Origin: Roseococcus pinisoli
Lineage (GTDB): Bacteria > Pseudomonadota > Alphaproteobacteria > Acetobacterales > Acetobacteraceae
Assembly: GCF_018413645.1 (NCBI RefSeq)
Contig: NZ_JAHCDA010000006.1
Span: 62,001 to 126,000, forward strand
Length of the DNA: 64,000 nucleotides
Reading direction: 5' to 3'
A program made the position numbers and the translations under genes. This document shows, piece by piece, positions 1-64,000 of this stretch (positions are counted from its first letter, which is position 1; each line of letters opens with the position of its first letter). The notes under the pieces are model-generated. The model saw nothing but the letters and a program-made list of their open reading frames with translations, ran no database searches and was not told where the DNA came from.

Positions 1-174
1 GTGCTGCGCGGGCACGAATTCCACTACGCCACCGTCACGCAGCCGGGCGAGGACGCGGCGCTCGCGCTGCTCCAGGACGGCGAGGGGCGGGAGATCGGCC
101 CGGCCGGCGGCCGGCGGGGCCACGTCAGCGGCAGCTTCTTCCACGCTATCGCCCTCGCGGAGCCCACGCCATGA
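1..174 (+). CDS. cobB: Cobyrinate a,c-diamide synthase, C-terminal fragment (window edge)
   Basis: Only the last 57 codons are in the window; the frame is open from base 1 and stops with TGA at 172-174. The visible segment has the C-terminal signature of the CobB/CbiA glutamine amidotransferase family: a GHEFHY motif near the start and a GSFFHAI motif near the end. In the full protein this domain feeds ammonia for amidation of cobyrinate. The stop overlaps the ATG of cobT by four bases (ATGA), and the order cobB-cobT-cobS-cobC supports the call. Confidence is limited only by the truncation. Confidence 0.85.
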   Translation: MLRGHEFHYATVTQPGEDAALALLQDGEGREIGPAGGRRGHVSGSFFHAIALAEPTP

Positions 175-1169
175 CCATCGCCGAGGCCACCCGCGCGCGG
201 CTCGATTCCCTGGCCAAGCCGCCGGGCAGCCTGGGCCGGCTGGAGCGGCTGGCCATCCGCCTTGCCGAGACGCAAGGTCGCGTCGACCCTTCGGCCGCGC
301 CGCGCCGGCTGATCGTCTTCGCGGGTGACCACGGGGTGGTGGCCGAGGGCGTGGGGCTTTGGCCGGACAGCGTCACCACCGCGATGATGCGCCTGATGCT
401 GGAGGGCCGCGCCGGCTCGGCCGCGCTGGCGCGCGGGGCGGGCGCGGAGATGGTGCTGGTGGATGCCGGCTCTAAGGCCGAGGGCCTGTCGGGCGAGGCC
501 TATCGCGATTGGCGCGTGGCGCGCGGCACGGCCAATCTCGCGCAGGGGCCGGCGATGAGCGCGCCGGAATTCGAGGCCGCGCTGGCCGTCGGTGCCCGCG
601 CCGCAGCGGAGGCCGACGCGGCAGGCGTTCGCGTGCTGGCGCTGGGCGAGATGGGCATCGGCAACACCACCCCGGCCGCCTGCCTCGCTGCCCTCCTGGC
701 GCGGGTGGAGCCTGCCCGGGTCATCGGCCCCGGCGCAGGCGCGACGGCGGAGAGCTTGGCCCGCAAGCAGGCCGTGGTGACGGAGGCCGTGGCGCGTGCG
801 CGAGCCCTGAAGGATCCGCGTACGGCCATCGCCGCGGTGGCGGGCTTCGAGATCGCCGCCATCGCCGGCTGTATCGCCGAGGCGGCGCGGCGTGGCCTCA
901 CCGTGGTGCTGGACGGCTTCATCGTCGGCGCTGGGGCGCTGGTGGCCCAGGCGCTGGACCCCGCCGCCATGGAGGCCTGCATCGCCGCGCATCGCAGCGC
1001 CGAGCCGGGCCATGCGCTGGTGCTGGAACGCCTCGGCCTCGAGCCCTTTCTGGACTGGGAGATGCGGCTGGGCGAGGGCACGGGCGCGCTGCTGCTGCTG
1101 CCCATGCTCGACGCCGCCGGGAGCCTGCTGCGGGACGTCGCGACGCTGGCCGAGGTCACGGGCGGATGA
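171..1169 (+). CDS. cobT: Nicotinate-nucleotide--dimethylbenzimidazole phosphoribosyltransferase
   Basis: Cytoplasmic enzyme that transfers phosphoribose from nicotinate mononucleotide to 5,6-dimethylbenzimidazole, giving alpha-ribazole phosphate for the lower ligand of B12. The 332-residue length is normal for the family. Visible motifs include KPPGSLGRLE near residue 15, a VFAGDHGV stretch near residue 45, GEMGIGNTTPA near residue 162, and the C-terminal GEGTGA whose Glu (about residue 302) corresponds to the catalytic base. The start ATG overlaps the cobB stop and the stop overlaps the cobS start, so translation is probably coupled. In the Pseudomonas denitrificans naming system this gene is cobU. 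Confidence 0.95.
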   Translation: MTIAEATRARLDSLAKPPGSLGRLERLAIRLAETQGRVDPSAAPRRLIVFAGDHGVVAEGVGLWPDSVTTAMMRLMLEGRAGSAALARGAGAEMVLVDAGSKAEGLSGEAYRDWRVARGTANLAQGPAMSAPEFEAALAVGARAAAEADAAGVRVLALGEMGIGNTTPAACLAALLARVEPARVIGPGAGATAESLARKQAVVTEAVARARALKDPRTAIAAVAGFEIAAIAGCIAEAARRGLTVVLDGFIVGAGALVAQALDPAAMEACIAAHRSAEPGHALVLERLGLEPFLDWEMRLGEGTGALLLLPMLDAAGSLLRDVATLAEVTGG

Positions 1170-1927
1170 TGCGGGCGGCCGCGACCGCCATCCAGTTCCT
1201 CACGCGCCTGCCGGTGCCGGGCGGCGCCGCGACGGCCGAGGATTTCTCCCGCGAGATCCGGCGCGCGTTGCTGCTCTTCCCGCTGGTCGGTGCGGGCATC
1301 GGCGCGCTGACGGCCTTGGCGCTCGCGCTGGCCGATCTGGTCCTGCCCTTCGCGCTGGCGGTGATCCTGGCGCTGGTCATCGAGGCGCGGCTGACCGGCG
1401 CGCTGCACGAGGATGCCCTGGCCGATCTCTGCGACGGGCTGGGTGGCGGACGGACGCCGGAGGATGTGCTGCGCATCCTGAAGGACAGCCGCATCGGCGC
1501 CTTTGGGGCCCTGGGCCTGGGCTTCGGCGTCGCCCTGCGCGCGGGCGGGCTGATGGCGATGCCCGATCCCGCCCAGGCGATGATCGTCCTCGTCGTCTCG
1601 GGGGCGCTGGGGCGGCTGCTGATGTTGGTGGTGATGGCCGCGGTGCCGCCGGTGCCGGGGCGCGATGGCCTCGGCGCCAGCGTCGCGCCCTCGGCCAGTT
1701 GGAAGGGCGTGGGCCTGGCCGCGCTGCTGGCCGCTCCGGCCCTGCTGCTGGGCGCCTTCGCCGATGCGCGGGCCATGGCCGTCGCGCTGGCGCTCGGTGG
1801 GGCCTTCCTGCTCTGGTACCGCGCGCTGCTGCGCCGGCGGCTGGGCGGCAGCACGGGCGATGCGATCGGCGCGGCCGGCTATGTCGGCATCGTCCTCGCG
1901 ACGCTTGCTTTTGCGATGGAGCGATGA
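1166..1927 (+). CDS. cobS: Adenosylcobinamide-GDP ribazoletransferase (cobalamin synthase)
   Basis: Integral membrane enzyme that joins adenosylcobinamide-GDP and alpha-ribazole (phosphate), the last assembly step of B12. The 253 residues open with the family motif FLTRLPVP and carry the acidic HEDALADLCDG motif near residue 80, followed by several hydrophobic helices. An ATG at 1166 overlaps the cobT stop (ATGA); a second ATG follows at 1169, so the exact start may shift by one codon. The stop overlaps the next ATG by four bases. The three enzymes in this overlapping run all serve lower-ligand attachment. Confidence 0.93.
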   Translation: MMRAAATAIQFLTRLPVPGGAATAEDFSREIRRALLLFPLVGAGIGALTALALALADLVLPFALAVILALVIEARLTGALHEDALADLCDGLGGGRTPEDVLRILKDSRIGAFGALGLGFGVALRAGGLMAMPDPAQAMIVLVVSGALGRLLMLVVMAAVPPVPGRDGLGASVAPSASWKGVGLAALLAAPALLLGAFADARAMAVALALGGAFLLWYRALLRRRLGGSTGDAIGAAGYVGIVLATLAFAMER

Positions 1928-2493
1928 GGCGCGCGCTGCTGCTGCGCCACACCGAGGTCGCGCCGCATTGGGCGGGCCGCTGCTACGGCCGCAGCGACGT
2001 CGGGCTGAGCCGCGCCGGACGCGCGCAGGCGCAAGGGCTGGCCGCTTCCGGGCTCGCCAGGGATTTCGACCGCGTTCTTGCCTCGCCGGCCCGCCGCGCG
2101 CGGTGGCTCGGCGGGCTGCTGGCCGGCGAAAGGCTGGAGATCGAGCCCCGCCTGGCCGAGCGCGATTTCGGCAGCTGGGAAGGCCTGGGTTGGAACGCCA
2201 TCTGGCACGCCACGGGCAATGCGATGGACGGCATGATCGACGCGCCGGATAGCTTCCGGCCGGGCGGCGGCGAGACGACGGCCGAGCTGGCGGCGCGGGT
2301 CCTCGACTGGTGGGAGGGGCTGCCGGCCGATACCACGGTGCTGGCCGTGGCGCATGGCGGGCCCATTGCGGCGCTGGCCGGGACGCTGCTCCGTCAGGCG
2401 CCGCGGCAATGGCTCGCGCTGGTACCGAGGCCGGGCGAGGGGCTGCTGGTCGCGGGCGGCGCGGTCAGCCCGTGGAAGCCGCCGGCTCCCTGA
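1924..2493 (+). CDS. cobC: Histidine phosphatase, probable alpha-ribazole phosphatase
   Basis: A 189-residue member of the histidine (phosphoglycerate mutase-like) phosphatase superfamily. The catalytic RH pair is at residues 8-9 (RHTE), with the second active-site His in AVAHGG late in the protein, and ERDFGSWEG matches the family's conserved acidic loop. Its place as the last gene of the cobB-cobT-cobS run, with an ATGA overlap, points to dephosphorylation of alpha-ribazole phosphate or cobalamin phosphate. The substrate is inferred from context. Its 3' end overlaps the convergent DUF1636 gene by 29 bases. Confidence 0.85.
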   Translation: MRRALLLRHTEVAPHWAGRCYGRSDVGLSRAGRAQAQGLAASGLARDFDRVLASPARRARWLGGLLAGERLEIEPRLAERDFGSWEGLGWNAIWHATGNAMDGMIDAPDSFRPGGGETTAELAARVLDWWEGLPADTTVLAVAHGGPIAALAGTLLRQAPRQWLALVPRPGEGLLVAGGAVSPWKPPAP

Positions 2494-2881
2494 GCTCCGG
2501 CAGCTCGGGCGGGGGCACCCGCCCCAGGAGCAGCGGGCGCAGCGGCTTGGGGCGGTCGTCCTTGCCGACGAAGCCGTCCGGCGCCTTCAGCCAATGGCGG
2601 GTGAAGTCCAGCAGGTCGTTCGTGGGCGCGTCCGGGTCCAGCCCGCCGATCAGCCAGCTCCACCGCCCCGCCCCCGCGAGGGAGACGCGGCAGCGCGCGG
2701 CACAATTGCCGATGCAGGGCGTTGCCACCACGCGCAGCCCCGCGAGCTCCGGCCGAGCCGCGACCTCGCCGGCGAGGCGCGTGGCGAAGAGCTCCCCCGC
2801 CTTCACCGGGCCGCGCTTCTCGCGGTCCGGGTGGGTGCAGGGGGCGCAGACCTGCAGCTGGCCGATCAGGGGTTCATGCAA
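2465..2881 (-). CDS. DUF1636 family putative metal-binding protein
   Basis: A 138-residue cytoplasmic protein of unknown function matching the DUF1636 (COG5469) pattern. Cysteines fall at residues 12, 15, 56, 60 and 64. A CxxC followed about 40 residues later by CxxxC resembles the ligand spacing of thioredoxin-like [2Fe-2S] ferredoxins and could equally hold zinc; this is a reading of the pattern, not a known property. It sits between the cob operon and the B12 uptake operon, on the opposite strand. About 30 bases upstream lies a palindrome identical in its arms to the one before znuA at 56539, suggesting Zur control. Function remains unassigned. Confidence 0.8.
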   Translation of the reverse strand: MHEPLIGQLQVCAPCTHPDREKRGPVKAGELFATRLAGEVAARPELAGLRVVATPCIGNCAARCRVSLAGAGRWSWLIGGLDPDAPTNDLLDFTRHWLKAPDGFVGKDDRPKPLRPLLLGRVPPPELPELREPAASTG

Positions 2882-2911
2882 GCTGGGTCTCCCAGGCGGT
2901 AGGCGTCAATA

Positions 2912-2928
2912 ATGTTATATCATAACAT
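2912..2928. promoter_or_regulatory. Zur-type operator palindrome
   Basis: Inverted repeat ATGTTAT-ATC-ATAACAT in an otherwise GC-rich region, 31 bases from the DUF1636 start and about 70 bases before the B12 riboswitch. Both 7-base arms are identical to those of the palindrome before the znuA-like gene at 56539-56559, and the pattern fits proteobacterial Zur boxes. It most likely controls the DUF1636 gene, but the divergent B12 uptake operon is also in range. Confidence 0.65.
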
Positions 2929-3000
2929 ATCGAGATGAGAGGCGCGAGAATCGATATCCCCGGCTTGCCGGCTGCGGCGGGCCTTGCCTAGATGGGAGCC

Positions 3001-3214
3001 GCAATGGTCCCGCGCGAGCGGGTGAAAAGGGAATGCCGTGCGTCTGCCAGGGGAATCCTCCCCGAAGCGGACCAGTCGGCAGCTGCCCCCGCAACTGTCA
3101 GCGTGGAGACGCTGGCCCTTCCGCCCCGAAGCTCCGGGGCGGGCCACTGCGGCGCGAGCCGTGGGAAGGCTGGGCCCGCATCGATGATCCGCGAGCCAGG
3201 AGACCTGCCATTGC
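3001..3214 (+). promoter_or_regulatory. Cobalamin riboswitch
   Basis: RNA aptamer that binds adenosylcobalamin and represses downstream expression when B12 is plentiful. The closing P1 stem is visible as GCAATGG (3001-3007) pairing perfectly with CCATTGC (3208-3214). Between them are the landmarks of the class: GGTGAAAAGGGAA near 3021, GCCCCCGCAACTGTCAGC near 3085, GTGGGAAGGC near 3161, and the B12 box AGCCAGGAGACCTGCC at 3194-3209. A short stem CCGCC-GCAA-GGCGG at 3219-3232 may belong to the expression platform. The first start codon is at 3282, so control could be at translation or premature termination. Confidence 0.95.
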
Positions 3215-3281
3215 CGATCCGCCGCAAGGCGGTCGCAACCAGACGAGGATCCGGGCGGGGTGCACCGGGGCAGGTGACCTG

Positions 3282-4061
3282 ATGCGTGGCCCCGGGACCG
3301 TCGAGCCCGCCCCTGTCCAGCCCGTCTGGCCCGATCGGGCGGCGCGCTTCTACGCGCGCGGCATGGACCGCTCCGATTACGGCGCGCAGGCCTCGGCCGC
3401 GCTTACCGCCGCCCTGGGCCGGCCGGAGAGCCTGCTCGACCTCGGGGCCGGCGCGGGGCACCCCATGCTGGGCTGGGTCGAGCCGGGGACGCGCTGGCTC
3501 GCCGTCGAGCCCAGCCGCTACCTGCGCGCGCGGCTCGGCCGTCTCTCGCGCATCAGCCACCCGGGGCTGCGTCCGGTCGACGCCTATTGGCAGGAGCTGC
3601 CGCCGCTGCCGCAGGTCGATATCGCCATCGCGGCCAATACTTCCGGCCCGCAGGAGGCGCCGGAGCGGCTGCTGGGCCTGATGCGCTTCTGCGCCACGCG
3701 CGCCGTGGCCTGGATCGTCCCGGCGCAGCGCGGGCCGAAGCGCTGGTGCCTCTCCGGCGCGTTGCCCGCCCATCTGCATCGGGAGGACGAACGCCCCGCC
3801 GTCGCCGCCATCCTGGCCGCGCTGGGCCCGCAGCGGCAGCCCAGCCGCAGCGCGATCTTCCCCTGGACCTTCTCCGCCCGTTTCGCCTCGCCCGCGGAGG
3901 CCTTCGCGCATTGCGCGATGCAGCTTCGCCTGGGTGCCGACGACGATCGGCGCGACGCGCTGGAAGACCACCTGCGCACCGCGCTGAAGCCGCTGCCCGA
4001 CGGCGGCTTCGAGCTTTCCGCCCCCAAACTCTCCGCCCTTCTGATCTGGGATCTCGCCTGA
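3282..4061 (+). CDS. Class I SAM-dependent methyltransferase in the B12 operon
   Basis: A 259-residue soluble protein with a Rossmann-type SAM-binding motif, LLDLGAGAGHP, near residue 50. I recognise the fold but not a substrate. It is the first gene after the cobalamin riboswitch, and its stop overlaps the TonB receptor ATG (TGATG), so it is probably co-regulated and co-translated with B12 uptake. The ATG at 3282 was chosen because it is the first in-frame ATG after the riboswitch; the open frame extends into the aptamer, where translation is unlikely. A role in handling or modifying corrinoids or a B12-dependent methyl transfer is conceivable but not shown. Confidence 0.75.
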   Translation: MRGPGTVEPAPVQPVWPDRAARFYARGMDRSDYGAQASAALTAALGRPESLLDLGAGAGHPMLGWVEPGTRWLAVEPSRYLRARLGRLSRISHPGLRPVDAYWQELPPLPQVDIAIAANTSGPQEAPERLLGLMRFCATRAVAWIVPAQRGPKRWCLSGALPAHLHREDERPAVAAILAALGPQRQPSRSAIFPWTFSARFASPAEAFAHCAMQLRLGADDDRRDALEDHLRTALKPLPDGGFELSAPKLSALLIWDLA

Positions 4062-6250
4062 TGCGTCGCCTTCTGCTGGCCAGTGCCGCCTTCCTTCCCC
4101 TCGCCGCCGCGCAGGCGCAGGAGGTCCGCCTCCCCCTCACGCTGGACGAGATGGTGGTGACCGCCACGGGCCGTCCCGAGCCGCGCTCCAGCCTCGCCGG
4201 CACCGTCCAGGTCATCGACCAGGAGACGATCCGCCGCAGCACCGCGCGCAACATGACGGACCTGCTGGCCGAGAACGCGGTCGGCTTCTTCAGTGAATGG
4301 ACGCCGGGCCAGACCAGCATCAACATCCGCGGCGGCTCCTCCGACGGCCAGGGGCGCGACTTCCGCTCGCAGGTGCTGGTGCTGGTGAACGGGCGCCGGG
4401 CTGGCACCGCCAACCTCTCCAAGCTCAGCCCTGCCGAGGTGGAGCGCATCGAGATCATCCGCGGGCCGGCCAGCGTGGTCTATGGCAGCCAGGCGATGGG
4501 CGGCGTCATCAACCTCATCATGCGCGACGGCCGCTCCTCCCCGGGCGGCCTCGCCGAAACCAGCGTCGGCTCCTGGGGCCTCATCGAAGGGCGGCTGCGC
4601 TACGGCATGAGCTTCCGCGACGCGCCCGTCGCGCCCGAGGGCTCGGCCGCCTACAACGTCCGCGCCGGCGACATGTATGTCGGCCTCTCCGGCGGCCGCC
4701 GCGACAGCTATCGCGCCGGCGGCGACGGGCCGACCATCCAGGGCACCGAGTGGAACCGGGCCGGCGGCGCGGCGGCGCTCGGCGTCGAGACCAATATCGG
4801 CCGCATCGGCATCAGCGCGCGGACCGACGGGACCTATAATACGGGCTTCACCGGCTCGGCCTGGAACACCACCAACCACGAGGACCGCACGAACCATTCG
4901 GCGGACATCACCCTCGAGGGCGCGACGGCGGATTCCCGCTTCCGCTGGAACCTCCAGGGCTATGCGGTGCGGGACATCGACAACCTGCGCTGGCGCTCGC
5001 CCATCCAGCGCAGCGCGGCGGGCCTGCCCGTGCCCGGCACCGACCGCGACGACAACCGCCGCGTGCTCGATATCCTCGGCATGCGCCTGCAGCCCTCGAT
5101 GCGGCTCTGGCAGGGCGCCGAGATCCTGGTGGGCCTCGACCTCGAGCGCTCGGTGCTGCGCTCCACGCGCAACCGCATCGGCCTGCCCGGCGGGCCGACG
5201 GGGCAGGTGGCGCCGCTGGACAACAACCAGACGGACATGAATGCCGGCCTCTACGCCGAGCTCTCGCAGCAGCTCTTCGAAGATCGCGTGACCCTGCGCG
5301 CCGGCGTCCGGCAGACCTGGGGCAACACGGCCTTCGACCCCACGCCCAACCTGCCGCTGCAGCGCTCCGGCGCCCGGGACTACGACGCGACCACCTGGTC
5401 GGTCGGCGCCTCCTACCGGCCGATCACCTCGGTCGCGCTGCGCGCCAATGCCTCGACGGGCTTCCGCGCGCCGACGGCGACGGAGCTCGCCGCCGACTTC
5501 ACCGCGCTCGGCGGCGGCCGCACCTTCGGCAACGCCAACCTGAAGCCCGAGACCAACCTGCAATACGAGGTCGGCGCGGCCTATTTCCGCTCGGGCTTCC
5601 GGGCCGATCTCGCGCTCTTCCAGAACACCATCTCGGACCGCATCATCACCCGGGTGCGCCCGCGCGACAGCACCACCAGCGACTACACGAACAACCCGGG
5701 CGACATCGTGGTCCGCGGGCTGGAGGTGCAGCTCGAAGCGGATCTGGCCCGGCACCTGGGCATCGAGAGCTTCCGCTGGCGGGCGAATGCCAATGCCTCC
5801 TGGAACTTCGACATGCGCGACGACGGCGCGTCGCGGACGGCCAATACCCGCAACGTGGAGCGCATGTACCGCTACCAGGCCGGGATCAGCACCACCGTCG
5901 GACAGGATCGCTGGGACGTGACCCTGCAGGGCATCCTGCGCGGCCCCGTCTACTACAACACGGAGGAGAACCTGCTGATCCCGCAGGCCGAGCCCTTCCG
6001 CGACTACGTCCACCGCAAGGGCGCCTTCTGGGTGCTGAACCTTCGTGGCAGCTTCCAGCCCCTGCCGGAGCGGGCGCCGAACGTCCGCGTCTTCGGGGCG
6101 ATCAACAATCTGCTCAACGAGAATTACCACCCGCTCTTCATCGCCACGGCGTCCAATCCCTTCCTCGGGGATTCGCGCTTCGCCAATGGCGGCCGCGGCA
6201 ATTCGGCGCCGGGGCGGGAGTTCATCGGCGGCGTGCGGTTCACCTTCTGA
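4061..6250 (+). CDS. btuB: TonB-dependent outer membrane receptor, probably for cobalamin (BtuB-like)
   Basis: A 729-residue outer membrane transporter. It has a signal peptide ending near AAAQAQ, a TonB-box-like DEMVVTATG segment just after it, and a plug domain with VERIEIIRGPASVVYGSQAMGG near residues 127-147. A long beta-barrel region ends in a terminal phenylalanine (VRFTF), as expected for BAM-assembled barrels. The cobalamin riboswitch upstream and the BtuF/C/D-like genes downstream point to B12 or another corrinoid as substrate; the sequence alone would not exclude a metal chelate. The start overlaps the methyltransferase stop. Confidence 0.88.
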   Translation: MRRLLLASAAFLPLAAAQAQEVRLPLTLDEMVVTATGRPEPRSSLAGTVQVIDQETIRRSTARNMTDLLAENAVGFFSEWTPGQTSINIRGGSSDGQGRDFRSQVLVLVNGRRAGTANLSKLSPAEVERIEIIRGPASVVYGSQAMGGVINLIMRDGRSSPGGLAETSVGSWGLIEGRLRYGMSFRDAPVAPEGSAAYNVRAGDMYVGLSGGRRDSYRAGGDGPTIQGTEWNRAGGAAALGVETNIGRIGISARTDGTYNTGFTGSAWNTTNHEDRTNHSADITLEGATADSRFRWNLQGYAVRDIDNLRWRSPIQRSAAGLPVPGTDRDDNRRVLDILGMRLQPSMRLWQGAEILVGLDLERSVLRSTRNRIGLPGGPTGQVAPLDNNQTDMNAGLYAELSQQLFEDRVTLRAGVRQTWGNTAFDPTPNLPLQRSGARDYDATTWSVGASYRPITSVALRANASTGFRAPTATELAADFTALGGGRTFGNANLKPETNLQYEVGAAYFRSGFRADLALFQNTISDRIITRVRPRDSTTSDYTNNPGDIVVRGLEVQLEADLARHLGIESFRWRANANASWNFDMRDDGASRTANTRNVERMYRYQAGISTTVGQDRWDVTLQGILRGPVYYNTEENLLIPQAEPFRDYVHRKGAFWVLNLRGSFQPLPERAPNVRVFGAINNLLNENYHPLFIATASNPFLGDSRFANGGRGNSAPGREFIGGVRFTF

Positions 6251-6251
6251 G

Positions 6252-7151
6252 ATGCGGCGCCGGATCCTCCTCGCCGCGCCCTTCCTGCCCCTGGCGGGAG
6301 CGGCGCGCGCGGAGGGCTGGCCGCGCCTGCTGGAGGACGGGCTGGGGCGGGGTGTTGCCATTCCCGCCCCGCCCCGGCGCATCGTCGGCATCTTCGCCTC
6401 GAATGTGGAGATGCTGGCCTCGCTCGGCCTCGTGCCCCGCCTCGTGGGGATCGAGGCCTATACGCGCTTCCCGCCCGAGGTCGTGAACCTGCCCAAGGTG
6501 GGCGGGCGCCTCGGCTTCTCGGCCGAGGCCATCGCGCGGCTGGAGCCCGATCTGGTGGTGATGACGCCGGCGCGGCAGGCGGCGCATCTGCTGATCGAAC
6601 CGCTGTCGCGCCTCGGCATCCCCTGCCTCGTCGTCCTGCACAGCGACCTGCCGCGCATCTTCGCCAATATCGACCTGCTGGCCCGCGCCACGGACACGGA
6701 GGAACGGGCGGCAGAGCTGCTGCGGGGCCTGCCCGCGCGCCTTGCGGCGGTGTCGGCGCGGCTGGCCGGACGGCCCCCCGTCCGTGTCTTCCTGGAGACC
6801 TCCTCGACGGGGCGCGGCGCCTATGGCACGCCGCGGCCGGACACCTACACGATGGACATCCTGATCCGCGCAGGCGGCATCCCCGCCCTCCCGCCACTGC
6901 CCGCCGCCGGGCCTGCCCAGGTTTCGGGCGAGGCGATCCTGCGCGCGGATCCGGACGTCTATCTCGTTGCCGGCCGGCCCGACCAGGCGGCCGAAGTGGC
7001 GCGGCGCCCCGGCTTCGACGGCATCGCGGCGGTCCGCCAGGCGCGCGTGCATGTCGTCTCCCGTGCCGAGCTGCTGATCCCCGGGCCGCGCGCGGTGAAC
7101 GGGGTGGAGAGCGTCGCGCGCATCCTGCATCCGGAGGCCTTTCCCGCGTGA
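6252..7151 (+). CDS. btuF: Periplasmic corrinoid/iron-chelate binding protein (BtuF-like)
   Basis: A 299-residue helical-backbone ABC binding protein (cluster A-II, the BtuF/FhuD type). It has a short signal peptide ending at AARA, then PRRIVGIFASNVEMLASLGL, the usual start of the first lobe. The single spacer base after the receptor stop and the GTGA overlap with the permease show one operon. Under a B12 riboswitch the expected ligand is cobalamin delivered by the upstream receptor. The ligand is inferred from context, since this fold also binds ferric siderophores and heme. Confidence 0.85.
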   Translation: MRRRILLAAPFLPLAGAARAEGWPRLLEDGLGRGVAIPAPPRRIVGIFASNVEMLASLGLVPRLVGIEAYTRFPPEVVNLPKVGGRLGFSAEAIARLEPDLVVMTPARQAAHLLIEPLSRLGIPCLVVLHSDLPRIFANIDLLARATDTEERAAELLRGLPARLAAVSARLAGRPPVRVFLETSSTGRGAYGTPRPDTYTMDILIRAGGIPALPPLPAAGPAQVSGEAILRADPDVYLVAGRPDQAAEVARRPGFDGIAAVRQARVHVVSRAELLIPGPRAVNGVESVARILHPEAFPA

Positions 7152-8116
7152 TCTTCCTGCTGCCGGCGATCGGGCTCGTGGCCGGGCTGCTGCTGGGCGC
7201 CGAGATGCTGAGCCCGGCCGAATTCCTCGCGCTGGTCGCCGATCCGTCGAGCCCCATGTCGCACCTGGTCCTGCAATGGCGCCTGCCGCGCGTACTAGCG
7301 GCGGGTTGCGTCGGCGCGTTGCTGGCGCTGGGCGGGGCGATCTTCCAGGGCGTGTTCCGCAACCCGCTGGCGGAGCCCTATCTGCTCGGCAGCGCGGGGG
7401 GCGCGGCGGTGGGCGCGACGGTGGCCCTGCTGGTCGTGCTGCCCTTTTCCGCGACGCTGGCCCTGCCGCTGCTGGCCTTCCTCGGCGCCTGGGGCGCGAC
7501 CTGGCTGGTGCTGGCCATGGCGCGGATGACGGGGCGGAGCTCCATCGCTGCGCTGCTGCTGGCGGGCGTGGCCGTCGCGGCGGTGCTGGCGGCGATGCGC
7601 TCCTTCCTCATGCTCGCCTTGTCGGACGAGACGGTGAGCCTGCAGGCCGTGCTCTCCTGGGCGCTGGGCGGTGTGCAGACGCCCTCCTGGCGGGAGCTCG
7701 CCCTGCTGGTTGCCCTGACCGGCGGAGCGGTGGTCCTGGCGCAGTCCCTGGCGCGCGGGCTGGACCTGCTGGGGCTGGGCGAGGGCGTGGCGGAAAGCTT
7801 CGGCCTGCCGGTGCGCCGCTTCGTGGCGCTGGCGGTGCTGGCGGCGGCCTTCATCGTCGCGGTCTCGACCGTCTGGGGCGGGCTGGTCGGCTTCGTGGGG
7901 CTGATGGCGCCGCATATCGCGCGCTGGCGGCATGGGCCCCTGCATCGCGGCCTGATGCCGCGCGCGGCCGCGATCGGGGCGGGGCTCGTGATGCTCTGCG
8001 ACGGGCTGGCGCGCGCGGTGCTGCCGCCGGCCGAGATCCCGCTCGGCCTCGTCACGGCGCTGATCGGCGGGCCCTTCTTCCTGCTCATCCTGGCGCGGGA
8101 GGTGCGGCGTGGCTGA
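7148..8116 (+). CDS. btuC: FecCD-family ABC permease (BtuC-like)
   Basis: A 322-residue inner membrane permease of the FecCD/BtuC family with about ten hydrophobic helices. Family motifs include RLPRVLAAGCVGALLALGG near residue 50 and GLVGFVGLMAPHIAR near residue 245, the latter near the coupling region. The start is GTG at 7148, overlapping the preceding stop by four bases; no ATG fits better. It would form the translocation channel with the ATPase encoded immediately downstream. Confidence 0.9.
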   Translation: MIFLLPAIGLVAGLLLGAEMLSPAEFLALVADPSSPMSHLVLQWRLPRVLAAGCVGALLALGGAIFQGVFRNPLAEPYLLGSAGGAAVGATVALLVVLPFSATLALPLLAFLGAWGATWLVLAMARMTGRSSIAALLLAGVAVAAVLAAMRSFLMLALSDETVSLQAVLSWALGGVQTPSWRELALLVALTGGAVVLAQSLARGLDLLGLGEGVAESFGLPVRRFVALAVLAAAFIVAVSTVWGGLVGFVGLMAPHIARWRHGPLHRGLMPRAAAIGAGLVMLCDGLARAVLPPAEIPLGLVTALIGGPFFLLILAREVRRG

Positions 8117-8861
8117 GGTGGCGCTGGAGGGCAAGGGGCTCGCCTTTTCCGCCGGCGGCACGCCGCTGGTGCAGGGCGTCTCGACGGCGTTGGAGCGCGG
8201 GCGGGTGCTCGGCGTGATCGGACCCAACGGCGCGGGGAAATCCACGCTGGGCAAGCTGCTGGTCGGCCAGCTGGCGCCCCAGGCGGGCGAGGTGATGCTG
8301 ATGGGCCGGCCGCTCGCCGCCTGGCCGCGCCGCGAGCGGGCGGCGCTGATCGGCCATCTGCCGCAGCATTTCGAGCCGCATTGGGACTACCGCGTGGACG
8401 AGCTGCTGCGCCTCGGCCTCGACCGTGCCGGGCGCGGCGCGCCGACGCTGGAGGTTCTGGCCGGGCATTTCGACCTGGGCGCGCTCCTGAAGCGGCATTG
8501 GTCCACCCTTTCGGGCGGGGAGCGCGCGCGGGCGCTGACCGCCGCGGTCCTCGCGCCCGACCCGCCGGTGGTCCTGGCCGACGAGCCCGCGGCGGCGCTC
8601 GACGTCGGCCAGGCGGCGGCGCTGATGGCCCGGCTGCGGAAGCTGGCCGATGGCGGGGCCGCCGTGGCCGTGGTGGTGCACGACCTCAACCTCGCCGCGC
8701 GCTGGTGCGACCGCCTGCTGCTGATGGAGGCCGGCCGGGCGGTGACGGAGGCCGGGCCGGCCGAGGTGCTGAATTCGCCCGAGCTCGACCGAGTTTTTGC
8801 GACTCGTTTTCAACGAGTTGCCCTGCCCGAAGGGGGGATGGTCCTGGCGCCGGCCGGATAG
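8109..8861 (+). CDS. btuD: ABC transporter ATP-binding protein (BtuD-like)
   Basis: A 250-residue ATPase with Walker A GPNGAGKST at residues 38-46, Q-loop near residue 83, signature LSGGERAR near residue 138 and Walker B VVLADEP near residue 157, followed by an H-loop (VVHDLN). It starts with GTG at 8109 and overlaps the permease by eight bases. It completes the riboswitch-controlled B12 importer. The C-terminal few residues contain a short AT-richer stretch (near 8790-8820) unlike the rest of the gene. Confidence 0.9.
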   Translation: MAEVALEGKGLAFSAGGTPLVQGVSTALERGRVLGVIGPNGAGKSTLGKLLVGQLAPQAGEVMLMGRPLAAWPRRERAALIGHLPQHFEPHWDYRVDELLRLGLDRAGRGAPTLEVLAGHFDLGALLKRHWSTLSGGERARALTAAVLAPDPPVVLADEPAAALDVGQAAALMARLRKLADGGAAVAVVVHDLNLAARWCDRLLLMEAGRAVTEAGPAEVLNSPELDRVFATRFQRVALPEGGMVLAPAG

Positions 8862-8930
8862 CCCTGGCGGCCGGAAATGGCTAATCTGTGCGGCTGATCC
8901 AAGAACGACGCACGACAGGACTTCAACCTC

Positions 8931-10787
8931 ATGCCCCAGTACCGTTCGCGCACCACCACCCATGGCCGCAACATGGCCGGCGCCCGTGGCCTCTGGCGCG
9001 CCACCGGCATGAAGGACGGCGACTTCGGCAAGCCCATCATCGCCATTGCCAACAGCTTTACCCAATTCGTCCCGGGCCATGTCCATCTCAAGGACCTCGG
9101 CCAGCTCGTCGCGCGGGAGATCGAGAAGGCCGGCGGCGTCGCCAAGGAATTCAACACCATCGCGGTGGATGACGGCATCGCCATGGGCCATGACGGCATG
9201 TTGTACAGCCTGCCCTCGCGCGAGCTCATCGCCGATGCGGTCGAGTACATGGTGAATGCGCATTGCGCCGACGCGCTGGTCTGCATCTCCAACTGCGACA
9301 AGATCACGCCGGGCATGCTGATGGCCGCGATGCGCCTCAACATCCCCACCATCTTCGTCTCCGGCGGCCCGATGGAGGCCGGCAAGGTCATCCACCGCGG
9401 CAAGAAGCGGAAGGTGGACCTGATCGACGCCATGATCGTCGCGGCCGACAGCAGCGTCACCGACGAGGAGGTCGAGGCCATGGAGCGCTCGGCCTGCCCG
9501 ACCTGCGGCTCCTGCTCGGGCATGTTCACCGCCAATTCGATGAACTGCCTGACCGAGGCGCTGGGCCTGGCGCTGCCCGGCAACGGCACCGTCCTGGCGA
9601 CGCATTCCGACCGCAAGGAGCTTTTCCTGGAGGCCGGCCGGCGCATCGTCGAGATCACCCGCCGCCATTACGAGACGGAGGACTTCTCGGTCCTGCCGCG
9701 CAACATCGCGACCGTCGCGGCCTTCGAGAACGCGATGACGCTGGACATCGCCATGGGCGGCTCCACCAACACGGTGCTGCATCTGCTGGCGGCCGCGCAT
9801 GAGGGCGAGGTCGAGTTCTCGATGGCCGATATCGACCGGCTCTCGCGCCGCGTGCCGGTGCTGTGCAAGGTCGCGCCCTCGGTCGCCGACGTGCATGTCG
9901 AGGACGTTCACCATGCCGGCGGCATCATGAGCATCCTGGGCGAGCTGGAGCGCGGCGGGCTGATCGACACCACCGTCAGCCGCGTGGACGCGCCGACGCT
10001 GGCCGAGGCGTTGGAGAGCTGGGACGTCCGCCGCACGCAGGACCCGAAGGTGCCGAACTTCTTCTGCGCCGCGCCCGGCGGCGTGCCGACCCAGGTAGCC
10101 TTCTCGCAGTCCGAGCGCTGGGAAGAGGTCGACATGGACCGCGAGAACGGCGTGATCCGCGACATGGAGCACGCCTTCTCGAAGGATGGCGGCCTCGCGG
10201 TGCTCTACGGCAACATCGCGGCCGATGGCAGCATCGTGAAGACGGCGGGCGTGGATGCGGCGATCCTGAAGTTCACCGGCCCCGCGCGCGTCTTCGAGAG
10301 CCAGGACGCGGCGGTCGAGGGCATCCTCGGCGGCGCGGTGAAGGCCGGCGACGTGGTGGTGGTGCGCTACGAGGGGCCGCGCGGCGGCCCGGGCATGCAG
10401 GAGATGCTGTATCCCACCAGCTACCTGAAGTCGAAGGGCCTCGGGAAGGTCTGCGCGCTGGTGACCGACGGGCGCTTCTCGGGCGGTTCCTCCGGCCTCT
10501 CGATCGGCCACCTCTCGCCGGAAGCGGCCGAGGGCGGCCCCATCGGCCTCGTGGAGGATGGCGACCTGATCGAGATCGACATCCCTTCGCGCAGCATCAA
10601 CCTCGCCGTCTCCGACGAGGTGATGGCCGAGCGCCGCGCGGCCATGGAAGCCAAGGGCGACGCCGCCTGGCAGCCGGCCGAGAAGCGCAAGCGCAATGTG
10701 ACGACGGCGCTGAAGGCCTATGGCGCGCTGGCGAGCAGCGCGGCCAAGGGCGCGGTACGCGACCTCAGCGCGCTCAAGCGCCGCTGA
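8931..10787 (+). CDS. ilvD: Dihydroxy-acid dehydratase
   Basis: A 618-residue cytoplasmic iron-sulfur enzyme that dehydrates 2,3-dihydroxy-isovalerate and its isoleucine-pathway homologue in branched-chain amino acid synthesis. Cysteine motifs match the family: NCDKITPGM with Cys122, and [18 protein letters not shown] with Cys189, Cys192 and Cys195. A C-terminal GRFSGGSSG motif lies near residue 520. Length is typical. The gene stands alone, 70 bases after the ABC ATPase, and is followed by a hairpin shared with the convergent htpG. Confidence 0.96.
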
Positions 10788-10793
10788 GACGGC

Positions 10794-10813
10794 GAGGGGG
10801 CGAAAGCCCCCTC
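10794..10813. terminator. Hairpin between convergent ilvD and htpG
   Basis: Perfect stem GAGGGGGC / GCCCCCTC closed by a GAAA tetraloop, placed 7 bases after the ilvD stop and 9 bases from the htpG stop. There is no clear T-run on either side, so it may stop transcription weakly or protect mRNA ends in both directions. Confidence 0.6.
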
Positions 10814-10821
10814 GGTCTTGT

Positions 10822-12651
<1,830 letters not shown>

Positions 12652-12754
12652 CTTCTCCCTCGGGGGTTCATATCGACCGGCGCGATATGCGGGGCGGGGG
12701 CGAATGTTTCAACCGCCGCCCCGCGAGGAACCTCCGGGGGTCGGGTGTCGTCCG

Positions 12755-13753
12755 TCAGCCGGAGACGGCGTCGACGCCGCGGGCGAAGGCGCGGCGCGAT
12801 TCCAGCTCCCGCTGAAGACGTGCCGTCACCTCGGCGCCGCTCTGCAGCACCGCGCGGTTGCCGTTGCCGTCCGTGAGGGCGCGCAAGGCCTCGGTGCGCA
12901 CGGCGGCGGCCAGGCCTTCCCGCAGGCGCTCCACGATCGGCGCCGGCGTGCCCGCGGGCGCGAAGAGGCCGTTCCATATCGTGAAGTCGGGCTCGGTGAG
13001 GCCGAGGTCGGCCGAAGTCGGCACGTCCGGCAGCTCCGACAGGCGATGGCGGCCGATGATGAGCACCGGGCGCAGGCGGCCGTCGCGGTAATGCGGCGCG
13101 GCCGTCGGGAAGTCGGAGGAGCCGATCTGCACATGGCCGGCGACGAGATCCGTCACCTGCGGCGCCGTGCCGCGATAGGGCACCTTCACGAGGTCCAGCG
13201 CATAATGGCGGGCCAGCTGCTCCACCGACTGCTCGGAGACGGAGCCGCTGCCGGTGGTGCCGAAGGCCACGCGCGGCTTGCTGGAATCACGGGCGCGGGT
13301 GAGCAGCTGCTCGAAGGTCTCGACGCCCAGGCTGGGATGGGCCCAGAGGACGCTGGCGGATTCGACGAAGATGCCGATCGACGTGAAGTCGCGCAGCGGG
13401 TCGAACTGCACGGCGTCGCCCAGCGCCACCACGCTGCCGATGAAGGCGGTGAGGTTGGGCAGCAGCAGCGTGTAGCCGTCCGGCGCGCTGCGGGCGACGT
13501 ACTGGATGCCCACCGTGCCGGTCGCGCCCGTGCGGTTCTCCACCACGAAGGGCTGGCCGAAGCGCGGGGAGAACTCGCGCGCCAGGGCGCGGGCAAAGAG
13601 GTCGCCGGGGCCGCCGGCGGGCCAGGGCACGATGATCTTCACCGGCCGGTTGGGCCAGGCGCCGCCATTGTTTGCCTGGGCGAGGACGGGCGTCGCAGCG
13701 GCGACGGAGAAAAGCGAGGCGAGGCGAAGCGCGTCGCGGCGGGTGGTCGTCAT
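12755..13753 (-). CDS. Bug/TctC family periplasmic solute-binding protein (1 of 4)
   Basis: A 332-residue tripartite tricarboxylate transporter receptor. A signal peptide ends near PVLAQA; the family motifs follow as WPNRPVKIIVPWPAGGPGD (near residue 33), VVENRTGATG, and APDGYTLLLPN. These proteins bind small carboxylates and related compounds and pass them to TctAB membrane partners, none of which is encoded in this window. The substrate cannot be read from the sequence. A long non-coding stretch lies upstream. Confidence 0.9.
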   Translation of the reverse strand: MTTTRRDALRLASLFSVAAATPVLAQANNGGAWPNRPVKIIVPWPAGGPGDLFARALAREFSPRFGQPFVVENRTGATGTVGIQYVARSAPDGYTLLLPNLTAFIGSVVALGDAVQFDPLRDFTSIGIFVESASVLWAHPSLGVETFEQLLTRARDSSKPRVAFGTTGSGSVSEQSVEQLARHYALDLVKVPYRGTAPQVTDLVAGHVQIGSSDFPTAAPHYRDGRLRPVLIIGRHRLSELPDVPTSADLGLTEPDFTIWNGLFAPAGTPAPIVERLREGLAAAVRTEALRALTDGNGNRAVLQSGAEVTARLQRELESRRAFARGVDAVSG

Positions 13754-14504
13754 GGGGAAATGCTCCGGAAAAAGAAAAAGAGTTCAGGCCAGCGGGGAAG
13801 CGGAGCTTCGACAGAAATGGCGGGGCCGGAGGGCAGGGGACGGGCGAGGACGGGGTGAGCCGGACATGGCGGGGCTCCAGGAAGGCAGGGTTATCGGGGT
13901 TTCCGATCGGCGGCCGGCGAGGCGCGCGGCCGGCGGGTCAGGCGGCGCGGCGACAGCGCGGGAAGGATGTCTTCACGTGAAGGCGGACGGCGGTCGGCAA
14001 GGAAACCTCGGATCAAGGGCCCCGGACGGGGCGCGCTCCGCAAACCTATAAAACTAGCCATAAAAGTTCAATCCGATTTTCACGATATAAATTTGCGTGC
14101 TGTCGGAATGAAGCGGCCGCTCTGCCCGCGGCAGGGGCCTTGCCCCTAACCTGAACGACGGAGCAGGGTAGATTTTTCCCATCAATCATATGATAGCAAA
14201 TGGAAAATATGCGCGGCATGTAAATCGATGCATTCTCCATCGATCCGTGTTGAAATATCACCATCACGGCGTATAATGATCAAAGCACGATTTTGATCCG
14301 ATGAATCCCCGCCCGGCACCCCGCCGGCGCCGGGCCGAGCTCAAGACGACGAGGAACCGTGATGGCCAGAATATCCCGCCCGTCCGTCTCCCTCCCCCGT
14401 TCCCGGGTGGTTTCGCGCTGTCGGGGCCTGTGTCGCGGCTGAGCCGCCATCGACCAGCCGACCTCACGACGCCTGATGGCCGCGCCGCGGCCCCGGAGAA
14501 TCCC
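13754..14504. other. Non-coding interval with an AT-rich core
   Basis: About 750 bases between the divergent Bug receptor gene and the small protein gene at 14505. I see no credible gene: open frames here lack ribosome sites and family motifs. The 14040-14300 segment is markedly AT-richer than its surroundings. It contains the palindrome ATCATATGAT near 14184 and an inverted repeat with 7-base arms (ATCGATG at 14224-14230, CATCGAT at 14238-14244) around a 7-base loop. It probably holds promoters and operators for the divergent genes; an undetected small RNA is possible. Confidence 0.5.
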
Positions 14505-14717
14505 ATGCGCCTTTCCAATCCCATCATCGAGGATGGAGCCCTCATCGCCGTTGCCGCCCAGGGCGATGCCGGCTGGTTCCTGATCGCCATCGACCGCCGG
14601 CTCGAGGAGCTCGACCGCGCGAATTTCGAGACCGCCTCGGAAGTCGGCGACGCCGCCCGCGGCTATCTGCGCCGCAATCACCCGCCCGTCGGCAGCTGGG
14701 GTGGGGCGTGGAAGTGA
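14505..14717 (+). CDS. Small hypothetical protein (70 aa)
   Basis: A 70-residue soluble protein with no family I recognise. The ATG at 14505 is preceded by GGAGA at a good distance, and the stop overlaps the start of the acyl-CoA-dehydrogenase-like gene by 4 or 10 bases, so it is probably the first gene of that operon. The frame is open further upstream (to about 14301), but that part is low-complexity Arg/Pro sequence without a ribosome site. No signal peptide or cysteines. Confidence 0.5.
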   Translation: MRLSNPIIEDGALIAVAAQGDAGWFLIAIDRRLEELDRANFETASEVGDAARGYLRRNHPPVGSWGGAWK

Positions 14718-15901
14718 CCACCCAGGCCCTGTCGCTCTCGTCCCGGCTGCCGCCGCTGCCGCGGCGCTTTCCGGACGACCCCGCGCTGATCGCCGCCATC
14801 GCGGCGAATGGCGCGCAGGACGACCGCGAGGCGAGCTTCCCCTTCGATAGCCTGCAGCGCCTGCGCGAGGCCGGTGTCCTCGGCCTGACGGTGCCGACGG
14901 CGCTGGGCGGCGGTGGGGCAGGGATCGTCCTCGCCGCGGAGGCCGTCCGGCGCGTGGGCGCCGCCTGCCCGGCGACGGCGCTGATCCTCGCCATGCAGCT
15001 CACCAAGCAGGCGGGCCTGGCGCGCAACGCGGCCCTGCCGCTGGCGCTGCGCGAGCGGCTGGGCCGCCTGGCCGTGACGGAGGGCGCGCTGATCAACGCC
15101 GCCCGCGTGGAGCCCGAGCTCGGCTCGCCCACGCGCGGCGGCCTGCCGGGCACCATCGCCCGGCGCACCGACACCGGCTGGGCGCTGACCGGCCACAAGC
15201 GCTACGTCACGGGCCTGCCCGGCCTGCGCTTCATTGAGGTGCTGGCGCGGACGGATGAGGACGAGCCCCGCATCGGCAACTTCCTCGTGACCGCCGGCAC
15301 GCCCGGTCTCGAATCCCGCGAGGCCTGGAACCACCTGGGCCTGCGGGCCTCCGGCAGCCACGACCTGCTGCTGACCGACGTGGCGGTGCCCGAGAGCCAC
15401 GCCATTGGCCTCGTGCCCGCCGGCGCCTGGATCAGCAATGACGAGGTGCAATCCGCCTGGAACGCGCTGCTGGTCACCGGGGTCTATACGGGCGTGGCCC
15501 AGGCCGCGCGCGACTGGGTGGTGAACTTCCTGCGCAATCGCCGCCCCTCGGGCCTCGGCCAGCCGCTTTCGGCCCTGCCGCAGGTGCAGCAGGCGGTGGG
15601 CGGGATCGAGGCGCAGCTCATCGCCAGCCGCCGCATCGCGGCCTCGCTGGCCGCCGACGTCGAGGCGGGACGCGTGCCGTCCTCCGCCGAGAGCGGCGCG
15701 GTCAAGGCGCTGCTCGCGAACCAGGCGATCAAGGCCGTGGAGCTGTCGGTGGCGCTGGCCGGCAACCACGCGCTCGACCGCGCGAACCCGCTCGAGCGGC
15801 ATTGGCGCGACGTGCAATGCGCCCGCGTGCATGTGCCGACGGAGGACGCCGCGCTCCTCGGCGCCGGCCGCGCGGCCCTGACCGCGGGGGTTCCGGCATG
15901 A
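14708..15901 (+). CDS. Acyl-CoA dehydrogenase-fold flavoprotein (SfnB/DszC-like)
   Basis: A 397-residue protein of the acyl-CoA dehydrogenase superfamily: helical N-terminal domain, middle domain with GYxx-type TGHKRYVTGLPG near residue 160 and GLRASGSHDLLL near residue 213, then a helical C-terminal domain. Within the superfamily it looks closer to flavin-dependent monooxygenase-type members (SfnB, DszC) found with organosulfur genes than to beta-oxidation enzymes. That reading leans on the LLM flavin monooxygenase two genes downstream. Start is GTG at 14708; GTG at 14714, giving a GTGA overlap, is equally plausible. Confidence 0.75.
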   Translation: MEVTTQALSLSSRLPPLPRRFPDDPALIAAIAANGAQDDREASFPFDSLQRLREAGVLGLTVPTALGGGGAGIVLAAEAVRRVGAACPATALILAMQLTKQAGLARNAALPLALRERLGRLAVTEGALINAARVEPELGSPTRGGLPGTIARRTDTGWALTGHKRYVTGLPGLRFIEVLARTDEDEPRIGNFLVTAGTPGLESREAWNHLGLRASGSHDLLLTDVAVPESHAIGLVPAGAWISNDEVQSAWNALLVTGVYTGVAQAARDWVVNFLRNRRPSGLGQPLSALPQVQQAVGGIEAQLIASRRIAASLAADVEAGRVPSSAESGAVKALLANQAIKAVELSVALAGNHALDRANPLERHWRDVQCARVHVPTEDAALLGAGRAALTAGVPA

Positions 15902-16869
15902 GCCCCGTGAAGATGCTCGCGCCGCGCCGGGCCCTGCTGGCGGGCTTGCTCGCCGCGCCGGCCGTCGGCCGCGCGCAGGAGGTCTTTCCTGCGCGCCCGC
16001 TGCGCTACATCTGCCCTTTCCCTCCGGGGGCGACGAACGACAACGTCTCCCGCGTCATGTCCCGCGCGCTCTCGGTGCGGCTGGGCACGCCGGTCGTGGT
16101 GGAGAACCGCGCGGGCGCGGGCGGTGCGGTCGGTGCGCGCCTCGTCGCGGAAAGCCGGCCGGACGGGCTGACCCTGCTCAACGCCTCGGCCGGCAACCTC
16201 ACCATCGCGCCGCATCTGAGCAATGTGGGCTACGACCCGCTGCGGGATTTCGCGCCGATCGCCATCGCGGGCGAGTCCTACAGCGTGATTGCCGTCACGC
16301 CCTCGCTGCCGGTGCGCACCCTGCCGGAGCTGATCGCCTATGGCCGGCAGAACCCGGGTGTCCTGAACTACGGCTCGGCGGGCATCGGCTCGGCGGGGCA
16401 TCTGCGCGGCGCGCTGCTCGCCGATGCGGGCGGCTTCGAGGCCGTCCACGTGCCGTTCCCGGGCAGCGCCCCGGCCGCCAATGCGGTGGTGGCGGGCGAC
16501 GTGCACTTCATGATCGATCCCATCCTGGCGCCGCATGTGGTGTCCGAGCGCGCCCGCGCCGTGGCGAGCCTCGGCCCGGACCGCTGGGCGCTCTTCCCCA
16601 ACCTGCCCAACGTCAGCGAGCACGGCATCGGGCGTGACTGGCCGACCGGCGGCTGGTTCGGCCTTCTCGCGCCGGCCCGCACGCCGGAGCCGGTGGTGGA
16701 GCGCATCAACCGTGAGTTCAACGCCGGCCTGAACGATCCGGAGGTGGATGCCGCGCTCCGGCGTTTCGGCCTCCGCCCCGAGAAGGTCACCCCCGCCGAA
16801 TTCACCGCCCGTCTCGCGCGCGACCACGCCGCCACCGGCCGCGTCCTACGCCGCCTGAACATCGCCTGA
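15898..16869 (+). CDS. Bug/TctC family periplasmic solute-binding protein (2 of 4)
   Basis: A 323-residue receptor with a signal peptide ending near VGRAQE, then the family motifs PLRYICPFPPGATNDN near residue 35, VVENRAGAGG and SRPDGLTLLNAS. The start overlaps the upstream flavoprotein stop by four bases (ATGA) and an LLM monooxygenase follows after 14 bases. It presumably supplies the cluster's substrate. No TctA or TctB gene is nearby, so membrane components must be encoded elsewhere. Confidence 0.9.
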   Translation: MSPVKMLAPRRALLAGLLAAPAVGRAQEVFPARPLRYICPFPPGATNDNVSRVMSRALSVRLGTPVVVENRAGAGGAVGARLVAESRPDGLTLLNASAGNLTIAPHLSNVGYDPLRDFAPIAIAGESYSVIAVTPSLPVRTLPELIAYGRQNPGVLNYGSAGIGSAGHLRGALLADAGGFEAVHVPFPGSAPAANAVVAGDVHFMIDPILAPHVVSERARAVASLGPDRWALFPNLPNVSEHGIGRDWPTGGWFGLLAPARTPEPVVERINREFNAGLNDPEVDAALRRFGLRPEKVTPAEFTARLARDHAATGRVLRRLNIA

Positions 16870-16883
16870 AGGATCGCATCGCC

Positions 16884-17990
16884 ATGACGCACCCCCTTGA
16901 GTTCATCGGCATGATCTCGCACCGCCATTCGTCCGAGATCCATCCGGCGACCGGCCCCGTCCTCGACGCTGCCTATATCGCCCGCTTCGCACAGGCGCAT
17001 GAGGCGGCGGGCTTCGGCCGCATCCTCGTGGCCTGGCATTCCACAAGCCCCGATGCCCTGCTGATCGCAGGCCATGCCGCGGCGCAGACCAAGCGCATCG
17101 GCTTCATGGTGGCGCACCGGCCGGGCTTCATCGCGCCCACGCTGGCGGCGCGCCAGTTCGCGACCTTCGATCATCTGAGCGGCGGTCGCGCGGCCATCCA
17201 CATCATCACCGGCGGCAGCCCGGCCGAGCAGGGCCAGGATGGCGACTTCCTCGACCACGCCCAGCGCTATGCGCGGACGGACGAATATGTCGGCCTGCTG
17301 CGCCGCGTTTGGACCAGCGAGCAGCCCTTCGACCATGAGGGGACCTACTATCGCCTCCAGCGTGCCTTCTCCGAGCTGAAGCCGCTGCAGAAGCCGCATA
17401 TCCCGGTCTTCTTCGGCGGTTCCTCGGACGTGGCGATCGAGAGCGCCGGCCGCCATGCCGACGTCTATGCCTTCTGGGGCGAGACGCTTGACCAGGCGCG
17501 CGAGAGCATCGCCCGCGTGCGCGACAGCGCGGCCCGCGCGGGCCGCGATCCGGCCTCCATCCGCTTCAGCCTCTCGGTCCGGCCCGTGCTGGCCGACACG
17601 GAGGAGCGCGCCTGGGCGCGGGCGCGGAACATTCTGGACCGCATCCGCGAGCTGCGCGGCGACAACTTCGGCAAGGGCGGCGCGAAGCCCGAGAGCATCG
17701 GCAGCAAGCGCCTGCTGGACGCGGCCGCCGGCGGCGCCGTGCGCGACAAGCGCCTCTGGACCGAGGTGGCCGCCGCCGTCGGCGCCGGTGCGAACACCAC
17801 CGCGCTGGTCGGCACGCCGGAGCAGGTGGCGGAATCGCTGGCCGACTATGCCGCGCTCGGCGTCTCGACCTTCCTCATCCGCGGCTTCGACCCGCTCGAA
17901 GACGCCCTGGATTACGGCCGCACCCTCCTGCCGGCCACGCGCCGCGCGGTCGCGGCGCTGAACCTCGCGAAGGAGCCCGCACATGCCTGA
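16884..17990 (+). CDS. LLM-class flavin-dependent monooxygenase (SsuD-like)
   Basis: A 368-residue luciferase-like TIM-barrel monooxygenase using reduced flavin. Typical motifs are GFGRILVAWHS (near residue 43), RPGFIAPTLAARQFATFDHLS (near residues 73-93), HIITGG and FFGGSSDVA. The pattern is that of alkanesulfonate/dibenzothiophene-type members, which release sulfite or oxidise C-S or C-N bonds. No flavin reductase gene is adjacent. It ends eight bases inside the next gene. The substrate is not determined. Confidence 0.88.
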   Translation: MTHPLEFIGMISHRHSSEIHPATGPVLDAAYIARFAQAHEAAGFGRILVAWHSTSPDALLIAGHAAAQTKRIGFMVAHRPGFIAPTLAARQFATFDHLSGGRAAIHIITGGSPAEQGQDGDFLDHAQRYARTDEYVGLLRRVWTSEQPFDHEGTYYRLQRAFSELKPLQKPHIPVFFGGSSDVAIESAGRHADVYAFWGETLDQARESIARVRDSAARAGRDPASIRFSLSVRPVLADTEERAWARARNILDRIRELRGDNFGKGGAKPESIGSKRLLDAAAGGAVRDKRLWTEVAAAVGAGANTTALVGTPEQVAESLADYAALGVSTFLIRGFDPLEDALDYGRTLLPATRRAVAALNLAKEPAHA

Positions 17991-18807
17991 CGGTTACGTC
18001 CTCCCGCCGCTGCTGCAGACGGCGCCGCTGAACTATCTGCGCGACGGGATCGAGCAGCCCACGCGCTATGCCACCACCCCGCCGCCGGGCGTTCCCGTGA
18101 GCACGATCGAGGTCGAGCCGCGCGACGTGCTGGTGGAGAACGGGCGCCACCGGCAGCACGAATTCACGCTGGACGGCCATGGCTTCGCGCTGATCGACGC
18201 GCCGAGCAAGGTCCCCGACCTCTATGACGAGGCGGCGATCCGGCGGGACTATTACCCGGAGGTGGCAAGCATCCTGCGCGCGCATCTCGGCGCCTCGCGC
18301 GTGGTGGTCTTCGACCACAACATCCGCAACGCGGCCCGCGCCGCCGCCGATGCGGCCCTGCGCGAGCCGGCCAAGCGCGTGCACAACGACTATACCTATG
18401 CCTCGGCCCCGCAGCGCCTGCGCGACCTGCTGCCCGAGGAGGCCGACCGCCTGCTGGCCGGCCGCTTCGCGATCGTGAACCTGTGGCGGCCGCTGAAGCC
18501 GGTGCAGGAAAGCCCGCTGGCGCTGGCCGAATGGTCGAGCATCGCGGAGGAGGACCTGGTTCCCACCTCGCTGGTTTATGCCGATCGCGTGGGGGAGACC
18601 TTCAGCGTGCGGCACAGCCCGCGCCACGCCTGGGTCTATTTCCCATACCAGCTGCCGAACGAGGCGTTGCTGATCAAGTGCTACGACAGCGCGACGGACG
18701 GCCGGGCACGACTGTCCTTCCACGGCGCTTTCGACGACCCTTCCTCGCCGCCTGATGCGCCGCCACGCGAAAGCATCGAGGCCCGGACGCTGGTCTTCTG
18801 GGACTGA
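17983..18807 (+). CDS. CmcJ/NvfI family oxidoreductase-like protein
   Basis: A 274-residue protein matching the CmcJ/NvfI family, related to non-heme iron oxygenases and first known from cephamycin and fungal meroterpenoid pathways. VHNDYT places His134 and Asp136 as a possible HxD metal pair, and a later FHGAF motif puts His247 as a possible third ligand; that assignment is inference. The gene overlaps the LLM monooxygenase by eight bases and is the last of the cluster, just before a hairpin. Substrate unknown. Confidence 0.8.
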   Translation: MPDGYVLPPLLQTAPLNYLRDGIEQPTRYATTPPPGVPVSTIEVEPRDVLVENGRHRQHEFTLDGHGFALIDAPSKVPDLYDEAAIRRDYYPEVASILRAHLGASRVVVFDHNIRNAARAAADAALREPAKRVHNDYTYASAPQRLRDLLPEEADRLLAGRFAIVNLWRPLKPVQESPLALAEWSSIAEEDLVPTSLVYADRVGETFSVRHSPRHAWVYFPYQLPNEALLIKCYDSATDGRARLSFHGAFDDPSSPPDAPPRESIEARTLVFWD

Positions 18808-18816
18808 ACGACGATG

Positions 18817-18840
18817 CCCGGTCAAGCTGGCTTGATCGGG
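18817..18840 (+). terminator. Putative terminator hairpin
   Basis: Stem CCCGGTCAAG / CTTGATCGGG (one G-T pair) with a CTGG loop, 9 bases after the last gene of the 14505-18807 cluster. It lacks a T-run. The opposing gene ends at 18866, so it may serve both strands. Confidence 0.5.
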
Positions 18841-18865
18841 CGAGGGGATCCCGACGGGAAAGGCC

Positions 18866-19759
18866 CTAGTCGGGCGAGCCCAGCATGCGGAAGATCTCGG
18901 TGAGCTGCGCGCTCATCGGGATGTTCAGCCGCTCGCCCGTCGGCAGGCGGCGGTTGAACCAGCGGTCGTAGATGTCGCCGAGCTCCCCGCTGGTGGCCAG
19001 CCGCGCGAAAGTCCGGTTGAGGAGACTGGCGAAGGCAGGGTCGCCGCGGCGGAACATCAGCCCGTAGGGTTCGTAGGAGAGCAGCGGGCCCGCGACGCGG
19101 AAGCCGTCGCCGCCGGGGGCGGTCGCGACCATGCCGTAGAGCAGCACGTCATCGGTCGCGAAGGCGTCCGCCCTGCCGGCGGCGAGACGCGCAAAGGATT
19201 GCGCGTGGTCCGGCTCGGTGACGAGGTTGATCTGCAGGCGCTGCCGTGCGGCCAGGCCGCGCACCGCCTCGGCATTGGTGGTGCCGGCAGTGACCACGAT
19301 CGTACGGCCGGCAAGGTCGGACAGGCCGCGCACCGCGCTTGCATTGGGGACCAGCAACCGCGTGCCGGCCACGAAGAAGACCGGCGAGAAGGACACTTGC
19401 GTGGCGCGTTCGGCATTGCTGGTGGTGGAACCACATTCGAGGTCGATATGGCCCGCGAGCAGCTCGGGGATCCGCGTCTCCGGCGTCACCGGGCGCCAGT
19501 CCACGGTGATCTCGCGCCCGGTCTCGGCCCGCAGCTCGGCCACCACCTCCCGGCAGAGGTCGATGCTGTAGCCGAGCGGTTGGCGCTGCCGGTTGAGGTA
19601 GGAGAAGGGCAGGGACGCCTCGCGGTAGCCGATCGCGATGCGCCGGCTCTCCGCGGCCTTGCGCATCAGGCCCGTCAGCGCTGCCGGCGCGGAATCCTGG
19701 GCCTGGGCACGCGGCGCCAGGGCCAGCAGCAGCGACGCGACGAGAAGGCGGAGGATCAT
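18866..19759 (-). CDS. Periplasmic amino-acid-type substrate-binding protein
   Basis: A 297-residue cluster F type binding protein (SBP_bac_3 family). A signal peptide ends near RAQAQD; GYREASLPFSYL (near residue 44), GYSIDLCREV, and DLECGSTTSN are typical of polar amino acid receptors. It overlaps the upstream symporter gene by four bases, an unusual pairing because such receptors normally work with ABC permeases, none of which is nearby. It may deliver substrate to, or sense the same substrate as, the symporter; this is inference. Confidence 0.85.
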   Translation of the reverse strand: MILRLLVASLLLALAPRAQAQDSAPAALTGLMRKAAESRRIAIGYREASLPFSYLNRQRQPLGYSIDLCREVVAELRAETGREITVDWRPVTPETRIPELLAGHIDLECGSTTSNAERATQVSFSPVFFVAGTRLLVPNASAVRGLSDLAGRTIVVTAGTTNAEAVRGLAARQRLQINLVTEPDHAQSFARLAAGRADAFATDDVLLYGMVATAPGGDGFRVAGPLLSYEPYGLMFRRGDPAFASLLNRTFARLATSGELGDIYDRWFNRRLPTGERLNIPMSAQLTEIFRMLGSPD

Positions 19760-21063
19760 GCCCTGGCGGCCTCCACGCCCTCCGCCTGGTCGTAGGTGCC
19801 GGTGGGCGGCTCGGGTTGGATGGCCGAGCCGGGCTCCGCAACGCGGTCGCCCTCCCACTTGCCGACGACGGCGGCGGCCAGCGAGTTGCCGATGACGTTC
19901 GTGGCCGACCGCCCCATGTCGAGGAACTGGTCGATGCCGATGATCAGCAGCAGCCCGGCCTCGGGAATGTTGAAGGTGGAGAGGGTCGCCGCGATCACCA
20001 CCAGCGAGGCGCGCGGCACGCCCGCCATGCCCTTGCTGGTCAGCATCAGCAGCAGGAGCATGGTGATCTGCGTGCCGACGGAGAGGTCGATGTTGTAGGC
20101 CTGCGCGATGAAGACCACCGCGAAGGTGCAGTACATCATCGAGCCGTCCAGATTGAAGGAATAGCCGAGCGGCAGCACGAAGGAGATGACCTTGGGGCTG
20201 ACGCCGAAGCGGGCGAGCTGCTCCATGAGCTTGGGATAGGCGGCCTCGCTGCTCGCCGTGCTGAAGGCCAGCAGGAAGGGCTGGCGCACCAGCGACACCA
20301 GCTCGAAGACGCGCCTGCCGAAGATGAGGAAGCCCACGAAGGTCAGCAGGCACCAGAGCAGCGCCAGGCCGAAATAGAATTCGGCGACGAACTTGCCGTA
20401 GGTGACGAGGATGCCGAGGCCCTGCGTCGTGATGATCGCGGCCATCGAGGCGAAGACGGCGAGCGGCGCCAGCCCCATGATGTAGCCGGTGATCTTGAGG
20501 ACGACGTGCGAGAGCTCCTCGATCCACTTCACCAGCGTCTGTGCCTTCTCGCCCAGCGAGGCGGCGGCGACACCGAAGAGCAGCGAGAAGACGACGATCT
20601 GCAGGATCTCGTTCCGCGCCATGGCGTCGAAGATGGAGACGGGCACGAGATGCGTTACGAAGTCCTTCAGCGAGAGCGAGGACGCCCGGATATTGGTGGC
20701 CGTCCCGGCCTCGGGGATCGCCATGTTCAGGTTGGCGCCCGGCTGCAGGATGTTCACCAGGATCAGGCCCAGCAGCAGCGAGACCAGCGAGGCGGAGACG
20801 AACCAGAGCATGGCCTTGCCGCCGATCCGCCCTACCGCCTTCACGTCGCCCATATGCGCCACGCCGACCACCAGCGTGGAGAAGACGAGCGGGGCGATGA
20901 TCATCTTGATCAGCCGCAGGAAGACGTCGGTGAAGAGCGAGATGTAGTCGGCGATGGAACGCGCGATCACGGGGTCGGGCCACAATTCGTGGCACATGTA
21001 GCCCACCGCGATGCCGAGCAGCATCGCGATGATGATCCAGGTGGTCAGGGACTGGCGGCGCAT
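19756..21063 (-). CDS. Dicarboxylate/amino acid:cation symporter (DAACS family)
   Basis: A 435-residue secondary transporter of the DctA/GltP family with about eight membrane spans. Visible signatures include the serine-rich FSTASSEAAYPKL (near residue 274), the LGYSFNLDGSMMY motif (near residue 303) and TSKGMAGVPRASLVV (near residue 347), which form the re-entrant hairpins and the substrate and Na+/H+ sites. The substrate is likely a C4-dicarboxylate or acidic amino acid. It shares an operon with the binding protein downstream. Confidence 0.92.
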   Translation of the reverse strand: MRRQSLTTWIIIAMLLGIAVGYMCHELWPDPVIARSIADYISLFTDVFLRLIKMIIAPLVFSTLVVGVAHMGDVKAVGRIGGKAMLWFVSASLVSLLLGLILVNILQPGANLNMAIPEAGTATNIRASSLSLKDFVTHLVPVSIFDAMARNEILQIVVFSLLFGVAAASLGEKAQTLVKWIEELSHVVLKITGYIMGLAPLAVFASMAAIITTQGLGILVTYGKFVAEFYFGLALLWCLLTFVGFLIFGRRVFELVSLVRQPFLLAFSTASSEAAYPKLMEQLARFGVSPKVISFVLPLGYSFNLDGSMMYCTFAVVFIAQAYNIDLSVGTQITMLLLLMLTSKGMAGVPRASLVVIAATLSTFNIPEAGLLLIIGIDQFLDMGRSATNVIGNSLAAAVVGKWEGDRVAEPGSAIQPEPPTGTYDQAEGVEAARA

Positions 21064-21114
21064 GTGGGTGCCTCCATGACGGAGTCAAAAAGATGTCATG
21101 GAATGCAATACGAT

Positions 21115-21127
21115 ATCGTTATAAATG
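21115..21127. repeat. 13-mer shared with the region before the SSADH gene
   Basis: The sequence ATCGTTATAAATG occurs here, 52 bases before the symporter start, and again at 48767-48779, 27 bases before the start of the aldehyde dehydrogenase at 47307-48740. Here it is flanked by ACGATATCGT, a 10-base palindrome. It could be a shared operator or simply similar AT-rich promoter sequence. Confidence 0.4.
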
Positions 21128-21156
21128 CTCCATCTTGCCGGCCATCCTGGCTTCGG

Positions 21157-22413
21157 TCAGGCCGCCCATTCCCCCGCGCGCATCACCGGCTCCGCCTGGC
21201 CCTGTGCGTCGATGCCGTCCACGTCGATCTCGGCCGAGCCGATCATCCAGTCCACATGGATCAGGCTGGTGTTGCCGCCGCGCGCCGTGAAGTCGTCCGG
21301 GGTGATGGTGTCGCCGTCGACGAAGCACTTCGAATAGGCCTGGCCGAGGGCGATGTGGCTCGCGGCATTCTCGTCGAAGAGCGTGTTCAGGAAGAGCAGT
21401 CCGCTCTTCGAGATCGGCGAGGAGGCGGGGACCAGGGCGACCTCGCCCAGCCGGCGCGCGCCGTCGTCGCTGCCGATCATGCGTTCCAGCACCTCCTGCC
21501 CGGTGCTGGCCGAGGCCTCGACGATAACGCCGTTCTCGAAGCGCACGCGGATGTCGCGGATCAGCGTGCCCTGATAGGCCAGCGGCTTCGTCGCCACGAC
21601 GTGGCCCTGGGTGCGGGCGGCGTGCGGGGTCGTGAAGACCTCCTCGGTCGGGATGTTCGGATTGCCGGTGATGCCGTTGAGCGCGGTCGACTGGCCGCCC
21701 ATCCAGGCATGCCCGTCCGCCAGGCCCACGGTGAGGTCGGTGCCCGGGCCGCGGAAGCGCAGCGCGGCGTAGCGGCGGTCGGTGAGCTTCTGCCGACGGC
21801 GCATCAGCACGGCGTTGTGCGCCGCCCAGGCCGCGATGGGATCCGCCTGGTCCACCCGGGTGGCGGCGAAGATCGCGGCCCAGAGCTTCTCGAGGGCCTC
21901 GGCCTCCGGCAGCTCGGGGAACATGGCGCGCGCCCAGGCCGGCGAGGCGTAGGGCACGAGGCTCCAATTGATGGCCGAGGTGGTGATGAGTTCGAGCGCC
22001 GGGCGATAGGCCTGGGCGCGGGCACGGTTGGCGCGGGCGACGAGCCCGGCATCCTGCGCGGCCAGCAGGGCCGGGTCCTCGCCCACGATGGCGAGGCGCG
22101 CGGCGCCGCGCCGGAAGGCCTCGGCCATGCCCTCGTAGAGCCAGCCGGCCGTGTGGTCGAAGCTCTCCGGCGTCGCATGGCGGAAGCGGGACAGGGTCTG
22201 CTGGTCGTCGGAATAGAGCGTCGTGACGAGGCTGGCGCCGGCCTTGTAGGCGGCGTCGGTGATGAGGCGCGCAAGCGGCACCGCGTCGAGGGAGGAGGTC
22301 ATGAGGACCTCCTGGCCCGGGCGGAGGTTCAGGCCGACACGGACGGCGACCTCCGCCAGGCGCGCGAGGGAATCCGGCGTCCCGACGGACGAGGAAGGGG
22401 CAATCTGGTTCAT
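21157..22413 (-). CDS. M29 family aminopeptidase
   Basis: A 418-residue metallopeptidase of the thermophilic M29 (AmpS/aminopeptidase T) family, cytoplasmic. The DLTVGLADGHAWMGG stretch (near residue 225), IPTEEVFTTPHAART (near 250), and the C-terminal HIALGQAY and NTSLIHVDWMIGS segments carry the Glu, His and Asp metal ligands typical of the family. Start ATG at 22413 was chosen because the frame upstream has no family similarity. It is transcribed toward the symporter gene and may share regulation with it. Confidence 0.88.
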   Translation of the reverse strand: MNQIAPSSSVGTPDSLARLAEVAVRVGLNLRPGQEVLMTSSLDAVPLARLITDAAYKAGASLVTTLYSDDQQTLSRFRHATPESFDHTAGWLYEGMAEAFRRGAARLAIVGEDPALLAAQDAGLVARANRARAQAYRPALELITTSAINWSLVPYASPAWARAMFPELPEAEALEKLWAAIFAATRVDQADPIAAWAAHNAVLMRRRQKLTDRRYAALRFRGPGTDLTVGLADGHAWMGGQSTALNGITGNPNIPTEEVFTTPHAARTQGHVVATKPLAYQGTLIRDIRVRFENGVIVEASASTGQEVLERMIGSDDGARRLGEVALVPASSPISKSGLLFLNTLFDENAASHIALGQAYSKCFVDGDTITPDDFTARGGNTSLIHVDWMIGSAEIDVDGIDAQGQAEPVMRAGEWAA

Positions 22414-22610
22414 GAGGCGGTAGGCTCCGCGATGAGGCTCTTTCCTGAGGCTAGCCCTCCGGCCTCTCAGCGACCAGACACCGCGCCGGCGGACGGGGCA
22501 GGCAAAACGGTGGCATGCTTTCCGCGATCGAGACGAATTGCCGCGTCCAGATGCCGTACCCATGTACCGCAGGCTGCCAGGCTGAGCAGCGCAACAGAAG
22601 GAGACCTTTG

Positions 22611-23132
22611 ATGGCCAAGACGCCCAAGCGCGACCCTCGCACCGCGCCGCTCGCCACCCCGGCCGGCTATTCCGACAATGCCCAGAGGGACCTCGCCGCC
22701 GCCCTGAACCTGGCGCTGGCCGATGTCTTCGCGCTCTACCTGAAGACGAAGAATTTCCACTGGCACATGTCCGGCCCGCATTTCCGCGACTATCACCTGA
22801 TGCTGGACGAGCAGAGCGACCAGATCTTCGCCATGACCGATCCGCTGGCGGAGCGGGTGCGCAAGGTGGGCGCCACGACGCTGCGCTCCATCGGCCATAT
22901 CTCCCGCACCCAGCGCCTGTCCGACAACGACGCTGAATTCGTCACGCCGAAGGACATGCTGGCCGAGCTGCGCCAGGACAATACGGTACTGACCGACCAT
23001 TTCCGCGCCGCGCACGAGGTGTGCGAGGAGCATGGCGACGTGGCGAGCGCCAGCCTCATCGAGAACTGGATCGACGAGACGGAGCGGAGGGCCTGGTTCC
23101 TCTTCGAGGCGACCCGCGGCGGCGAGTCCTGA
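22611..23132 (+). CDS. dps: Dps-family DNA-binding ferritin-like protein
   Basis: A 173-residue Dps/miniferritin that stores iron and protects DNA in stress. The inter-subunit ferroxidase site is seen in KNFHWHMSGPHFRDYHLML and DEQSDQI (His and Asp/Glu ligands), and LRSIGHISRTQRL follows. A basic N-terminus (AKTPKRDPRTAP) could bind DNA. The ATG is preceded by AGAAGGAG at a good spacing. Single gene with no visible partner. Confidence 0.93.
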   Translation: MAKTPKRDPRTAPLATPAGYSDNAQRDLAAALNLALADVFALYLKTKNFHWHMSGPHFRDYHLMLDEQSDQIFAMTDPLAERVRKVGATTLRSIGHISRTQRLSDNDAEFVTPKDMLAELRQDNTVLTDHFRAAHEVCEEHGDVASASLIENWIDETERRAWFLFEATRGGES

Positions 23133-23152
23133 TCCAGGCCCTCCGGCAGGGC

Positions 23153-23350
23153 TCAGCCCTTGGGCGGCGTCTCTGAGGCCAGGACGCCGCCCGTGGCCCA
23201 GTCGGACTTCTCGACTTCCTGGAGGACGACCTGAACGGCCTGCGGCGTGCCGCCGGCCGTGGTCACGAAGGCCTCGGTGAGGGCCTTCACGAGGGCGCGC
23301 TTCTGGTCGGGGCTGCGGCCGGCATACATCTGGACCTGGATCATGGGCAT
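23153..23350 (-). CDS. 4-oxalocrotonate tautomerase-family protein
   Basis: A 65-residue enzyme of the tautomerase superfamily. The catalytic N-terminal proline follows the initiator Met (MPMIQV), which fixes the start at 23350, because starting at the next Met would lose it. The pattern SPDQKRALVKALTEAF after about 12 residues fits the family. The natural substrate is unknown; relatives isomerise enol-keto acids in aromatic degradation. Confidence 0.85.
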   Translation of the reverse strand: MPMIQVQMYAGRSPDQKRALVKALTEAFVTTAGGTPQAVQVVLQEVEKSDWATGGVLASETPPKG

Positions 23351-23641
23351 GGGCGTTTCTCCGATGGGCCGCGACAGGCGGCGAGGGGGATGGGGTGCAG
23401 GATCGGGCGGTCGGGCCGTCCCGGCAAGGCGCCGCGGCGGCCGTTGCGCGGCCTGGGAGGAGCCAGGGAGGCTGGGTTGCGCCCCTCGCGGGCGGGTGCC
23501 GGCATCCTGGGCTTTCGCCGCCCCTCAAGGGGGCGTAAAACGCACAGGGCCTTCGACCAGGACGGGCACCTTGCGAACCGCGGCAAGACCGGGTCGAGGT
23601 GGGGCCGCTTCGGGACTTTCCACAGCGAGATGATCTGATTG

Positions 23642-24520
23642 ATGACCAGGACCAGCATGGCTGCCTGCGGCCCTGACCGCACCGAGGGCGAGGCGATCGG
23701 CGAGCCCGTGATCATGCACGACGCCGGAAATCCGCAGCGCCTCCAGCGCGCCGTCGACGATCTGAGCTCGGGCTTCGGCCTCTGGCGCCTGGCCTGGGCG
23801 CTGGCGAGCGGCGACATCAAGGAGCGCTATCGGGGCTCGGTGCTGGGGCCGCTCTGGCTGACCCTCTCGACCGCGCTGATGCTGGGCATGCTCGGCGTGC
23901 TCTACGCCAAGCTGTTCCGGATCGACCTGGCCTCCTACCTGCCCTGGCTTTCGGCCAGCCTGGTCATCTGGGGAGTGCTCCTGCAAAGCGTCAATGACGC
24001 CTGTATCACCATGACGTCGTCGGAGGGCGTCATCCGGCAGATGCCTTTGCCCTATACGCTCCACGCCCTGCGGGCGGTGTTTCGCAACGCCCTGGTCGCC
24101 GCGCACAACCTGCCCCTCATTCTCATTGTGCTGGCACTGTTCGGGATAATGCCGGGCTGGGAAGCCCTGATGGCCATTCCTGGCCTCATCCTGCTGGCCT
24201 TCTGCGCTTTCTGGGCCGGGCTGCTGTTCGGCGCGGTCTGCGCGCGCTTTCGCGACATCCCCCCGATCATCGCCTCCATCATGCAGATCGCCTTCTTCAT
24301 GACGCCGATCATCTGGAAGCCGGAACTGGTGGGCCACTGGCAGCCCTGGCTGCCGCTCAACCCCTTCTATTCGATGATGGAGATCGTCCGCGCGCCGCTG
24401 CTGGGCAGGCCCTTCCCCCTGATCGAATGGGTGGCGTCGCTGGTCTATTCGGGCCTGCTGGGCGTGGCCGCCTTCGCGCTCTTTGCGCGCTTCCGCAACC
24501 GCATCGCTTTCTGGGTCTGA
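23642..24520 (+). CDS. ABC-2 type polysaccharide export permease (Wzm/KpsM-like)
   Basis: A 292-residue inner membrane permease with about six spans of the family that exports O-antigen, capsule or teichoic polymers. GDIKERYRGSVLGPLWLTLS near residue 60 is the amphipathic entry motif, and MTPIIWKP with LNPFYSMMEIVR in the second half is also typical. ATG at 23642 was taken rather than TTG at 23639. A cognate ATPase starts five bases after the stop. No glycosyltransferases are adjacent, so the exported glycan is unknown. Confidence 0.88.
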   Translation: MTRTSMAACGPDRTEGEAIGEPVIMHDAGNPQRLQRAVDDLSSGFGLWRLAWALASGDIKERYRGSVLGPLWLTLSTALMLGMLGVLYAKLFRIDLASYLPWLSASLVIWGVLLQSVNDACITMTSSEGVIRQMPLPYTLHALRAVFRNALVAAHNLPLILIVLALFGIMPGWEALMAIPGLILLAFCAFWAGLLFGAVCARFRDIPPIIASIMQIAFFMTPIIWKPELVGHWQPWLPLNPFYSMMEIVRAPLLGRPFPLIEWVASLVYSGLLGVAAFALFARFRNRIAFWV

Positions 24521-24524
24521 AGAG

Positions 24525-25286
24525 ATGGCACGCATCGAGGCCCAGGGCCTGTCCATCGACTATCCGCTCTATCACCATAACGGGCGCTCCCTGAAGAAGC
24601 GCCTGCTGGGGAATGGGCCCGGACGGCTGAAGGCGGATAGCGGTAGCACGGTGGCCGTGGCCGCGTTGCGCAGCCTCGACTTCGTTATCGAACGAGGCGA
24701 GCGGGTTGCGCTCATCGGCCCGAACGGTGCCGGAAAATCCACTTTGCTGCGGGCCCTGGCGGGCATCTACGAGCCGGCCGGCGGTCGCCTGACCCTCCAG
24801 GGGACCATCGCCTCGCTCATCGATCCGAATGCCGGCGTCAACGCGCTGCTGACGGGGCGGGAGAACATCGCCCTTCACTGCCTGTATCGCGGCCTGAAGG
24901 GCGAAGAGGCGGAACGCTTCACCGAATATGCGGTCTCCTTCGCCGATCTGGGCGAGTTCATCGACCTGCCGATCCGTGGTTACTCGGCCGGCATGAACAT
25001 CCGCCTGGGCTTCGCCCTTGCGACCGCGAAGGCCCCGGCCATCCTGCTGATGGACGAGTGGCTGGCCGCGGGCGACCAGAACTTCATGAAGAAGGCGGAC
25101 CAGCGCCTCGGCGAGCTTGTCGGCCAGGCCGAGATCCTGGTGATCGCGACGCACTCCATGGACATCGTGAACAAGTGGTGCACCCGGGCGATCCATATGG
25201 AGGGGGGGCGGATCGTGGACGACGTTCCCCTGACCCGTCCGGCGCCCGAGGCGGACGAGGTCGAGACCGCCCCGTCGGTCGCCTGA
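24525..25286 (+). CDS. Polysaccharide export ABC ATPase (Wzt/KpsT-like)
   Basis: A 253-residue ATPase with Walker A GPNGAGKST near residue 68 and Walker B AILLMDEWLAAGD. It carries the divergent signature YSAGMNIRL in place of LSGGQ, which is characteristic of polysaccharide exporters. The C-terminus is short, without the carbohydrate-binding domain seen in some Wzt proteins, implying an export mode that does not read a capped chain end. Paired with the permease immediately upstream. Confidence 0.88.
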   Translation: MARIEAQGLSIDYPLYHHNGRSLKKRLLGNGPGRLKADSGSTVAVAALRSLDFVIERGERVALIGPNGAGKSTLLRALAGIYEPAGGRLTLQGTIASLIDPNAGVNALLTGRENIALHCLYRGLKGEEAERFTEYAVSFADLGEFIDLPIRGYSAGMNIRLGFALATAKAPAILLMDEWLAAGDQNFMKKADQRLGELVGQAEILVIATHSMDIVNKWCTRAIHMEGGRIVDDVPLTRPAPEADEVETAPSVA

Positions 25287-25371
25287 ACCGGGCGTGGCGG
25301 GGCCAGGATTCAACCTGCCCCCGCCGCTTGATCTTCCGGTGACCGATCGGCAGGGCCCGCGCCTGCCCGCC

Positions 25372-25385
25372 TTGCGCTGAATCAA
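25372..25385. promoter_or_regulatory. Imperfect FNR-type site
   Basis: TTGCG-CTGA-ATCAA, with one perfect half site and two mismatches to TTGAT-N4-ATCAA, 34 bases before the start of the TauE/DsbD-like gene at 25420. It is weaker than the perfect site at 26130 but matches the context of the oxygen-regulated cbb3 cluster. Confidence 0.4.
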
Positions 25386-25419
25386 GGAACGTCTCCCTGC
25401 CGCATGCCATGCGGCGGCC

Positions 25420-26133
25420 ATGTTGTCCGATTGCCTGCATAGCCTGACGGCCCTGGGCGCCGATGGCGCCCTCGCGCTGGCGGGGGCCATGTTCCTGGCC
25501 GGGCTCGCCGGCGGGGTGACCCATTGCGCGGGGATGTGCGGGCCCTTCGTCATCGCCCAGACGGTGCAGGGCCTGCCCTCCGGCCGCCTCGCGCGGCTGA
25601 CCGGGCTTCATCTTCTTCCCTACCAACTCGGCCGCGCGGCGGGTTATGTCGCGCTCGGCGGTGCTGCCGGCGCTGCCGTGGGGCTGGCCTCCCTTGGCCT
25701 GTCGCGATCCCTGCTCGCCGTGCCGCTGGTCCTGGCCGCGCTTCTCATGCTGGTCCAGGCCGTCCCAGGGCTTTCGCTGCCTTGGCGTCTGCCCACGCTG
25801 CCGGTGCCAAGGCTGATGAGGGGCCTTCTGTCGCAAGGGGCGCCAAGCCCGTGGCGGCGCTTCCTGCTGGGGCTGATGCTCTCGGCCTTGCCCTGCGGTC
25901 TCCTCTACGCCGCGTTGGCGGCCGCCGCGGCAAGTGGCAGTGCGCTGGCCGGGGCCCTGGCCATGCTGGCCTTCGTCGCGGGCACCGTGCCGGGCCTCAC
26001 CGGCGTTTCCGTCCTCGGCAGCTTCTTTGGCCGGCGTTTCGGCGCCCGGCTGAGGCTGTTCGGCGCGCTCGCCCTCCTGGTGAACGCAGCCCTGCTCCTC
26101 GCCCTCGCCCTGCGCGTCGTGGCCGAGGCTTGA
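25420..26133 (+). CDS. TauE/SafE or DsbD-2 type membrane protein at the cbb3 locus
   Basis: A 237-residue membrane protein with about six hydrophobic helices. GVTHCAGMCGPF near residue 32 and ALPCGLLYAALA near residue 160 put cysteines in membrane-adjacent positions, as in DsbD-transmembrane-like proteins often found beside cco genes, where a role in copper or thiol handling for the oxidase is suspected. Its stop lies inside the perfect FNR box that precedes ccoN. Function is inferred from family and location only. Confidence 0.7.
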   Translation: MLSDCLHSLTALGADGALALAGAMFLAGLAGGVTHCAGMCGPFVIAQTVQGLPSGRLARLTGLHLLPYQLGRAAGYVALGGAAGAAVGLASLGLSRSLLAVPLVLAALLMLVQAVPGLSLPWRLPTLPVPRLMRGLLSQGAPSPWRRFLLGLMLSALPCGLLYAALAAAAASGSALAGALAMLAFVAGTVPGLTGVSVLGSFFGRRFGARLRLFGALALLVNAALLLALALRVVAEA

Positions 26134-26143
26134 TTCAAATCAA
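26130..26143. promoter_or_regulatory. Perfect FNR/Anr box before ccoN
   Basis: TTGAT-TCAA-ATCAA, an exact match to the TTGAT-N4-ATCAA consensus, 50 bases before the ccoN start and overlapping the stop codon of the preceding gene. It predicts activation of the cbb3 operon at low oxygen by the FNR protein encoded at 34774-35508. Confidence 0.9.
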
Positions 26144-26193
26144 GGCCCCTCGCGCCGGGATGTCCGATCAGACCTCCATGCCAGGAGTTCCTC

Positions 26194-27684
26194 ATGCACG
26201 ATAACGTGATCGCGGCGGCGGACGCGCCGTTGGCGCGCCACACCCCACGCGCGCAGCCCCTTTATGTCGAGGCGCCCCTGCGGGCCTTCGCGGTCGCCAC
26301 CATCTTCTGGGGCATCGCGGGCTTCCTCGTCGGCGTCTACATCGCCTTTCAGCTGGCCTTCCCGGCGCTGAACCTCGGCCTCGAATACACGACCTTCGGC
26401 CGACTGCGCCCGCTGCACACCTCGGCGGTGATCTTCGCCTTCGGCGGCAATGCCCTGATGCTGACGAGCCTCTACGTCGTGCAGCGCACCTGCCGCGCGC
26501 GGCTCCTGGGCGGTGACGATGCGGGCTGGTTCCTCTTCTGGGGCTACAACTTCTTCATCGTGATCGCGGCGACCGGCTACCTGCTCGGCGTCACGCAGGG
26601 CAAGGAATACGCCGAGCCAGAATGGTATGCCGATCTCTGGCTGACCTTCGTCTGGGTGGCCTACCTGGTCATCTACGGCGGCACGATCCTGCGGCGCGAG
26701 GAGCCGCATATCTACGTCGCGAACTGGTTCTTCCTTGCCTTCATTATCACCGTCGCCGTGCTGCATCTCGGCAACAACATGGCGCTGCCGGTCTCCTTCG
26801 CCGGCGCCAAGTCCTACGGCGCCGCGGCCGGCGTGCAGGATGCCATGATCCAGTGGTGGTACGGCCACAACGCGGTGGGCTTCTTCCTCACCTCGGGCTT
26901 TCTCGGGATGATGTACTACTTCGTGCCGAAGCAGGCCGAGCGGCCGATCTACTCCTACCGCCTCTCGATCGTGCACTTCTGGGCGCTGACCTTCCTCTAC
27001 ATCTGGGCGGGCCCGCACCACCTGCACCACACCGCGCTGCCCGACTGGGCGCAGGTGCTGGGCATGGTGTTCTCGATCATGCTGTGGATGCCCTCCTGGG
27101 GCGGCATGATCAACGGGCTGATGACGCTCTCCGGCGCCTGGGACAAGCTGCGCACCGATCCGGGGCTGCGCTTCTCCGTCGCCGCGCTGGGCTTCTACGG
27201 CATCGCGACCTTCGAGGGGCCGGTGATGTCGATCCGCGCCGTCAACTCGCTGTCGCACTACACCGACTGGACGATCGGCCACGTGCATTCCGGCGCGCTG
27301 GGCTGGAACGGCTTCATCACCTTCGGCGTGCTCTACTGGCTCGTGCCGCGCCTCTGGGGCCGCACCGCGCTCTGGTCGACCAAGCTGGCCAACTGGCACT
27401 TCTGGATCGCGACGCTGGGCATCCTTCTCTACATCACCTCGATGTGGGTGTCGGGCATCATGCAGGGCCTGATGTGGCGCGCCTACGATCACCTGGGCTT
27501 CCTCCAGTACTCCTTCGTGGAGACGGTGGCGGCGATGCACCCCTACTACGTGATCCGCGCCATGGGCGGCGTGCTTTACCTCATCGGCGCGCTGCTGATG
27601 GCCTACAACCTGTACCGCAGCGTGCGGGCTCCCCAGGAGGAGCCGCACGGCATCCTCCCGGCCGCCGCGCGCGTGGCCGCCTGA
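26194..27684 (+). CDS. ccoN: Cytochrome c oxidase cbb3-type, subunit I
   Basis: A 496-residue, about 12-span catalytic subunit carrying low-spin heme b and the high-spin heme b3-CuB site where oxygen is reduced. [17 protein letters not shown] holds an axial His; [18 protein letters not shown] and [15 protein letters not shown] provide CuB ligands and the active-site Tyr region; [11 protein letters not shown] lies near the C-terminus. First gene of the ccoNOQP operon, behind a perfect FNR box. Confidence 0.97.
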
Positions 27685-27697
27685 GGAGACGCATCGC

Positions 27698-28432
27698 ATG
27701 TTCGGCATTCGCTTCAGCCACAGCAAGATCGAGCGGAACCTCATCCTGCTCGGCGTGCTGACGCTGATCACCATCTCGATCGGCGGGCTCGTCCAGGTGA
27801 TCCCGCTCTTCACCATCGAGAGCACGATCGAGCGCGTCGGCGGCATCCGCCCCTATACCCCGCTGGAGCTCGCGGGGCGCGACATCTACGTGCGGGAGGG
27901 GTGCTACACCTGCCACAGCCAGATGGTGCGCCCCTTCCGCGACGAGCGGGAGCGCTATGGCCACTACAGCCTCGCGGCCGAGAGCATGTACGACCGGCCC
28001 TTCCAGTGGGGCAGCAAGCGCACGGGCCCGGACCTCGCCCGCGTCGGCGGCCGCTATTCGGACGAATGGCACGTGCTGCACCTGCGCGACCCGCGGGCGC
28101 TGGTGCCCGAGACCGTGATGCCGGCCTACGCCTTCCTCGACCGGCCGCTGAGCTACGCCAACATGCGCGACCGTCTCGCGGCGCTGCGGCGCCTGGGCGT
28201 GCCCTACACGGAGGAGATGGTGACCAACGCCGTCGCCGACCTCGAGGCGCAGGCGCGCCCGGCCGAGGACGGCAGCGCCTTCGCCGCCCGCTACGCCCGC
28301 GCCCGCCAGATGGACCCTGACGGCAATCCGCGCGTCGTCACGGAGATGGATGCGGTCGTGGCCTATCTGCAGATGCTCGGCACCCTCGTGGACTTCTCCG
28401 AGGTCACGCCCGAGCAACTGCGGCAGCAGTAG
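27698..28432 (+). CDS. ccoO: Cytochrome c oxidase cbb3-type, subunit II (mono-heme)
   Basis: A 244-residue membrane-anchored cytochrome c. An N-terminal membrane span (about residues 12-35) is followed by the heme c site CYTCH at residues 69-73 within [14 protein letters not shown]; a Met in the C-terminal half supplies the other axial ligand. It passes electrons from CcoP to CcoN. It begins 13 bases after ccoN. Confidence 0.97.
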
Positions 28433-28443
28433 GGGAGGGCGAG

Positions 28444-28596
28444 ATGGACATCCACGAATTCCACAGCCTGCTGACCACCGCCTGGGTCATCTGGTTCTTC
28501 GTGCTCTTCACGGGGATCGTCGTCTGGGCCTTCCGGCCGTCACGGCGCGAGCGCTTCGAGACCGCGCGCCAGATCCCGCTGCGCGACACTGAATAG
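28444..28596 (+). CDS. ccoQ: Cbb3-type oxidase small subunit CcoQ
   Basis: A 50-residue protein with one membrane span (about residues 11-30, rich in W, F and V) followed by FRPSRRERFE, the usual CcoQ tail. It stabilises the CcoNOP complex. It lies exactly between ccoO and ccoP, has GGAGGG before its ATG, and stops 12 bases before ccoP. Confidence 0.9.
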   Translation: MDIHEFHSLLTTAWVIWFFVLFTGIVVWAFRPSRRERFETARQIPLRDTE

Positions 28597-28608
28597 GGGA
28601 TCGGCAAG

Positions 28609-29487
28609 ATGGACGATCATTCGAATTTCGATCCCGTCACCGGCCGGACCACGACCGGCCACGAGTGGGACGGCATCCGCGAGCTCAACACGCCGCTGCC
28701 CAAGTGGTGGCTCTGGACCTTCTACGCCTGCATCGCCTTCGCGGCGGTCTGGGTGGTGCTGTATCCCGCGCTGCCCTTCACCGGCGCCACGGGCCTGCTC
28801 GGCCACACCACCCGTGGCGATGCCGAGCGCGACCGCGCCCAGCAGGCGGCCACGGCCGAGCCCATGCTCGCCCGGCTGCGCGCGGCGACGCCCGCGCAGA
28901 TCCTCGCGGATCCGGACCTGCGCGCCTATGCCATGGCGGGTGGCCGCGTGGCCTTCGCCAATACCTGCGCCGGCTGCCACGGCGCGGGCGGGCAGGGCGC
29001 GCCCGGCTTCCCGAGCCTGGCGGATGACGAGTGGCTCTGGGGCGGCGACCTCGAGGCGATCGAGCGCACGATCCGCCACGGCATCCGCGCGCCCGACGAC
29101 GACGCGACGCACAACTCGCTCATGCCGCGCTTCGTGGCCGACGGCATGCTCACCACCGCGCAGGCGAGCGACGTGACCGAGCATGTGCTGGCCATGACCG
29201 GGCGCGCGACGGATGCGGCGGCAGCCACGCGCGGCGCTGCGCTCTTCGCCGAGAACTGCGCGAGCTGCCATGGCGAGCGCGGGCAGGGCAACCGCGAGAT
29301 GGGCGCGCCCCGCCTCGACGACCGCGTCTGGCTCTACGGCGGGGACCGCGCGAGCATCCTGCGCACCGTCTCCCTGGGGCGCGGCGGCGTGATGCCGGCC
29401 TGGGAGTCGCGCCTCGATCCGGCGACCATCCGCATGCTCGTCATCTACCTCCACAGCCTGGGCGGCACCGAGGCCGCGGCTCCGTGA
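28609..29487 (+). CDS. ccoP: Cytochrome c oxidase cbb3-type, subunit III (di-heme)
   Basis: A 292-residue membrane-anchored cytochrome c with an N-terminal span (about residues 36-55) and two heme c sites, CAGCH near residue 120 and CASCH near residue 217. The N-terminal DEWDGIRELNTPLPKWW-like segment before the span is characteristic. It accepts electrons from soluble or membrane c-type cytochromes. Confidence 0.97.
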   Translation: MDDHSNFDPVTGRTTTGHEWDGIRELNTPLPKWWLWTFYACIAFAAVWVVLYPALPFTGATGLLGHTTRGDAERDRAQQAATAEPMLARLRAATPAQILADPDLRAYAMAGGRVAFANTCAGCHGAGGQGAPGFPSLADDEWLWGGDLEAIERTIRHGIRAPDDDATHNSLMPRFVADGMLTTAQASDVTEHVLAMTGRATDAAAATRGAALFAENCASCHGERGQGNREMGAPRLDDRVWLYGGDRASILRTVSLGRGGVMPAWESRLDPATIRMLVIYLHSLGGTEAAAP

Positions 29488-29497
29488 GCAACGCGCA

Positions 29498-31000
29498 GTG
29501 AGCAAGATGGACAAGCCCGAAGCCTTCGCGCCCGACGACCGCGACCAGCCCCTCTATGCCGACCGCGTGCGGGTCTACCCGCAGGCGGTGCAGGGGCCGG
29601 TGCGCCGGGCGAAATGGGTGATCCTGATCGTCTGCCTCGGGCTCTACTACCTTGTGCCCTGGCTGCGGTGGGACCGCGGGCCGGGCCAGCCCGACCAGGC
29701 GGCGCTCGTGGACCTGGAGCGCGGGCGGCTGTTCTTCTTCTTCCTCGAGATCTGGCCGCAGGAGGTCTACTACCTCACGGGCCTGCTTCTGCTCGGCGCC
29801 ATCGCGATCTTCGCCGCGACGGCGCTGTTCGGCCGCGTCTGGTGCGGTTTCACCTGCCCGCAGACGGTCTGGACCGACCTCTTCATGCTGGTCGAGCGCT
29901 GGATCGAGGGCGACCGCAACGCCCGCATGCGCCGCGACCAGAAGGCGCGCTGGAGCGCGAGCGACTGCGCGTGCAAGGTGACGAAGCACGCCGCGTGGCT
30001 GGCGATCGCGGCGGCCACCGGCGGTGCCTGGGTGATGTACTTCACCGACGCGCCGACGCTGGCGCGGGACCTCCTGGCACTGAACGTCTCCACCACCCTG
30101 CTGGGCTTCGCGGGCCTCTTCACCCTCACGACCTATGTGCTGGCCGGCTGGGCGCGGGAGCAGGTCTGCACCTACATGTGCCCCTGGCCGCGCTTCCAGG
30201 CGGCGATGCTCGACCCCGACAGCCTGGCCGTCTCCTATCGCAGCTGGCGGGGCGAGCCGCGCGGCAAGGCACATGACGCCGGCGCCGGCGACTGCGTGGA
30301 TTGCCGCGCCTGCGTGAACGTCTGCCCCACGGGCGTGGACATCCGCGACGGCCTGCAGATGGCCTGCATCAATTGCGGCCTCTGCATCGATGCCTGCGAC
30401 GGCATCATGGACAAGCTGGGCCGCCCCAAGGGCCTCATCGCCTTCGAGACCATCGGCAACCTCGCCGTGGCCGAGGCGGCCGTCGCCCCCCTGCCGCCCG
30501 GGCGCGGGCGCTGCGCGGTGGGGATGGAGGCGCGCCGGCCGGTGCGGCTGCTGCGGCCGCGGACCTGGGTCTATGCGGCCGCCATGGCCGCGATCGTGCT
30601 GTCGATGATCACCGGGCTCGCGGTGCGGCAGCCCGTCTCGCTGGAGGTGCTGCGCGACCGCGCGCCGCTCTTCGTGCGCCTCGCCGATGGCGGCATCCGC
30701 AACAGCTACACGCTGAAGCTCTCCGACCGGCGGTCCGAGCCCGAGACGCTGGCGCTCGAAGTGGATGGCCTTCCCGCCGGCGCGGCCTGGCAGGTGCTGG
30801 GCGTCGCGCAGGAGGACGAGGCCGGCCACCCGCTCGTCACCACCCGGCCGGACGGCGTGGCCGAGTACCGCCTCTTCGTCACCGCGCCGGTGCATGCCCT
30901 TCCGCAGGAGGAGGGCACGCCGATCACGGTCCGCCTGCTCGGGCAGGGCCACGCCATCCGCGCCGCTTCCACCACCAGCTTCCTGAGGCCCCGCCCATGA
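29498..31000 (+). CDS. ccoG: Cbb3 oxidase accessory protein CcoG (polyferredoxin)
   Basis: A 500-residue membrane protein with about five spans and two [4Fe-4S] motifs (CVDCRACVNVCPTGVD and CINCGLCIDAC, residues about 267-305), followed by a periplasmic C-terminal FixG-like domain. CcoG is linked to copper(II) reduction for oxidase assembly. Start taken as GTG at 29498; an ATG at 29507 is possible. The stop overlaps the ccoH ATG. Confidence 0.95.
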   Translation: MSKMDKPEAFAPDDRDQPLYADRVRVYPQAVQGPVRRAKWVILIVCLGLYYLVPWLRWDRGPGQPDQAALVDLERGRLFFFFLEIWPQEVYYLTGLLLLGAIAIFAATALFGRVWCGFTCPQTVWTDLFMLVERWIEGDRNARMRRDQKARWSASDCACKVTKHAAWLAIAAATGGAWVMYFTDAPTLARDLLALNVSTTLLGFAGLFTLTTYVLAGWAREQVCTYMCPWPRFQAAMLDPDSLAVSYRSWRGEPRGKAHDAGAGDCVDCRACVNVCPTGVDIRDGLQMACINCGLCIDACDGIMDKLGRPKGLIAFETIGNLAVAEAAVAPLPPGRGRCAVGMEARRPVRLLRPRTWVYAAAMAAIVLSMITGLAVRQPVSLEVLRDRAPLFVRLADGGIRNSYTLKLSDRRSEPETLALEVDGLPAGAAWQVLGVAQEDEAGHPLVTTRPDGVAEYRLFVTAPVHALPQEEGTPITVRLLGQGHAIRAASTTSFLRPRP

Positions 31001-31473
31001 GCTCCGCTTCGCCCGCCATCCGGCGCAGCCGCTGGATTCCCTGGGTCTTCGTCGCCGGCTTCGGCGTCGTCATCGCGGTGAATGCCGTGCTCATCACGGC
31101 GGCGGTGACCACCTTCACCGGCACCACGACGGTCGGCGCCTATGATCGCGGGCGCGGCTACGGCGCCGTCCTGGCCGAGGCCGAGCGGCAGCGCGCTTTG
31201 GGCTGGCGCGCGGCGGTCGTCAGGTCGGGCGATGCGGTGCAGATCGCCGTCCGGCAGCCCGACGGCGCGCCGCTGCCCGCCGATGCCACCGTCACCGGCT
31301 TCCTGCAGCGGCCGCTGGAGCGCACGACCATGCCGCTGGTCTTCCAGCCTTCGGCACCTGGCGTCTGGCGCGCCTCGGCCGAGGCGCCCGCGCCGGGCGC
31401 GTGGGAGGCCGTGCTGACCGTGCGGCGCGGCGAGGAACGGCTCGAGCTGCGCGAGAGGCTGACCTTCCCGTGA
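30997..31473 (+). CDS. ccoH: Cbb3 oxidase assembly protein CcoH (FixH family)
   Basis: A 158-residue protein with one N-terminal membrane span (about residues 14-38) and a periplasmic beta-rich domain typical of FixH/CcoH. It is thought to hold assembly intermediates of the oxidase. ATGA overlap with ccoG and GTGA overlap with ccoI. Confidence 0.9.
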   Translation: MSSASPAIRRSRWIPWVFVAGFGVVIAVNAVLITAAVTTFTGTTTVGAYDRGRGYGAVLAEAERQRALGWRAAVVRSGDAVQIAVRQPDGAPLPADATVTGFLQRPLERTTMPLVFQPSAPGVWRASAEAPAPGAWEAVLTVRRGEERLELRERLTFP

Positions 31474-33830
31474 ACGCTCTTCCGGCCCGTCTCGAAGCGG
31501 AAGCGCCGCGCGTCTCGGCCGCGGCCTGTGCGCATTGTGGCGCGCCGGTCGCGCCCGGCGCGGGACGCTTCTGCTGCACGGGCTGCGAGGGCGCGGCCGC
31601 GCTCATCTCGGGCCTCGGCCTCGATGCCTTCTACCTCCGGCGCGAGGGCGCGACGGCCGATCTCCGCCCCGTACCGCTGCCCCCCGTCGACTTCGCCGCC
31701 CGCGCGGTGCCGCTGCGGGACGGGAAGGAACAGCGGCTGGAGCTGATGGTCGCGGGCCTCACCTGCGGCGCCTGCGTCTGGCTCGTGGAGCAGGCCCTGG
31801 CCGCGGAGCCCGAGGTGATGCGGGCACGCGCCAGCCTCTCGGCCCGGCGGCTCACCGTCGTCTGGCGCGGCCCGGCCGATCGCGCCGAGGCCCTGGCCGG
31901 CATCGTGGCGCGGCTGGGCTTCCGGGTCGCGCCCTGGTCGGCGGCCTGCCTGCGCGCGGCCGAGGATGCCGAGGAAAAGGCGCTGATCCGCGCCCTCGGC
32001 CTCGCGGCCTTCGGCGCTTCCAACGTGATGATGCTCTCGGTCGCCGTCTGGGTCGGCACTGATATGGGCGACGCCACGCGCCAGCTGATGCACTGGCTTG
32101 CGGCGCTCATCGCCATGCCGGTGGTGCTGGTCGCCGGCATGCCCTTCTACCGCTCGGCCTATGCGGCGCTGCGGGCGGGCCGTGTGAACATGGACATGGC
32201 CGTCTCGCTCGGCGTGCTCGCGACCACGGCGATGAGCCTGTCCGAGACGCTGCGCGACGGCCCCTATACCTGGTTCGATGGCGCCACGGCGCTGCTGGCG
32301 CTGCTGCTCGCCGGCCGCGTGCTCGACCGTGCGGCGCGCCGCCGCGCCCGCCAGGCCTGCGCCGAGCTGATCGCCCTGCAATCGGCCGAGGTGACCCAGC
32401 TGGCGCCCGACGGCACCTCCCGCCGCCTCGGCGCCGAGCAGGTCCGCCCCGGCGCACGGCTGTTGATCGCGACCGGGGAACGCCTGTCGCTGGACGGCGT
32501 GCTGGAGGAGGGCGAGGCCCTGCTCGACACCGCCGCCACCACGGGCGAGAGCCTGCCGCGCGCCTTCCCGGCCGGCGAGGCGCTGCCGGCGGGCGCCGTC
32601 AATCTCGGCGCGGCCTTCGTTCAGCGCGTGACCGCCGCGGCCGCCGAGGGCTCGCTCGCCGCCGTGTCGCGCCTGCTGGAGCGCGCGGAGCAGGCGCGCG
32701 GCCGCTACGTTTCCATCGCCGATCGCGCCGCGCGGATCTACGTGCCGGTCGCGCATGCCGTGGCGCTCGCGACCTTTCTCGGCTGGTGGCTCGGCGTCGG
32801 TATGCCCTGGCAGGTGGCGCTGGTGCCGGCGGTGGCCGCGCTCATCGTGACCTGCCCCTGCGGCCTCGCCATCGCGGTGCCGGCCGTGCAGGTGGTGGCC
32901 GTCGGCGCGCTGTTCCGCCGCGGCGTGCTGGTGGGCTCGCCCACGGCGCTGGAGCGGCTGGCCGCCTGCGACGTGGCGGTGCTGGACAAGACCGGCACGC
33001 TGACGACCGGCCATCCCGAATTGCTGCCCGACCCGGCGCGCCCGGCTGGCGCGCTGGAGGCCGCGGCGGCCCTGGCCGCCAGCAGCCGCCACCCGCTGGC
33101 CCGCGCCCTCGTCGCGGCCTGCCCGCTGCCCGTGCGTGCGGCCGGCGAGGTCGTCGAGGTCCTGGGTGCTGGGCTGATGCGCGGCGTGGAGCGCCTGGGC
33201 AGCGCCGGCTTCTGCGGCGCCGAAAGCGCGGGGGAGGCCGGGCCCTCGCTCTGGTACCGCGCCGACGCGGCCTCGGCGCCCGTGGTCTTCCGCTTCGCCG
33301 ATCCGCTGCGCCCCGATGCGCGCCAGGCGATCGAGGAGCTGCGCCGCCTCGGCCTGCGGGTCGAGCTGCTGTCGGGCGACACGCCCGCCGCCGTGGCCTG
33401 GGCGGCCGCCTCCCTCGGCATCGACGAATGGCGTGCCGGCGCCTCGCCCGCCGACAAGGCCGCGCGCATCGAGGAGCTCCGCGCCCAGGGCCGGCGGCCG
33501 CTCATGCTCGGCGACGGCATCAACGATGCCGCGGCGCTGGCGCTCGCCCATGCCTCGGCCAGCCCCGCAGGCAGCACCGACCTCGCCCAGGCGGCGGCCG
33601 ACCTGGTGTTGCGCGCCGAAGGCCTTTCCGGCCTGCCGGCCGCCATCCGCACGGCGCGGCGGGCGCAGGCGGCGGCGCGCCAGAACATCGCCTTCAGCCT
33701 CACCTACAACGTCGTGGCGGTGCCCATGGCCGTGCTCGGCTTCGTCACGCCGCTGCTGGCCGCGGTGGTGATGGCCTCCTCCTCGATGGTGGTGATCCTC
33801 AACGCGCTTCGTACCGGGAGGTCCGCATGA
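31470..33830 (+). CDS. ccoI: Copper-exporting P-type ATPase of the CcoI/FixI group
   Basis: A 786-residue P1B ATPase that moves copper toward the periplasm for CuB insertion. An N-terminal zinc-finger-like CAHCGAP and CCTGCEG region is followed by a heavy-metal domain with GLTCGACVW. The membrane CPC is at residues 462-464, the phosphorylated Asp is at 506 in DKTGT, and GDGINDAAAL is the hinge motif. GTG start at 31470 overlaps the ccoH stop, and an ATGA overlap couples it to ccoS. Confidence 0.95.
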   Translation: MNALPARLEAEAPRVSAAACAHCGAPVAPGAGRFCCTGCEGAAALISGLGLDAFYLRREGATADLRPVPLPPVDFAARAVPLRDGKEQRLELMVAGLTCGACVWLVEQALAAEPEVMRARASLSARRLTVVWRGPADRAEALAGIVARLGFRVAPWSAACLRAAEDAEEKALIRALGLAAFGASNVMMLSVAVWVGTDMGDATRQLMHWLAALIAMPVVLVAGMPFYRSAYAALRAGRVNMDMAVSLGVLATTAMSLSETLRDGPYTWFDGATALLALLLAGRVLDRAARRRARQACAELIALQSAEVTQLAPDGTSRRLGAEQVRPGARLLIATGERLSLDGVLEEGEALLDTAATTGESLPRAFPAGEALPAGAVNLGAAFVQRVTAAAAEGSLAAVSRLLERAEQARGRYVSIADRAARIYVPVAHAVALATFLGWWLGVGMPWQVALVPAVAALIVTCPCGLAIAVPAVQVVAVGALFRRGVLVGSPTALERLAACDVAVLDKTGTLTTGHPELLPDPARPAGALEAAAALAASSRHPLARALVAACPLPVRAAGEVVEVLGAGLMRGVERLGSAGFCGAESAGEAGPSLWYRADAASAPVVFRFADPLRPDARQAIEELRRLGLRVELLSGDTPAAVAWAAASLGIDEWRAGASPADKAARIEELRAQGRRPLMLGDGINDAAALALAHASASPAGSTDLAQAAADLVLRAEGLSGLPAAIRTARRAQAAARQNIAFSLTYNVVAVPMAVLGFVTPLLAAVVMASSSMVVILNALRTGRSA

Positions 33831-34003
33831 ACGCCCTCGCGCTGCTGGTGCCACTGGCCCTCGGCCTCGGGCTTCTCGCTCTGCTGTTCTTCGCCTGGAC
33901 CCTGCGCGACGGCCAGTACGAGGACCCCGACGGCGCCGCCGCCCGCATTCTTTTCGACGACAACCAGGAGACCCCGCCATGCCCGACATCGGATTCACGC
34001 TGA
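33827..34003 (+). CDS. ccoS: Cbb3 oxidase assembly protein CcoS
   Basis: A 58-residue protein with one membrane span (about residues 4-24) and the conserved WTLRDGQYEDPDGAA segment of CcoS, which is needed for cofactor insertion in cbb3 oxidase. The ATG overlaps the ccoI stop. Its C-terminal 25 bases overlap the next gene in another frame. Confidence 0.9.
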   Translation: MNALALLVPLALGLGLLALLFFAWTLRDGQYEDPDGAAARILFDDNQETPPCPTSDSR

Positions 34004-34176
34004 GCCGCTTCGTCTACCTCGCCGGCTCCTTCCTGCTGGCCATCCTCGGCCTCTTCGCCATCGCGCGCGCGGAAGATGTGGGGATGACGCTCTTCGGCAC
34101 GGGGCTGACCCTCGTCAGCATCGGCTTCGGCCTCTTCATCGTGAAGCGCGGCGCCGACTCGCTCTACGGCGAGTGA
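33979..34176 (+). CDS. Small two-span membrane protein at the cbb3 locus
   Basis: A 65-residue protein with two hydrophobic helices (about residues 10-28 and 36-54) and a charged C-terminal tail; no family recognised. ACCAGGAGACC precedes the ATG at a good distance, inside ccoS, which supports translation despite the 25-base overlap. Its stop overlaps a GTG start of the next gene. Location suggests a role in oxidase assembly or activity, not more. Confidence 0.6.
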   Translation: MPDIGFTLSRFVYLAGSFLLAILGLFAIARAEDVGMTLFGTGLTLVSIGFGLFIVKRGADSLYGE

Positions 34177-34760
34177 GCGCGGGCGTGGCCGGGTTGATCG
34201 AGGTCAACACGCGCCCGCATCCCATGCGCGATACAGGAAGAAGGGGGAGCCGGGAATTGCAGCAGGATATCGAGCAGGATCGGCAGCTCCGCCTTCCCGG
34301 GCATTTCCTGGACGGGCAGGCGCGGCTGCGCGCGCTGTGCGACGGGCTGGAGGCGGTGGCAGACGGGCTTCCGGCGATGCCGCCGCCCGCGATCGTTCAT
34401 GACCTCGTCGAAGGCTTGCTCACTTTATTGCCCGCCCATCAGCGCAGCATCGGCGCCTTGCTCGACACGCTGGCGGCGGAGGACGATCCCTGCGCGCTGC
34501 GCCGGGCGCTGGCCGGGCGGATCCGCAGCCAGCATGTGACGGATCTGGTCCATGCGCAGGATCTTGGCGCCGTGCTGATGGAGCCCGAGCCGGGTGCCCT
34601 GCCGGAGCTGGGCTACATGCTGCGCTGCTTCTTCCTCGGCTCCCGCCGCGCACTGGCCTTCGAGGCGCTGGCCTTGCTGCATCTCGGCGGCGAGGCTCCG
34701 CCGGAGCTCATCGCGGCGATCGGCGAGGGCCTCGCCCCGCGGACCGCCCGCGTGGATTGA
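34173..34760 (+). CDS. Hypothetical protein at the end of the cbb3 locus; start uncertain
   Basis: Up to 195 residues, soluble, helical, with no family I recognise; cysteines are scattered (RALCDGL, DDPCALR, MLRCFF). Three starts compete. GTG at 34173 overlaps the previous stop (GTGA). ATG at 34224 has no ribosome site. TTG at 34257 has AGGGGGAG 7 bases upstream. An FNR-like site at 34194-34207 lies inside the longest version but upstream of the two shorter ones, which would allow independent low-oxygen expression of a 167-178 residue form. It converges on the fnr gene. Confidence 0.6.
   Translation: MSAGVAGLIEVNTRPHPMRDTGRRGSRELQQDIEQDRQLRLPGHFLDGQARLRALCDGLEAVADGLPAMPPPAIVHDLVEGLLTLLPAHQRSIGALLDTLAAEDDPCALRRALAGRIRSQHVTDLVHAQDLGAVLMEPEPGALPELGYMLRCFFLGSRRALAFEALALLHLGGEAPPELIAAIGEGLAPRTARVD
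34194..34207. promoter_or_regulatory. FNR-type site before alternative starts of the 34173 gene
   Basis: TTGAT-CGAG-GTCAA, one mismatch to TTGAT-N4-ATCAA. It lies 17 bases before an ATG at 34224 and 50 bases before a TTG at 34257 that has a strong ribosome site. Its place within the cbb3 locus strengthens the match. Confidence 0.55.
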
Positions 34761-34773
34761 ACGGTGGGGCCGC

Positions 34774-35508
34774 TCAGGCGGCCTCGGCCCTCAGTTTCAG
34801 CGCGACCCGGTTGCGGATCGCCACCTGGCGGCCCGAAGGCAGGTCGATCAGCCCGTCGCGCTTCAGCTTGGTCAGCTGCCGGCTGACGGTCTCGATGGTG
34901 AGGCCCAGCACGTCGGCGATCTGGGAGCGGGTGAGGGGGAGCTCGAACTCCGTCCGGCAGGGCGGCGCGTTCCGCGCGAGGTGGTCGGCCATGTCCAGCA
35001 GGAAGCTCGCGACCTTCTCCTCGGCGGTCTTGCGGCCCAGCATCAGCATGCGGGCGCGCGCCTCGTCCAGCGCGGCCAGCGTGCGGCGCAGCAGCAGCCG
35101 CTCCAGATGGACATGGTTCTCGAGCGCCGCCTCGAAGCCCTTCCGCGGGAAGACGCAGAGCTCGACCTCGGTGAGGGCGGTGATGCTGTGCTCGGCCTCC
35201 TCGGCGAAGGGGCGGCCCACGAAATCGGCGGGGTAGAGCAGGCCCACGATCTGCTCGCGGCCATCTGCGGTGGAGGCGCTGAGCTTCAGCACACCCGAGA
35301 GCAGGTTGGCGCAGACGACGGCGTCATCCCCCGCCCAGACCAGCGTCTCGCCCCGGCCGAGGCGGCGGGAGCGCCCGATGCTGTTGAGTGTGGTGAGTTC
35401 CGAATCGGTCAGGCTGCCGCAGAGCGACTGGTCCCGGACCACGCATTCGGTGCAGATCTGCGCCACAGCCTTCTCTCCGCCGCCCTTATGGGCGGCTCCC
35501 CTGGTCAC
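34774..35508 (-). CDS. fnr: FNR-type oxygen-sensing transcriptional regulator
   Basis: A 244-residue Crp/Fnr regulator. Cys19, Cys22 and Cys30 (CxxC-x7-C) plus Cys118 are the likely [4Fe-4S] ligands, so it should sense oxygen directly, as FnrL proteins do. The cyclic-nucleotide-type fold follows, then a helix-turn-helix LTRSQIADVLGLTIETVSR whose E-x2-SR residues are those that read TTGAT half sites. Perfect and near-perfect TTGAT-N4-ATCAA sites stand at 26130, 25372 and 34194, so this is probably the local regulator of the cbb3 cluster. Monocistronic, convergent with the 34173 gene. Confidence 0.92.
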   Translation of the reverse strand: MTRGAAHKGGGEKAVAQICTECVVRDQSLCGSLTDSELTTLNSIGRSRRLGRGETLVWAGDDAVVCANLLSGVLKLSASTADGREQIVGLLYPADFVGRPFAEEAEHSITALTEVELCVFPRKGFEAALENHVHLERLLLRRTLAALDEARARMLMLGRKTAEEKVASFLLDMADHLARNAPPCRTEFELPLTRSQIADVLGLTIETVSRQLTKLKRDGLIDLPSGRQVAIRNRVALKLRAEAA

Positions 35509-35601
35509 CTGTTACCCCAGGATAGCCCCAATGCGCGAAGTTCGCGATGGCCGCAGCGCCGCCCCCCGCGCAAGGCGGCCCCGCCCGCACCGGGCTTCCG
35601 G

Positions 35602-37389
35602 CTAGGGGGCGAAGGCCTTGGGATCGTAAACAGGCGTCTTGAGGCCGAGCATGCGGGCCTGGATCTGCAGGGCCAGGAGGCGCGAGTAGAACCGAACCTG
35701 CTGCAGATTCCCGCCCTGCAGCCACAGCCCTTCCTGCCGCGTCGGCTTCCACATGTTGCGTAGCTCGCCGACCCAGGGCCCCGGATCCATCCGCGTGTTC
35801 GAGCCGAGGCCCCAGACATGGCCGACGCGCGCCGCCACCTCGGGCGAGATCAGCCGCGCGATCCAGCTCTCCATCGGCTCGTAGCCCGTCGCATAGACGA
35901 TGAGGTCCGCCTCCAGCCGCGTGCCGTCGGTGAGCTCCACGCCCTCCGGATGCAGCCGTGCGACCTCGACGCCGCTGCGCAGCCCGATCTCGCCATTGGC
36001 CACGAGCTCGGAGGCGCCGACGTCGATGTAGTAGCCGGAGGCGCGGCGGAGGTACTTCATCGAGAGGCCGGTCTCGTCGTCGCCGAAGTCCAGCAGGAAG
36101 CCGGCCTTCTCCAGCCGCTCGTAGAAGGCCGCGTCATGGGCGCGCAGCGCGGGATAGGTGCTGCGCTGCAGCTCCGCCACCATCGCATAGGGGCGGGAGG
36201 CGGCCATGTAGTCGGCCTGTTCCGTGGTGATGCCGGCGGCCAGCGCCTCCTCCGAGAAGAGCTTGCTGGTGAAGAACTTGAACAGCGTCTCGGCGCGCAC
36301 CACCAGCGTGGAGGAGCGCTGCAGCATGGTGACCTCGGCCCCGTGCTCCCAGAGGTCGGCGCAGATGTCGTGCGCGGAGTTGTTGGAGCCGACGACGAGG
36401 CATTTCCGGCCCGCATAGGCCGCGCCGCTGGTGAAGGCGCTGGAATGGCACTGGTGCCCGCGGAAGCTTTCGGCGCCGGGGAGGCGCGGCATGGCGGGCG
36501 CGCCGGACAGGCCGGTGGCGATGACCAGCTGCCTGGGCCGCAGCGTCACGGGCCGCCCTTCGCGTTCCACCTGCACGGTCCATTCCCCGGTGGCTGCGTC
36601 GTAGCTGGCGCCGCGCGCGGTGGTGGAGCTCCAGACCGGCACCTCCATCATCTCCGCATAGGCTTCGAGCCAGTCGCCCATGCGGTCCTTCGGGATGTAG
36701 ACCGGCCAATGCGGCGGGAACGGCATGTAGGGCAGGTGGTTCGCCCAGATCGGGTCATGCAGGTGCAGCGAGCGGTAGCGCCGCCGCCAGGCGTCGCCGG
36801 GCCGCTCCAGGCTGTCCACCACCAGCACCGGCACCTCGAGCCGGTTCAGCCGCGCCGCCAGCGCCAGGCCGCCCTGGCCGCCGCCCACGATGAGGCAATA
36901 GGGCTGGGTGGTGTCGCCGAGCGCCTCCTCCCGCGCGCGGCGCTGTTCGACCCAGGTCGGCCGTCCGCGCTTCGCGCCGTGGTCCACGCCCATCTCGCGG
37001 CGGGGGCCGGTGCGCTCCTCATGGCCCTTGATGCCGGCCGCCGCGGTGAGGAGCGTCCAGGCCGCGCCGTCCTTCTGCCGGAGATGGCCGCGGCCCTTCA
37101 GCTGCGCCGTCTCGAAGCCGAACCAGGCCTCGACGATGCCGTCGGCCTCCCGCGCGGTGCCGGGCTCGATCTCGAAGCCCTTGGCGCCGGCCAGGCGGTC
37201 CCGGGGCAGGGCCGCGATCTCCTCGCGGCCGTCGAGCGTCACGATCGACCAGGTGAAGCAGAGCAGGTCGCGCCAGCGGCCGTCGGGCAGGAAGAGCGCC
37301 GCCACCGAGGCCGCCTCCGCCGAGGCCAGCGCCGCCTCCAGCCTCGCGAGCCAGGATCGGGCTTGATTCTCGGCGGTCAGTTGAAGCAC
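35602..37389 (-). CDS. FAD/NAD(P)-dependent monooxygenase with N-terminal NTF2-like domain
   Basis: A 595-residue flavoprotein. Residues 1 to about 150 look like a SnoaL/NTF2-type domain; the rest is a flavin-containing monooxygenase fold with the FAD motif LIVGGGQGGLALAARL near residue 165 and a second Rossmann motif (CLVVGSNNSAHDI). ATG-less start: GTG at 37389 with AGGAGG 7 bases upstream fits best. The substrate is unknown; family members oxygenate ketones, amines or sulfides. The gene lies next to a GntR regulator on the same strand. Confidence 0.82.
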   Translation of the reverse strand: MLQLTAENQARSWLARLEAALASAEAASVAALFLPDGRWRDLLCFTWSIVTLDGREEIAALPRDRLAGAKGFEIEPGTAREADGIVEAWFGFETAQLKGRGHLRQKDGAAWTLLTAAAGIKGHEERTGPRREMGVDHGAKRGRPTWVEQRRAREEALGDTTQPYCLIVGGGQGGLALAARLNRLEVPVLVVDSLERPGDAWRRRYRSLHLHDPIWANHLPYMPFPPHWPVYIPKDRMGDWLEAYAEMMEVPVWSSTTARGASYDAATGEWTVQVEREGRPVTLRPRQLVIATGLSGAPAMPRLPGAESFRGHQCHSSAFTSGAAYAGRKCLVVGSNNSAHDICADLWEHGAEVTMLQRSSTLVVRAETLFKFFTSKLFSEEALAAGITTEQADYMAASRPYAMVAELQRSTYPALRAHDAAFYERLEKAGFLLDFGDDETGLSMKYLRRASGYYIDVGASELVANGEIGLRSGVEVARLHPEGVELTDGTRLEADLIVYATGYEPMESWIARLISPEVAARVGHVWGLGSNTRMDPGPWVGELRNMWKPTRQEGLWLQGGNLQQVRFYSRLLALQIQARMLGLKTPVYDPKAFAP

Positions 37390-37459
37390 GGGCGTCCTCC
37401 TCGGTCCTGTCGGGACAAGAGCAGCCCATCCCCCGCCCGGCCGCAACCGGGGGGAGCGC

Positions 37460-38167
37460 TCAGCCGACGAGGCGGCCGCGGCGAGGGGGCTCGGGCGCCT
37501 TGGTGAGCTGCGGCGCCACGATCTTCGCGTAGACGCGAAGGTCGCGCTCGATCGCCGCGCGGGCACGGGCCGGATCGTGGGCGTCGAGCGCGTTCAGCAG
37601 CTCGTCGTGTGGATGGCCCTCGAGCCAGGCGGGGCGGGGCGATGAGAGCACGAGGTTGATGGTGGGGCCGGCCTGGGTCCAGAGATGCTCGACGACGCGC
37701 TGCAGCACCGGCATCCGGGCGATGGCGATGACGCCGAAATGGAAGCGCTCGTTCTCCTCGAGCCCGACCGCTACGTCATTGTCCTGCCGTGCCTGCAGCA
37801 GCCGGGAATGGATGTCGCGCAACTGCCGGACGTCGGCCGGCGTGGCGAGCGTCGCGGCCCGCGCGGCGGCGAGGCCTTCCAGCTCGACGCGCAGGTCCAT
37901 GATCTCCAGGTAGCGCTCCGGCTGGAGCCGCGGCACCCAGGCGATGCCCCGGGCATCCAGCTCCAGCGCGCCCTCCGACACCAGGCGCAGCAGGGCCTCG
38001 CGCACCGGTGTGGGGCTGACGCCGAGCTCGCTCGCCAGTTGCCGGTGAACGAGCTTCTGGCCGGGCACGAGCCTGCCCCCCACCAGGGCGCCCCTCAGGC
38101 GTCCATAGACCTTCTCGGTCAGAGTCTCTTCCCGGTCGACGGGCGTAAAGGTCGTTTCGGCTGTCAC
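37460..38167 (-). CDS. GntR-family regulator with FCD effector domain
   Basis: A 235-residue repressor or activator. The winged helix covers LTEKVYGRLRGALVGGRLVPG and HRQLASELGVSPTPVREALLRL; the remainder is an all-helical FCD ligand domain with metal-binding His/Asp positions. GTG at 38167 is the chosen start; an ATG near 38230 would extend it. It is divergent from the TPP-enzyme cluster at 38240-42921 and is the likely regulator of that cluster; FCD members usually sense a carboxylate of the pathway they control. Confidence 0.85.
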   Translation of the reverse strand: MTAETTFTPVDREETLTEKVYGRLRGALVGGRLVPGQKLVHRQLASELGVSPTPVREALLRLVSEGALELDARGIAWVPRLQPERYLEIMDLRVELEGLAAARAATLATPADVRQLRDIHSRLLQARQDNDVAVGLEENERFHFGVIAIARMPVLQRVVEHLWTQAGPTINLVLSSPRPAWLEGHPHDELLNALDAHDPARARAAIERDLRVYAKIVAPQLTKAPEPPRRGRLVG

Positions 38168-38213
38168 CCAGCCAATCTTCCCAGGGGAGGTTGACCTGTC
38201 AAGGAAGTGGCGA

Positions 38214-38236
38214 TTTGATATTGCAAACATCATATC
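38214..38236. promoter_or_regulatory. Candidate GntR operator
   Basis: AT-rich island before the TPP-enzyme gene with inverted elements GATAT (38217-38221) and ATATC (38232-38236), and TGAT/ATCA nested in them. It lies between the divergent GntR and catabolic genes, where a local operator is expected. Assignment is tentative. Confidence 0.35.
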
Positions 38237-38239
38237 GCG

Positions 38240-39982
38240 ATGGAGACGCCACAAATGCCTGAAGCTGGTTCCTCAGCTACCCCTAATGTCACGGTCGCCC
38301 TTCGGCTGGCCGAGGCCTTCGCCCGCCATGGCGTGACCACGACCTTCGGTCAGAGCCTCCCCTCCGCCTTCCATCTCGCGGCGCCGCATGCCGGCATCAG
38401 CCAGACGGTCTACCGGCAGGAGAACATGGGCGGCACGATGGCCGACGGTTACGCCCGCATCTCCCACAAGGTGGGCGTCGTCACGGCCCAGAACGGCCCG
38501 GCCGCCACGCTGCTGGTGGCGCCGCTCGCCGAGGCGCTGAAGGTCAGCGTTCCGGTCATCGCGCTGGTGCAGGAAGTCACGCGCGACGCCGTCGACAAGA
38601 ACGCCTTCCAGGAGCTCGACCACTTCAAGCTGTTCGAGGGCGTGGCCAAGTTCATCCGCCGCATCGACCGCGCCGATCGCCTCGAGGACTACGTGGACAT
38701 GGCCTTCACGGCCGCCACCTCGGGCCGCCCGGGCCCGGCCGTCCTGCTGCTGCCGGCCGACCTGCTGCTGGAGAAGGCGGCCGCCGCCTCGCAGCGCCGC
38801 GCCTCGCTCGGCACCTTCCCGCTCGACCGCACCCTGGCCGATCCCGTCCGCATCGAGGAAGCCGCGGCGCTGCTCGCCAAGGCCGAGCGCCCGCTGATCA
38901 TCGCCGGCGGTGGCGTGCACATCTCCGACGCCGCCCAGGAGCTGGCCGCGCTGCAGCAGGATGCGAGCCTGCCCGTCGCCACCACCTTCATGGGCAAGGG
39001 CAGCGTCGACGAGACGCATCCGCTCTCCGTCGGCGTGGTCGGCAACACCATGGGCCGCGGCGCGCGCACGCATGAGCTGCGTTCGATGGTGACGGAGGCC
39101 GACGTCGTCCTGCTCGTGGGCAACCGCACGAACCAGAACGGCACGGATTCCTGGACGCTGTATCCCAAGGGCGCCCGCTTCATCCACCTCGACCCGGATC
39201 CCTCGGAGATCGGCCGCAACTACGAGGCGCTGCGCCTGACGGGCGACGCCAAGCTGACGCTGGTCGCGCTGCGTGAGGCCCTGCTGCGGCAGGATCTGGC
39301 CACCCGTGCCGCCGCCCGCCCGAAGGTCGAGGCGCAGATCGCCAAGGCCGTCGAGAACTGGCGCCAGCTGATCGCCGGTGTCACCACCCGCGATGGCGGC
39401 CCGGTGCGCCCCGAGCGCGTCGCGACCGAGATCGACAAGCGCCTCCCCGTCGACGGCATCGTCTGCGCGGACGCCTCCTACTCGTCCAACTGGATCACGG
39501 GCTACATCACGGCGCGCCGCGCGGGTCAGCGCTTCCTCACGCCGCGCGGCCTGGCCGGCCTCGGCTGGGGCGTGCCGCTGGGCATCGGCGCGCAGGTCGC
39601 TGCGCCGGACAAGCGGGTCGTGGTGCTCTGCGGTGACGGCGGCTTCGGCCATTCCTGGGCGGAGCTCGAGACGCTGCGCCGCCTGCAGATCCCGCTGACG
39701 GTCGTGGTGCTGAACAACGGCATCCTGGGCTTCCAGAAGCACGCCGAGGACGCGAAGTACGGCGATCACACGGTGGCTTGCGACTTCGCCGAGGTGGACC
39801 ATGCCGCGATCGCGCGCGCCTGCGGCATCGCCGGCGTGCGGGTCGAGCGTGGCGAGGATGTGGGCCCCGCGCTCGACGCGGCCTTCGCCTCCGGCAAGCC
39901 GACGCTGATCGAGGTCATCACCGACCCGAACGGCAAGCCGCCGCTGGGCATCTACAGCACGTTCTACCCGGAACCGTTCTGA
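38240..39982 (+). CDS. Thiamine-diphosphate-dependent enzyme (acetolactate-synthase-like)
   Basis: A 580-residue ThDP enzyme with the order PYR domain, central domain, PP domain. Glu61 in YRQENMGG is the cofactor-activating Glu, and GDGG at residues 465-468 with LNN about 25 residues later is the Mg-ThDP motif. Being a lone catabolic gene with no small regulatory subunit argues against a biosynthetic acetolactate synthase; decarboxylases, ligases and sulfoacetaldehyde acetyltransferase share this fold. An ATG at 38255 is an alternative start. First gene of a five-gene cluster with a GntR regulator. Confidence 0.85.
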   Translation: METPQMPEAGSSATPNVTVALRLAEAFARHGVTTTFGQSLPSAFHLAAPHAGISQTVYRQENMGGTMADGYARISHKVGVVTAQNGPAATLLVAPLAEALKVSVPVIALVQEVTRDAVDKNAFQELDHFKLFEGVAKFIRRIDRADRLEDYVDMAFTAATSGRPGPAVLLLPADLLLEKAAAASQRRASLGTFPLDRTLADPVRIEEAAALLAKAERPLIIAGGGVHISDAAQELAALQQDASLPVATTFMGKGSVDETHPLSVGVVGNTMGRGARTHELRSMVTEADVVLLVGNRTNQNGTDSWTLYPKGARFIHLDPDPSEIGRNYEALRLTGDAKLTLVALREALLRQDLATRAAARPKVEAQIAKAVENWRQLIAGVTTRDGGPVRPERVATEIDKRLPVDGIVCADASYSSNWITGYITARRAGQRFLTPRGLAGLGWGVPLGIGAQVAAPDKRVVVLCGDGGFGHSWAELETLRRLQIPLTVVVLNNGILGFQKHAEDAKYGDHTVACDFAEVDHAAIARACGIAGVRVERGEDVGPALDAAFASGKPTLIEVITDPNGKPPLGIYSTFYPEPF

Positions 39983-39984
39983 AC

Positions 39985-41016
39985 ATGCTGGCTCTCCGCA
40001 AGACGGAGGCGGCGTTTGGGATCGAGGCGCTCGAGGTGCCCGATCCCGGCGCCCCGGCGGCCGGCGAAGTCCAGATCCGCGTCGAAGCGGTGGGGATCTG
40101 CGGCAGCGACGTCCATGCCTATGAGTGGACGGACGGCTACCAGCACATGGTGCCGTACCTGCCGGTGACGATGGGCCACGAGTTCGCTGGCCGCGTCGTG
40201 GCCGTCGGGCCCGGCGTCGCGATGGCCGAGGGGACGCGCGTTGCCGTGCATCCCCGCGTCTATAGCGGCGACGGGCAGATCGCCTGGCCGGGCGGTCCCC
40301 GCCCGGGCGTGGCGCGGCGCAGCCTCGGCCTCACCGCCGACGGCGCCTTCGCGCGCTTCCTCAACGTGGCGGCGGGCAATGCCCTGCCGCTGCCGGAAGC
40401 CGTGGACGCCGAGCTCGGTGCCCTCGTCGAACCGTTGGCCGTTGCGGCCGATGCCGTGCTCGTGGGCGAGGTCGGCATCGGTGACACCGTGCTGGTCCTC
40501 GGGCCGGGGACGATCGGGCAGGGGCTCGCGCTGATGGCGCGGGCAGCCGGCGCCGGCCGTGTGATCATCACCGGCCGTGGCGACCAGCCGCGCTACGACG
40601 TGCTGCGCCAGCTCGGTTTCAACGACATCGTCGATGTCGGAGAGGGGCCGCTCGTCGACCAGGTGCTCGCGATCACGGGCGGCAAGCCTGTGGACGTGGT
40701 GCTGGAGGCGACCGGCTATCCGCCCTCCATCATCGATGCGCTGCAGGTGCTGAAGCGCGAGGGCGTGCTGGTGGCGGCGGGGATCCATGCCGCGCCGCTC
40801 AACCTTCCGCTGACTACCTTCGTGCGCAACCGGCACCAGCTGCGCGCCTCCCACGGTTCCGAGCACCGGACCTGGGAGCGCGTGATCGCGCTGCTCGCGC
40901 GCGATCCGGAAGGCTTCCGGCCGATGATCACGCATCGCCTGCCGCTGGACCGCGGGCTGGAGGGCTTCGAGCTCTCGCGCCAGCGCGCGGCCAGCAAGGT
41001 GATGCTGATGCCCTGA
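39985..41016 (+). CDS. Zinc-type alcohol/polyol dehydrogenase lacking the structural-zinc lobe
   Basis: A 343-residue medium-chain dehydrogenase. Cys39 (GICGSDVH) and His65-Glu66 (GHEFAG) are catalytic-zinc ligands, and VLGPGTIGQGLALMARAAGA is the NAD(P) fold. The four-cysteine structural zinc loop usually found near residues 90-110 is absent; that region reads HPRVYSGDGQIAWPGG. The gene starts two bases after the ThDP enzyme stop. Related enzymes oxidise threonine, sorbitol or sugar acids; the substrate here is unknown. Confidence 0.85.
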   Translation: MLALRKTEAAFGIEALEVPDPGAPAAGEVQIRVEAVGICGSDVHAYEWTDGYQHMVPYLPVTMGHEFAGRVVAVGPGVAMAEGTRVAVHPRVYSGDGQIAWPGGPRPGVARRSLGLTADGAFARFLNVAAGNALPLPEAVDAELGALVEPLAVAADAVLVGEVGIGDTVLVLGPGTIGQGLALMARAAGAGRVIITGRGDQPRYDVLRQLGFNDIVDVGEGPLVDQVLAITGGKPVDVVLEATGYPPSIIDALQVLKREGVLVAAGIHAAPLNLPLTTFVRNRHQLRASHGSEHRTWERVIALLARDPEGFRPMITHRLPLDRGLEGFELSRQRAASKVMLMP

Positions 41017-41045
41017 GGCGCGGGCCTTCTTCCGCGCCACGAACC

Positions 41046-41078
41046 CTGCGCGCCGGCCTCTCGTGGGTCGGCGCGCAG
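41046..41078 (+). terminator. Intra-cluster hairpin
   Basis: Stem CTGCGCGCCG / CGGCGCGCAG (10 perfect pairs) around a 13-base loop, between the dehydrogenase and Bug receptor genes. There is no T-run after it. It may be an attenuator, or an mRNA-stabilising element that sets different levels of the enzymes and the receptor. Confidence 0.45.
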
Positions 41079-41110
41079 CCGCATGAACAATAACGATCTG
41101 GGAGTATCGA

Positions 41111-42121
41111 ATGATGTCGGACACGGCACATCAAAAGCCCTTCATTGCGGGTCCCGGCCTGACGCGCCGCACGGCCCTCGGACTTGGCGGCCTGGCCCTT
41201 ACCGCGCCCGCGCTCGCCCAGCCGCGCTTCCCGGACCGCCCGGTCCGTCTCGTCTTCCCCTGGCCCTCGGGCGGCTCGGCTGACGCACAGATCCGCGGCA
41301 TGTGTGAGACGGCCAGCCGCGTGCTCGGCCAGCCCGTCATCATCGACAGCCGCCCCGGCGTCGCCGGCACGCTCGGCCCGCAGCAGGTCGCGGCCCAGTC
41401 GCGGCCCGATGGCTACACGCTGACGATCATGCACCACACCGTGATCCGCTGGCCCTTCATGACGCGCACGCCGCGCTGGGATCCGGTGGCGGACTTCACG
41501 CATGTCATGGGCCTCGCCGGCTGGCTCTTCGGCACGGTGGTCAAGGCCGACAGCCGCTTCCGCACCTGGGAGGACGTGGTCACCGAGGCGCGCGCCAACC
41601 CGGGCAAGCTGACCTACGGCGCCACCGGAGCGGGCTCCTCGCCGCACCTGACCATGGTCGAGATCCAGGAGAAGCTGGGCATCGAGCTGACCCATGTGCC
41701 CTATCGCGGCGGCGCCGAGGCGATGACGGCCACCATGGGCGGCCATGTCGACATGGTCAGCGACAGTGCGGCCTGGGCGCCCTTCGTCGATTCCGGCGAT
41801 ATGCGGGCCCTGCACGTCTGGTCGCCGGAGCGTTCGCCGCGCTTCCCGTCGGTGCCGACGCTGAAGAACCTGGGGATCGACCTCACCTCCGTCGCGCCCT
41901 ACGGCATCAGCGGCCCGAAGGGCATGGACCCCGAGATCGTGGCGCGCCTGCATGACGCGTTCAAGGAAGGCCTCTTCACGGCGGAGAACGCCGCCATCCG
42001 TGAGCGCTTCGACCTGCAGCTCGCCTACTACGATCCGGCTGGCTATACGCGCTACGTCACCGAGCAGACGGCGCGCGAGCGGGCGCTCGTGCAGCGTCTC
42101 GGCATCAGCGTCGACGGCTGA
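41111..42121 (+). CDS. Bug/TctC family periplasmic solute-binding protein (3 of 4)
   Basis: A 336-residue receptor with a signal peptide (TRRTALGLGGLALTAPALA) that has a twin-arginine-like pair, then PDRPVRLVFPWPSGGSAD near residue 40 and SRPDGYTLTIMHH. It lies between the dehydrogenase and an SDR, so it likely binds the substrate of this cluster. No TctA/TctB partner nearby. Confidence 0.9.
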   Translation: MMSDTAHQKPFIAGPGLTRRTALGLGGLALTAPALAQPRFPDRPVRLVFPWPSGGSADAQIRGMCETASRVLGQPVIIDSRPGVAGTLGPQQVAAQSRPDGYTLTIMHHTVIRWPFMTRTPRWDPVADFTHVMGLAGWLFGTVVKADSRFRTWEDVVTEARANPGKLTYGATGAGSSPHLTMVEIQEKLGIELTHVPYRGGAEAMTATMGGHVDMVSDSAAWAPFVDSGDMRALHVWSPERSPRFPSVPTLKNLGIDLTSVAPYGISGPKGMDPEIVARLHDAFKEGLFTAENAAIRERFDLQLAYYDPAGYTRYVTEQTARERALVQRLGISVDG

Positions 42122-42162
42122 TCGGGCGAGCCGACATGTCCGAATCAAACAAGGAAACAGCC

Positions 42163-42921
42163 ATGAGCAATGCCGATCGCGTCGCCCTCGTCACCGGAGC
42201 CGCCCGCGGGCTCGGCGCCGCCATCGCGCGCGCGCTGGCGGCTGAGGGCCATCCCGTGGTCCTCGCCGACGTGCTCGACGGCGTCGAGGCCACGGCGGCC
42301 GAGATCGTGGCCGCCGGGCACCAGGCGCGCGCCATCCGCCTCGACGTTGCCGACGAGGCGGCCATCGCCGCCCTGCCGGAGGTCCTGGGCGACTGGTGGC
42401 CTCGCCTCGGCGTGCTGGTGAACAACGCCGGCATCTCGCCCAAGGTCGATGGCCGCAAGGTCATGGTGGAGGACATCACCACCGAAGAGTGGCGCCGGGT
42501 GATGGACGTGAACCTCACCGGCCCGTTCATGCTCTCGCGCCAGGCGATCCCCGTGCTGAAGAAGCGCGGCTGGGGCCGCATCATCATGATGACGAGCCAG
42601 GCGGCGCGCGTGCCGAGCTCCATCACGGGCTCCTACTACGGCGCCTCGAAGACCGGCCTGATGGGCTTCGCCCGCAATCTCGCGGGCGAGCTCGGCGCCT
42701 TCGGCATCACGGTGAACAGCATCGCCCCCGGCCGCATCAAGAGCGACATGGTGGCGGGCGCGGCGCCCGGGATGAACGAAGCCTTCCTGCAGCGCATCCC
42801 CCTCGGCCGCCTCGGCGAGCCGGAGGAGGTCGCCGAGGTGGTGAAGTTCCTGGTCTCCGACGCGGCCAGCTACCTCACCGGGACGACGATCGACGTCGGC
42901 GGCGGCAGCTTCATGCCGTAA
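42163..42921 (+). CDS. Short-chain dehydrogenase/reductase
   Basis: A 252-residue NAD(P)-dependent SDR: TGAARGLGAAIA is the cofactor motif, NNAG is at about residue 89, the catalytic Ser is in MMTSQAA, and YYGASK gives the Tyr-x3-Lys pair. The C-terminal DVGGG motif is typical of classical SDRs. ATG at 42163 is preferred over 42136 because AAGGAAA lies five bases upstream. Last gene of the cluster, followed by a strong terminator. Confidence 0.92.
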   Translation: MSNADRVALVTGAARGLGAAIARALAAEGHPVVLADVLDGVEATAAEIVAAGHQARAIRLDVADEAAIAALPEVLGDWWPRLGVLVNNAGISPKVDGRKVMVEDITTEEWRRVMDVNLTGPFMLSRQAIPVLKKRGWGRIIMMTSQAARVPSSITGSYYGASKTGLMGFARNLAGELGAFGITVNSIAPGRIKSDMVAGAAPGMNEAFLQRIPLGRLGEPEEVAEVVKFLVSDAASYLTGTTIDVGGGSFMP

Positions 42922-42942
42922 CGGCCTTTCGCCGTTGCGCAG

Positions 42943-42977
42943 GGCCCGGCCCGGGGAAACCCGTGCCGGGCCTTTTT
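42943..42977 (+). terminator. Rho-independent terminator
   Basis: Stem GGCCCGGC / GCCGGGCC with an inner CGGG/CCCG pairing and GAAA loop, followed directly by TTTTT. Closes the GntR-associated catabolic cluster. Confidence 0.9.
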
Positions 42978-43084
42978 CGTTTCCGGCGCCGGCATCGGGG
43001 GCGGCAACTTCCGGCGCGGCTGGAGGGTTGAAGCGGAGCCGTCCCGCATCGGGAGCGGCATCAGCAAGGAGGGAGGCCTAAGAC

Positions 43085-43333
43085 ATGGCGAATCCCGAAT
43101 CCAGGACCGTCGCGCCGTCGCCCAAGCCGTCGGGGACGGAACCGCACAAGGACAAATCCGCGCCGCACGACGACTCGCCGCTGTCGGCGCCGGAGAACCC
43201 GCCGGGCGTCGGGACGGGGCCGATCACCACCAGCAATCCGACCGGCGTCTCGGGCACCGATATCGAGAAGGAAGCGCCGGAGCCCGAGGAGGGGCCGGCC
43301 ACCCTGGTCGCGGTTCCACCCGAAGAGGACTGA
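43085..43333 (+). CDS. Small disordered Pro/Glu-rich protein
   Basis: An 82-residue acidic protein of low complexity (Pro, Ser, Thr, Glu, Asp), with no hydrophobic segment and no family I recognise; most likely intrinsically disordered. AAGGAGGGAGG upstream of the ATG at 43085 is a strong ribosome site and supports translation. Stand-alone gene after the terminator at 42977. Confidence 0.55.
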   Translation: MANPESRTVAPSPKPSGTEPHKDKSAPHDDSPLSAPENPPGVGTGPITTSNPTGVSGTDIEKEAPEPEEGPATLVAVPPEED

Positions 43334-43496
43334 CGAGCGCGCCACGGGCGGACGGGCGGGAGCCCGAGCCGCCGGTCCGGGCCCGGCAGATGACCCATCG
43401 CGCCAGCCCTGGGAGGCATGCTTCCGGGTATGCGGAGCTGTGCGCGATGGGATGATCCAGGGAAGGCGATCCGGCTTGCCGTGCTGCGATGCAGCA

Positions 43497-43515
43497 ACTA
43501 AGAATCATTCTTAGT
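43497..43515. promoter_or_regulatory. Iron-responsive operator (Fur/Irr type palindrome)
   Basis: Perfect palindrome built on CTAAGAATCATTCTTAG, extended by one A-T pair, 35 bases before the start at 43551. The GAATCATTC core and spacing match both Fur boxes and rhizobial Irr ICE motifs, so iron control is likely but the protein that binds cannot be decided from sequence. Confidence 0.75.
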
Positions 43516-43550
43516 AAGGCCGAGCCCTTCGCCATCATCCGCTGGATGCC

Positions 43551-46028
43551 ATGATCCGTTCCATCCTCTTCACGCTGCACTGGCTCATCGGCATCACCGC
43601 GGGCACGGTGCTCATGGTGGTGGGCGTCACCGGCGCCCTCATGTCCTTCGAGGACGAGATCCTGCTGCAGCTCAACCGCGGGGTCATGACGGTCGAGGCG
43701 CGGGCCGAGCCGGCCCTGGCGCCGGATGCGCTGGTCGCGGCGCTGACCCGGCAGGTGCCGGGCCGCCCCGCCTTCCTCATGGTCCAGGCCGAGCCGGGCC
43801 GCGCGGCGCGCGCCTTCGTCGTGCCGCCGGGCGAGACCTCGGCGCGGCGGGGCGGCGCCATCTATCTGGATCCCTATGACGGCACGCTCCTGGGTGCGGC
43901 GCGGGGCGAAGCCACCTTCCGCTTCATCCGCGAGATCCATCGTTGGCTCGCCTGGGGCGACATCGGCCGGGCGATCACCGGCGGCTCGGCCATCTGCCTC
44001 GTCATCCTGGCCGCGACCGGCCTCTATCTGCGCTGGCCGCGCCGGCCGCTGGACTGGCGCAACTGGTTCGCGATGCGCCTCGCCCTGCGGGGGCGGGCCC
44101 TCTTCTGGGAGCTGCATTCGGTGCTGGGCACCTGGGTGCTGCCGCTCTACCTGCTCGCCGCTCTGACCGGGCTCACCTGGTCCTACAACTGGTATCGCGA
44201 CGCGGTCTGGGCCCTGGCCGGCGTGCCGATCCCCCAGCGGGCCGGCGCACCGCCTGCCGGCGGTGGTGGCGGCGCTGCGGGTGGCGTGCCCCGGGCACGG
44301 CCGCAGGGCCAGGCCCTCGACCTCGGCGCCGCCTGGACGGCCTTCGTCGAGGCTGCGCCGCATGGCTACAGCCGGGCGATCCTGCGGCTCCCTGCCCAGC
44401 CGGGCCAGCCGCTGCGCGTCAGCTATCTCGATCCCCATCCGCCCAACAGCGTGGCGATGAACCAGATCACCATCGGCACCGACGGCCGCGTGGCCGAGCA
44501 TACCCGCTTCGAGGCCCTGCCTGCCGGGCACCGCCTCGTCTTCAGCCGGCTGGCGTTGCACACGGGCGAATATTTCGGCCTCGGCGGGCGCATCGCCATG
44601 ATGGTCGCCTCCCTCCTCATGCCGCTTTTCGGCGTGACGGGCTGGTTGCTTTATCTGGGCCGGCGGCGGCAGAAGCGGGCGGCCAAGGCGCTGGCGAAGC
44701 AGTTCCCCGTCCTGGCCGATGCCACGGCACCGCCGCTGCTGATCGCCTTCGCGACCCAGGGCGGCACGGCGCAGGCCCTGGCCTGGCGGAGCGCGGCCTC
44801 GCTGCGCGCCGCCGGCGTGCCGGTGCAGGTCTCCTCCGTCGCGACGTTGGGCGCGCCCGACCTCGTGGCGGCCGGGCGCGTGCTCTTCGTCGTCAGCACC
44901 TTCGGCGAGGGCGAGCCGCCGGACGCCGCCCGCGCCTTCGCGCGCCGGATGGCGGCGGAGGACCGCGCGCTGGAAGGCGTCGAATACGGGCTGCTGAGCC
45001 TGGGCGACCGCAGTTACGCCCATTTCTGCGGCTTCGGCCGGACGCTGGAAGCCGCGCTGCAGCGGCGCGGCGCCAAGCCGCTTTTCGGCACCGTCGAGGC
45101 CGGGCGCGAGGATGCCGAGGCTCTCGCCCGCTGGCAGGAGGCCCTGTCCACCCTCGGTGCGGCGCGCGAGGCCGCCCTGGCTTGGACGGAAGCCAGGCCT
45201 GAGGCCTGGAGGCTCGCGGCAAGGCGGCATCTCAACCCGGGCAGCGTGGGCTGGCCCGTCTATCACCTGGAATTCGAGCCGGAGCCCGGCACCTCGGCCC
45301 AGTGGGAGGCTGGCGACATCGCCGAGTTCCACGTCCCGGCGGAGGCCGTGGCGGCGCAGGATCAGGCGCGCGAGGCCGAGGCCGAGGGGGATGCGGAACT
45401 CGCGACGCGCCCCGCCGTCACCGGCCTCGCGCCGCGCGACTATTCCATCGCCTCCGTGCAGGAGGATGGCCGCCTTCACCTGCTGGTGCGCGGCATGCGC
45501 TATCCGGACGGCCGGCCCGGCCTGGCCTCGGGCTGGCTCGGGACCGGTGCGGCGATCGGCGACCGTCTCGACTTCCGGCTTCGCGGCAATCCGGGCTTCC
45601 ACGGCCCGGAGGACGACCGGCCGCTGATCCTGATCGGCAACGGCACGGGCCTTGCCGGGCTGCGGGCGCATCTGCGCCGCCGCGCGAAGCTCGGGCACCG
45701 CCGCAACTGGCTCATCTTCGGGGAGCGCAACGCGGCGCACGACTTCCACCATCGCGCCGAGGTGGAGGGCTGGCGGGCCCAGGGCGTGCTGCTGCGGCTG
45801 GACCTCGCCTTCTCCCGCGACCAGGAGCAGCGCGTCTATGTGCAGGACCGCCTGCGCGAGGCCGCGCCCCTGCTGCGGGCCTGGGTGGAGGCAGGGGCGG
45901 CCATCCTCGTCTGCGGCAGCGCCGAGGGCATGGCCCCGGCCGTGCACGCCGTGCTGGCCGAGGCGCTGGGCGAGGATCGCCTGGACGAGCTGGCCGCCGA
46001 GGAACGCTACCGGCGGGATATCTACTGA
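43551..46028 (+). CDS. PepSY-TM / flavodoxin / FAD-NADPH reductase fusion (putative ferric reductase)
   Basis: An 825-residue inner membrane flavoprotein. Residues 1 to about 385 form a PepSY-type region with four spans (GTVLMVVGVTGALMSF; ICLVILAATGLYLRW; LPLYLLAALTGLTWSY; MMVASLLMPLFGVTG). A flavodoxin domain (about 394-535, FATQGGTAQ and STFGEGEPPD) follows, then a sulfite-reductase/CPR-type FAD-NADPH domain (about 550-825, PRDYSIAS, ILIGNGTGLAGLRAHL, ILVCGSAEGMA). The layout suits electron transfer from NADPH across the membrane, for example to ferric siderophores. The iron-type palindrome upstream supports that role. Confidence 0.88.
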   Translation: MIRSILFTLHWLIGITAGTVLMVVGVTGALMSFEDEILLQLNRGVMTVEARAEPALAPDALVAALTRQVPGRPAFLMVQAEPGRAARAFVVPPGETSARRGGAIYLDPYDGTLLGAARGEATFRFIREIHRWLAWGDIGRAITGGSAICLVILAATGLYLRWPRRPLDWRNWFAMRLALRGRALFWELHSVLGTWVLPLYLLAALTGLTWSYNWYRDAVWALAGVPIPQRAGAPPAGGGGGAAGGVPRARPQGQALDLGAAWTAFVEAAPHGYSRAILRLPAQPGQPLRVSYLDPHPPNSVAMNQITIGTDGRVAEHTRFEALPAGHRLVFSRLALHTGEYFGLGGRIAMMVASLLMPLFGVTGWLLYLGRRRQKRAAKALAKQFPVLADATAPPLLIAFATQGGTAQALAWRSAASLRAAGVPVQVSSVATLGAPDLVAAGRVLFVVSTFGEGEPPDAARAFARRMAAEDRALEGVEYGLLSLGDRSYAHFCGFGRTLEAALQRRGAKPLFGTVEAGREDAEALARWQEALSTLGAAREAALAWTEARPEAWRLAARRHLNPGSVGWPVYHLEFEPEPGTSAQWEAGDIAEFHVPAEAVAAQDQAREAEAEGDAELATRPAVTGLAPRDYSIASVQEDGRLHLLVRGMRYPDGRPGLASGWLGTGAAIGDRLDFRLRGNPGFHGPEDDRPLILIGNGTGLAGLRAHLRRRAKLGHRRNWLIFGERNAAHDFHHRAEVEGWRAQGVLLRLDLAFSRDQEQRVYVQDRLREAAPLLRAWVEAGAAILVCGSAEGMAPAVHAVLAEALGEDRLDELAAEERYRRDIY

Positions 46029-46032
46029 GGCG

Positions 46033-47310
46033 TCAGCCGGGCGCGACCGCGCCGTCCGGCTGGGCCAGCGCGGCGAGGAAGCTCGTCACGCCCGAGGAGC
46101 GGAGCGGCCGGAAAGGCCGTCCGGCCGCCCTGCAAAGGCGCTTCACGGCCAGCGCCGCCTCGTGGCTCACGCAATCGACCGGGAAGACCACGAGCTCCGC
46201 GCGGCCGATCAGCCCCGGCAGCTGGCTGCCATTCGCCTCCAGCCCCCCGTCATGGTGCAGCAGCGCGACGCCGAGCCGCGCGGCGCCCTCGCGCAGGGCC
46301 GGCACCTGGTGGGCGCGGCCGCCGACATAGAGGACGGTCCCGGGAAGGGCAGCGGCTTCTGCTGCCAGCGCCGCGGTCTCGGGCGCCAGGAGGGCCAGGC
46401 TCGCCTCGGCCTCCGCGACGCGGGCGAGGGCAGCTTCCGCGCTGGCCTCCGCCGCGGCGGCCCGGTCCTCGGCGCGGAGGGCGGCGGCTTCGGCCTCGGC
46501 CCGTCGCTCCTCCAGCGCGGCGGCGCGCTGCTCGGCCGCCTCCAGCCGGCGCTGAAGCTCCGCGACAGGGGGAGGGGAAGGCGCGGGCGCCGCGACCTGG
46601 GCGAGGCGCTGGGCGGCCAGGGCCTCCTGGGCCGCGGTCCGCTCCTCCACCAGCTCCTGCAGGCGGGCGCGCTGGCGGTCGATCGTCTCGCGCTGCTCGG
46701 CGAGCTCGCGGTCCTGCGCGACGAGCCGGCGGATATCGGCGCGATTGGCCGCGCCGACGAGGTGCGAGAGCATGTGCACGGCCCCGAAGGCCTCGCGCAT
46801 CAGCACCCTGTCCAGGGCGGGATGGGTCAGCACCGCCCAGTAGGCGCCGGGGATGTCCCCGGCCTCGAGCGCCTCGCGCCAGAGGGCGCGCAAGGCCTCC
46901 ACGTCGCGTGCGGCGCTGAAGCGGTGGATGGGCGCGGCGTGGCGGTCGTCCAGCGCCTTGTTCAGCAGCTTGCCGCGATGGTCGTCCCGCCCGGCCAGGC
47001 CCACGCCGCGGCCATGCAGGTCATGGTCGGTGGCATCGGCCGGCGCGAGGTCGAGTTTGCGCAGCAGCCGGCGCAGCTCGTCCGACGAGAGGCAGGTGCC
47101 GATGATGGAGCAGTGGAAGGTGCCGTCGAGGTCCCAGATCCGGCGGCGGCGCGGCACGGCGGGCGCCGGCGGGAGCGCGGCCTTGGCGGGTGGCGGGGCG
47201 CTCGCCATGAAGGCCGCGAGGCCGGGGAGCGCGGGCGCCGGCTGGCCGGGCATTCGGATCGCGCAGTCGCACGCCTCCTGCACGACCCGCCGGGCGCCCG
47301 CGCCGCTCAT
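46033..47310 (-). CDS. DUF2325 domain protein with long coiled coil
   Basis: A 425-residue cytoplasmic protein. The C-terminal DUF2325 domain (about 324-425) is clear: VLYVGGR, LLHHDGG, VVFPVDCVSH and RPLRSSGVTSF. A long Ala/Glu/Arg-rich coiled coil (about residues 205-320) precedes it, and the N-terminal half has WDLDGTFHCSIIGTCLS with two cysteines. The function of DUF2325 is unknown. It converges on the iron-linked reductase with four bases between stops and overlaps the aldehyde dehydrogenase stop upstream by four bases. Confidence 0.85.
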   Translation of the reverse strand: MSGAGARRVVQEACDCAIRMPGQPAPALPGLAAFMASAPPPAKAALPPAPAVPRRRRIWDLDGTFHCSIIGTCLSSDELRRLLRKLDLAPADATDHDLHGRGVGLAGRDDHRGKLLNKALDDRHAAPIHRFSAARDVEALRALWREALEAGDIPGAYWAVLTHPALDRVLMREAFGAVHMLSHLVGAANRADIRRLVAQDRELAEQRETIDRQRARLQELVEERTAAQEALAAQRLAQVAAPAPSPPPVAELQRRLEAAEQRAAALEERRAEAEAAALRAEDRAAAAEASAEAALARVAEAEASLALLAPETAALAAEAAALPGTVLYVGGRAHQVPALREGAARLGVALLHHDGGLEANGSQLPGLIGRAELVVFPVDCVSHEAALAVKRLCRAAGRPFRPLRSSGVTSFLAALAQPDGAVAPG

Positions 47311-48740
47311 GCGGCGGCCACCAGGTGGGAGACGTTCTTCGTGACGGTGTAGCAGGCAAGGCCCTCGGAGCCGCCCTCGCGGCCGTAGCCGCTGTCCTTC
47401 ACGCCGCCGAAGGGCGTCTCCGCGATGGAGGCGGTGAGGTGGTTGATGGAGAGATTGCCGACCTCCACCCCGTCCGACAGAGCTTCGACATTCGGCGCGG
47501 AGTTGGTGAAGGCATAGGCGGCGAGGCCGAAGGGCAGGGAATTCGCCTTCTCGATGGCCTGGCCGATGCTTTGCGTCCGGCTGATGAGGGCGAGCGGGCC
47601 GAAGGGCTCCTCCTGCATGGCCAGCGCGTCGTCCGGCACGTCGGAGAGCACGGTCAGCGGGAAGAGGTTGCCCTGGTTGCCCACGCGCGCGCCGCCGGCG
47701 AGCACCTTGGCGCCGCGCGAGACGGCGTCGGCGATCAGGCGCTCCATGGCCTCGACGCGGCGCGGATTGGCGAGCGGGCCCATCTGCGTGTCGGCGGCCA
47801 GCCCGTTGCCGATCTTCACCCCGGCCGCCTTCTCGCCGAAGGCGCTGGCGAAGCGGTCATGGATCGCATCGTCGACGAAGAAGCGCGTGGGGGAGACACA
47901 GACCTGCCCGGCATTGCGCGACTTGCCGAGCGCCGAGGTCGCGGCCGTGGAGACCGGGTCCACGTCGCCGCAGACGATCACGGGCGCATGGCCGCCGAGC
48001 TCCATGATCGCCGGCTTCATGTAGGCGCCGGCCAGCGAGGCCAGCTTCTTGCCCACCGGAACCGAGCCGGTGAAGGTCACGAGGCGGATGCCCGGCTGCG
48101 GGATCAGATATTCCGAGATCTCGCCCGGCACACCGAAGAGCAGGCTGAGCGCGCCCTTGGGCACGCCCGCGTCGATGAAGGCCTGCACGAGGAAATAGGC
48201 GCCGGCCGGCGTCTCCTCCGAGGCCTTGAGGATGATGGCGCAGCCCGCCGCGAGCGCGCCCGCCACCTTCCGCGTGGGCGAGCTGATGGGGAAGTTCCAG
48301 GGCGAGAAGCCGGCGACGATGCCGATCGGCTCGCGCAGCACGATGTGGCGCATCCCGGGCTCGGAGGGGATGACGCGGCCATAGGCGCGGCGCCCTTCCT
48401 CGGCGTCCCAGTCAATGATGTCGCAGGCGCGCAGCACCTCGATCTTCGCCTGGCCGAGGGGCTTGCCCTGCTCCAGCGTGATGGCCTCGGCGATGGTATC
48501 GGCGCGCTCGCGCAGGAGCTGCGCCGCGCGCTGCATGATCTGCGCGCGCTTGGCCGGCGCGGTGCGGCGCCAGGCGCGGTGGCCGGCCTCGGCCGCCTCC
48601 AGCGCGTCGTCGAGGTCCTGGCGGGTCGCATGCGGCAATTCGCCGATCACGCCGTCGTCGAAGGGGTTGTAGACGGGCTGGCCGGAGCGGCCGCGCCACT
48701 CGCCGGCGATGCAAAGCTTCAGTTCGGGATAGGCGGCCAT
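47307..48740 (-). CDS. NAD(P)-dependent succinate-semialdehyde-type aldehyde dehydrogenase
   Basis: A 477-residue aldehyde dehydrogenase resembling GabD. FSPWNFPI near residue 145, MELGGHAP with the catalytic Glu near 245, and NAGQVCVSPTR with the catalytic Cys near 279 are all present, as is EEPFGP near 375. ATG at 48740 has GGAGGAAATC before it. The exact aldehyde is not certain; gabT is absent nearby. Divergent from the second aldehyde dehydrogenase. Confidence 0.87.
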   Translation of the reverse strand: MAAYPELKLCIAGEWRGRSGQPVYNPFDDGVIGELPHATRQDLDDALEAAEAGHRAWRRTAPAKRAQIMQRAAQLLRERADTIAEAITLEQGKPLGQAKIEVLRACDIIDWDAEEGRRAYGRVIPSEPGMRHIVLREPIGIVAGFSPWNFPISSPTRKVAGALAAGCAIILKASEETPAGAYFLVQAFIDAGVPKGALSLLFGVPGEISEYLIPQPGIRLVTFTGSVPVGKKLASLAGAYMKPAIMELGGHAPVIVCGDVDPVSTAATSALGKSRNAGQVCVSPTRFFVDDAIHDRFASAFGEKAAGVKIGNGLAADTQMGPLANPRRVEAMERLIADAVSRGAKVLAGGARVGNQGNLFPLTVLSDVPDDALAMQEEPFGPLALISRTQSIGQAIEKANSLPFGLAAYAFTNSAPNVEALSDGVEVGNLSINHLTASIAETPFGGVKDSGYGREGGSEGLACYTVTKNVSHLVAAA

Positions 48741-48766
48741 GATTTCCTCCGGCCCGTCACCGGGCA

Positions 48767-48779
48767 ATCGTTATAAATG
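48767..48779. repeat. 13-mer shared with the symporter promoter region
   Basis: Second copy of ATCGTTATAAATG (first at 21115-21127). Here it lies within AATC-N9-GATT, an inverted arrangement, 27 bases before the aldehyde dehydrogenase start on the minus strand. Confidence 0.4.
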
Positions 48780-48864
48780 ATTGGATATAGCGACGGAGGG
48801 CTTGTCAACGCCGGCGCGGCGGAGGGCGGGGGCGATTCCAGTCGCCCCGGGGGGCGCGGTGCGC

Positions 48865-48882
48865 TATATTGGCGCAAATATA
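48865..48882. promoter_or_regulatory. Inverted repeat before the second aldehyde dehydrogenase
   Basis: TATATT-GGCGCA-AATATA, 63 bases before the start at 48946, in a GC-rich surrounding. It has the look of an operator or AT-rich promoter core; no regulator is encoded next to it. Confidence 0.35.
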
Positions 48883-48945
48883 ACGAGCCGCGGCGCTTCC
48901 GTCCCCGAGGGGCGGCGACCGGGGCGGAAACCAGGAGGAAGCACC

Positions 48946-50466
48946 GTGGTCGACAAGGTTCTGAGCGACATCGCCAAGGAAATCTCGATCCGTCCGCACT
49001 ACGACAACTGGATCGGCGGAAAGTGGGTGCCGGCCGTGAAGGGCCAGCGCTTCGACAATATCTCCCCCATCAACGGCAAGGTGATCTGCACCGTCGCGCG
49101 CTCGACCGCGGAGGATGTGGAGCTCGCGCTCGATGCGGCGCATGCCGCGCGCGAGGCCTGGGGCAAGACCTCCGTCGCCGAACGCTCGGCCGTGCTGCTG
49201 AAGATCGCCGAGCGCATCGAGAGCCGCCTGCCCACGCTGGCGCTGGTCGAGACGATCGACAACGGCAAGCCCATCCGCGAGACCACGGCGGCCGACCTGC
49301 CCCTCGCCGTCGACCATTTCCGCTACTTCGCCGGTGTGATCCGCGCGCAGGAAGGCAGCCTCAGCGAGATCGACAAGGACACGGTCGCCTACCACTTCCA
49401 CGAGCCGCTGGGCGTTGTGGCGCAGATCATCCCCTGGAATTTTCCGCTGCTGATGGCGGTGTGGAAGCTCGCCCCGGCGCTGGCCGCCGGCAATTGCGTG
49501 GTGCTCAAGCCCGCCGAGCAGACACCCATGGCCATCGCCGTGCTGATGGACATCCTGGCCGACATCCTGCCGCCCGGCGTGGTCAACGTCGTGCAGGGCT
49601 TCGGCGTCGAGGCCGGCAAGCCGCTGGCGCAGTCCAAGCGCGTCGCCAAGGTCGCCTTCACGGGCGAGACCACGACGGGCCGGCTGATCATGCAATACGC
49701 GTCCGAGAACATCATCCCCGTCACGCTGGAGCTGGGTGGCAAGTCGCCGAACATCTTCTTCAAGGACGTGATGGCCGAGGATGACGACTTCCTCGACAAG
49801 GCGCTCGAAGGCTTCACCATGTTCGCCCTCAACCAGGGCGAGGTCTGCACCTGCCCGAGCCGCGCGCTGGTGCATGAGAGCATCTACGACCGCTTCATGG
49901 AGAAGGCGATCAAGCGCGTCGGCAAGATCATCCAGGGCAATCCGCTGGACAGCGCGACCATGGTCGGCGCCCAGGCCTCCAACGACCAGCTGGAGAAGAT
50001 CCTCTCCTACCTGGACATCGGCAAGCAGGAAGGTGCCAGGGTCCTCATCGGCGGCGAGCAGTACAAGCCCGGCGGCGAGCTGGACGGCGGCTTCTACGTG
50101 AAGCCCACCGTGCTGGAGGGCCATAACCGTATGCGCGTCTTCCAGGAGGAGATCTTCGGGCCGGTGCTCTCCGTCACGAAGTTCAAGGATGACGAGGAGG
50201 CGCTCTCCATCGCCAACGACACGCTCTACGGCCTCGGCGCCGGCGTGTGGTCGCGCGACGGTACCCGGGCCTATCGCTTCGGCCGCGCGATCCAGGCCGG
50301 GCGCGTCTGGACCAACTGCTACCACCTTTACCCGGCGCATGCGGCCTTCGGCGGCTACAAGCAGTCGGGCATCGGGCGCGAGAATCACAAGTCGATGCTG
50401 GGCCACTACCAGCAGACCAAGAATCTTCTCGTCAGCTACAGCCCGAAGGCACTGGGCTTCTTCTGA
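48946..50466 (+). CDS. Aldehyde dehydrogenase (AldA/ExaC acetaldehyde type)
   Basis: A 506-residue NAD-dependent enzyme of the ExaC/AcoD acetaldehyde dehydrogenase group. [10 protein letters not shown] near residue 165, [12 protein letters not shown] with the catalytic Glu near 264, and [11 protein letters not shown] with the catalytic Cys near 303 (paired with a second Cys two residues on) are typical of that group. The start is GTG at 48946 with AGGAGGAA five bases upstream. Its stop overlaps the DUF779 gene, a partner commonly seen with this enzyme. Confidence 0.9.
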
Positions 50467-50843
50467 TGATCCCCCGCGTCCTCGCGACGCCGGCCGCGGA
50501 GGCGCTCATCGAGCGCCTCCGTTCGCTGCACGGGCCGCTGATGTTCCATCAGTCCGGCGGGTGCTGCGACGGCTCCGCGCCCATGTGCTACCAGGCCGGC
50601 GAGTTCCGGACCGGTGCGCAGGACGTGCTGATGGGCGAGATCGCGGGCTGCGCCTTCTACATGGGCGCGGCGCAGTTCGAGTACTGGCGGCACACGCAGC
50701 TCATCATCGATGTGGTGAAGGGCCGCGGCTCGGGCTTCTCGCTGGAGGCGCCGGAGGGCCTGCGCTTCCTCACGCGCAGCCGTCTCTTCACGGATGACGA
50801 GGCCCGCGCGCTGGAAGCCGAGGGCTTGCCCGCAGCCGATTGA
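50466..50843 (+). CDS. DUF779 family protein
   Basis: A 125-residue cytoplasmic protein of the DUF779 family. The cysteine cluster SGGCCDGSAPMC near residue 30 is its hallmark and may bind metal. It overlaps the aldehyde dehydrogenase by one base (TGATG), the usual neighbourhood for DUF779, suggesting an accessory role in acetaldehyde oxidation. Function not established. Confidence 0.88.
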   Translation: MIPRVLATPAAEALIERLRSLHGPLMFHQSGGCCDGSAPMCYQAGEFRTGAQDVLMGEIAGCAFYMGAAQFEYWRHTQLIIDVVKGRGSGFSLEAPEGLRFLTRSRLFTDDEARALEAEGLPAAD

Positions 50844-51058
50844 TGTCGGGGCATAAATTATGGCGGATCGAAGCGCCATGGGGCCCCTCGATCTGCCGCC
50901 ATTCCCCCTTTCCACCTCGATTCAGCCTGCTAGACCCGGAGGGTCGTCGCCTCCCTTGTCGTGCGGCGGCCGACCGGAACTGCACCAGCGCGGCAGGATG
51001 TCGCGCCGGCGCTGACCGTGTCGTGCATTCCACCCGCTACGAGATCGGAAACGCGCCC

Positions 51059-51958
51059 ATGCTTCCATCATCTTCCGGACCGGCCGGCCTGTCGCGCCGC
51101 ACGCTCGGCCTCGCGGGCCTCGCCGTCGCCGCCGGCACGACGCAGGCCTCGGCGGCCCGTGCGCCGGGCGAGAGCCTCGGCCTCGCCTCGGTGCCAAACC
51201 TGCGTGAGTTCGGGGGCTATGTGGCGAAGGACGGCACCGTCTTCCGGCACGGCCTGCTGTTCCGCGCGAACCAGCTGAACCCGGTCGCGCCGGCGGACAT
51301 GGCGCGCCTCACCGAGCTCGGCCTGCGCGTCAGCTTCGACCTGCGTACCGCCAAGGAGCGCGAGGCCGCGCCGGACATGCTGGCGCCCGGCATGCGCGGC
51401 GAGTGGCTGGACGTGATGGCCGGGGCCGATAGCGGCGATTCCGCGCAGATGGAGGTGCTGGTCGCCAATATGGGCGGCGGCAGCGCCGGCATGTCGCCGG
51501 CGCGCATCCAGGCGCTCTACGTCGATACCTATCGCGACTTCGTCCGGCTGGACTCGGCGCGCACCGCCTTCCGCACGCTCTACACGGCGCTGGCGCAGGC
51601 GGAGAACCGGCCCGCGGTGTTCCACTGCACGACCGGCAAGGACCGCACCGGCTGGGCCGCGGCGGCGCTGCTGTCGCTGCTCGGGATGCCGCTCGAGACG
51701 GTGTACCAGGACTATCTGCGCAGCAACGACTACATCCTGCCCTTCTTCGCCGGGCGGATCGCGCAGTTCACCGCCGCCGGCGGGGATGCGGCCCTGCCGC
51801 GCGCGATGCTGGAAGTCCGGTCGGAATACCTGGCGGCGTCCTTCGCCGAGGTGACGCAGCGCTACGGTTCCATCGAGCGCTATTTCAGCCGCGGCCTTGG
51901 CATCAACGCCGCGGGCCAGGCGGCGCTGCGCCAGGCCTTCCTGGAACAGTCCCGGTAA
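51059..51958 (+). CDS. Exported tyrosine/dual-specificity-type protein phosphatase
   Basis: A 299-residue protein of the prokaryotic PTP (Tyr_phosphatase_3) type. The P-loop HCTTGKDRTG places the nucleophile Cys190 and Arg196. The N-terminus has a twin-arginine signal (LSRRTLGLAGLAVAAG), so it is probably exported folded to the periplasm. NLREFGGYVAKDG is the usual motif after the signal. The frame stays open upstream, but ATG at 51059 gives the signal peptide directly. Targets may be phospho-proteins or phosphoinositides; unknown. Confidence 0.85.
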   Translation: MLPSSSGPAGLSRRTLGLAGLAVAAGTTQASAARAPGESLGLASVPNLREFGGYVAKDGTVFRHGLLFRANQLNPVAPADMARLTELGLRVSFDLRTAKEREAAPDMLAPGMRGEWLDVMAGADSGDSAQMEVLVANMGGGSAGMSPARIQALYVDTYRDFVRLDSARTAFRTLYTALAQAENRPAVFHCTTGKDRTGWAAAALLSLLGMPLETVYQDYLRSNDYILPFFAGRIAQFTAAGGDAALPRAMLEVRSEYLAASFAEVTQRYGSIERYFSRGLGINAAGQAALRQAFLEQSR

Positions 51959-52012
51959 ACGGAGGCCCGTCGGCCAGATCGCTGCCAGCCTCCCCACAGG
52001 AAGGGTGAAACG

Positions 52013-52041
52013 CCCGCCGGAGCAACCGCTCGGCGGGTTTT
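52013..52041 (+). terminator. Rho-independent terminator
   Basis: CCCGCC-GGAGC / GCTC-GGCGGG stem with a one-base bulge and AACC loop, followed by TTTT. Ends the phosphatase transcript. Confidence 0.8.
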
Positions 52042-52059
52042 CCATGTCGCCATGATCTC

Positions 52060-52320
52060 ATGCCGCGCCTGCGCAGGCCGTCCCCATGCGCTCTGTTCTT
52101 CAGCCTCGTGGCCCTGCCGGCAATGGCGCAGCCCGCCGATCCTCGCGGAGGGAGGTTCGCGCTCGGCGGCTTCGGGGCCGACTGGCAGACGGCCGTGACG
52201 GTGGGCTACCGATTCGACCTGGGCGGTGCGCGCCCCCTGTCGCAGGAGTTCCAGAACTCGCACCTGGTTTGGGATGTCACGATGCATGGGTCGATTATCG
52301 GCGCTGACCTGCGCTTCTAA
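52060..52320 (+). CDS. Small exported hypothetical protein
   Basis: An 86-residue protein with a signal peptide (SPCALFFSLVALPAMAQ) and a mature part of about 60 residues ending in the aromatic GADLRF. Glycine- and aromatic-rich strands (GGFGADWQTAVTVGYRFDLGG) resemble part of an outer membrane barrel, so it may be a short outer membrane protein or a fragment of one. No family recognised and the ribosome site is weak. Confidence 0.45.
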   Translation: MPRLRRPSPCALFFSLVALPAMAQPADPRGGRFALGGFGADWQTAVTVGYRFDLGGARPLSQEFQNSHLVWDVTMHGSIIGADLRF

Positions 52321-52442
52321 GGGGAAGCGAGGCATCGACGCAGGCAAACGCGCGACATTCTGCCGCAGCGTGGCTTGCTGACTTGCATGCTGAAAATTTT
52401 CTGGGAAGATATCGGCCGGCCTTGAAAGGCCTGGGGGTAATC

Positions 52443-52517
<75 letters not shown>

Positions 52518-52572
52518 CCGCTCCGTGAGGCAATGTTTGCCATGGGTTACGAACCTTGGCAACCCGGGTGGG

Positions 52573-53664
52573 TCATGCGTTTGCAGCATATCTCCTGAGC
52601 GCTTGCTCATCCCAGTCCAGGCCCAGCCCGGAACGCGCGGAAATCTGCGCATTTCCGTCCTTCACCACGAGCGGCTCCTTCAGCAGGGCGCCCGCAATAT
52701 CGAGATGTTCGAGGTAGTGGCGGTTGGGCGAGACGCTCAGCAGATGGGCACTTGCCTCGATGAAGATGTGCGAGGACAGCGGCACGCGATGCGCGCCGGC
52801 CAGCGCCATGCCGCGCAGGAAGCCCGTGATGCCGCCCATCTTCATCACGTCGGGCATGCAGAGGTCGGTCGCGCGCGCGGCGAGGCTGCGTGCCATGCCC
52901 GTCACGCCCCACCAGTTCTCGCCACCCTGGATCGGCACCTCGAGCTGGCTGGAGAGCCAGGCCAGGCCCTCGTCATCCGTGACGTGCAGGGGCTCCTCGA
53001 TCCAGCGAACGCCCTCGGCCTGCATGGCCAGGCCGCGTCGCAGCGCCTCGGGGCGGTCCAGGCCCTGGTTGTAGTCCACCAGGATCTCGACCTCCTCGCC
53101 GACTGCCTCGCGCACGGCGCGCACGGTGGCGAGGTCGTCGGCGAGCCGCGGCGCGCCGAGCTTGAACTTCACCGCCCGCACGCCGAGCGCGGCGACGGTC
53201 CGGCCCGCTTCCTCGGCCACCATGGCCGGGCCCCAGCCGCGCAGGCTGCCATAGGCGGGCAGGGGGGTGAGATCGCCACCCAGCAGGCGCGCCAGGGGCA
53301 GGTCGGCGGCCTTCGCCAGGGCATCCCACAGCGCCATGTCGAGGACGGAGATGGCCATCTCGACCAGCCCTTCGGCGCCGAGCAGCCGGTGGCCGTTCTG
53401 CAACTCGTCCCAGAGGGTCACGGGCGCGACGCTGCGCCCGATCAGCGAGGTGCCGATATTGTGCGTCAGCGCTGCCAGCGGCCCCAGCGCGGCCGAGGCA
53501 TAGGCGAAGGCATAGGCCGTGCCGCGCGGGCCTTCCTCGGTCTGGATCTCGGCGATGACGAGGGGGGCGCGGTCGATGACGTTGAGGCTGTTGCGCAGCG
53601 GCGGATCCATGGGCGCATCGACGGCGCGGATCTCGACGCTGCGGATGGTCAGCGCGGTGGCCAT
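52573..53664 (-). CDS. Mandelate racemase/muconate-lactonizing family enzyme
   Basis: A 363-residue enolase-superfamily enzyme. KFKLG (near residue 170) gives the K-x-K base, DYNQ (near 198), EEP (near 225) and GEN (near 248) supply the Mg ligands, and SSHIFIEASAH (near 295) the second-side His. The family removes an alpha-proton from a carboxylate substrate for racemisation, cycloisomerisation or dehydration; which reaction is not evident. Monocistronic, starting beyond the tRNA-Gly gene. Confidence 0.88.
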   Translation of the reverse strand: MATALTIRSVEIRAVDAPMDPPLRNSLNVIDRAPLVIAEIQTEEGPRGTAYAFAYASAALGPLAALTHNIGTSLIGRSVAPVTLWDELQNGHRLLGAEGLVEMAISVLDMALWDALAKAADLPLARLLGGDLTPLPAYGSLRGWGPAMVAEEAGRTVAALGVRAVKFKLGAPRLADDLATVRAVREAVGEEVEILVDYNQGLDRPEALRRGLAMQAEGVRWIEEPLHVTDDEGLAWLSSQLEVPIQGGENWWGVTGMARSLAARATDLCMPDVMKMGGITGFLRGMALAGAHRVPLSSHIFIEASAHLLSVSPNRHYLEHLDIAGALLKEPLVVKDGNAQISARSGLGLDWDEQALRRYAANA

Positions 53665-53737
53665 GGCATTTCTCCCGGAGTTCTTGCCCGAAGCTGAGCG
53701 CGAATCCGGAAGAAGGCCAAGTCAGGCCGGGCGAACC

Positions 53738-54634
53738 TCAGCCCAGGAGGACGAAGGTCAGCTCGTGCTTGTTGTGGGCGGAGTGGAAGAGCCTCGCGCC
53801 CGGGATGGCCGTGAACTCGGCCGCGATGTCGTGGTCGGTCTCGCCCTGGAACTTCACGGAGCAGAAGAAGTTCTTCGCGAAGCCCTGCCAGCGGCCGACC
53901 AGGCCGAGGAGGCGCTTCGGGTAGCAGATCACGTCGCTGAACAGCCAGTCGACCGGCTCGGGCGCCAGGCCGAAGGCGCTTTCCTGCCGCCAGGAGACGC
54001 CCGGCATGGCCATCACGCGCGCATCGATCGGCGCCTTGTCCACAGCCGTCACGCCCGCGCCCAGCCTCGCCAGCGCCCAGGTCCAGCCGCCTGGCGAGGC
54101 GCCGAGGTCCAGGCAGGTCTCGCCCGGGCCCGGGTGCCGGCCGATCCGCGTCAGCCCTTCCCAGAGCTTAAGATAGGCGCGCGAGGGCGGGCCCTCGCGA
54201 TCCTCCACGAAGCGCGGCGCGCCGCCGGGGAAAGGCGAGGACTTGGTGGGAGAGGCGAGGATGGTGTCGCCCGTCAGCAGCGTCCAGCCGCCGAGATGGC
54301 CGGTGGGCGCCGGCTCGGGGAAGGCGAGGGCGCGGCCCTTCACCGGCGGCAGCCGCTCCTCGATGAGCGCCGCGCGGCGGTGATGCGCCTCGCCCGGCAC
54401 CAGCGACCAGTTGCGCTGGATGGCGCGCAGCCCGTCGGCTGCGAGCTTCACCGAAGGCGCCTCGATCACGCGCGGCGCGTCCCAGACGTCCAGTGCCCAG
54501 GCCGCCGGGGCCGGCGGCTCGGGAGAGAGCGCCAGCCGCCCGTGCCAGGAGGAGATGGAACGGCCGCTGCGGGCCAGCTCCTCGGCCAGGGGCTGCTCGA
54601 GCCCCTCATCGGCCAGGTAGGCCGCGGCGATCAC
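53738..54634 (-). CDS. RlmM-like 2'-O-ribose RNA methyltransferase
   Basis: A 298-residue protein with a C-terminal RrmJ/FtsJ-type SAM fold (CLDLGASPGGWTWAL near residue 190, SVKFQ late) and an N-terminal THUMP-like part, the arrangement of RlmM, which methylates C2498 of 23S rRNA. It is shorter than E. coli RlmM (about 366). GTG at 54634 gives a four-base GTGA overlap with DUF423; GTG at 54643 is an alternative. The pair order DUF423-rlmM supports the call. Confidence 0.8.
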   Translation of the reverse strand: MIAAAYLADEGLEQPLAEELARSGRSISSWHGRLALSPEPPAPAAWALDVWDAPRVIEAPSVKLAADGLRAIQRNWSLVPGEAHHRRAALIEERLPPVKGRALAFPEPAPTGHLGGWTLLTGDTILASPTKSSPFPGGAPRFVEDREGPPSRAYLKLWEGLTRIGRHPGPGETCLDLGASPGGWTWALARLGAGVTAVDKAPIDARVMAMPGVSWRQESAFGLAPEPVDWLFSDVICYPKRLLGLVGRWQGFAKNFFCSVKFQGETDHDIAAEFTAIPGARLFHSAHNKHELTFVLLG

Positions 54635-54969
54635 CGGCGCCACGCCACCACGGCGAGCAGCGCCCAGGCGGCCATCAGCAGCGTGCCGCCGGTCGGCGCC
54701 ACGGGGCCGAGCGAGATGCCGGTGAAGGCGCGGTAGAGCACCGCGCCGGCGAAGAGCGCCATGCCCACGACGAGGATGGCGGCGACGAGGAAGCCCTGCC
54801 GCCGGTTCCATAGGCCGAGGGCGATCAGCGCGGGGGCGTGCCAGCCCAGCAGCGTCGCGACGCTCTGGACCATCTCACGGGATTCGAGGGCGGCATGGGC
54901 GCCGATGGCGGCGAGGCCGACGGCGAGCAGTCCGAAGACGCCCGCGAGGCTGAGGCAAATGCGTTGCAT
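54631..54969 (-). CDS. DUF423 family membrane protein
   Basis: A 112-residue protein with four hydrophobic helices. The opening with GAFGVFLAAIGAHAAL-like sequence (here GLLAVGLAAIGAHA) and the FAGAVLYRAFTG and GPVAPTGGTLLMAAW motifs match YgdD/DUF423. Function unknown. In enterobacteria the relative ygdD also neighbours rlmM, so the linkage is widely kept. Confidence 0.9.
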   Translation of the reverse strand: MQRICLSLAGVFGLLAVGLAAIGAHAALESREMVQSVATLLGWHAPALIALGLWNRRQGFLVAAILVVGMALFAGAVLYRAFTGISLGPVAPTGGTLLMAAWALLAVVAWRR

Positions 54970-54978
54970 GGCGCGAAA

Positions 54979-55644
54979 CTACCCGCAGGCCGCGCGCCGC
55001 ACCATGCCGGCCGCCTCATGGGCGAGGCGCGTCGGCTCGGGGAGGCGGCGCCCCCGGCTGGTCGCGCGCACCCACTTCACCGCCGTCGCCAGCGAGACGC
55101 GATGGCCGATGGAGATCCAGAGCGGATTGGAATGCGCGCGGCTGCGCAGCAGGGCGCCGATCTCCTCGCCGCGGTCCAGCAGCCGGACCTGGCTGCCGGC
55201 GGCCTCGCCGAGCGGCGCCTCGGGCGTGCCGATCAGTCGCGACTTGCCCACGCCGATGGCGGGCAGGTCCAGCATGACGCCCAGATGCGCGGCGATGCCG
55301 CAGCGGCGCGGATGCGCGATGCCCTGGCCGTCCACCATCAGCAGGTCGGGCTTCACGGCCAGCTGGTCGAAGGCCGCCAGGGCGGCCGGCACCTCCCGGA
55401 AGGCGAGGAAGCCGGTGATGTAGGGAAGGTCGGCATGGCAGGAGATGCCGGCCCGAGCGACCTCCGTCAGCCCCGGCCATTCCAGCACCACGATGGCCGC
55501 ATGCACCCGCTGCGTCGGATCGAAGCGCGAGCAGGAGATGTCGACGCCGCCGATGAAGCGCGGCGCCGCGGTCAGGGCATCCTGCGCGATCACCCTCGCG
55601 GCGATCGCGCGCTGTTCCTCCCGCAGCGCGGCGAGGTCAGCCAT
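54979..55644 (-). CDS. nfi: Endonuclease V
   Basis: A 221-residue deoxyinosine-specific repair nuclease. Metal-binding acids are visible as Asp35 (GGVDIS), Glu84 (FREVP) and Asp105 (MVDGQG), with PYITGFLAFRE and GIAHPRRCG around them; they align with E. coli Asp35, Glu89 and Asp110. It overlaps the znuA-like gene by eight bases, so the two may share the zinc-controlled transcript. Confidence 0.95.
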   Translation of the reverse strand: MADLAALREEQRAIAARVIAQDALTAAPRFIGGVDISCSRFDPTQRVHAAIVVLEWPGLTEVARAGISCHADLPYITGFLAFREVPAALAAFDQLAVKPDLLMVDGQGIAHPRRCGIAAHLGVMLDLPAIGVGKSRLIGTPEAPLGEAAGSQVRLLDRGEEIGALLRSRAHSNPLWISIGHRVSLATAVKWVRATSRGRRLPEPTRLAHEAAGMVRRAACG

Positions 55645-56533
55645 CGCCCCGCATGGCCGGCACCAGGGCGGCGACATTGGTCCGCATCATGGCCTCGTAG
55701 GTCGCGGCCGGCCCGTCCGGCGGGGAGAGGGCGTCGGTGAAGAGGCGGCCGCCGACGCGCAGGCCCGCCTCGTCGGCCAGGCGGCGGAGCGTGGCGGGAT
55801 TGCCGATATTCTCGAGGAAGACGGCGGTGACGCCCTCGCCGCGGATCAGGCGGATCAGGTCGGCGACCTGGCGGGCGGAGGGTTCGGCGTCGGCCGAGAG
55901 GCCCTGCGGCGCGAGGAACCGCACGCCATAGGCCGCGCTGAAATAGCCGAAGGCGTCATGCCCGGTGACGACCACGCGCCGGGCTTCCGGCACGGTCGCG
56001 ATCTGGGCGCGGATCCAGGCGTCCAGCGCCTCCAGCTGGGCGGTATAGGCCCCGGCCCGGGCGCGGTAGTGGTCCGCCCCGGCGGGGTCGGCGCGGGTGA
56101 GGCCGGCCTCGATGTTGCGCACGTAGCGGAGCGCGAGCCGGACGTCCTGCCAGGCATGCGGGTCCTGGCCGCCATGGCTGTGGCCCGTGGCGCGGCGCAG
56201 GGGCACGCCGTCCGTTGCGCTGACCGAGACGCCGGAGAAGCGGGTGGAGGAGAGCAGCCGGTCGAACCAGGAGTCGAAGCCGGCGCCGTTGCGCAGCGCG
56301 AGACGGGCCCCGCGCAGCGCCTCGGCATGGGAGGGGCGCGGCTGGAAGTGATGCGTGTCCGTGTCCGGGCCGGCGATGGTCTGGACCGTCACGCGCTCGC
56401 CGCCCACCTCGCGCAGCATGTCGCCCAGGATGGAGAAGGAAGCCACGGCGGGCAGCGCGGCCGTCTGGGCCTGCGCACGGAGGGGAAGGACGGCGGCCAG
56501 GGCCAGGAGCAGGCGGCGTTGCATGCGGGGCAT
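55637..56533 (-). CDS. znuA: Zinc/manganese ABC transporter binding protein (ZnuA-like)
   Basis: A 298-residue cluster A-I metal receptor. A signal peptide ends near RAQAQT; metal-ligand His residues appear in THHFQPRPS (near residue 62), QDPHAWQD (near 125) and VVTGHDAFGYF, with a short His-rich GHSHGG loop. A Zur-type palindrome lies five bases before the chosen ATG at 56533, favouring zinc. ATG at 56524 (MQRRLL) would place the operator more conventionally. No znuB or znuC is adjacent; endonuclease V follows. Confidence 0.88.
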   Translation of the reverse strand: MPRMQRRLLLALAAVLPLRAQAQTAALPAVASFSILGDMLREVGGERVTVQTIAGPDTDTHHFQPRPSHAEALRGARLALRNGAGFDSWFDRLLSSTRFSGVSVSATDGVPLRRATGHSHGGQDPHAWQDVRLALRYVRNIEAGLTRADPAGADHYRARAGAYTAQLEALDAWIRAQIATVPEARRVVVTGHDAFGYFSAAYGVRFLAPQGLSADAEPSARQVADLIRLIRGEGVTAVFLENIGNPATLRRLADEAGLRVGGRLFTDALSPPDGPAATYEAMMRTNVAALVPAMRGDG

Positions 56534-56538
56534 CCGAG

Positions 56539-56559
56539 ATATGTTATCTTATAACATAT
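56539..56559. promoter_or_regulatory. Zur-type operator palindrome before znuA
   Basis: Inverted repeat ATATGTTAT-CTT-ATAACATAT in a GC-rich region immediately upstream of the znuA-like gene, the classic position and sequence type of a Zur box. The inner seven bases of each arm equal those of the palindrome at 2912-2928. Confidence 0.85.
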
Positions 56560-56580
56560 TGAGCGCCCGGCGCGGGCAGG

Positions 56581-57333
56581 TCAACGCCCGAGCAGGCGCT
56601 TGATCCAGCCGCGCAGGCCCTCGCCGCGCTTCACGCTCTTCTGATGCGCCACATGGGGACGTCGCAGCGGCGGGGGCAGGGCGGTCGCGATGCTGTGGCG
56701 CGTGGTGTCGCCCGCCTCGATGAGCCGGAGCTCGAGGAGCAGGACCTGGGCCACGGATTCCGGCGGGTCGTCGCGCAGCAGGGTCCGGGCGGTATGGGTC
56801 GCATCCTCCCATTCCTCGGCGCGCCGCAGCGCATCGACGACGCGGACGGTCTGCTCGGCGTCGAGCGGTGGGCCGCTCCGCCAGAGGGCGACCGCCTCCA
56901 GGCGCCAGAGGCGGGAGAGATCCTCCTTGCCGAGATCGTCCGCCGTCCAGGCGGCGTGCAGCGTGGCCTCGGCGGCGGCGTGCAGGGCGCCCGTCTCCTC
57001 CAGCACCAGCGCCCAGGCGAGGAAGCGGCGCGCCAGCTGGGGGTGCGAGGTGTCGTTCAGCAGGGCGCGGAAATTCGCCGCCCCCACCGCCTGGGCCGCG
57101 GCCGGATGGGCCTGGGTGATGTCGGGCGCGGCATAGCCGCAATGCGGGCATTGCTGCAGCCAGCGGGGCATGGTGGCCCGGACCGGGGCGCCTGGCCGGA
57201 GGTCGAGATCGGGCGCCTGCTCCGGCGCGCCGGGCCGGAAGCTGTTCTGCCGGCTCTCCGTCCCGCAGACCGCGCAGACGGCGCCGCGCGAGGCGACGGA
57301 GGCAGAACTCTGAGCGGGCCTTGGTTGTGACAT
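56581..57333 (-). CDS. Zinc-ribbon hypothetical protein
   Basis: A 250-residue protein with CAVCGTE near residue 20 and CPHCGYA near residue 63, a four-cysteine pattern typical of a zinc ribbon (DUF2225-like). A helical, TPR-like region (RRFLAWALVLEETGALHAAAEATLHAAWTA-type repeats, quoted in part) and a basic C-terminus follow. No function recognised. It is transcribed toward the Zur box and znuA, ending 22 bases before the palindrome. Confidence 0.65.
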   Translation of the reverse strand: MSQPRPAQSSASVASRGAVCAVCGTESRQNSFRPGAPEQAPDLDLRPGAPVRATMPRWLQQCPHCGYAAPDITQAHPAAAQAVGAANFRALLNDTSHPQLARRFLAWALVLEETGALHAAAEATLHAAWTADDLGKEDLSRLWRLEAVALWRSGPPLDAEQTVRVVDALRRAEEWEDATHTARTLLRDDPPESVAQVLLLELRLIEAGDTTRHSIATALPPPLRRPHVAHQKSVKRGEGLRGWIKRLLGR

Positions 57334-57507
57334 TTCCCGTAAATTAGGGAAGAGAAGGCCTTTGGCGAAGGGGCAAAAGCGGGAAGTCGCATCAATCTTC
57401 GCGGTCCTGCCCCGCGGCGCCCGCTGATTCGGCGATTGCCTCTGGAGGGCGCGCGGCGTCTGACCTACATTGACGGGGAATTCATTCAGGCACCTGAACC
57501 GGAAACC

Positions 57508-58455
57508 ATGCCGCGCGGTGATCTTTTCCCCGATATCGCTCCCTTCGAGACCGGGCTGCTCCCCTTGGGCGACGGCCACGTCATGTACTGGGAGCAGGTC
57601 GGCAATCCGCGCGGCCAGCCCGTGCTCTTCCTCCATGGAGGCCCCGGCGCAGGGGCGGGCGCGGTGCATCGTCGCTTCTTCGATCCCGCGCATTGGCGGC
57701 TCATCGTGTTCGATCAGCGCGGCGCCGGCCGCTCCCGCCCGCTGGGCGAGCTGAAGTCCAACACCACGCCCCACCTGGTCGAGGATATCGAGACGCTGCG
57801 GCGCTTCCTTGGCATCGAGAAGTGGTTGCTCTTCGGCGGCTCCTGGGGTTCCACCCTGGCGCTGGCCTATGCCCAGGCCCATCCCGCCTGCGTGACCGGC
57901 TGCGTGCTGCGCGGCGTCTTCCTCGGCCGCGACGACGAGGTGGACTGGTTCCTGCACGGGCTGCGCCGCTTCTTCCCCGACGCCTGGGCCGCCTTCGCCG
58001 AGCATATCCCCGCGGCGGAGCGGCACGACCTGCTGGGCGCCTATCTCCGCCGGCTCACCGATCCCGATCCCACTGTCCATCTGATGGCCGCGCGTTCCTG
58101 GAGCCATTACGAGGGCAGCTGCTCGACCCTGCTCCCGAGCCCCGAGACCGTGGCCTCCTTCGCGCAGGACCGCACGGCGCTGGGCCTGGCGCGGATCGAG
58201 GCGCATTACTTCGCGCACAAGCTCTTCCTGCGGGAGGGCGGGCTGCTCGCGGGCATGTCGTCGATCGCGCAGATCCCGGCCGAGATCATCCAGGGCCGCT
58301 ACGACATGGTCTGCCCGGCGGAGACGGCCTTCGAGCTCGCGCTCAACTGGCCGCGCGCCCGCCTGACGGTGGTGCCCGATGCGGGTCACTCGGCGCTCGA
58401 GCCCGGCATCCGCACCGCGCTGGTGAGTGCGGTCGAGCGCTTCCGCCGACGCTAG
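57508..58455 (+). CDS. pip: Proline iminopeptidase
   Basis: A 315-residue alpha/beta hydrolase of family S33 that removes N-terminal proline. HGGPGAG (oxyanion region, near residue 40), GGSWGSTLALAYAQ (nucleophile Ser near 111), and the C-terminal DAGHS (catalytic His) are present, with GRYDMVCP holding the catalytic Asp. ATG at 57508 matches the usual family length (about 315-320); the open frame begins 24 codons earlier. Confidence 0.93.
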   Translation: MPRGDLFPDIAPFETGLLPLGDGHVMYWEQVGNPRGQPVLFLHGGPGAGAGAVHRRFFDPAHWRLIVFDQRGAGRSRPLGELKSNTTPHLVEDIETLRRFLGIEKWLLFGGSWGSTLALAYAQAHPACVTGCVLRGVFLGRDDEVDWFLHGLRRFFPDAWAAFAEHIPAAERHDLLGAYLRRLTDPDPTVHLMAARSWSHYEGSCSTLLPSPETVASFAQDRTALGLARIEAHYFAHKLFLREGGLLAGMSSIAQIPAEIIQGRYDMVCPAETAFELALNWPRARLTVVPDAGHSALEPGIRTALVSAVERFRRR

Positions 58456-58462
58456 GGCGTTC

Positions 58463-58490
58463 CCCGATCATGCCGCCTCGCATGATCGGG
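58463..58490. terminator. Putative bidirectional hairpin terminator
   Basis: Perfect 11-base stem CCCGATCATGC / GCATGATCGGG with a 6-base loop between the convergent pip and Bug receptor genes. No T-run, but position and symmetry suit a bidirectional terminator. Confidence 0.6.
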
Positions 58491-58502
58491 TGAAGGTGCT
58501 CG

Positions 58503-59486
58503 TCAGTCCGCGGTGATGCCTGCGGCGCGGACCACGTCGCGCCAGCTCGCCACCTCGTTGCGCGTGAGATCCCCGAGAGCCTCCGCCGTGCCGCCCGTGG
58601 CCTGCACGCCCTGGCGGTTCAGCGCCGCGAGCGTGTCGGGATCGGTCAGTGCGCCATTCACCAGCGTGTTCAGCCGCGCGACGATCGGCGCCGGCGTGCC
58701 GGCCGGCGCATAGACCGCCCACCATCCCTCGACGATGAATTCGGTGAGGCCGGCCTCGGCCATCACGGGCACTTCCGGCAGCACGGGGCTGCGCGCCCGG
58801 CCCGTCACCGCCAGCGGCCGGATGGTGCCGGCCTGGATATGCGGCAGGAAGCCGAGCGGGTGGTAGAACATCGCATCCACCTGGCCCGAGATCAGGTCGG
58901 TCACCGCCCTTCCGCCGTCGCGATAGGGGACATGCGTGGAGGTGACGCCGCCGCGCAGGTCGAAGAGCGCCTGGGAAAGGTGGCCCGTGGTGCCGATGCC
59001 GGCGGAGGCGAAGGTCAGGTTCCGCTGCTTCGCCAGTGCCACGAGTTCCGCCACGCTGGAGGCGCCGAGGTCCGGCCGCATGCCGAGCACGACCGGCGTC
59101 TGCACGAAGGCGCCGACCGGCGCGAAGTCACGCACCGGGTCGTAGCCGAGGTCCCGGACCAGGCTGGCATTCACGGCATGGGTGCCGCTGGTGCCGAGGA
59201 TGAGGGTGTAGCCGTCCGGTGCGGAGCGCGCGACCGAGGCCGCGCCCACGCCGCCGCCGGCGCCCGAGCGGTTCTCCACCACCACCGGCTGGCCGAGCCG
59301 CACCGAGAGGAAGTTGCCCAGGAGCCGGCCGAGCGTGTCGGTCGTGGTTCCTGCCGGGAAAGGCACCACCAGCCGCAGCGGGCGATCGGGCCAGCCCGCC
59401 GGCTGGGCGGCGGCCATCGTCGACGACAGGGCGGCGGGCAGCAGGGCCAGGCCCCCGAGCCATTGGCGGCGGGACAGGATGCTCAT
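58503..59486 (-). CDS. Bug/TctC family periplasmic solute-binding protein (4 of 4)
   Basis: A 327-residue receptor. A signal peptide with SRRQWLGGLALLPAAL, a possible twin-arginine motif, is followed by PDRPLRLVVPFPAGTTTD near residue 33, VVENRSGAGG and SAPDGYTLILGTSG. It overlaps the upstream deacetylase by four bases. No TctAB genes or enzymes of an obvious pathway adjoin it; ligand unknown. Confidence 0.9.
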   Translation of the reverse strand: MSILSRRQWLGGLALLPAALSSTMAAAQPAGWPDRPLRLVVPFPAGTTTDTLGRLLGNFLSVRLGQPVVVENRSGAGGGVGAASVARSAPDGYTLILGTSGTHAVNASLVRDLGYDPVRDFAPVGAFVQTPVVLGMRPDLGASSVAELVALAKQRNLTFASAGIGTTGHLSQALFDLRGGVTSTHVPYRDGGRAVTDLISGQVDAMFYHPLGFLPHIQAGTIRPLAVTGRARSPVLPEVPVMAEAGLTEFIVEGWWAVYAPAGTPAPIVARLNTLVNGALTDPDTLAALNRQGVQATGGTAEALGDLTRNEVASWRDVVRAAGITAD

Positions 59487-60136
59487 GCGGTTTCCTCCGT
59501 GACGTATCGGGCGAGGTCGTCCCGGGCGACGCCGCGGGACAGTGGCACGCAGGCCTCGGGCGGCTTCTGGACGAAGACGGCCCCCGCATCGATCAACTGG
59601 CCGAGGAAGCGGTCGAGGTGCCGCATGGCGCCGTTCGGCAGGTCGTGCAGCACCAGCAGCACGGGCTCCGCGGCCTTGGCGATCATGGCGTGGGCGATAT
59701 CGGGCCAGGCTTCCGGCTCGCGGAAATCGCCGGGAACGGCGTTCCAGAGCACGACGGTGTGGCCGTGCGCTTCCAGGTATTGCCGCGCCGCCGCGTTCAG
59801 CAGGTGCGGGCCGAGCGCGCCGCCGCCGCCATTCGGGCGGAACAGCCGGTCCGGCCCGTGCAGCGCGCCCAGCAGCGCGTCGGTCTCGGAAATCTCCTGC
59901 ACGGCTTCCGTCGCGCTGCGACGGCCCAGCGGCGCGCCATGGGTGAGGGTGTGGTTGCCGAGGCGATGGCCCTCGGCCCTGGCCCGCTCGGCGAGGGCGC
60001 GGCCGGCTGGCGCGCGCAGCTTCTCGCCGACGACGAAGAAGGTAGCCGCCAGGCGACGGCGCGCGAGCACGTCCAGCACGCCGGGCGTGACATCGGGCTC
60101 CGGCCCATTGTCGAAAGTCAGGCAGATCGGCGGCAT
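59483..60136 (-). CDS. Polysaccharide deacetylase-family protein with altered metal motif
   Basis: A 217-residue NodB-homology protein. Motif 1 reads TFDNGP instead of TFDDGP: the first Asp (base) is kept, the second, a usual metal ligand, is Asn. Motif 2 is intact (NHTLTH, the two metal-binding His). No signal peptide is seen, so it may act in the cytoplasm on an amide-type substrate rather than on cell wall. Overlaps the Bug receptor gene by four bases. Confidence 0.8.
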   Translation of the reverse strand: MPPICLTFDNGPEPDVTPGVLDVLARRRLAATFFVVGEKLRAPAGRALAERARAEGHRLGNHTLTHGAPLGRRSATEAVQEISETDALLGALHGPDRLFRPNGGGGALGPHLLNAAARQYLEAHGHTVVLWNAVPGDFREPEAWPDIAHAMIAKAAEPVLLVLHDLPNGAMRHLDRFLGQLIDAGAVFVQKPPEACVPLSRGVARDDLARYVTEETA

Positions 60137-60197
60137 GCGGCGTCCGGCGTTTCCCCACAGGCAGGGGAGCGCAGCCGGGGCGGCGGCGCAAGCCGGG

Positions 60198-61196
<999 letters not shown>

Positions 61197-61215
61197 TCAT
61201 GCCTTCAAACAGGAA

Positions 61216-61237
61216 CGGGGGCCGCAGAGGGCCCCCG
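61216..61237 (-). terminator. Hairpin between rpmA and obgE
   Basis: CGGGGGCC / GGCCCCCG stem (eight pairs, six-base loop) between the rpmA stop and obgE start, read on the minus strand. It has no T-run, so partial termination or mRNA processing that lowers obgE relative to the ribosomal genes is likelier than a full stop. Confidence 0.55.
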
Positions 61238-61264
61238 CTGATCACGCCATGACGTAGGCGCAGC

Positions 61265-61534
61265 TTACTCGGCGGCCAGCTTGATCGGCTCGACGGAGAC
61301 GTGGACGCGATCTTCCGCCTTGCGCTCGAACTTCACGTGGCCCTCGACGAGGGAGAAGATCGTGTGGTCGCGGCCCAGGCCGACATTGCGGCCCGGCTTC
61401 ATCTTCGTGCCGCGCTGCTTGACGAGGATGTTGCCGGCCAGCACGTGCTCGCCGCCGAACTTCTTCACGCCAAGCCGCTGGCCGGGAGAGTCACGCCCGT
61501 TGCGAGAGGAGCCGCCTGCCTTTTTATGTGCCAT
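61265..61534 (-). CDS. rpmA: 50S ribosomal protein L27
   Basis: An 89-residue ribosomal protein. [29 protein letters not shown] and [12 protein letters not shown] are the L27 signatures; the N-terminal tail reaches the peptidyl transferase centre. Starts 12 bases after rplU. Confidence 0.98.
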
Positions 61535-61546
61535 CTCTGTCGCTCC

Positions 61547-61861
61547 TTACGCTGCGATGGTGGCGATGCGCAGAATCGTCTGCATCTGCCGGTGACCGCG
61601 CTTGCGGCGGCTGTTCTTGCGGCGGCGCTTCTTGAGGATCAGCACCTTGTCGCCACGATTCTGGTCGATCACGGTCGCGGTGACCGTGGCACCCGGCACG
61701 GTGGGCGCGCCGAGCTGCAGGCCAGCCTCGCCGCCCAGAGCCAGCACCTCATGGAAGGTGATGGTGGAGCCGGGCTCGGCCTCCAACTTTTCGACGGCGA
61801 GCACCGCATTCGGCGTCACCCGGTACTGTTTTCCGCCGGTGCGGATCACTGCGAAGGTCAT
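61547..61861 (-). CDS. rplU: 50S ribosomal protein L21
   Basis: A 104-residue ribosomal protein: [13 protein letters not shown] at the N-terminus and [16 protein letters not shown] near the C-terminus are diagnostic of L21. ATG at 61861 gives the standard length; seven upstream codons are open but not needed. First gene of rplU-rpmA-obgE. The 233 bases before it, up to the tRNA, presumably hold the promoter. Confidence 0.98.
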
Positions 61862-62094
61862 CACACGCGTCCTTAGGGCCACTCGCGAGAGCGAACTGCC
61901 CGTGAAACTGAAAGATTTCGGTCGCCTGCCGGGAGAAGGGCACCCCCATGAACGACCTCAGGCGACACGAAAGCGCCGCCCGGGAAGGGCCGTTTAGGGG
62001 GCAGGGGGGCGGAGAGTCAAGTCATCGGCTGGTCATTTTGCCGGAAGACCCCGTTGCGCGCTCGCTCAGGCCGCCCTATACGGCGCGCCGACCA

Positions 62095-62184
62095 GGACAG
62101 GTGGCGGAGTGGTCGATCGCACCGGTCTCGAAAACCGGAGTAGGTGCAAGCCTACCGTGGGTTCGAATCCCACCCTGTCCGCCA
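62095..62184 (+). tRNA. tRNA-Ser (CGA)
   Basis: Complete 90-base tRNA with encoded CCA: acceptor GGACAGG / CCTGTCC, anticodon loop CTCGAAA (anticodon CGA), long class II variable arm (GTAGGTGCAAGCCTAC) and T-loop GGTTCGAATCC. It marks the boundary between conserved ribosomal genes and accessory DNA, and its last 16 bases are repeated at 63011-63026. Confidence 0.97.
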
Positions 62185-62325
62185 TTTCCAATACGAGCGG
62201 CACGCTCCACCAGACCGAGCGCCGCGCCGAGTGGCAGGTTTCCTGGGGTTTTTGCAGCACACCTATTGACTGGCCCGTCGTGGAGCCGGTTGGAAATCGC
62301 TCTCCGGAGGCCAATTCTCTCCGGA
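62169..62325 (+). repeat. Direct repeat copy A (tRNA-Ser 3' end plus about 140 bp)
   Basis: Begins with CCCACCCTGTCCGCCA, the 3' end of tRNA-Ser, and runs to a shared segment ending CTCTCCGGA. By eye about four of five positions match copy B at 63011-63166, with runs such as AGTGGCAGGTTTCCTGG and CTCCGGAGGCCAATTCTC identical. The repeat of a tRNA 3' end is what tRNA-targeting integrases leave behind (att sites); the longer homology suggests related left ends of two islands or a segmental duplication. 62326-62602 after it has no gene I can support. Confidence 0.8.
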
Positions 62326-62602
62326 TCCTGGCACGATCGACGATGTGCAGGTTCTCAGCGCCGCGGCCGGCCGCAATAAGCCCGTCGTGGCGGGTGAAGC
62401 GGTGATTCGAGGATCACACCCTACGGCGTGGCGGCCCTGCGTCATGCCCGGCGGCCCTCGGAGGGATGAAAGCCGGGTTCGAGACGCTTTTTGCTCGGCG
62501 TCCGCTTTATGAATGGCACAAACACGTGGTGCAGCACGCGATGCGTGTCGCGCCGCGCTGGCTTGTTGGCCCGAATCCGCATGGAGCTTGGAGATAACTC
62601 AG

Positions 62603-62953
62603 ATGCCCCGCATCCCAAGTGACGACCTCACCGACGTCATCGCCTCCAGGGTCATGGAGGTCGATGGCAAGCCGCAGTTCCATATCAGGATTGGCCGTCC
62701 GACGCTTGCACCGGAGGGCAGATCCTGGTTTTGCGCCTATGAAATTGCGGGCCCTCTGACAAACCGAAAGGGGCGATTTGGGGGTGAGGATGCGATGCAG
62801 GCGCTGGTGAACGCGCTCTACTGCATTTCCGTTGATGTGGAGGTTTGCGCGGAGAACGTGCAGGGAAGGTTGGCCTGGTTGGGCGACACAGGGGATTTCG
62901 GGTTGCCCTCACCCCCGACACGCTCCGCACGTGGGGTCAGCGATCTGAAGTGA
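62603..62953 (+). CDS. DUF6968-like hypothetical protein
   Basis: A 116-residue soluble protein. The layout IRIGRP, then SWFCAYEIAGP, FGGEDAMQALVNALYCI, and a late WLGDTGDFGLP matches the pattern I know from DUF6968 proteins, which have no assigned function and are often found in accessory DNA. GGAGATAACTCAG before the ATG at 62603 acts as ribosome site. It lies between the two repeat copies and is less GC-rich than the chromosome around it, consistent with transfer. Confidence 0.65.
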   Translation: MPRIPSDDLTDVIASRVMEVDGKPQFHIRIGRPTLAPEGRSWFCAYEIAGPLTNRKGRFGGEDAMQALVNALYCISVDVEVCAENVQGRLAWLGDTGDFGLPSPPTRSARGVSDLK

Positions 62954-63010
62954 TTAATGGACGTCTGTTTGAGCGGCCCAATAGCTGCACAGAGACCGTT
63001 GGCATCCGGC

Positions 63011-63166
63011 CCCACCCTGTCCGCCAGTTCCCATACGAGCGTGCTCTCCGCCAGACCGAGCGCCGCGCTGAGTGGCAGGTTTCCTGGCGTTTTCGGGGCA
63101 TACCTGTTGACTGGCTCGGCGCGGAGAAGGCCGAAATTCGCTCTCCGGAGGCCAATTCTCTCCGGA
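63011..63166 (+). repeat. Direct repeat copy B (second tRNA-Ser 3' end)
   Basis: CCCACCCTGTCCGCCA at 63011-63026 is identical to bases 62169-62184 of tRNA-Ser, but no tRNA body precedes it here. The following 140 bases resemble those after the real tRNA. Together with copy A it brackets 842 bases. 63167-63300 after it has no gene I can support. Confidence 0.8.
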
Positions 63167-63310
63167 CCTCCTGACTTGGGCGGTTTGGTGTGGAACTCAA
63201 AAATCTAGGTAAAAGGCCGGTTTCCGGGCGGTCGGCGCCTGCTCTGGTTCGAACCCCACTTGCCTGAAATCCGTACTTCGAGAGCGAACACTTTGGTGCG
63301 GGATCACCAG

Positions 63311-63678
63311 CATCCGGCATTCGATCGCGGTCAACATGGGTGCGCCCAGGCGAAGGATGGGTCACTGCTCCGCATGGTCCCGTTCGTGGAGCGGAACTAC
63401 AACATGGTCGAGCTTGGGCCGCGAGGGACCGGCAAGAGCCATCTCTTCCAGCAGGTTTCGCCCTACGCGCATCTCGTCTCGGGCGAGAAGGCGATCGTGG
63501 CCAGGATGTTCGTGAACATGGCGAACGGCCAGCGCGGCCTCGTCTGCCAGTACGACGTCGTTTGCTTCGATGAGGTCTCGGGCGTGTCCTTCGATCAGAA
63601 GGACGGCGTGAACATAATGAAGGAGTACATGGAGAGCGGTGAGTTCTCCCGTGGGCGCGAGAGCATCCGCGCGGAGGG
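63311..63678 (+). pseudogene. brxL: brxL fragment (BREX system AAA+/Lon-like protein)
   Basis: An internal piece of about 120 codons of BrxL, a core component of BREX phage-defence systems. From 63374 it reads MVPFVERNYNMVELGPRG, then the Walker A GPRGTGKS at 63416-63439. QYDVVCFDEVSG (Walker B) and FDQKDGVNIMKEYMESGEFS follow, up to ESIRAEG near 63678, where homology stops abruptly at a transposase remnant. The N-terminal half and the C-terminal Lon-like part are missing. The ATPase motifs themselves are intact, so the break is recent or the piece was preserved by chance; the protein cannot be functional. Confidence 0.88.
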
Positions 63679-63861
63679 CACTCGCTGGCCGAGGCCCGGG
63701 TTGTCATCGAAAGCTAGCGTCAGCACTACAACACGGCGCGGCCGCACTCGTCGCTCGGGTACAAGCCGCCGGCTCCGCACGCCCTGGTATGGCCGCCGAC
63801 ACAGGCCCAATCTGCCACACCAGTCACACCGGACGTGGCAGACATGCCAACGATGCATTAA
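63679..63861 (+). pseudogene. IS3-family transposase (OrfB) C-terminal remnant with in-frame stop
   Basis: Translating from 63679 gives HSLAEARVVIES, a TAG stop at 63715-63717, then RQHYNTARPHSSLGYKPP, the typical C-terminal end of IS3-group DDE transposases (normally ESWRxxYN, so the stop replaces Trp), ending with TAA at 63859-63861. All upstream parts, including the DDE catalytic core, are absent. It is joined directly to the brxL fragment in a different frame. Confidence 0.88.
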
Positions 63862-63884
63862 GTTTCACCCCGGACCACCCAATG

Positions 63885-63955
63885 GGCGCAGACCAGGTGC
63901 CCTGCGCAAGCCTGAAGACCAAAATCAAAGCGGTCACCGGGCACCGGTCTGCGCC
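63885..63955. repeat. Inverted repeat near the insertion element end
   Basis: GGCGCAGACCAGGTGCCC (63885-63902) is inverted at 63939-63955 as GGGCACC-GGTCTGCGCC, one base short, with a 36-base spacer. The left arm includes the TGGGCGCAGACCA sequence that plausibly ends the IS3 element. It may be element ends meeting head to head, or a long terminator-like hairpin. The remaining bases to 64000 show no gene. Confidence 0.5.
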
Positions 63956-64000
63956 AAACTTCGCACGCGGCCTACCCCGCGCCAAAATCAGGGTAGTTCG

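Follow-up and report, generated by a model that had tools for sequence, protein, structure and literature searches.

Integrative islands borne on tRNA genes comprise the tRNA gene, a repeat of that gene's 3' end on the opposite side and an integrase gene of their own, and a complete IS3 element comprises orfA/orfB and terminal inverted repeats. In the available portion of PMC10164562, BrxL is mapped into an N-terminal domain (residues 1-146), an ATPase domain (170-469) with E280 as an active-site residue, and a C-terminal domain (498-679), the last being Lon-like or a nuclease according to the published domain descriptions (available portions of PMC10164562 and PMC12839542). In E. coli, 41 defence hotspots were recorded, 18 of them within tRNA loci, with BREX only at hotspots 1 and 37, according to the available portion of PMC10121019. 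The loci analysed here likewise have defence systems in islands at tRNA genes, and differ from the E. coli hotspots, as far as the same portion of PMC10121019 goes, in that the genes concerned are those of tRNA-Ser, with several anticodons, that the family is another one and that a block of ~280 bp is common to the loci.

We analysed a stretch of 64,000 nucleotides of the Roseococcus pinisoli genome (the window; G000:C9:62001-126000; genome of 4.79 Mb in 12 contigs), at the right end of which a fragment of brxL lies beside such a block. The best explanation, and in our judgement a very probable one, is a dead type-1-like brxL piece, fused by deletion or illegitimate recombination to a decayed IS3-type end, in the remains of a tRNA-Ser(CGA) island beside the block. 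A decayed brxL at a tRNA-linked hotspot is unsurprising; the block, which may be an attachment arm of islands that carry defence systems, is of more interest than the relic, which is ordinary.

The tRNA-Ser(CGA) island at the window end

Two ribosomal protein genes, presumably rplU and rpmA, are followed by tRNA-Ser(CGA), a partial block copy, an ORF with a DUF6968 domain, a tRNA-end-like sequence, a full block copy, 40 bp, the brxL piece and an IS3 tail. The features are as follows.

62095..62184, + strand: tRNA-Ser (anticodon CGA), the island anchor (ARAGORN; Rfam tRNA, 62.5 bits)
62169..62331, + strand: partial block copy (~160 bp), joined to the tRNA 3' end (85% identical to 63011-63174)
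62513..62953, + strand: 146-aa ORF with DUF6968 domain (Pfam PF22302, E 1.8e-19)
63000..63027, + strand: detached tRNA-Ser 3'-end-like sequence, a probable attachment-site remnant (CACCCTGTCCGCCA common to the tRNA 3' end)
63028..63301, + strand: full block copy, inner end CCGTACTTCGAGAGCGAAC-n6-GTGCG (33-copy alignment; inner-end motif)
63302..63341, no strand: stretch of ~40 bp without an assigned origin (only 14-15-base matches in the compared loci)
63342..63679, + strand: brxL relic, an internal AAA+ ATPase-domain piece with GPRGTGKS and VVCFDE (Pfam, PADLOC, PDB, blastn)
63680..63861, + strand: 3'-terminal part of an IS3-type orfB, interrupted in frame by TAG at 63715-63717 (translation, Pfam rve_3)
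63862..63891, + strand: what remains of the right end of that insertion sequence, its limit uncertain within 63891-63907 (plasmid alignments)

Repeats of the tRNA 3' end, as in tRNA-borne islands, are present at 63000-63027 and at C9:131132-131158 (L003:9133-9159), the latter a 27-bp copy with 93% identity. To the right of the relic, the contig carries genes for a Methyltransf_24 protein, an S1/P1 nuclease and a glycerophosphotransferase-like protein, then debris and a second DUF6968 ORF with the tRNA-3'-end-like copy. A stretch comprising part of the DUF6968 ORF and the tRNA-end-like copy recurs with 79% identity at G000:C9:130714-131158 (DUF6968 match of the second copy, E 1.6e-12), as if the same right-end module closed two tandem islands. 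Both DUF6968 ORFs (62513-62953 and L003:8715-9159, the latter being C9:130714-131158) stand directly before a tRNA-Ser 3'-end-like copy. No ORF of at least 100 aa in the window or L003 resembled two integrases taken from related loci (phmmer, E 1e-3), and tblastn with eight proteins of the region gave no matches in related loci.

The brxL relic and its joint with an IS3-type end

The identification of the segment as a brxL fragment in the preliminary description was borne out by matches to Pfam BrxL_ATPase (PF13337; positions 49-159 of 313, 168.7 bits, E 1.8e-49) and to the PADLOC BrxL model PDLC02506 (positions 205-315 of 680, E 5.4e-61), and by alignment of residues 1-103 of the 105-aa piece with residues 211-313 of BrxL in PDB 8EMC (E 2.4e-36). 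Non-BREX AAA+ proteins, a comparison which that description had itself proposed, gave far weaker matches in Pfam (IstB, E 0.0017; ORC-CDC6-like, E 0.16), PADLOC (DrmD, E 2.2e-4) and the PDB search (IS5376 ATPase, E 0.45), and we reject such a protein as the identity of the piece. Judged by sequence, the assignment to BrxL is far beyond chance. The piece contains an AAA+ domain of the PF13337 family with both motifs, GPRGTGKS and VVCFDE, which we take to be Walker A and Walker B, and it retains the Glu aligned with BrxL E280 in PDB 8EMC.

In blastn comparisons with 80 brxL loci, the left edge of DNA similarity falls within 63340-63371 and the right edge, for 75 of the loci, within 63678-63680; the five other right edges are 63633, 63654, 63666, 63673 and 63682. 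The right junction given in the preliminary description thus stands, and its left start at 63311 lies about 30 bp too far left. The piece, ~338 bp long, represents about one sixth of the protein; brxL similarity is absent from both flanks and both ends of BrxL are missing, only positions 205-315 of 680 being covered, with neither the N-terminal domain nor the C-terminal Lon-like or nuclease domain. By the domain map in the available portion of PMC10164562, about a third of the ATPase domain remains. Compared with BrxL of type-1 BREX (PDB 8EMC/8EMH), the relic shares the aligned ATPase residues 211-313, has substitutions at invariant glycines and lacks both the N- and the C-terminal domain as well as most of the ATPase domain; because these are missing, no working BrxL can come from the piece.

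The invariance of the substituted glycines was assessed in 73 of the 80 relatives, those whose matches were full and ungapped (the other seven were omitted). Among the 79 invariant columns, two, each invariant in 73/73 relatives, carry Gly-to-Glu substitutions in the piece, and every other row of the comparison has at most one private change; at a further column the piece has Ile where 66 relatives have Thr and 7 have Ser. The low dN against the nearest relative (0.033, versus a dS of 0.74) counts against our explanation in so far as any decay must be recent; most of the divergence arose under selection, and the decay is probably recent. The piece is a relic, ordinary debris.

Its top-scoring DNA relative is brxL of Falsiroseomonas algicola (87% over 315 bp, blastn). 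Within the genus, the closest relative is BrxL of G014, which has 93% amino-acid identity to the piece and is encoded by a 683-codon open frame within a full BREX on contig C65 (L119; PADLOC: BrxA, BrxB, BrxC, PglX, PglZ and BrxL); there the gene set is complete and the contig holds no block copy, whereas the relic lies beside the block. BrxL occurs in 5 of the 150 family genomes and a match to the piece in 2 of 21 genus genomes, both counts including the genome analysed here. With this genome's own BREX proteins as queries, pglZ or pglX was present in 51 of 80 related loci and matches to brxA, brxB and brxC in 0 of 80, a null count that may reflect divergence and the 8-kb flanks.

From 63680, the sequence switches to the C-terminal end of an IS3 OrfB, as had been described: positions 63682-63861 translate as SLAEARVVIES*RQHYN..., closing with a stop at 63861, and the segment past the internal stop matches Pfam rve_3 (E 8.7e-7). 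The internal stop goes unremarked in the preliminary description. The tail has the C-terminal QHYN-RPHSSLGY stretch of IS3-family orfB (Pfam rve_3) and differs in being reduced to roughly the final 60 codons, which include an internal stop; the orfB end and the right-end region are all that was found of an IS3 element. The match to an IS3 transposase region on Lichenihabitans plasmid NZ_CP036516.1 stops at 63891, and other plasmid matches extend up to 63907, depending on the record. Matches to the tail were found in 33 plasmid records, with 68-71% identity among the eight matches listed and 80-90% identity in two of the 33; no plasmid place covering 80% of 62184-64000 was present among the matches listed (20 of 50 records). 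The tail is not one of many copies, 63660-64000 matching nowhere else in the genome at E 0.001.

The joint at 63679/63680 lies within orfB, away from the insertion-sequence end, and therefore clean transposition did not make it. We infer a later deletion or illegitimate recombination, which would have joined the middle of brxL to the decayed IS3-type end; a part of insertion elements in breaking brxL is likely. None of the other 20 genomes of the genus yielded this joint; a single 53-bp match across it (77%), in G016, lies at a locus without brxL similarity (tblastn, best E 1.5).

BREX elsewhere in the genome and the history of the piece

An intact BREX is present at G000:C5:517183-531989, with brxA, brxB, brxC, pglX in two ORFs, pglZ, brxL and a weak BrxE match. 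Between the end of its brxL and a block copy attached to tRNA-Ser(TGA) lie 84 bp. In that copy, 244 of 291 bp match (86% over 244 bp), and the last ~48 bp, with the conserved inner end, are missing. The two adjacent PglX ORFs, of 644 and 900 aa (L004:10747-15380), have different best PADLOC PglX models. Both this BREX and the relic adjoin a tRNA-Ser gene and the same block; unlike the relic, the C5 gene set is complete, and its BrxL shares only 50% identity with the piece. The C5 brxL is oriented towards the block and the piece away from it, and therefore the relic layout is not simply that of a trimmed C5-type island.

Further BREX sequence was sought by tblastn at E 1e-3 in the window and in the 8,324 bases that follow it on the contig (72,324 bases in all). 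The queries were 638 ORF proteins (at least 150 aa) from 82 loci: the BREX locus of this genome plus 81 others with brxL, two of which are one and the same contig. The brxL piece drew 83 matches, and two fell elsewhere, at 5264-5737 (E 3.6e-4) and 37715-38125 (E 7.6e-9), which we discount as BREX, their query ORFs being a TonB receptor and a GntR/FCD regulator. Among the genome's own seven BREX proteins, BrxL alone matched the same DNA, at the piece (others, E at least 0.39). With both query sets finding the brxL piece only, we reject a hidden set of other BREX pieces; brxA, brxB, brxC, pglX and pglZ are absent from the window and from the 8.3 kb to the contig end, where the preliminary description had guessed that more brx genes might lie. 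No other BREX remnant was found, and therefore a complete BREX at the relic site is undemonstrated: from the earlier proposal of an island BREX that had been cut down, the brxL relic with IS3 debris in a tRNA-Ser-linked island is supported, and the cutting down of a BREX in place stays a proposal.

In the explanation that we prefer, the island at tRNA-Ser(CGA) probably lost cargo and the brxL piece would be among the remains; we infer that a functional brxL once arrived here with the island and was then cut down. A rival account, less probable and still deserving appreciable weight, disputes this history only, and its odds overlap those of our preferred explanation: the piece would have arrived already broken, as a passenger of an IS3-type element or another island, at a locus that never had BREX. 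It accords with a single 338-bp piece without further BREX sequence in 72,324 bases, with the direct fusion to IS3 debris and with an orientation opposite to that of brxL in the intact island. It accords less well with the standing of the locus among places with defence genes beside the same block, with the intact BREX at the genome's other block site and with the failure to find the fused joint in the other 20 genus genomes.

Derivation from the intact brxL on C5 is suggested by the shared genome and the like neighbouring block, and is refuted by the identities, only 50% at the amino-acid level to C5 BrxL against 87% at the DNA level to Falsiroseomonas algicola brxL, leaving it next to no credence. 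That the joint is an assembly artefact is very improbable, as its position is internal to a 134-kb contig, with 8.6 kb left to the contig end, in a stretch (63660-64000) with no second genome match at E 0.001 to cause a mis-join, and the nonsense and Gly-to-Glu changes fit real decay. We find it equally hard to credit a domesticated mini-ATPase gene that still functions: its frame, open for 302 codons with the ATPase core motifs intact, begins inside the block and crosses the IS3 DNA in a frame other than that of orfB, and two invariant glycines have been lost. On our preferred explanation, the relic shows defence-gene turnover, with brxL of one lineage broken at one tRNA-Ser gene and a divergent, complete BREX at another in the same genome.

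The conserved block at tRNA-Ser genes

The block, about 275-280 bp long, starts at the 3' end of a tRNA-Ser gene or at a detached tRNA-end-like sequence, and most copies end sharply at CCGTACTTCGAGAGCGAAC-n6-GTACG; the linked tRNA-Ser genes have the anticodons CGA, TGA, GGA and, once, GCT. Mean column identity is 83% in 33 aligned copies, and the block is probably non-coding. Matches at E <= 0.001, some partial, occur in 30 of the 150 family genomes, with up to seven in each, and copies were located in L005, L120, L127-L131, L133-L136 and L178-L202, some of them away from any tRNA gene, behind tRNA-end-like sequence. We found no description of such a block in this family in the open-access papers searched.

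Several identities for the block were rejected. Within 61000-64000, only the tRNA passed the Rfam gathering score, and sub-threshold matches (sX4, plastid 3'UTR) overlap the tRNA, that to the small RNA sX4 (62079-62239; 27 bits versus a gathering score of 70) spanning the tRNA-Ser gene and the block start. A conserved fold is disfavoured by predicted pairs changed on both sides in only 3 of 27 cases and by a covariation term of -0.32. Nor is the block BREX-specific: no copy was present in the compared stretches of the 80 brxL loci, of five brxL loci from four further genomes of the family or of the G014 contig.

Genes beside the block were scanned as the largest ORF starting within 6 kb inside a copy (PADLOC, E 1e-20). 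The 41 copies listed comprise 21 linked to a tRNA gene and 20 unlinked, one of the latter appearing twice because L185 and L186 overlap; three of the 21 were left out, namely the window's partial copy, L136 (6 bp inside) and L195 (464 bp). A PADLOC match was found inside 12 of the 18 scanned tRNA-linked copies, 11 of 17 in other loci plus BrxL of C5, counts that may include falsely called ORFs and that draw on a PADLOC set in which generic methyltransferases figure. The matching types are type I and type III restriction enzymes, DUF1156 and Hma-like methyltransferases, DrmMI-like, PLD/helicase, PDC-S14 and BrxL. The six copies without a match are those of L130, which has a PglZ-domain gene nearby, L199, which has a ResIII-like gene, and L186, L192, L196 and L200. 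The PglZ-domain gene (L130:1813-2730) adjoins the block copy in G012, a genome without a match to the brxL piece.

Outer-side genes gave a PADLOC match at 0 of 10 copies (an outer ORF is present at 15 tRNA-linked copies, of which these 10 were scanned), and tRNA-Ser(CGA) loci without a block at 0 of 5 (L121 and a block-free tRNA-Ser(TGA) in L129 were left out). Fisher tests returned 8.8e-4 for the comparison with the outer side and 0.014 for that with the loci without a block; these comparisons include several copies per genome and set an outer 4 kb against an inner 6 kb with longer ORFs. Block copies not linked to a tRNA gene had a match in 2 of 7 (the other 13 rows were left out).

These observations are consistent with an inferred island mechanism at tRNA-Ser genes and the block, in which the tRNA-Ser genes would act as island attachment sites and the block would probably be the island end that stays beside the tRNA. 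A more specific reading, tentative and on balance rather unlikely, is that the block serves as the dedicated landing site or attachment arm of an undescribed tRNA-Ser island family that mostly carries defence and plugs in at several anticodons, with cargo exchanged at the inner-end inverted repeat CCGTAC...GTACGG (variable core of ~6 bases) and the brxL relic as left-over cargo. If the block were a general boundary of defence islands in the family, it would provide a DNA handle for finding defence systems, unknown ones included.

In G004, an integrase with an arm-binding domain (L128:8921-10255) lies 122 bp from a block copy, on its outer side, an arrangement that fits an attachment region. 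Arm sites made of block motifs on the integrase side as well were rejected, 0 of 13 motifs being found in the 450 bp beside this integrase. The G012 arrangement, in which the integrase (L205:7315-9081) adjoins tRNA-Ser(GGA) and the block is at the far side in opposite orientation, fits the attachment-region reading less well. The integrases at L128:8921-10255 (G004) and L205:7315-9081 (G012) are both phage-type, with an arm DNA-binding domain, at tRNA-Ser-linked islands.
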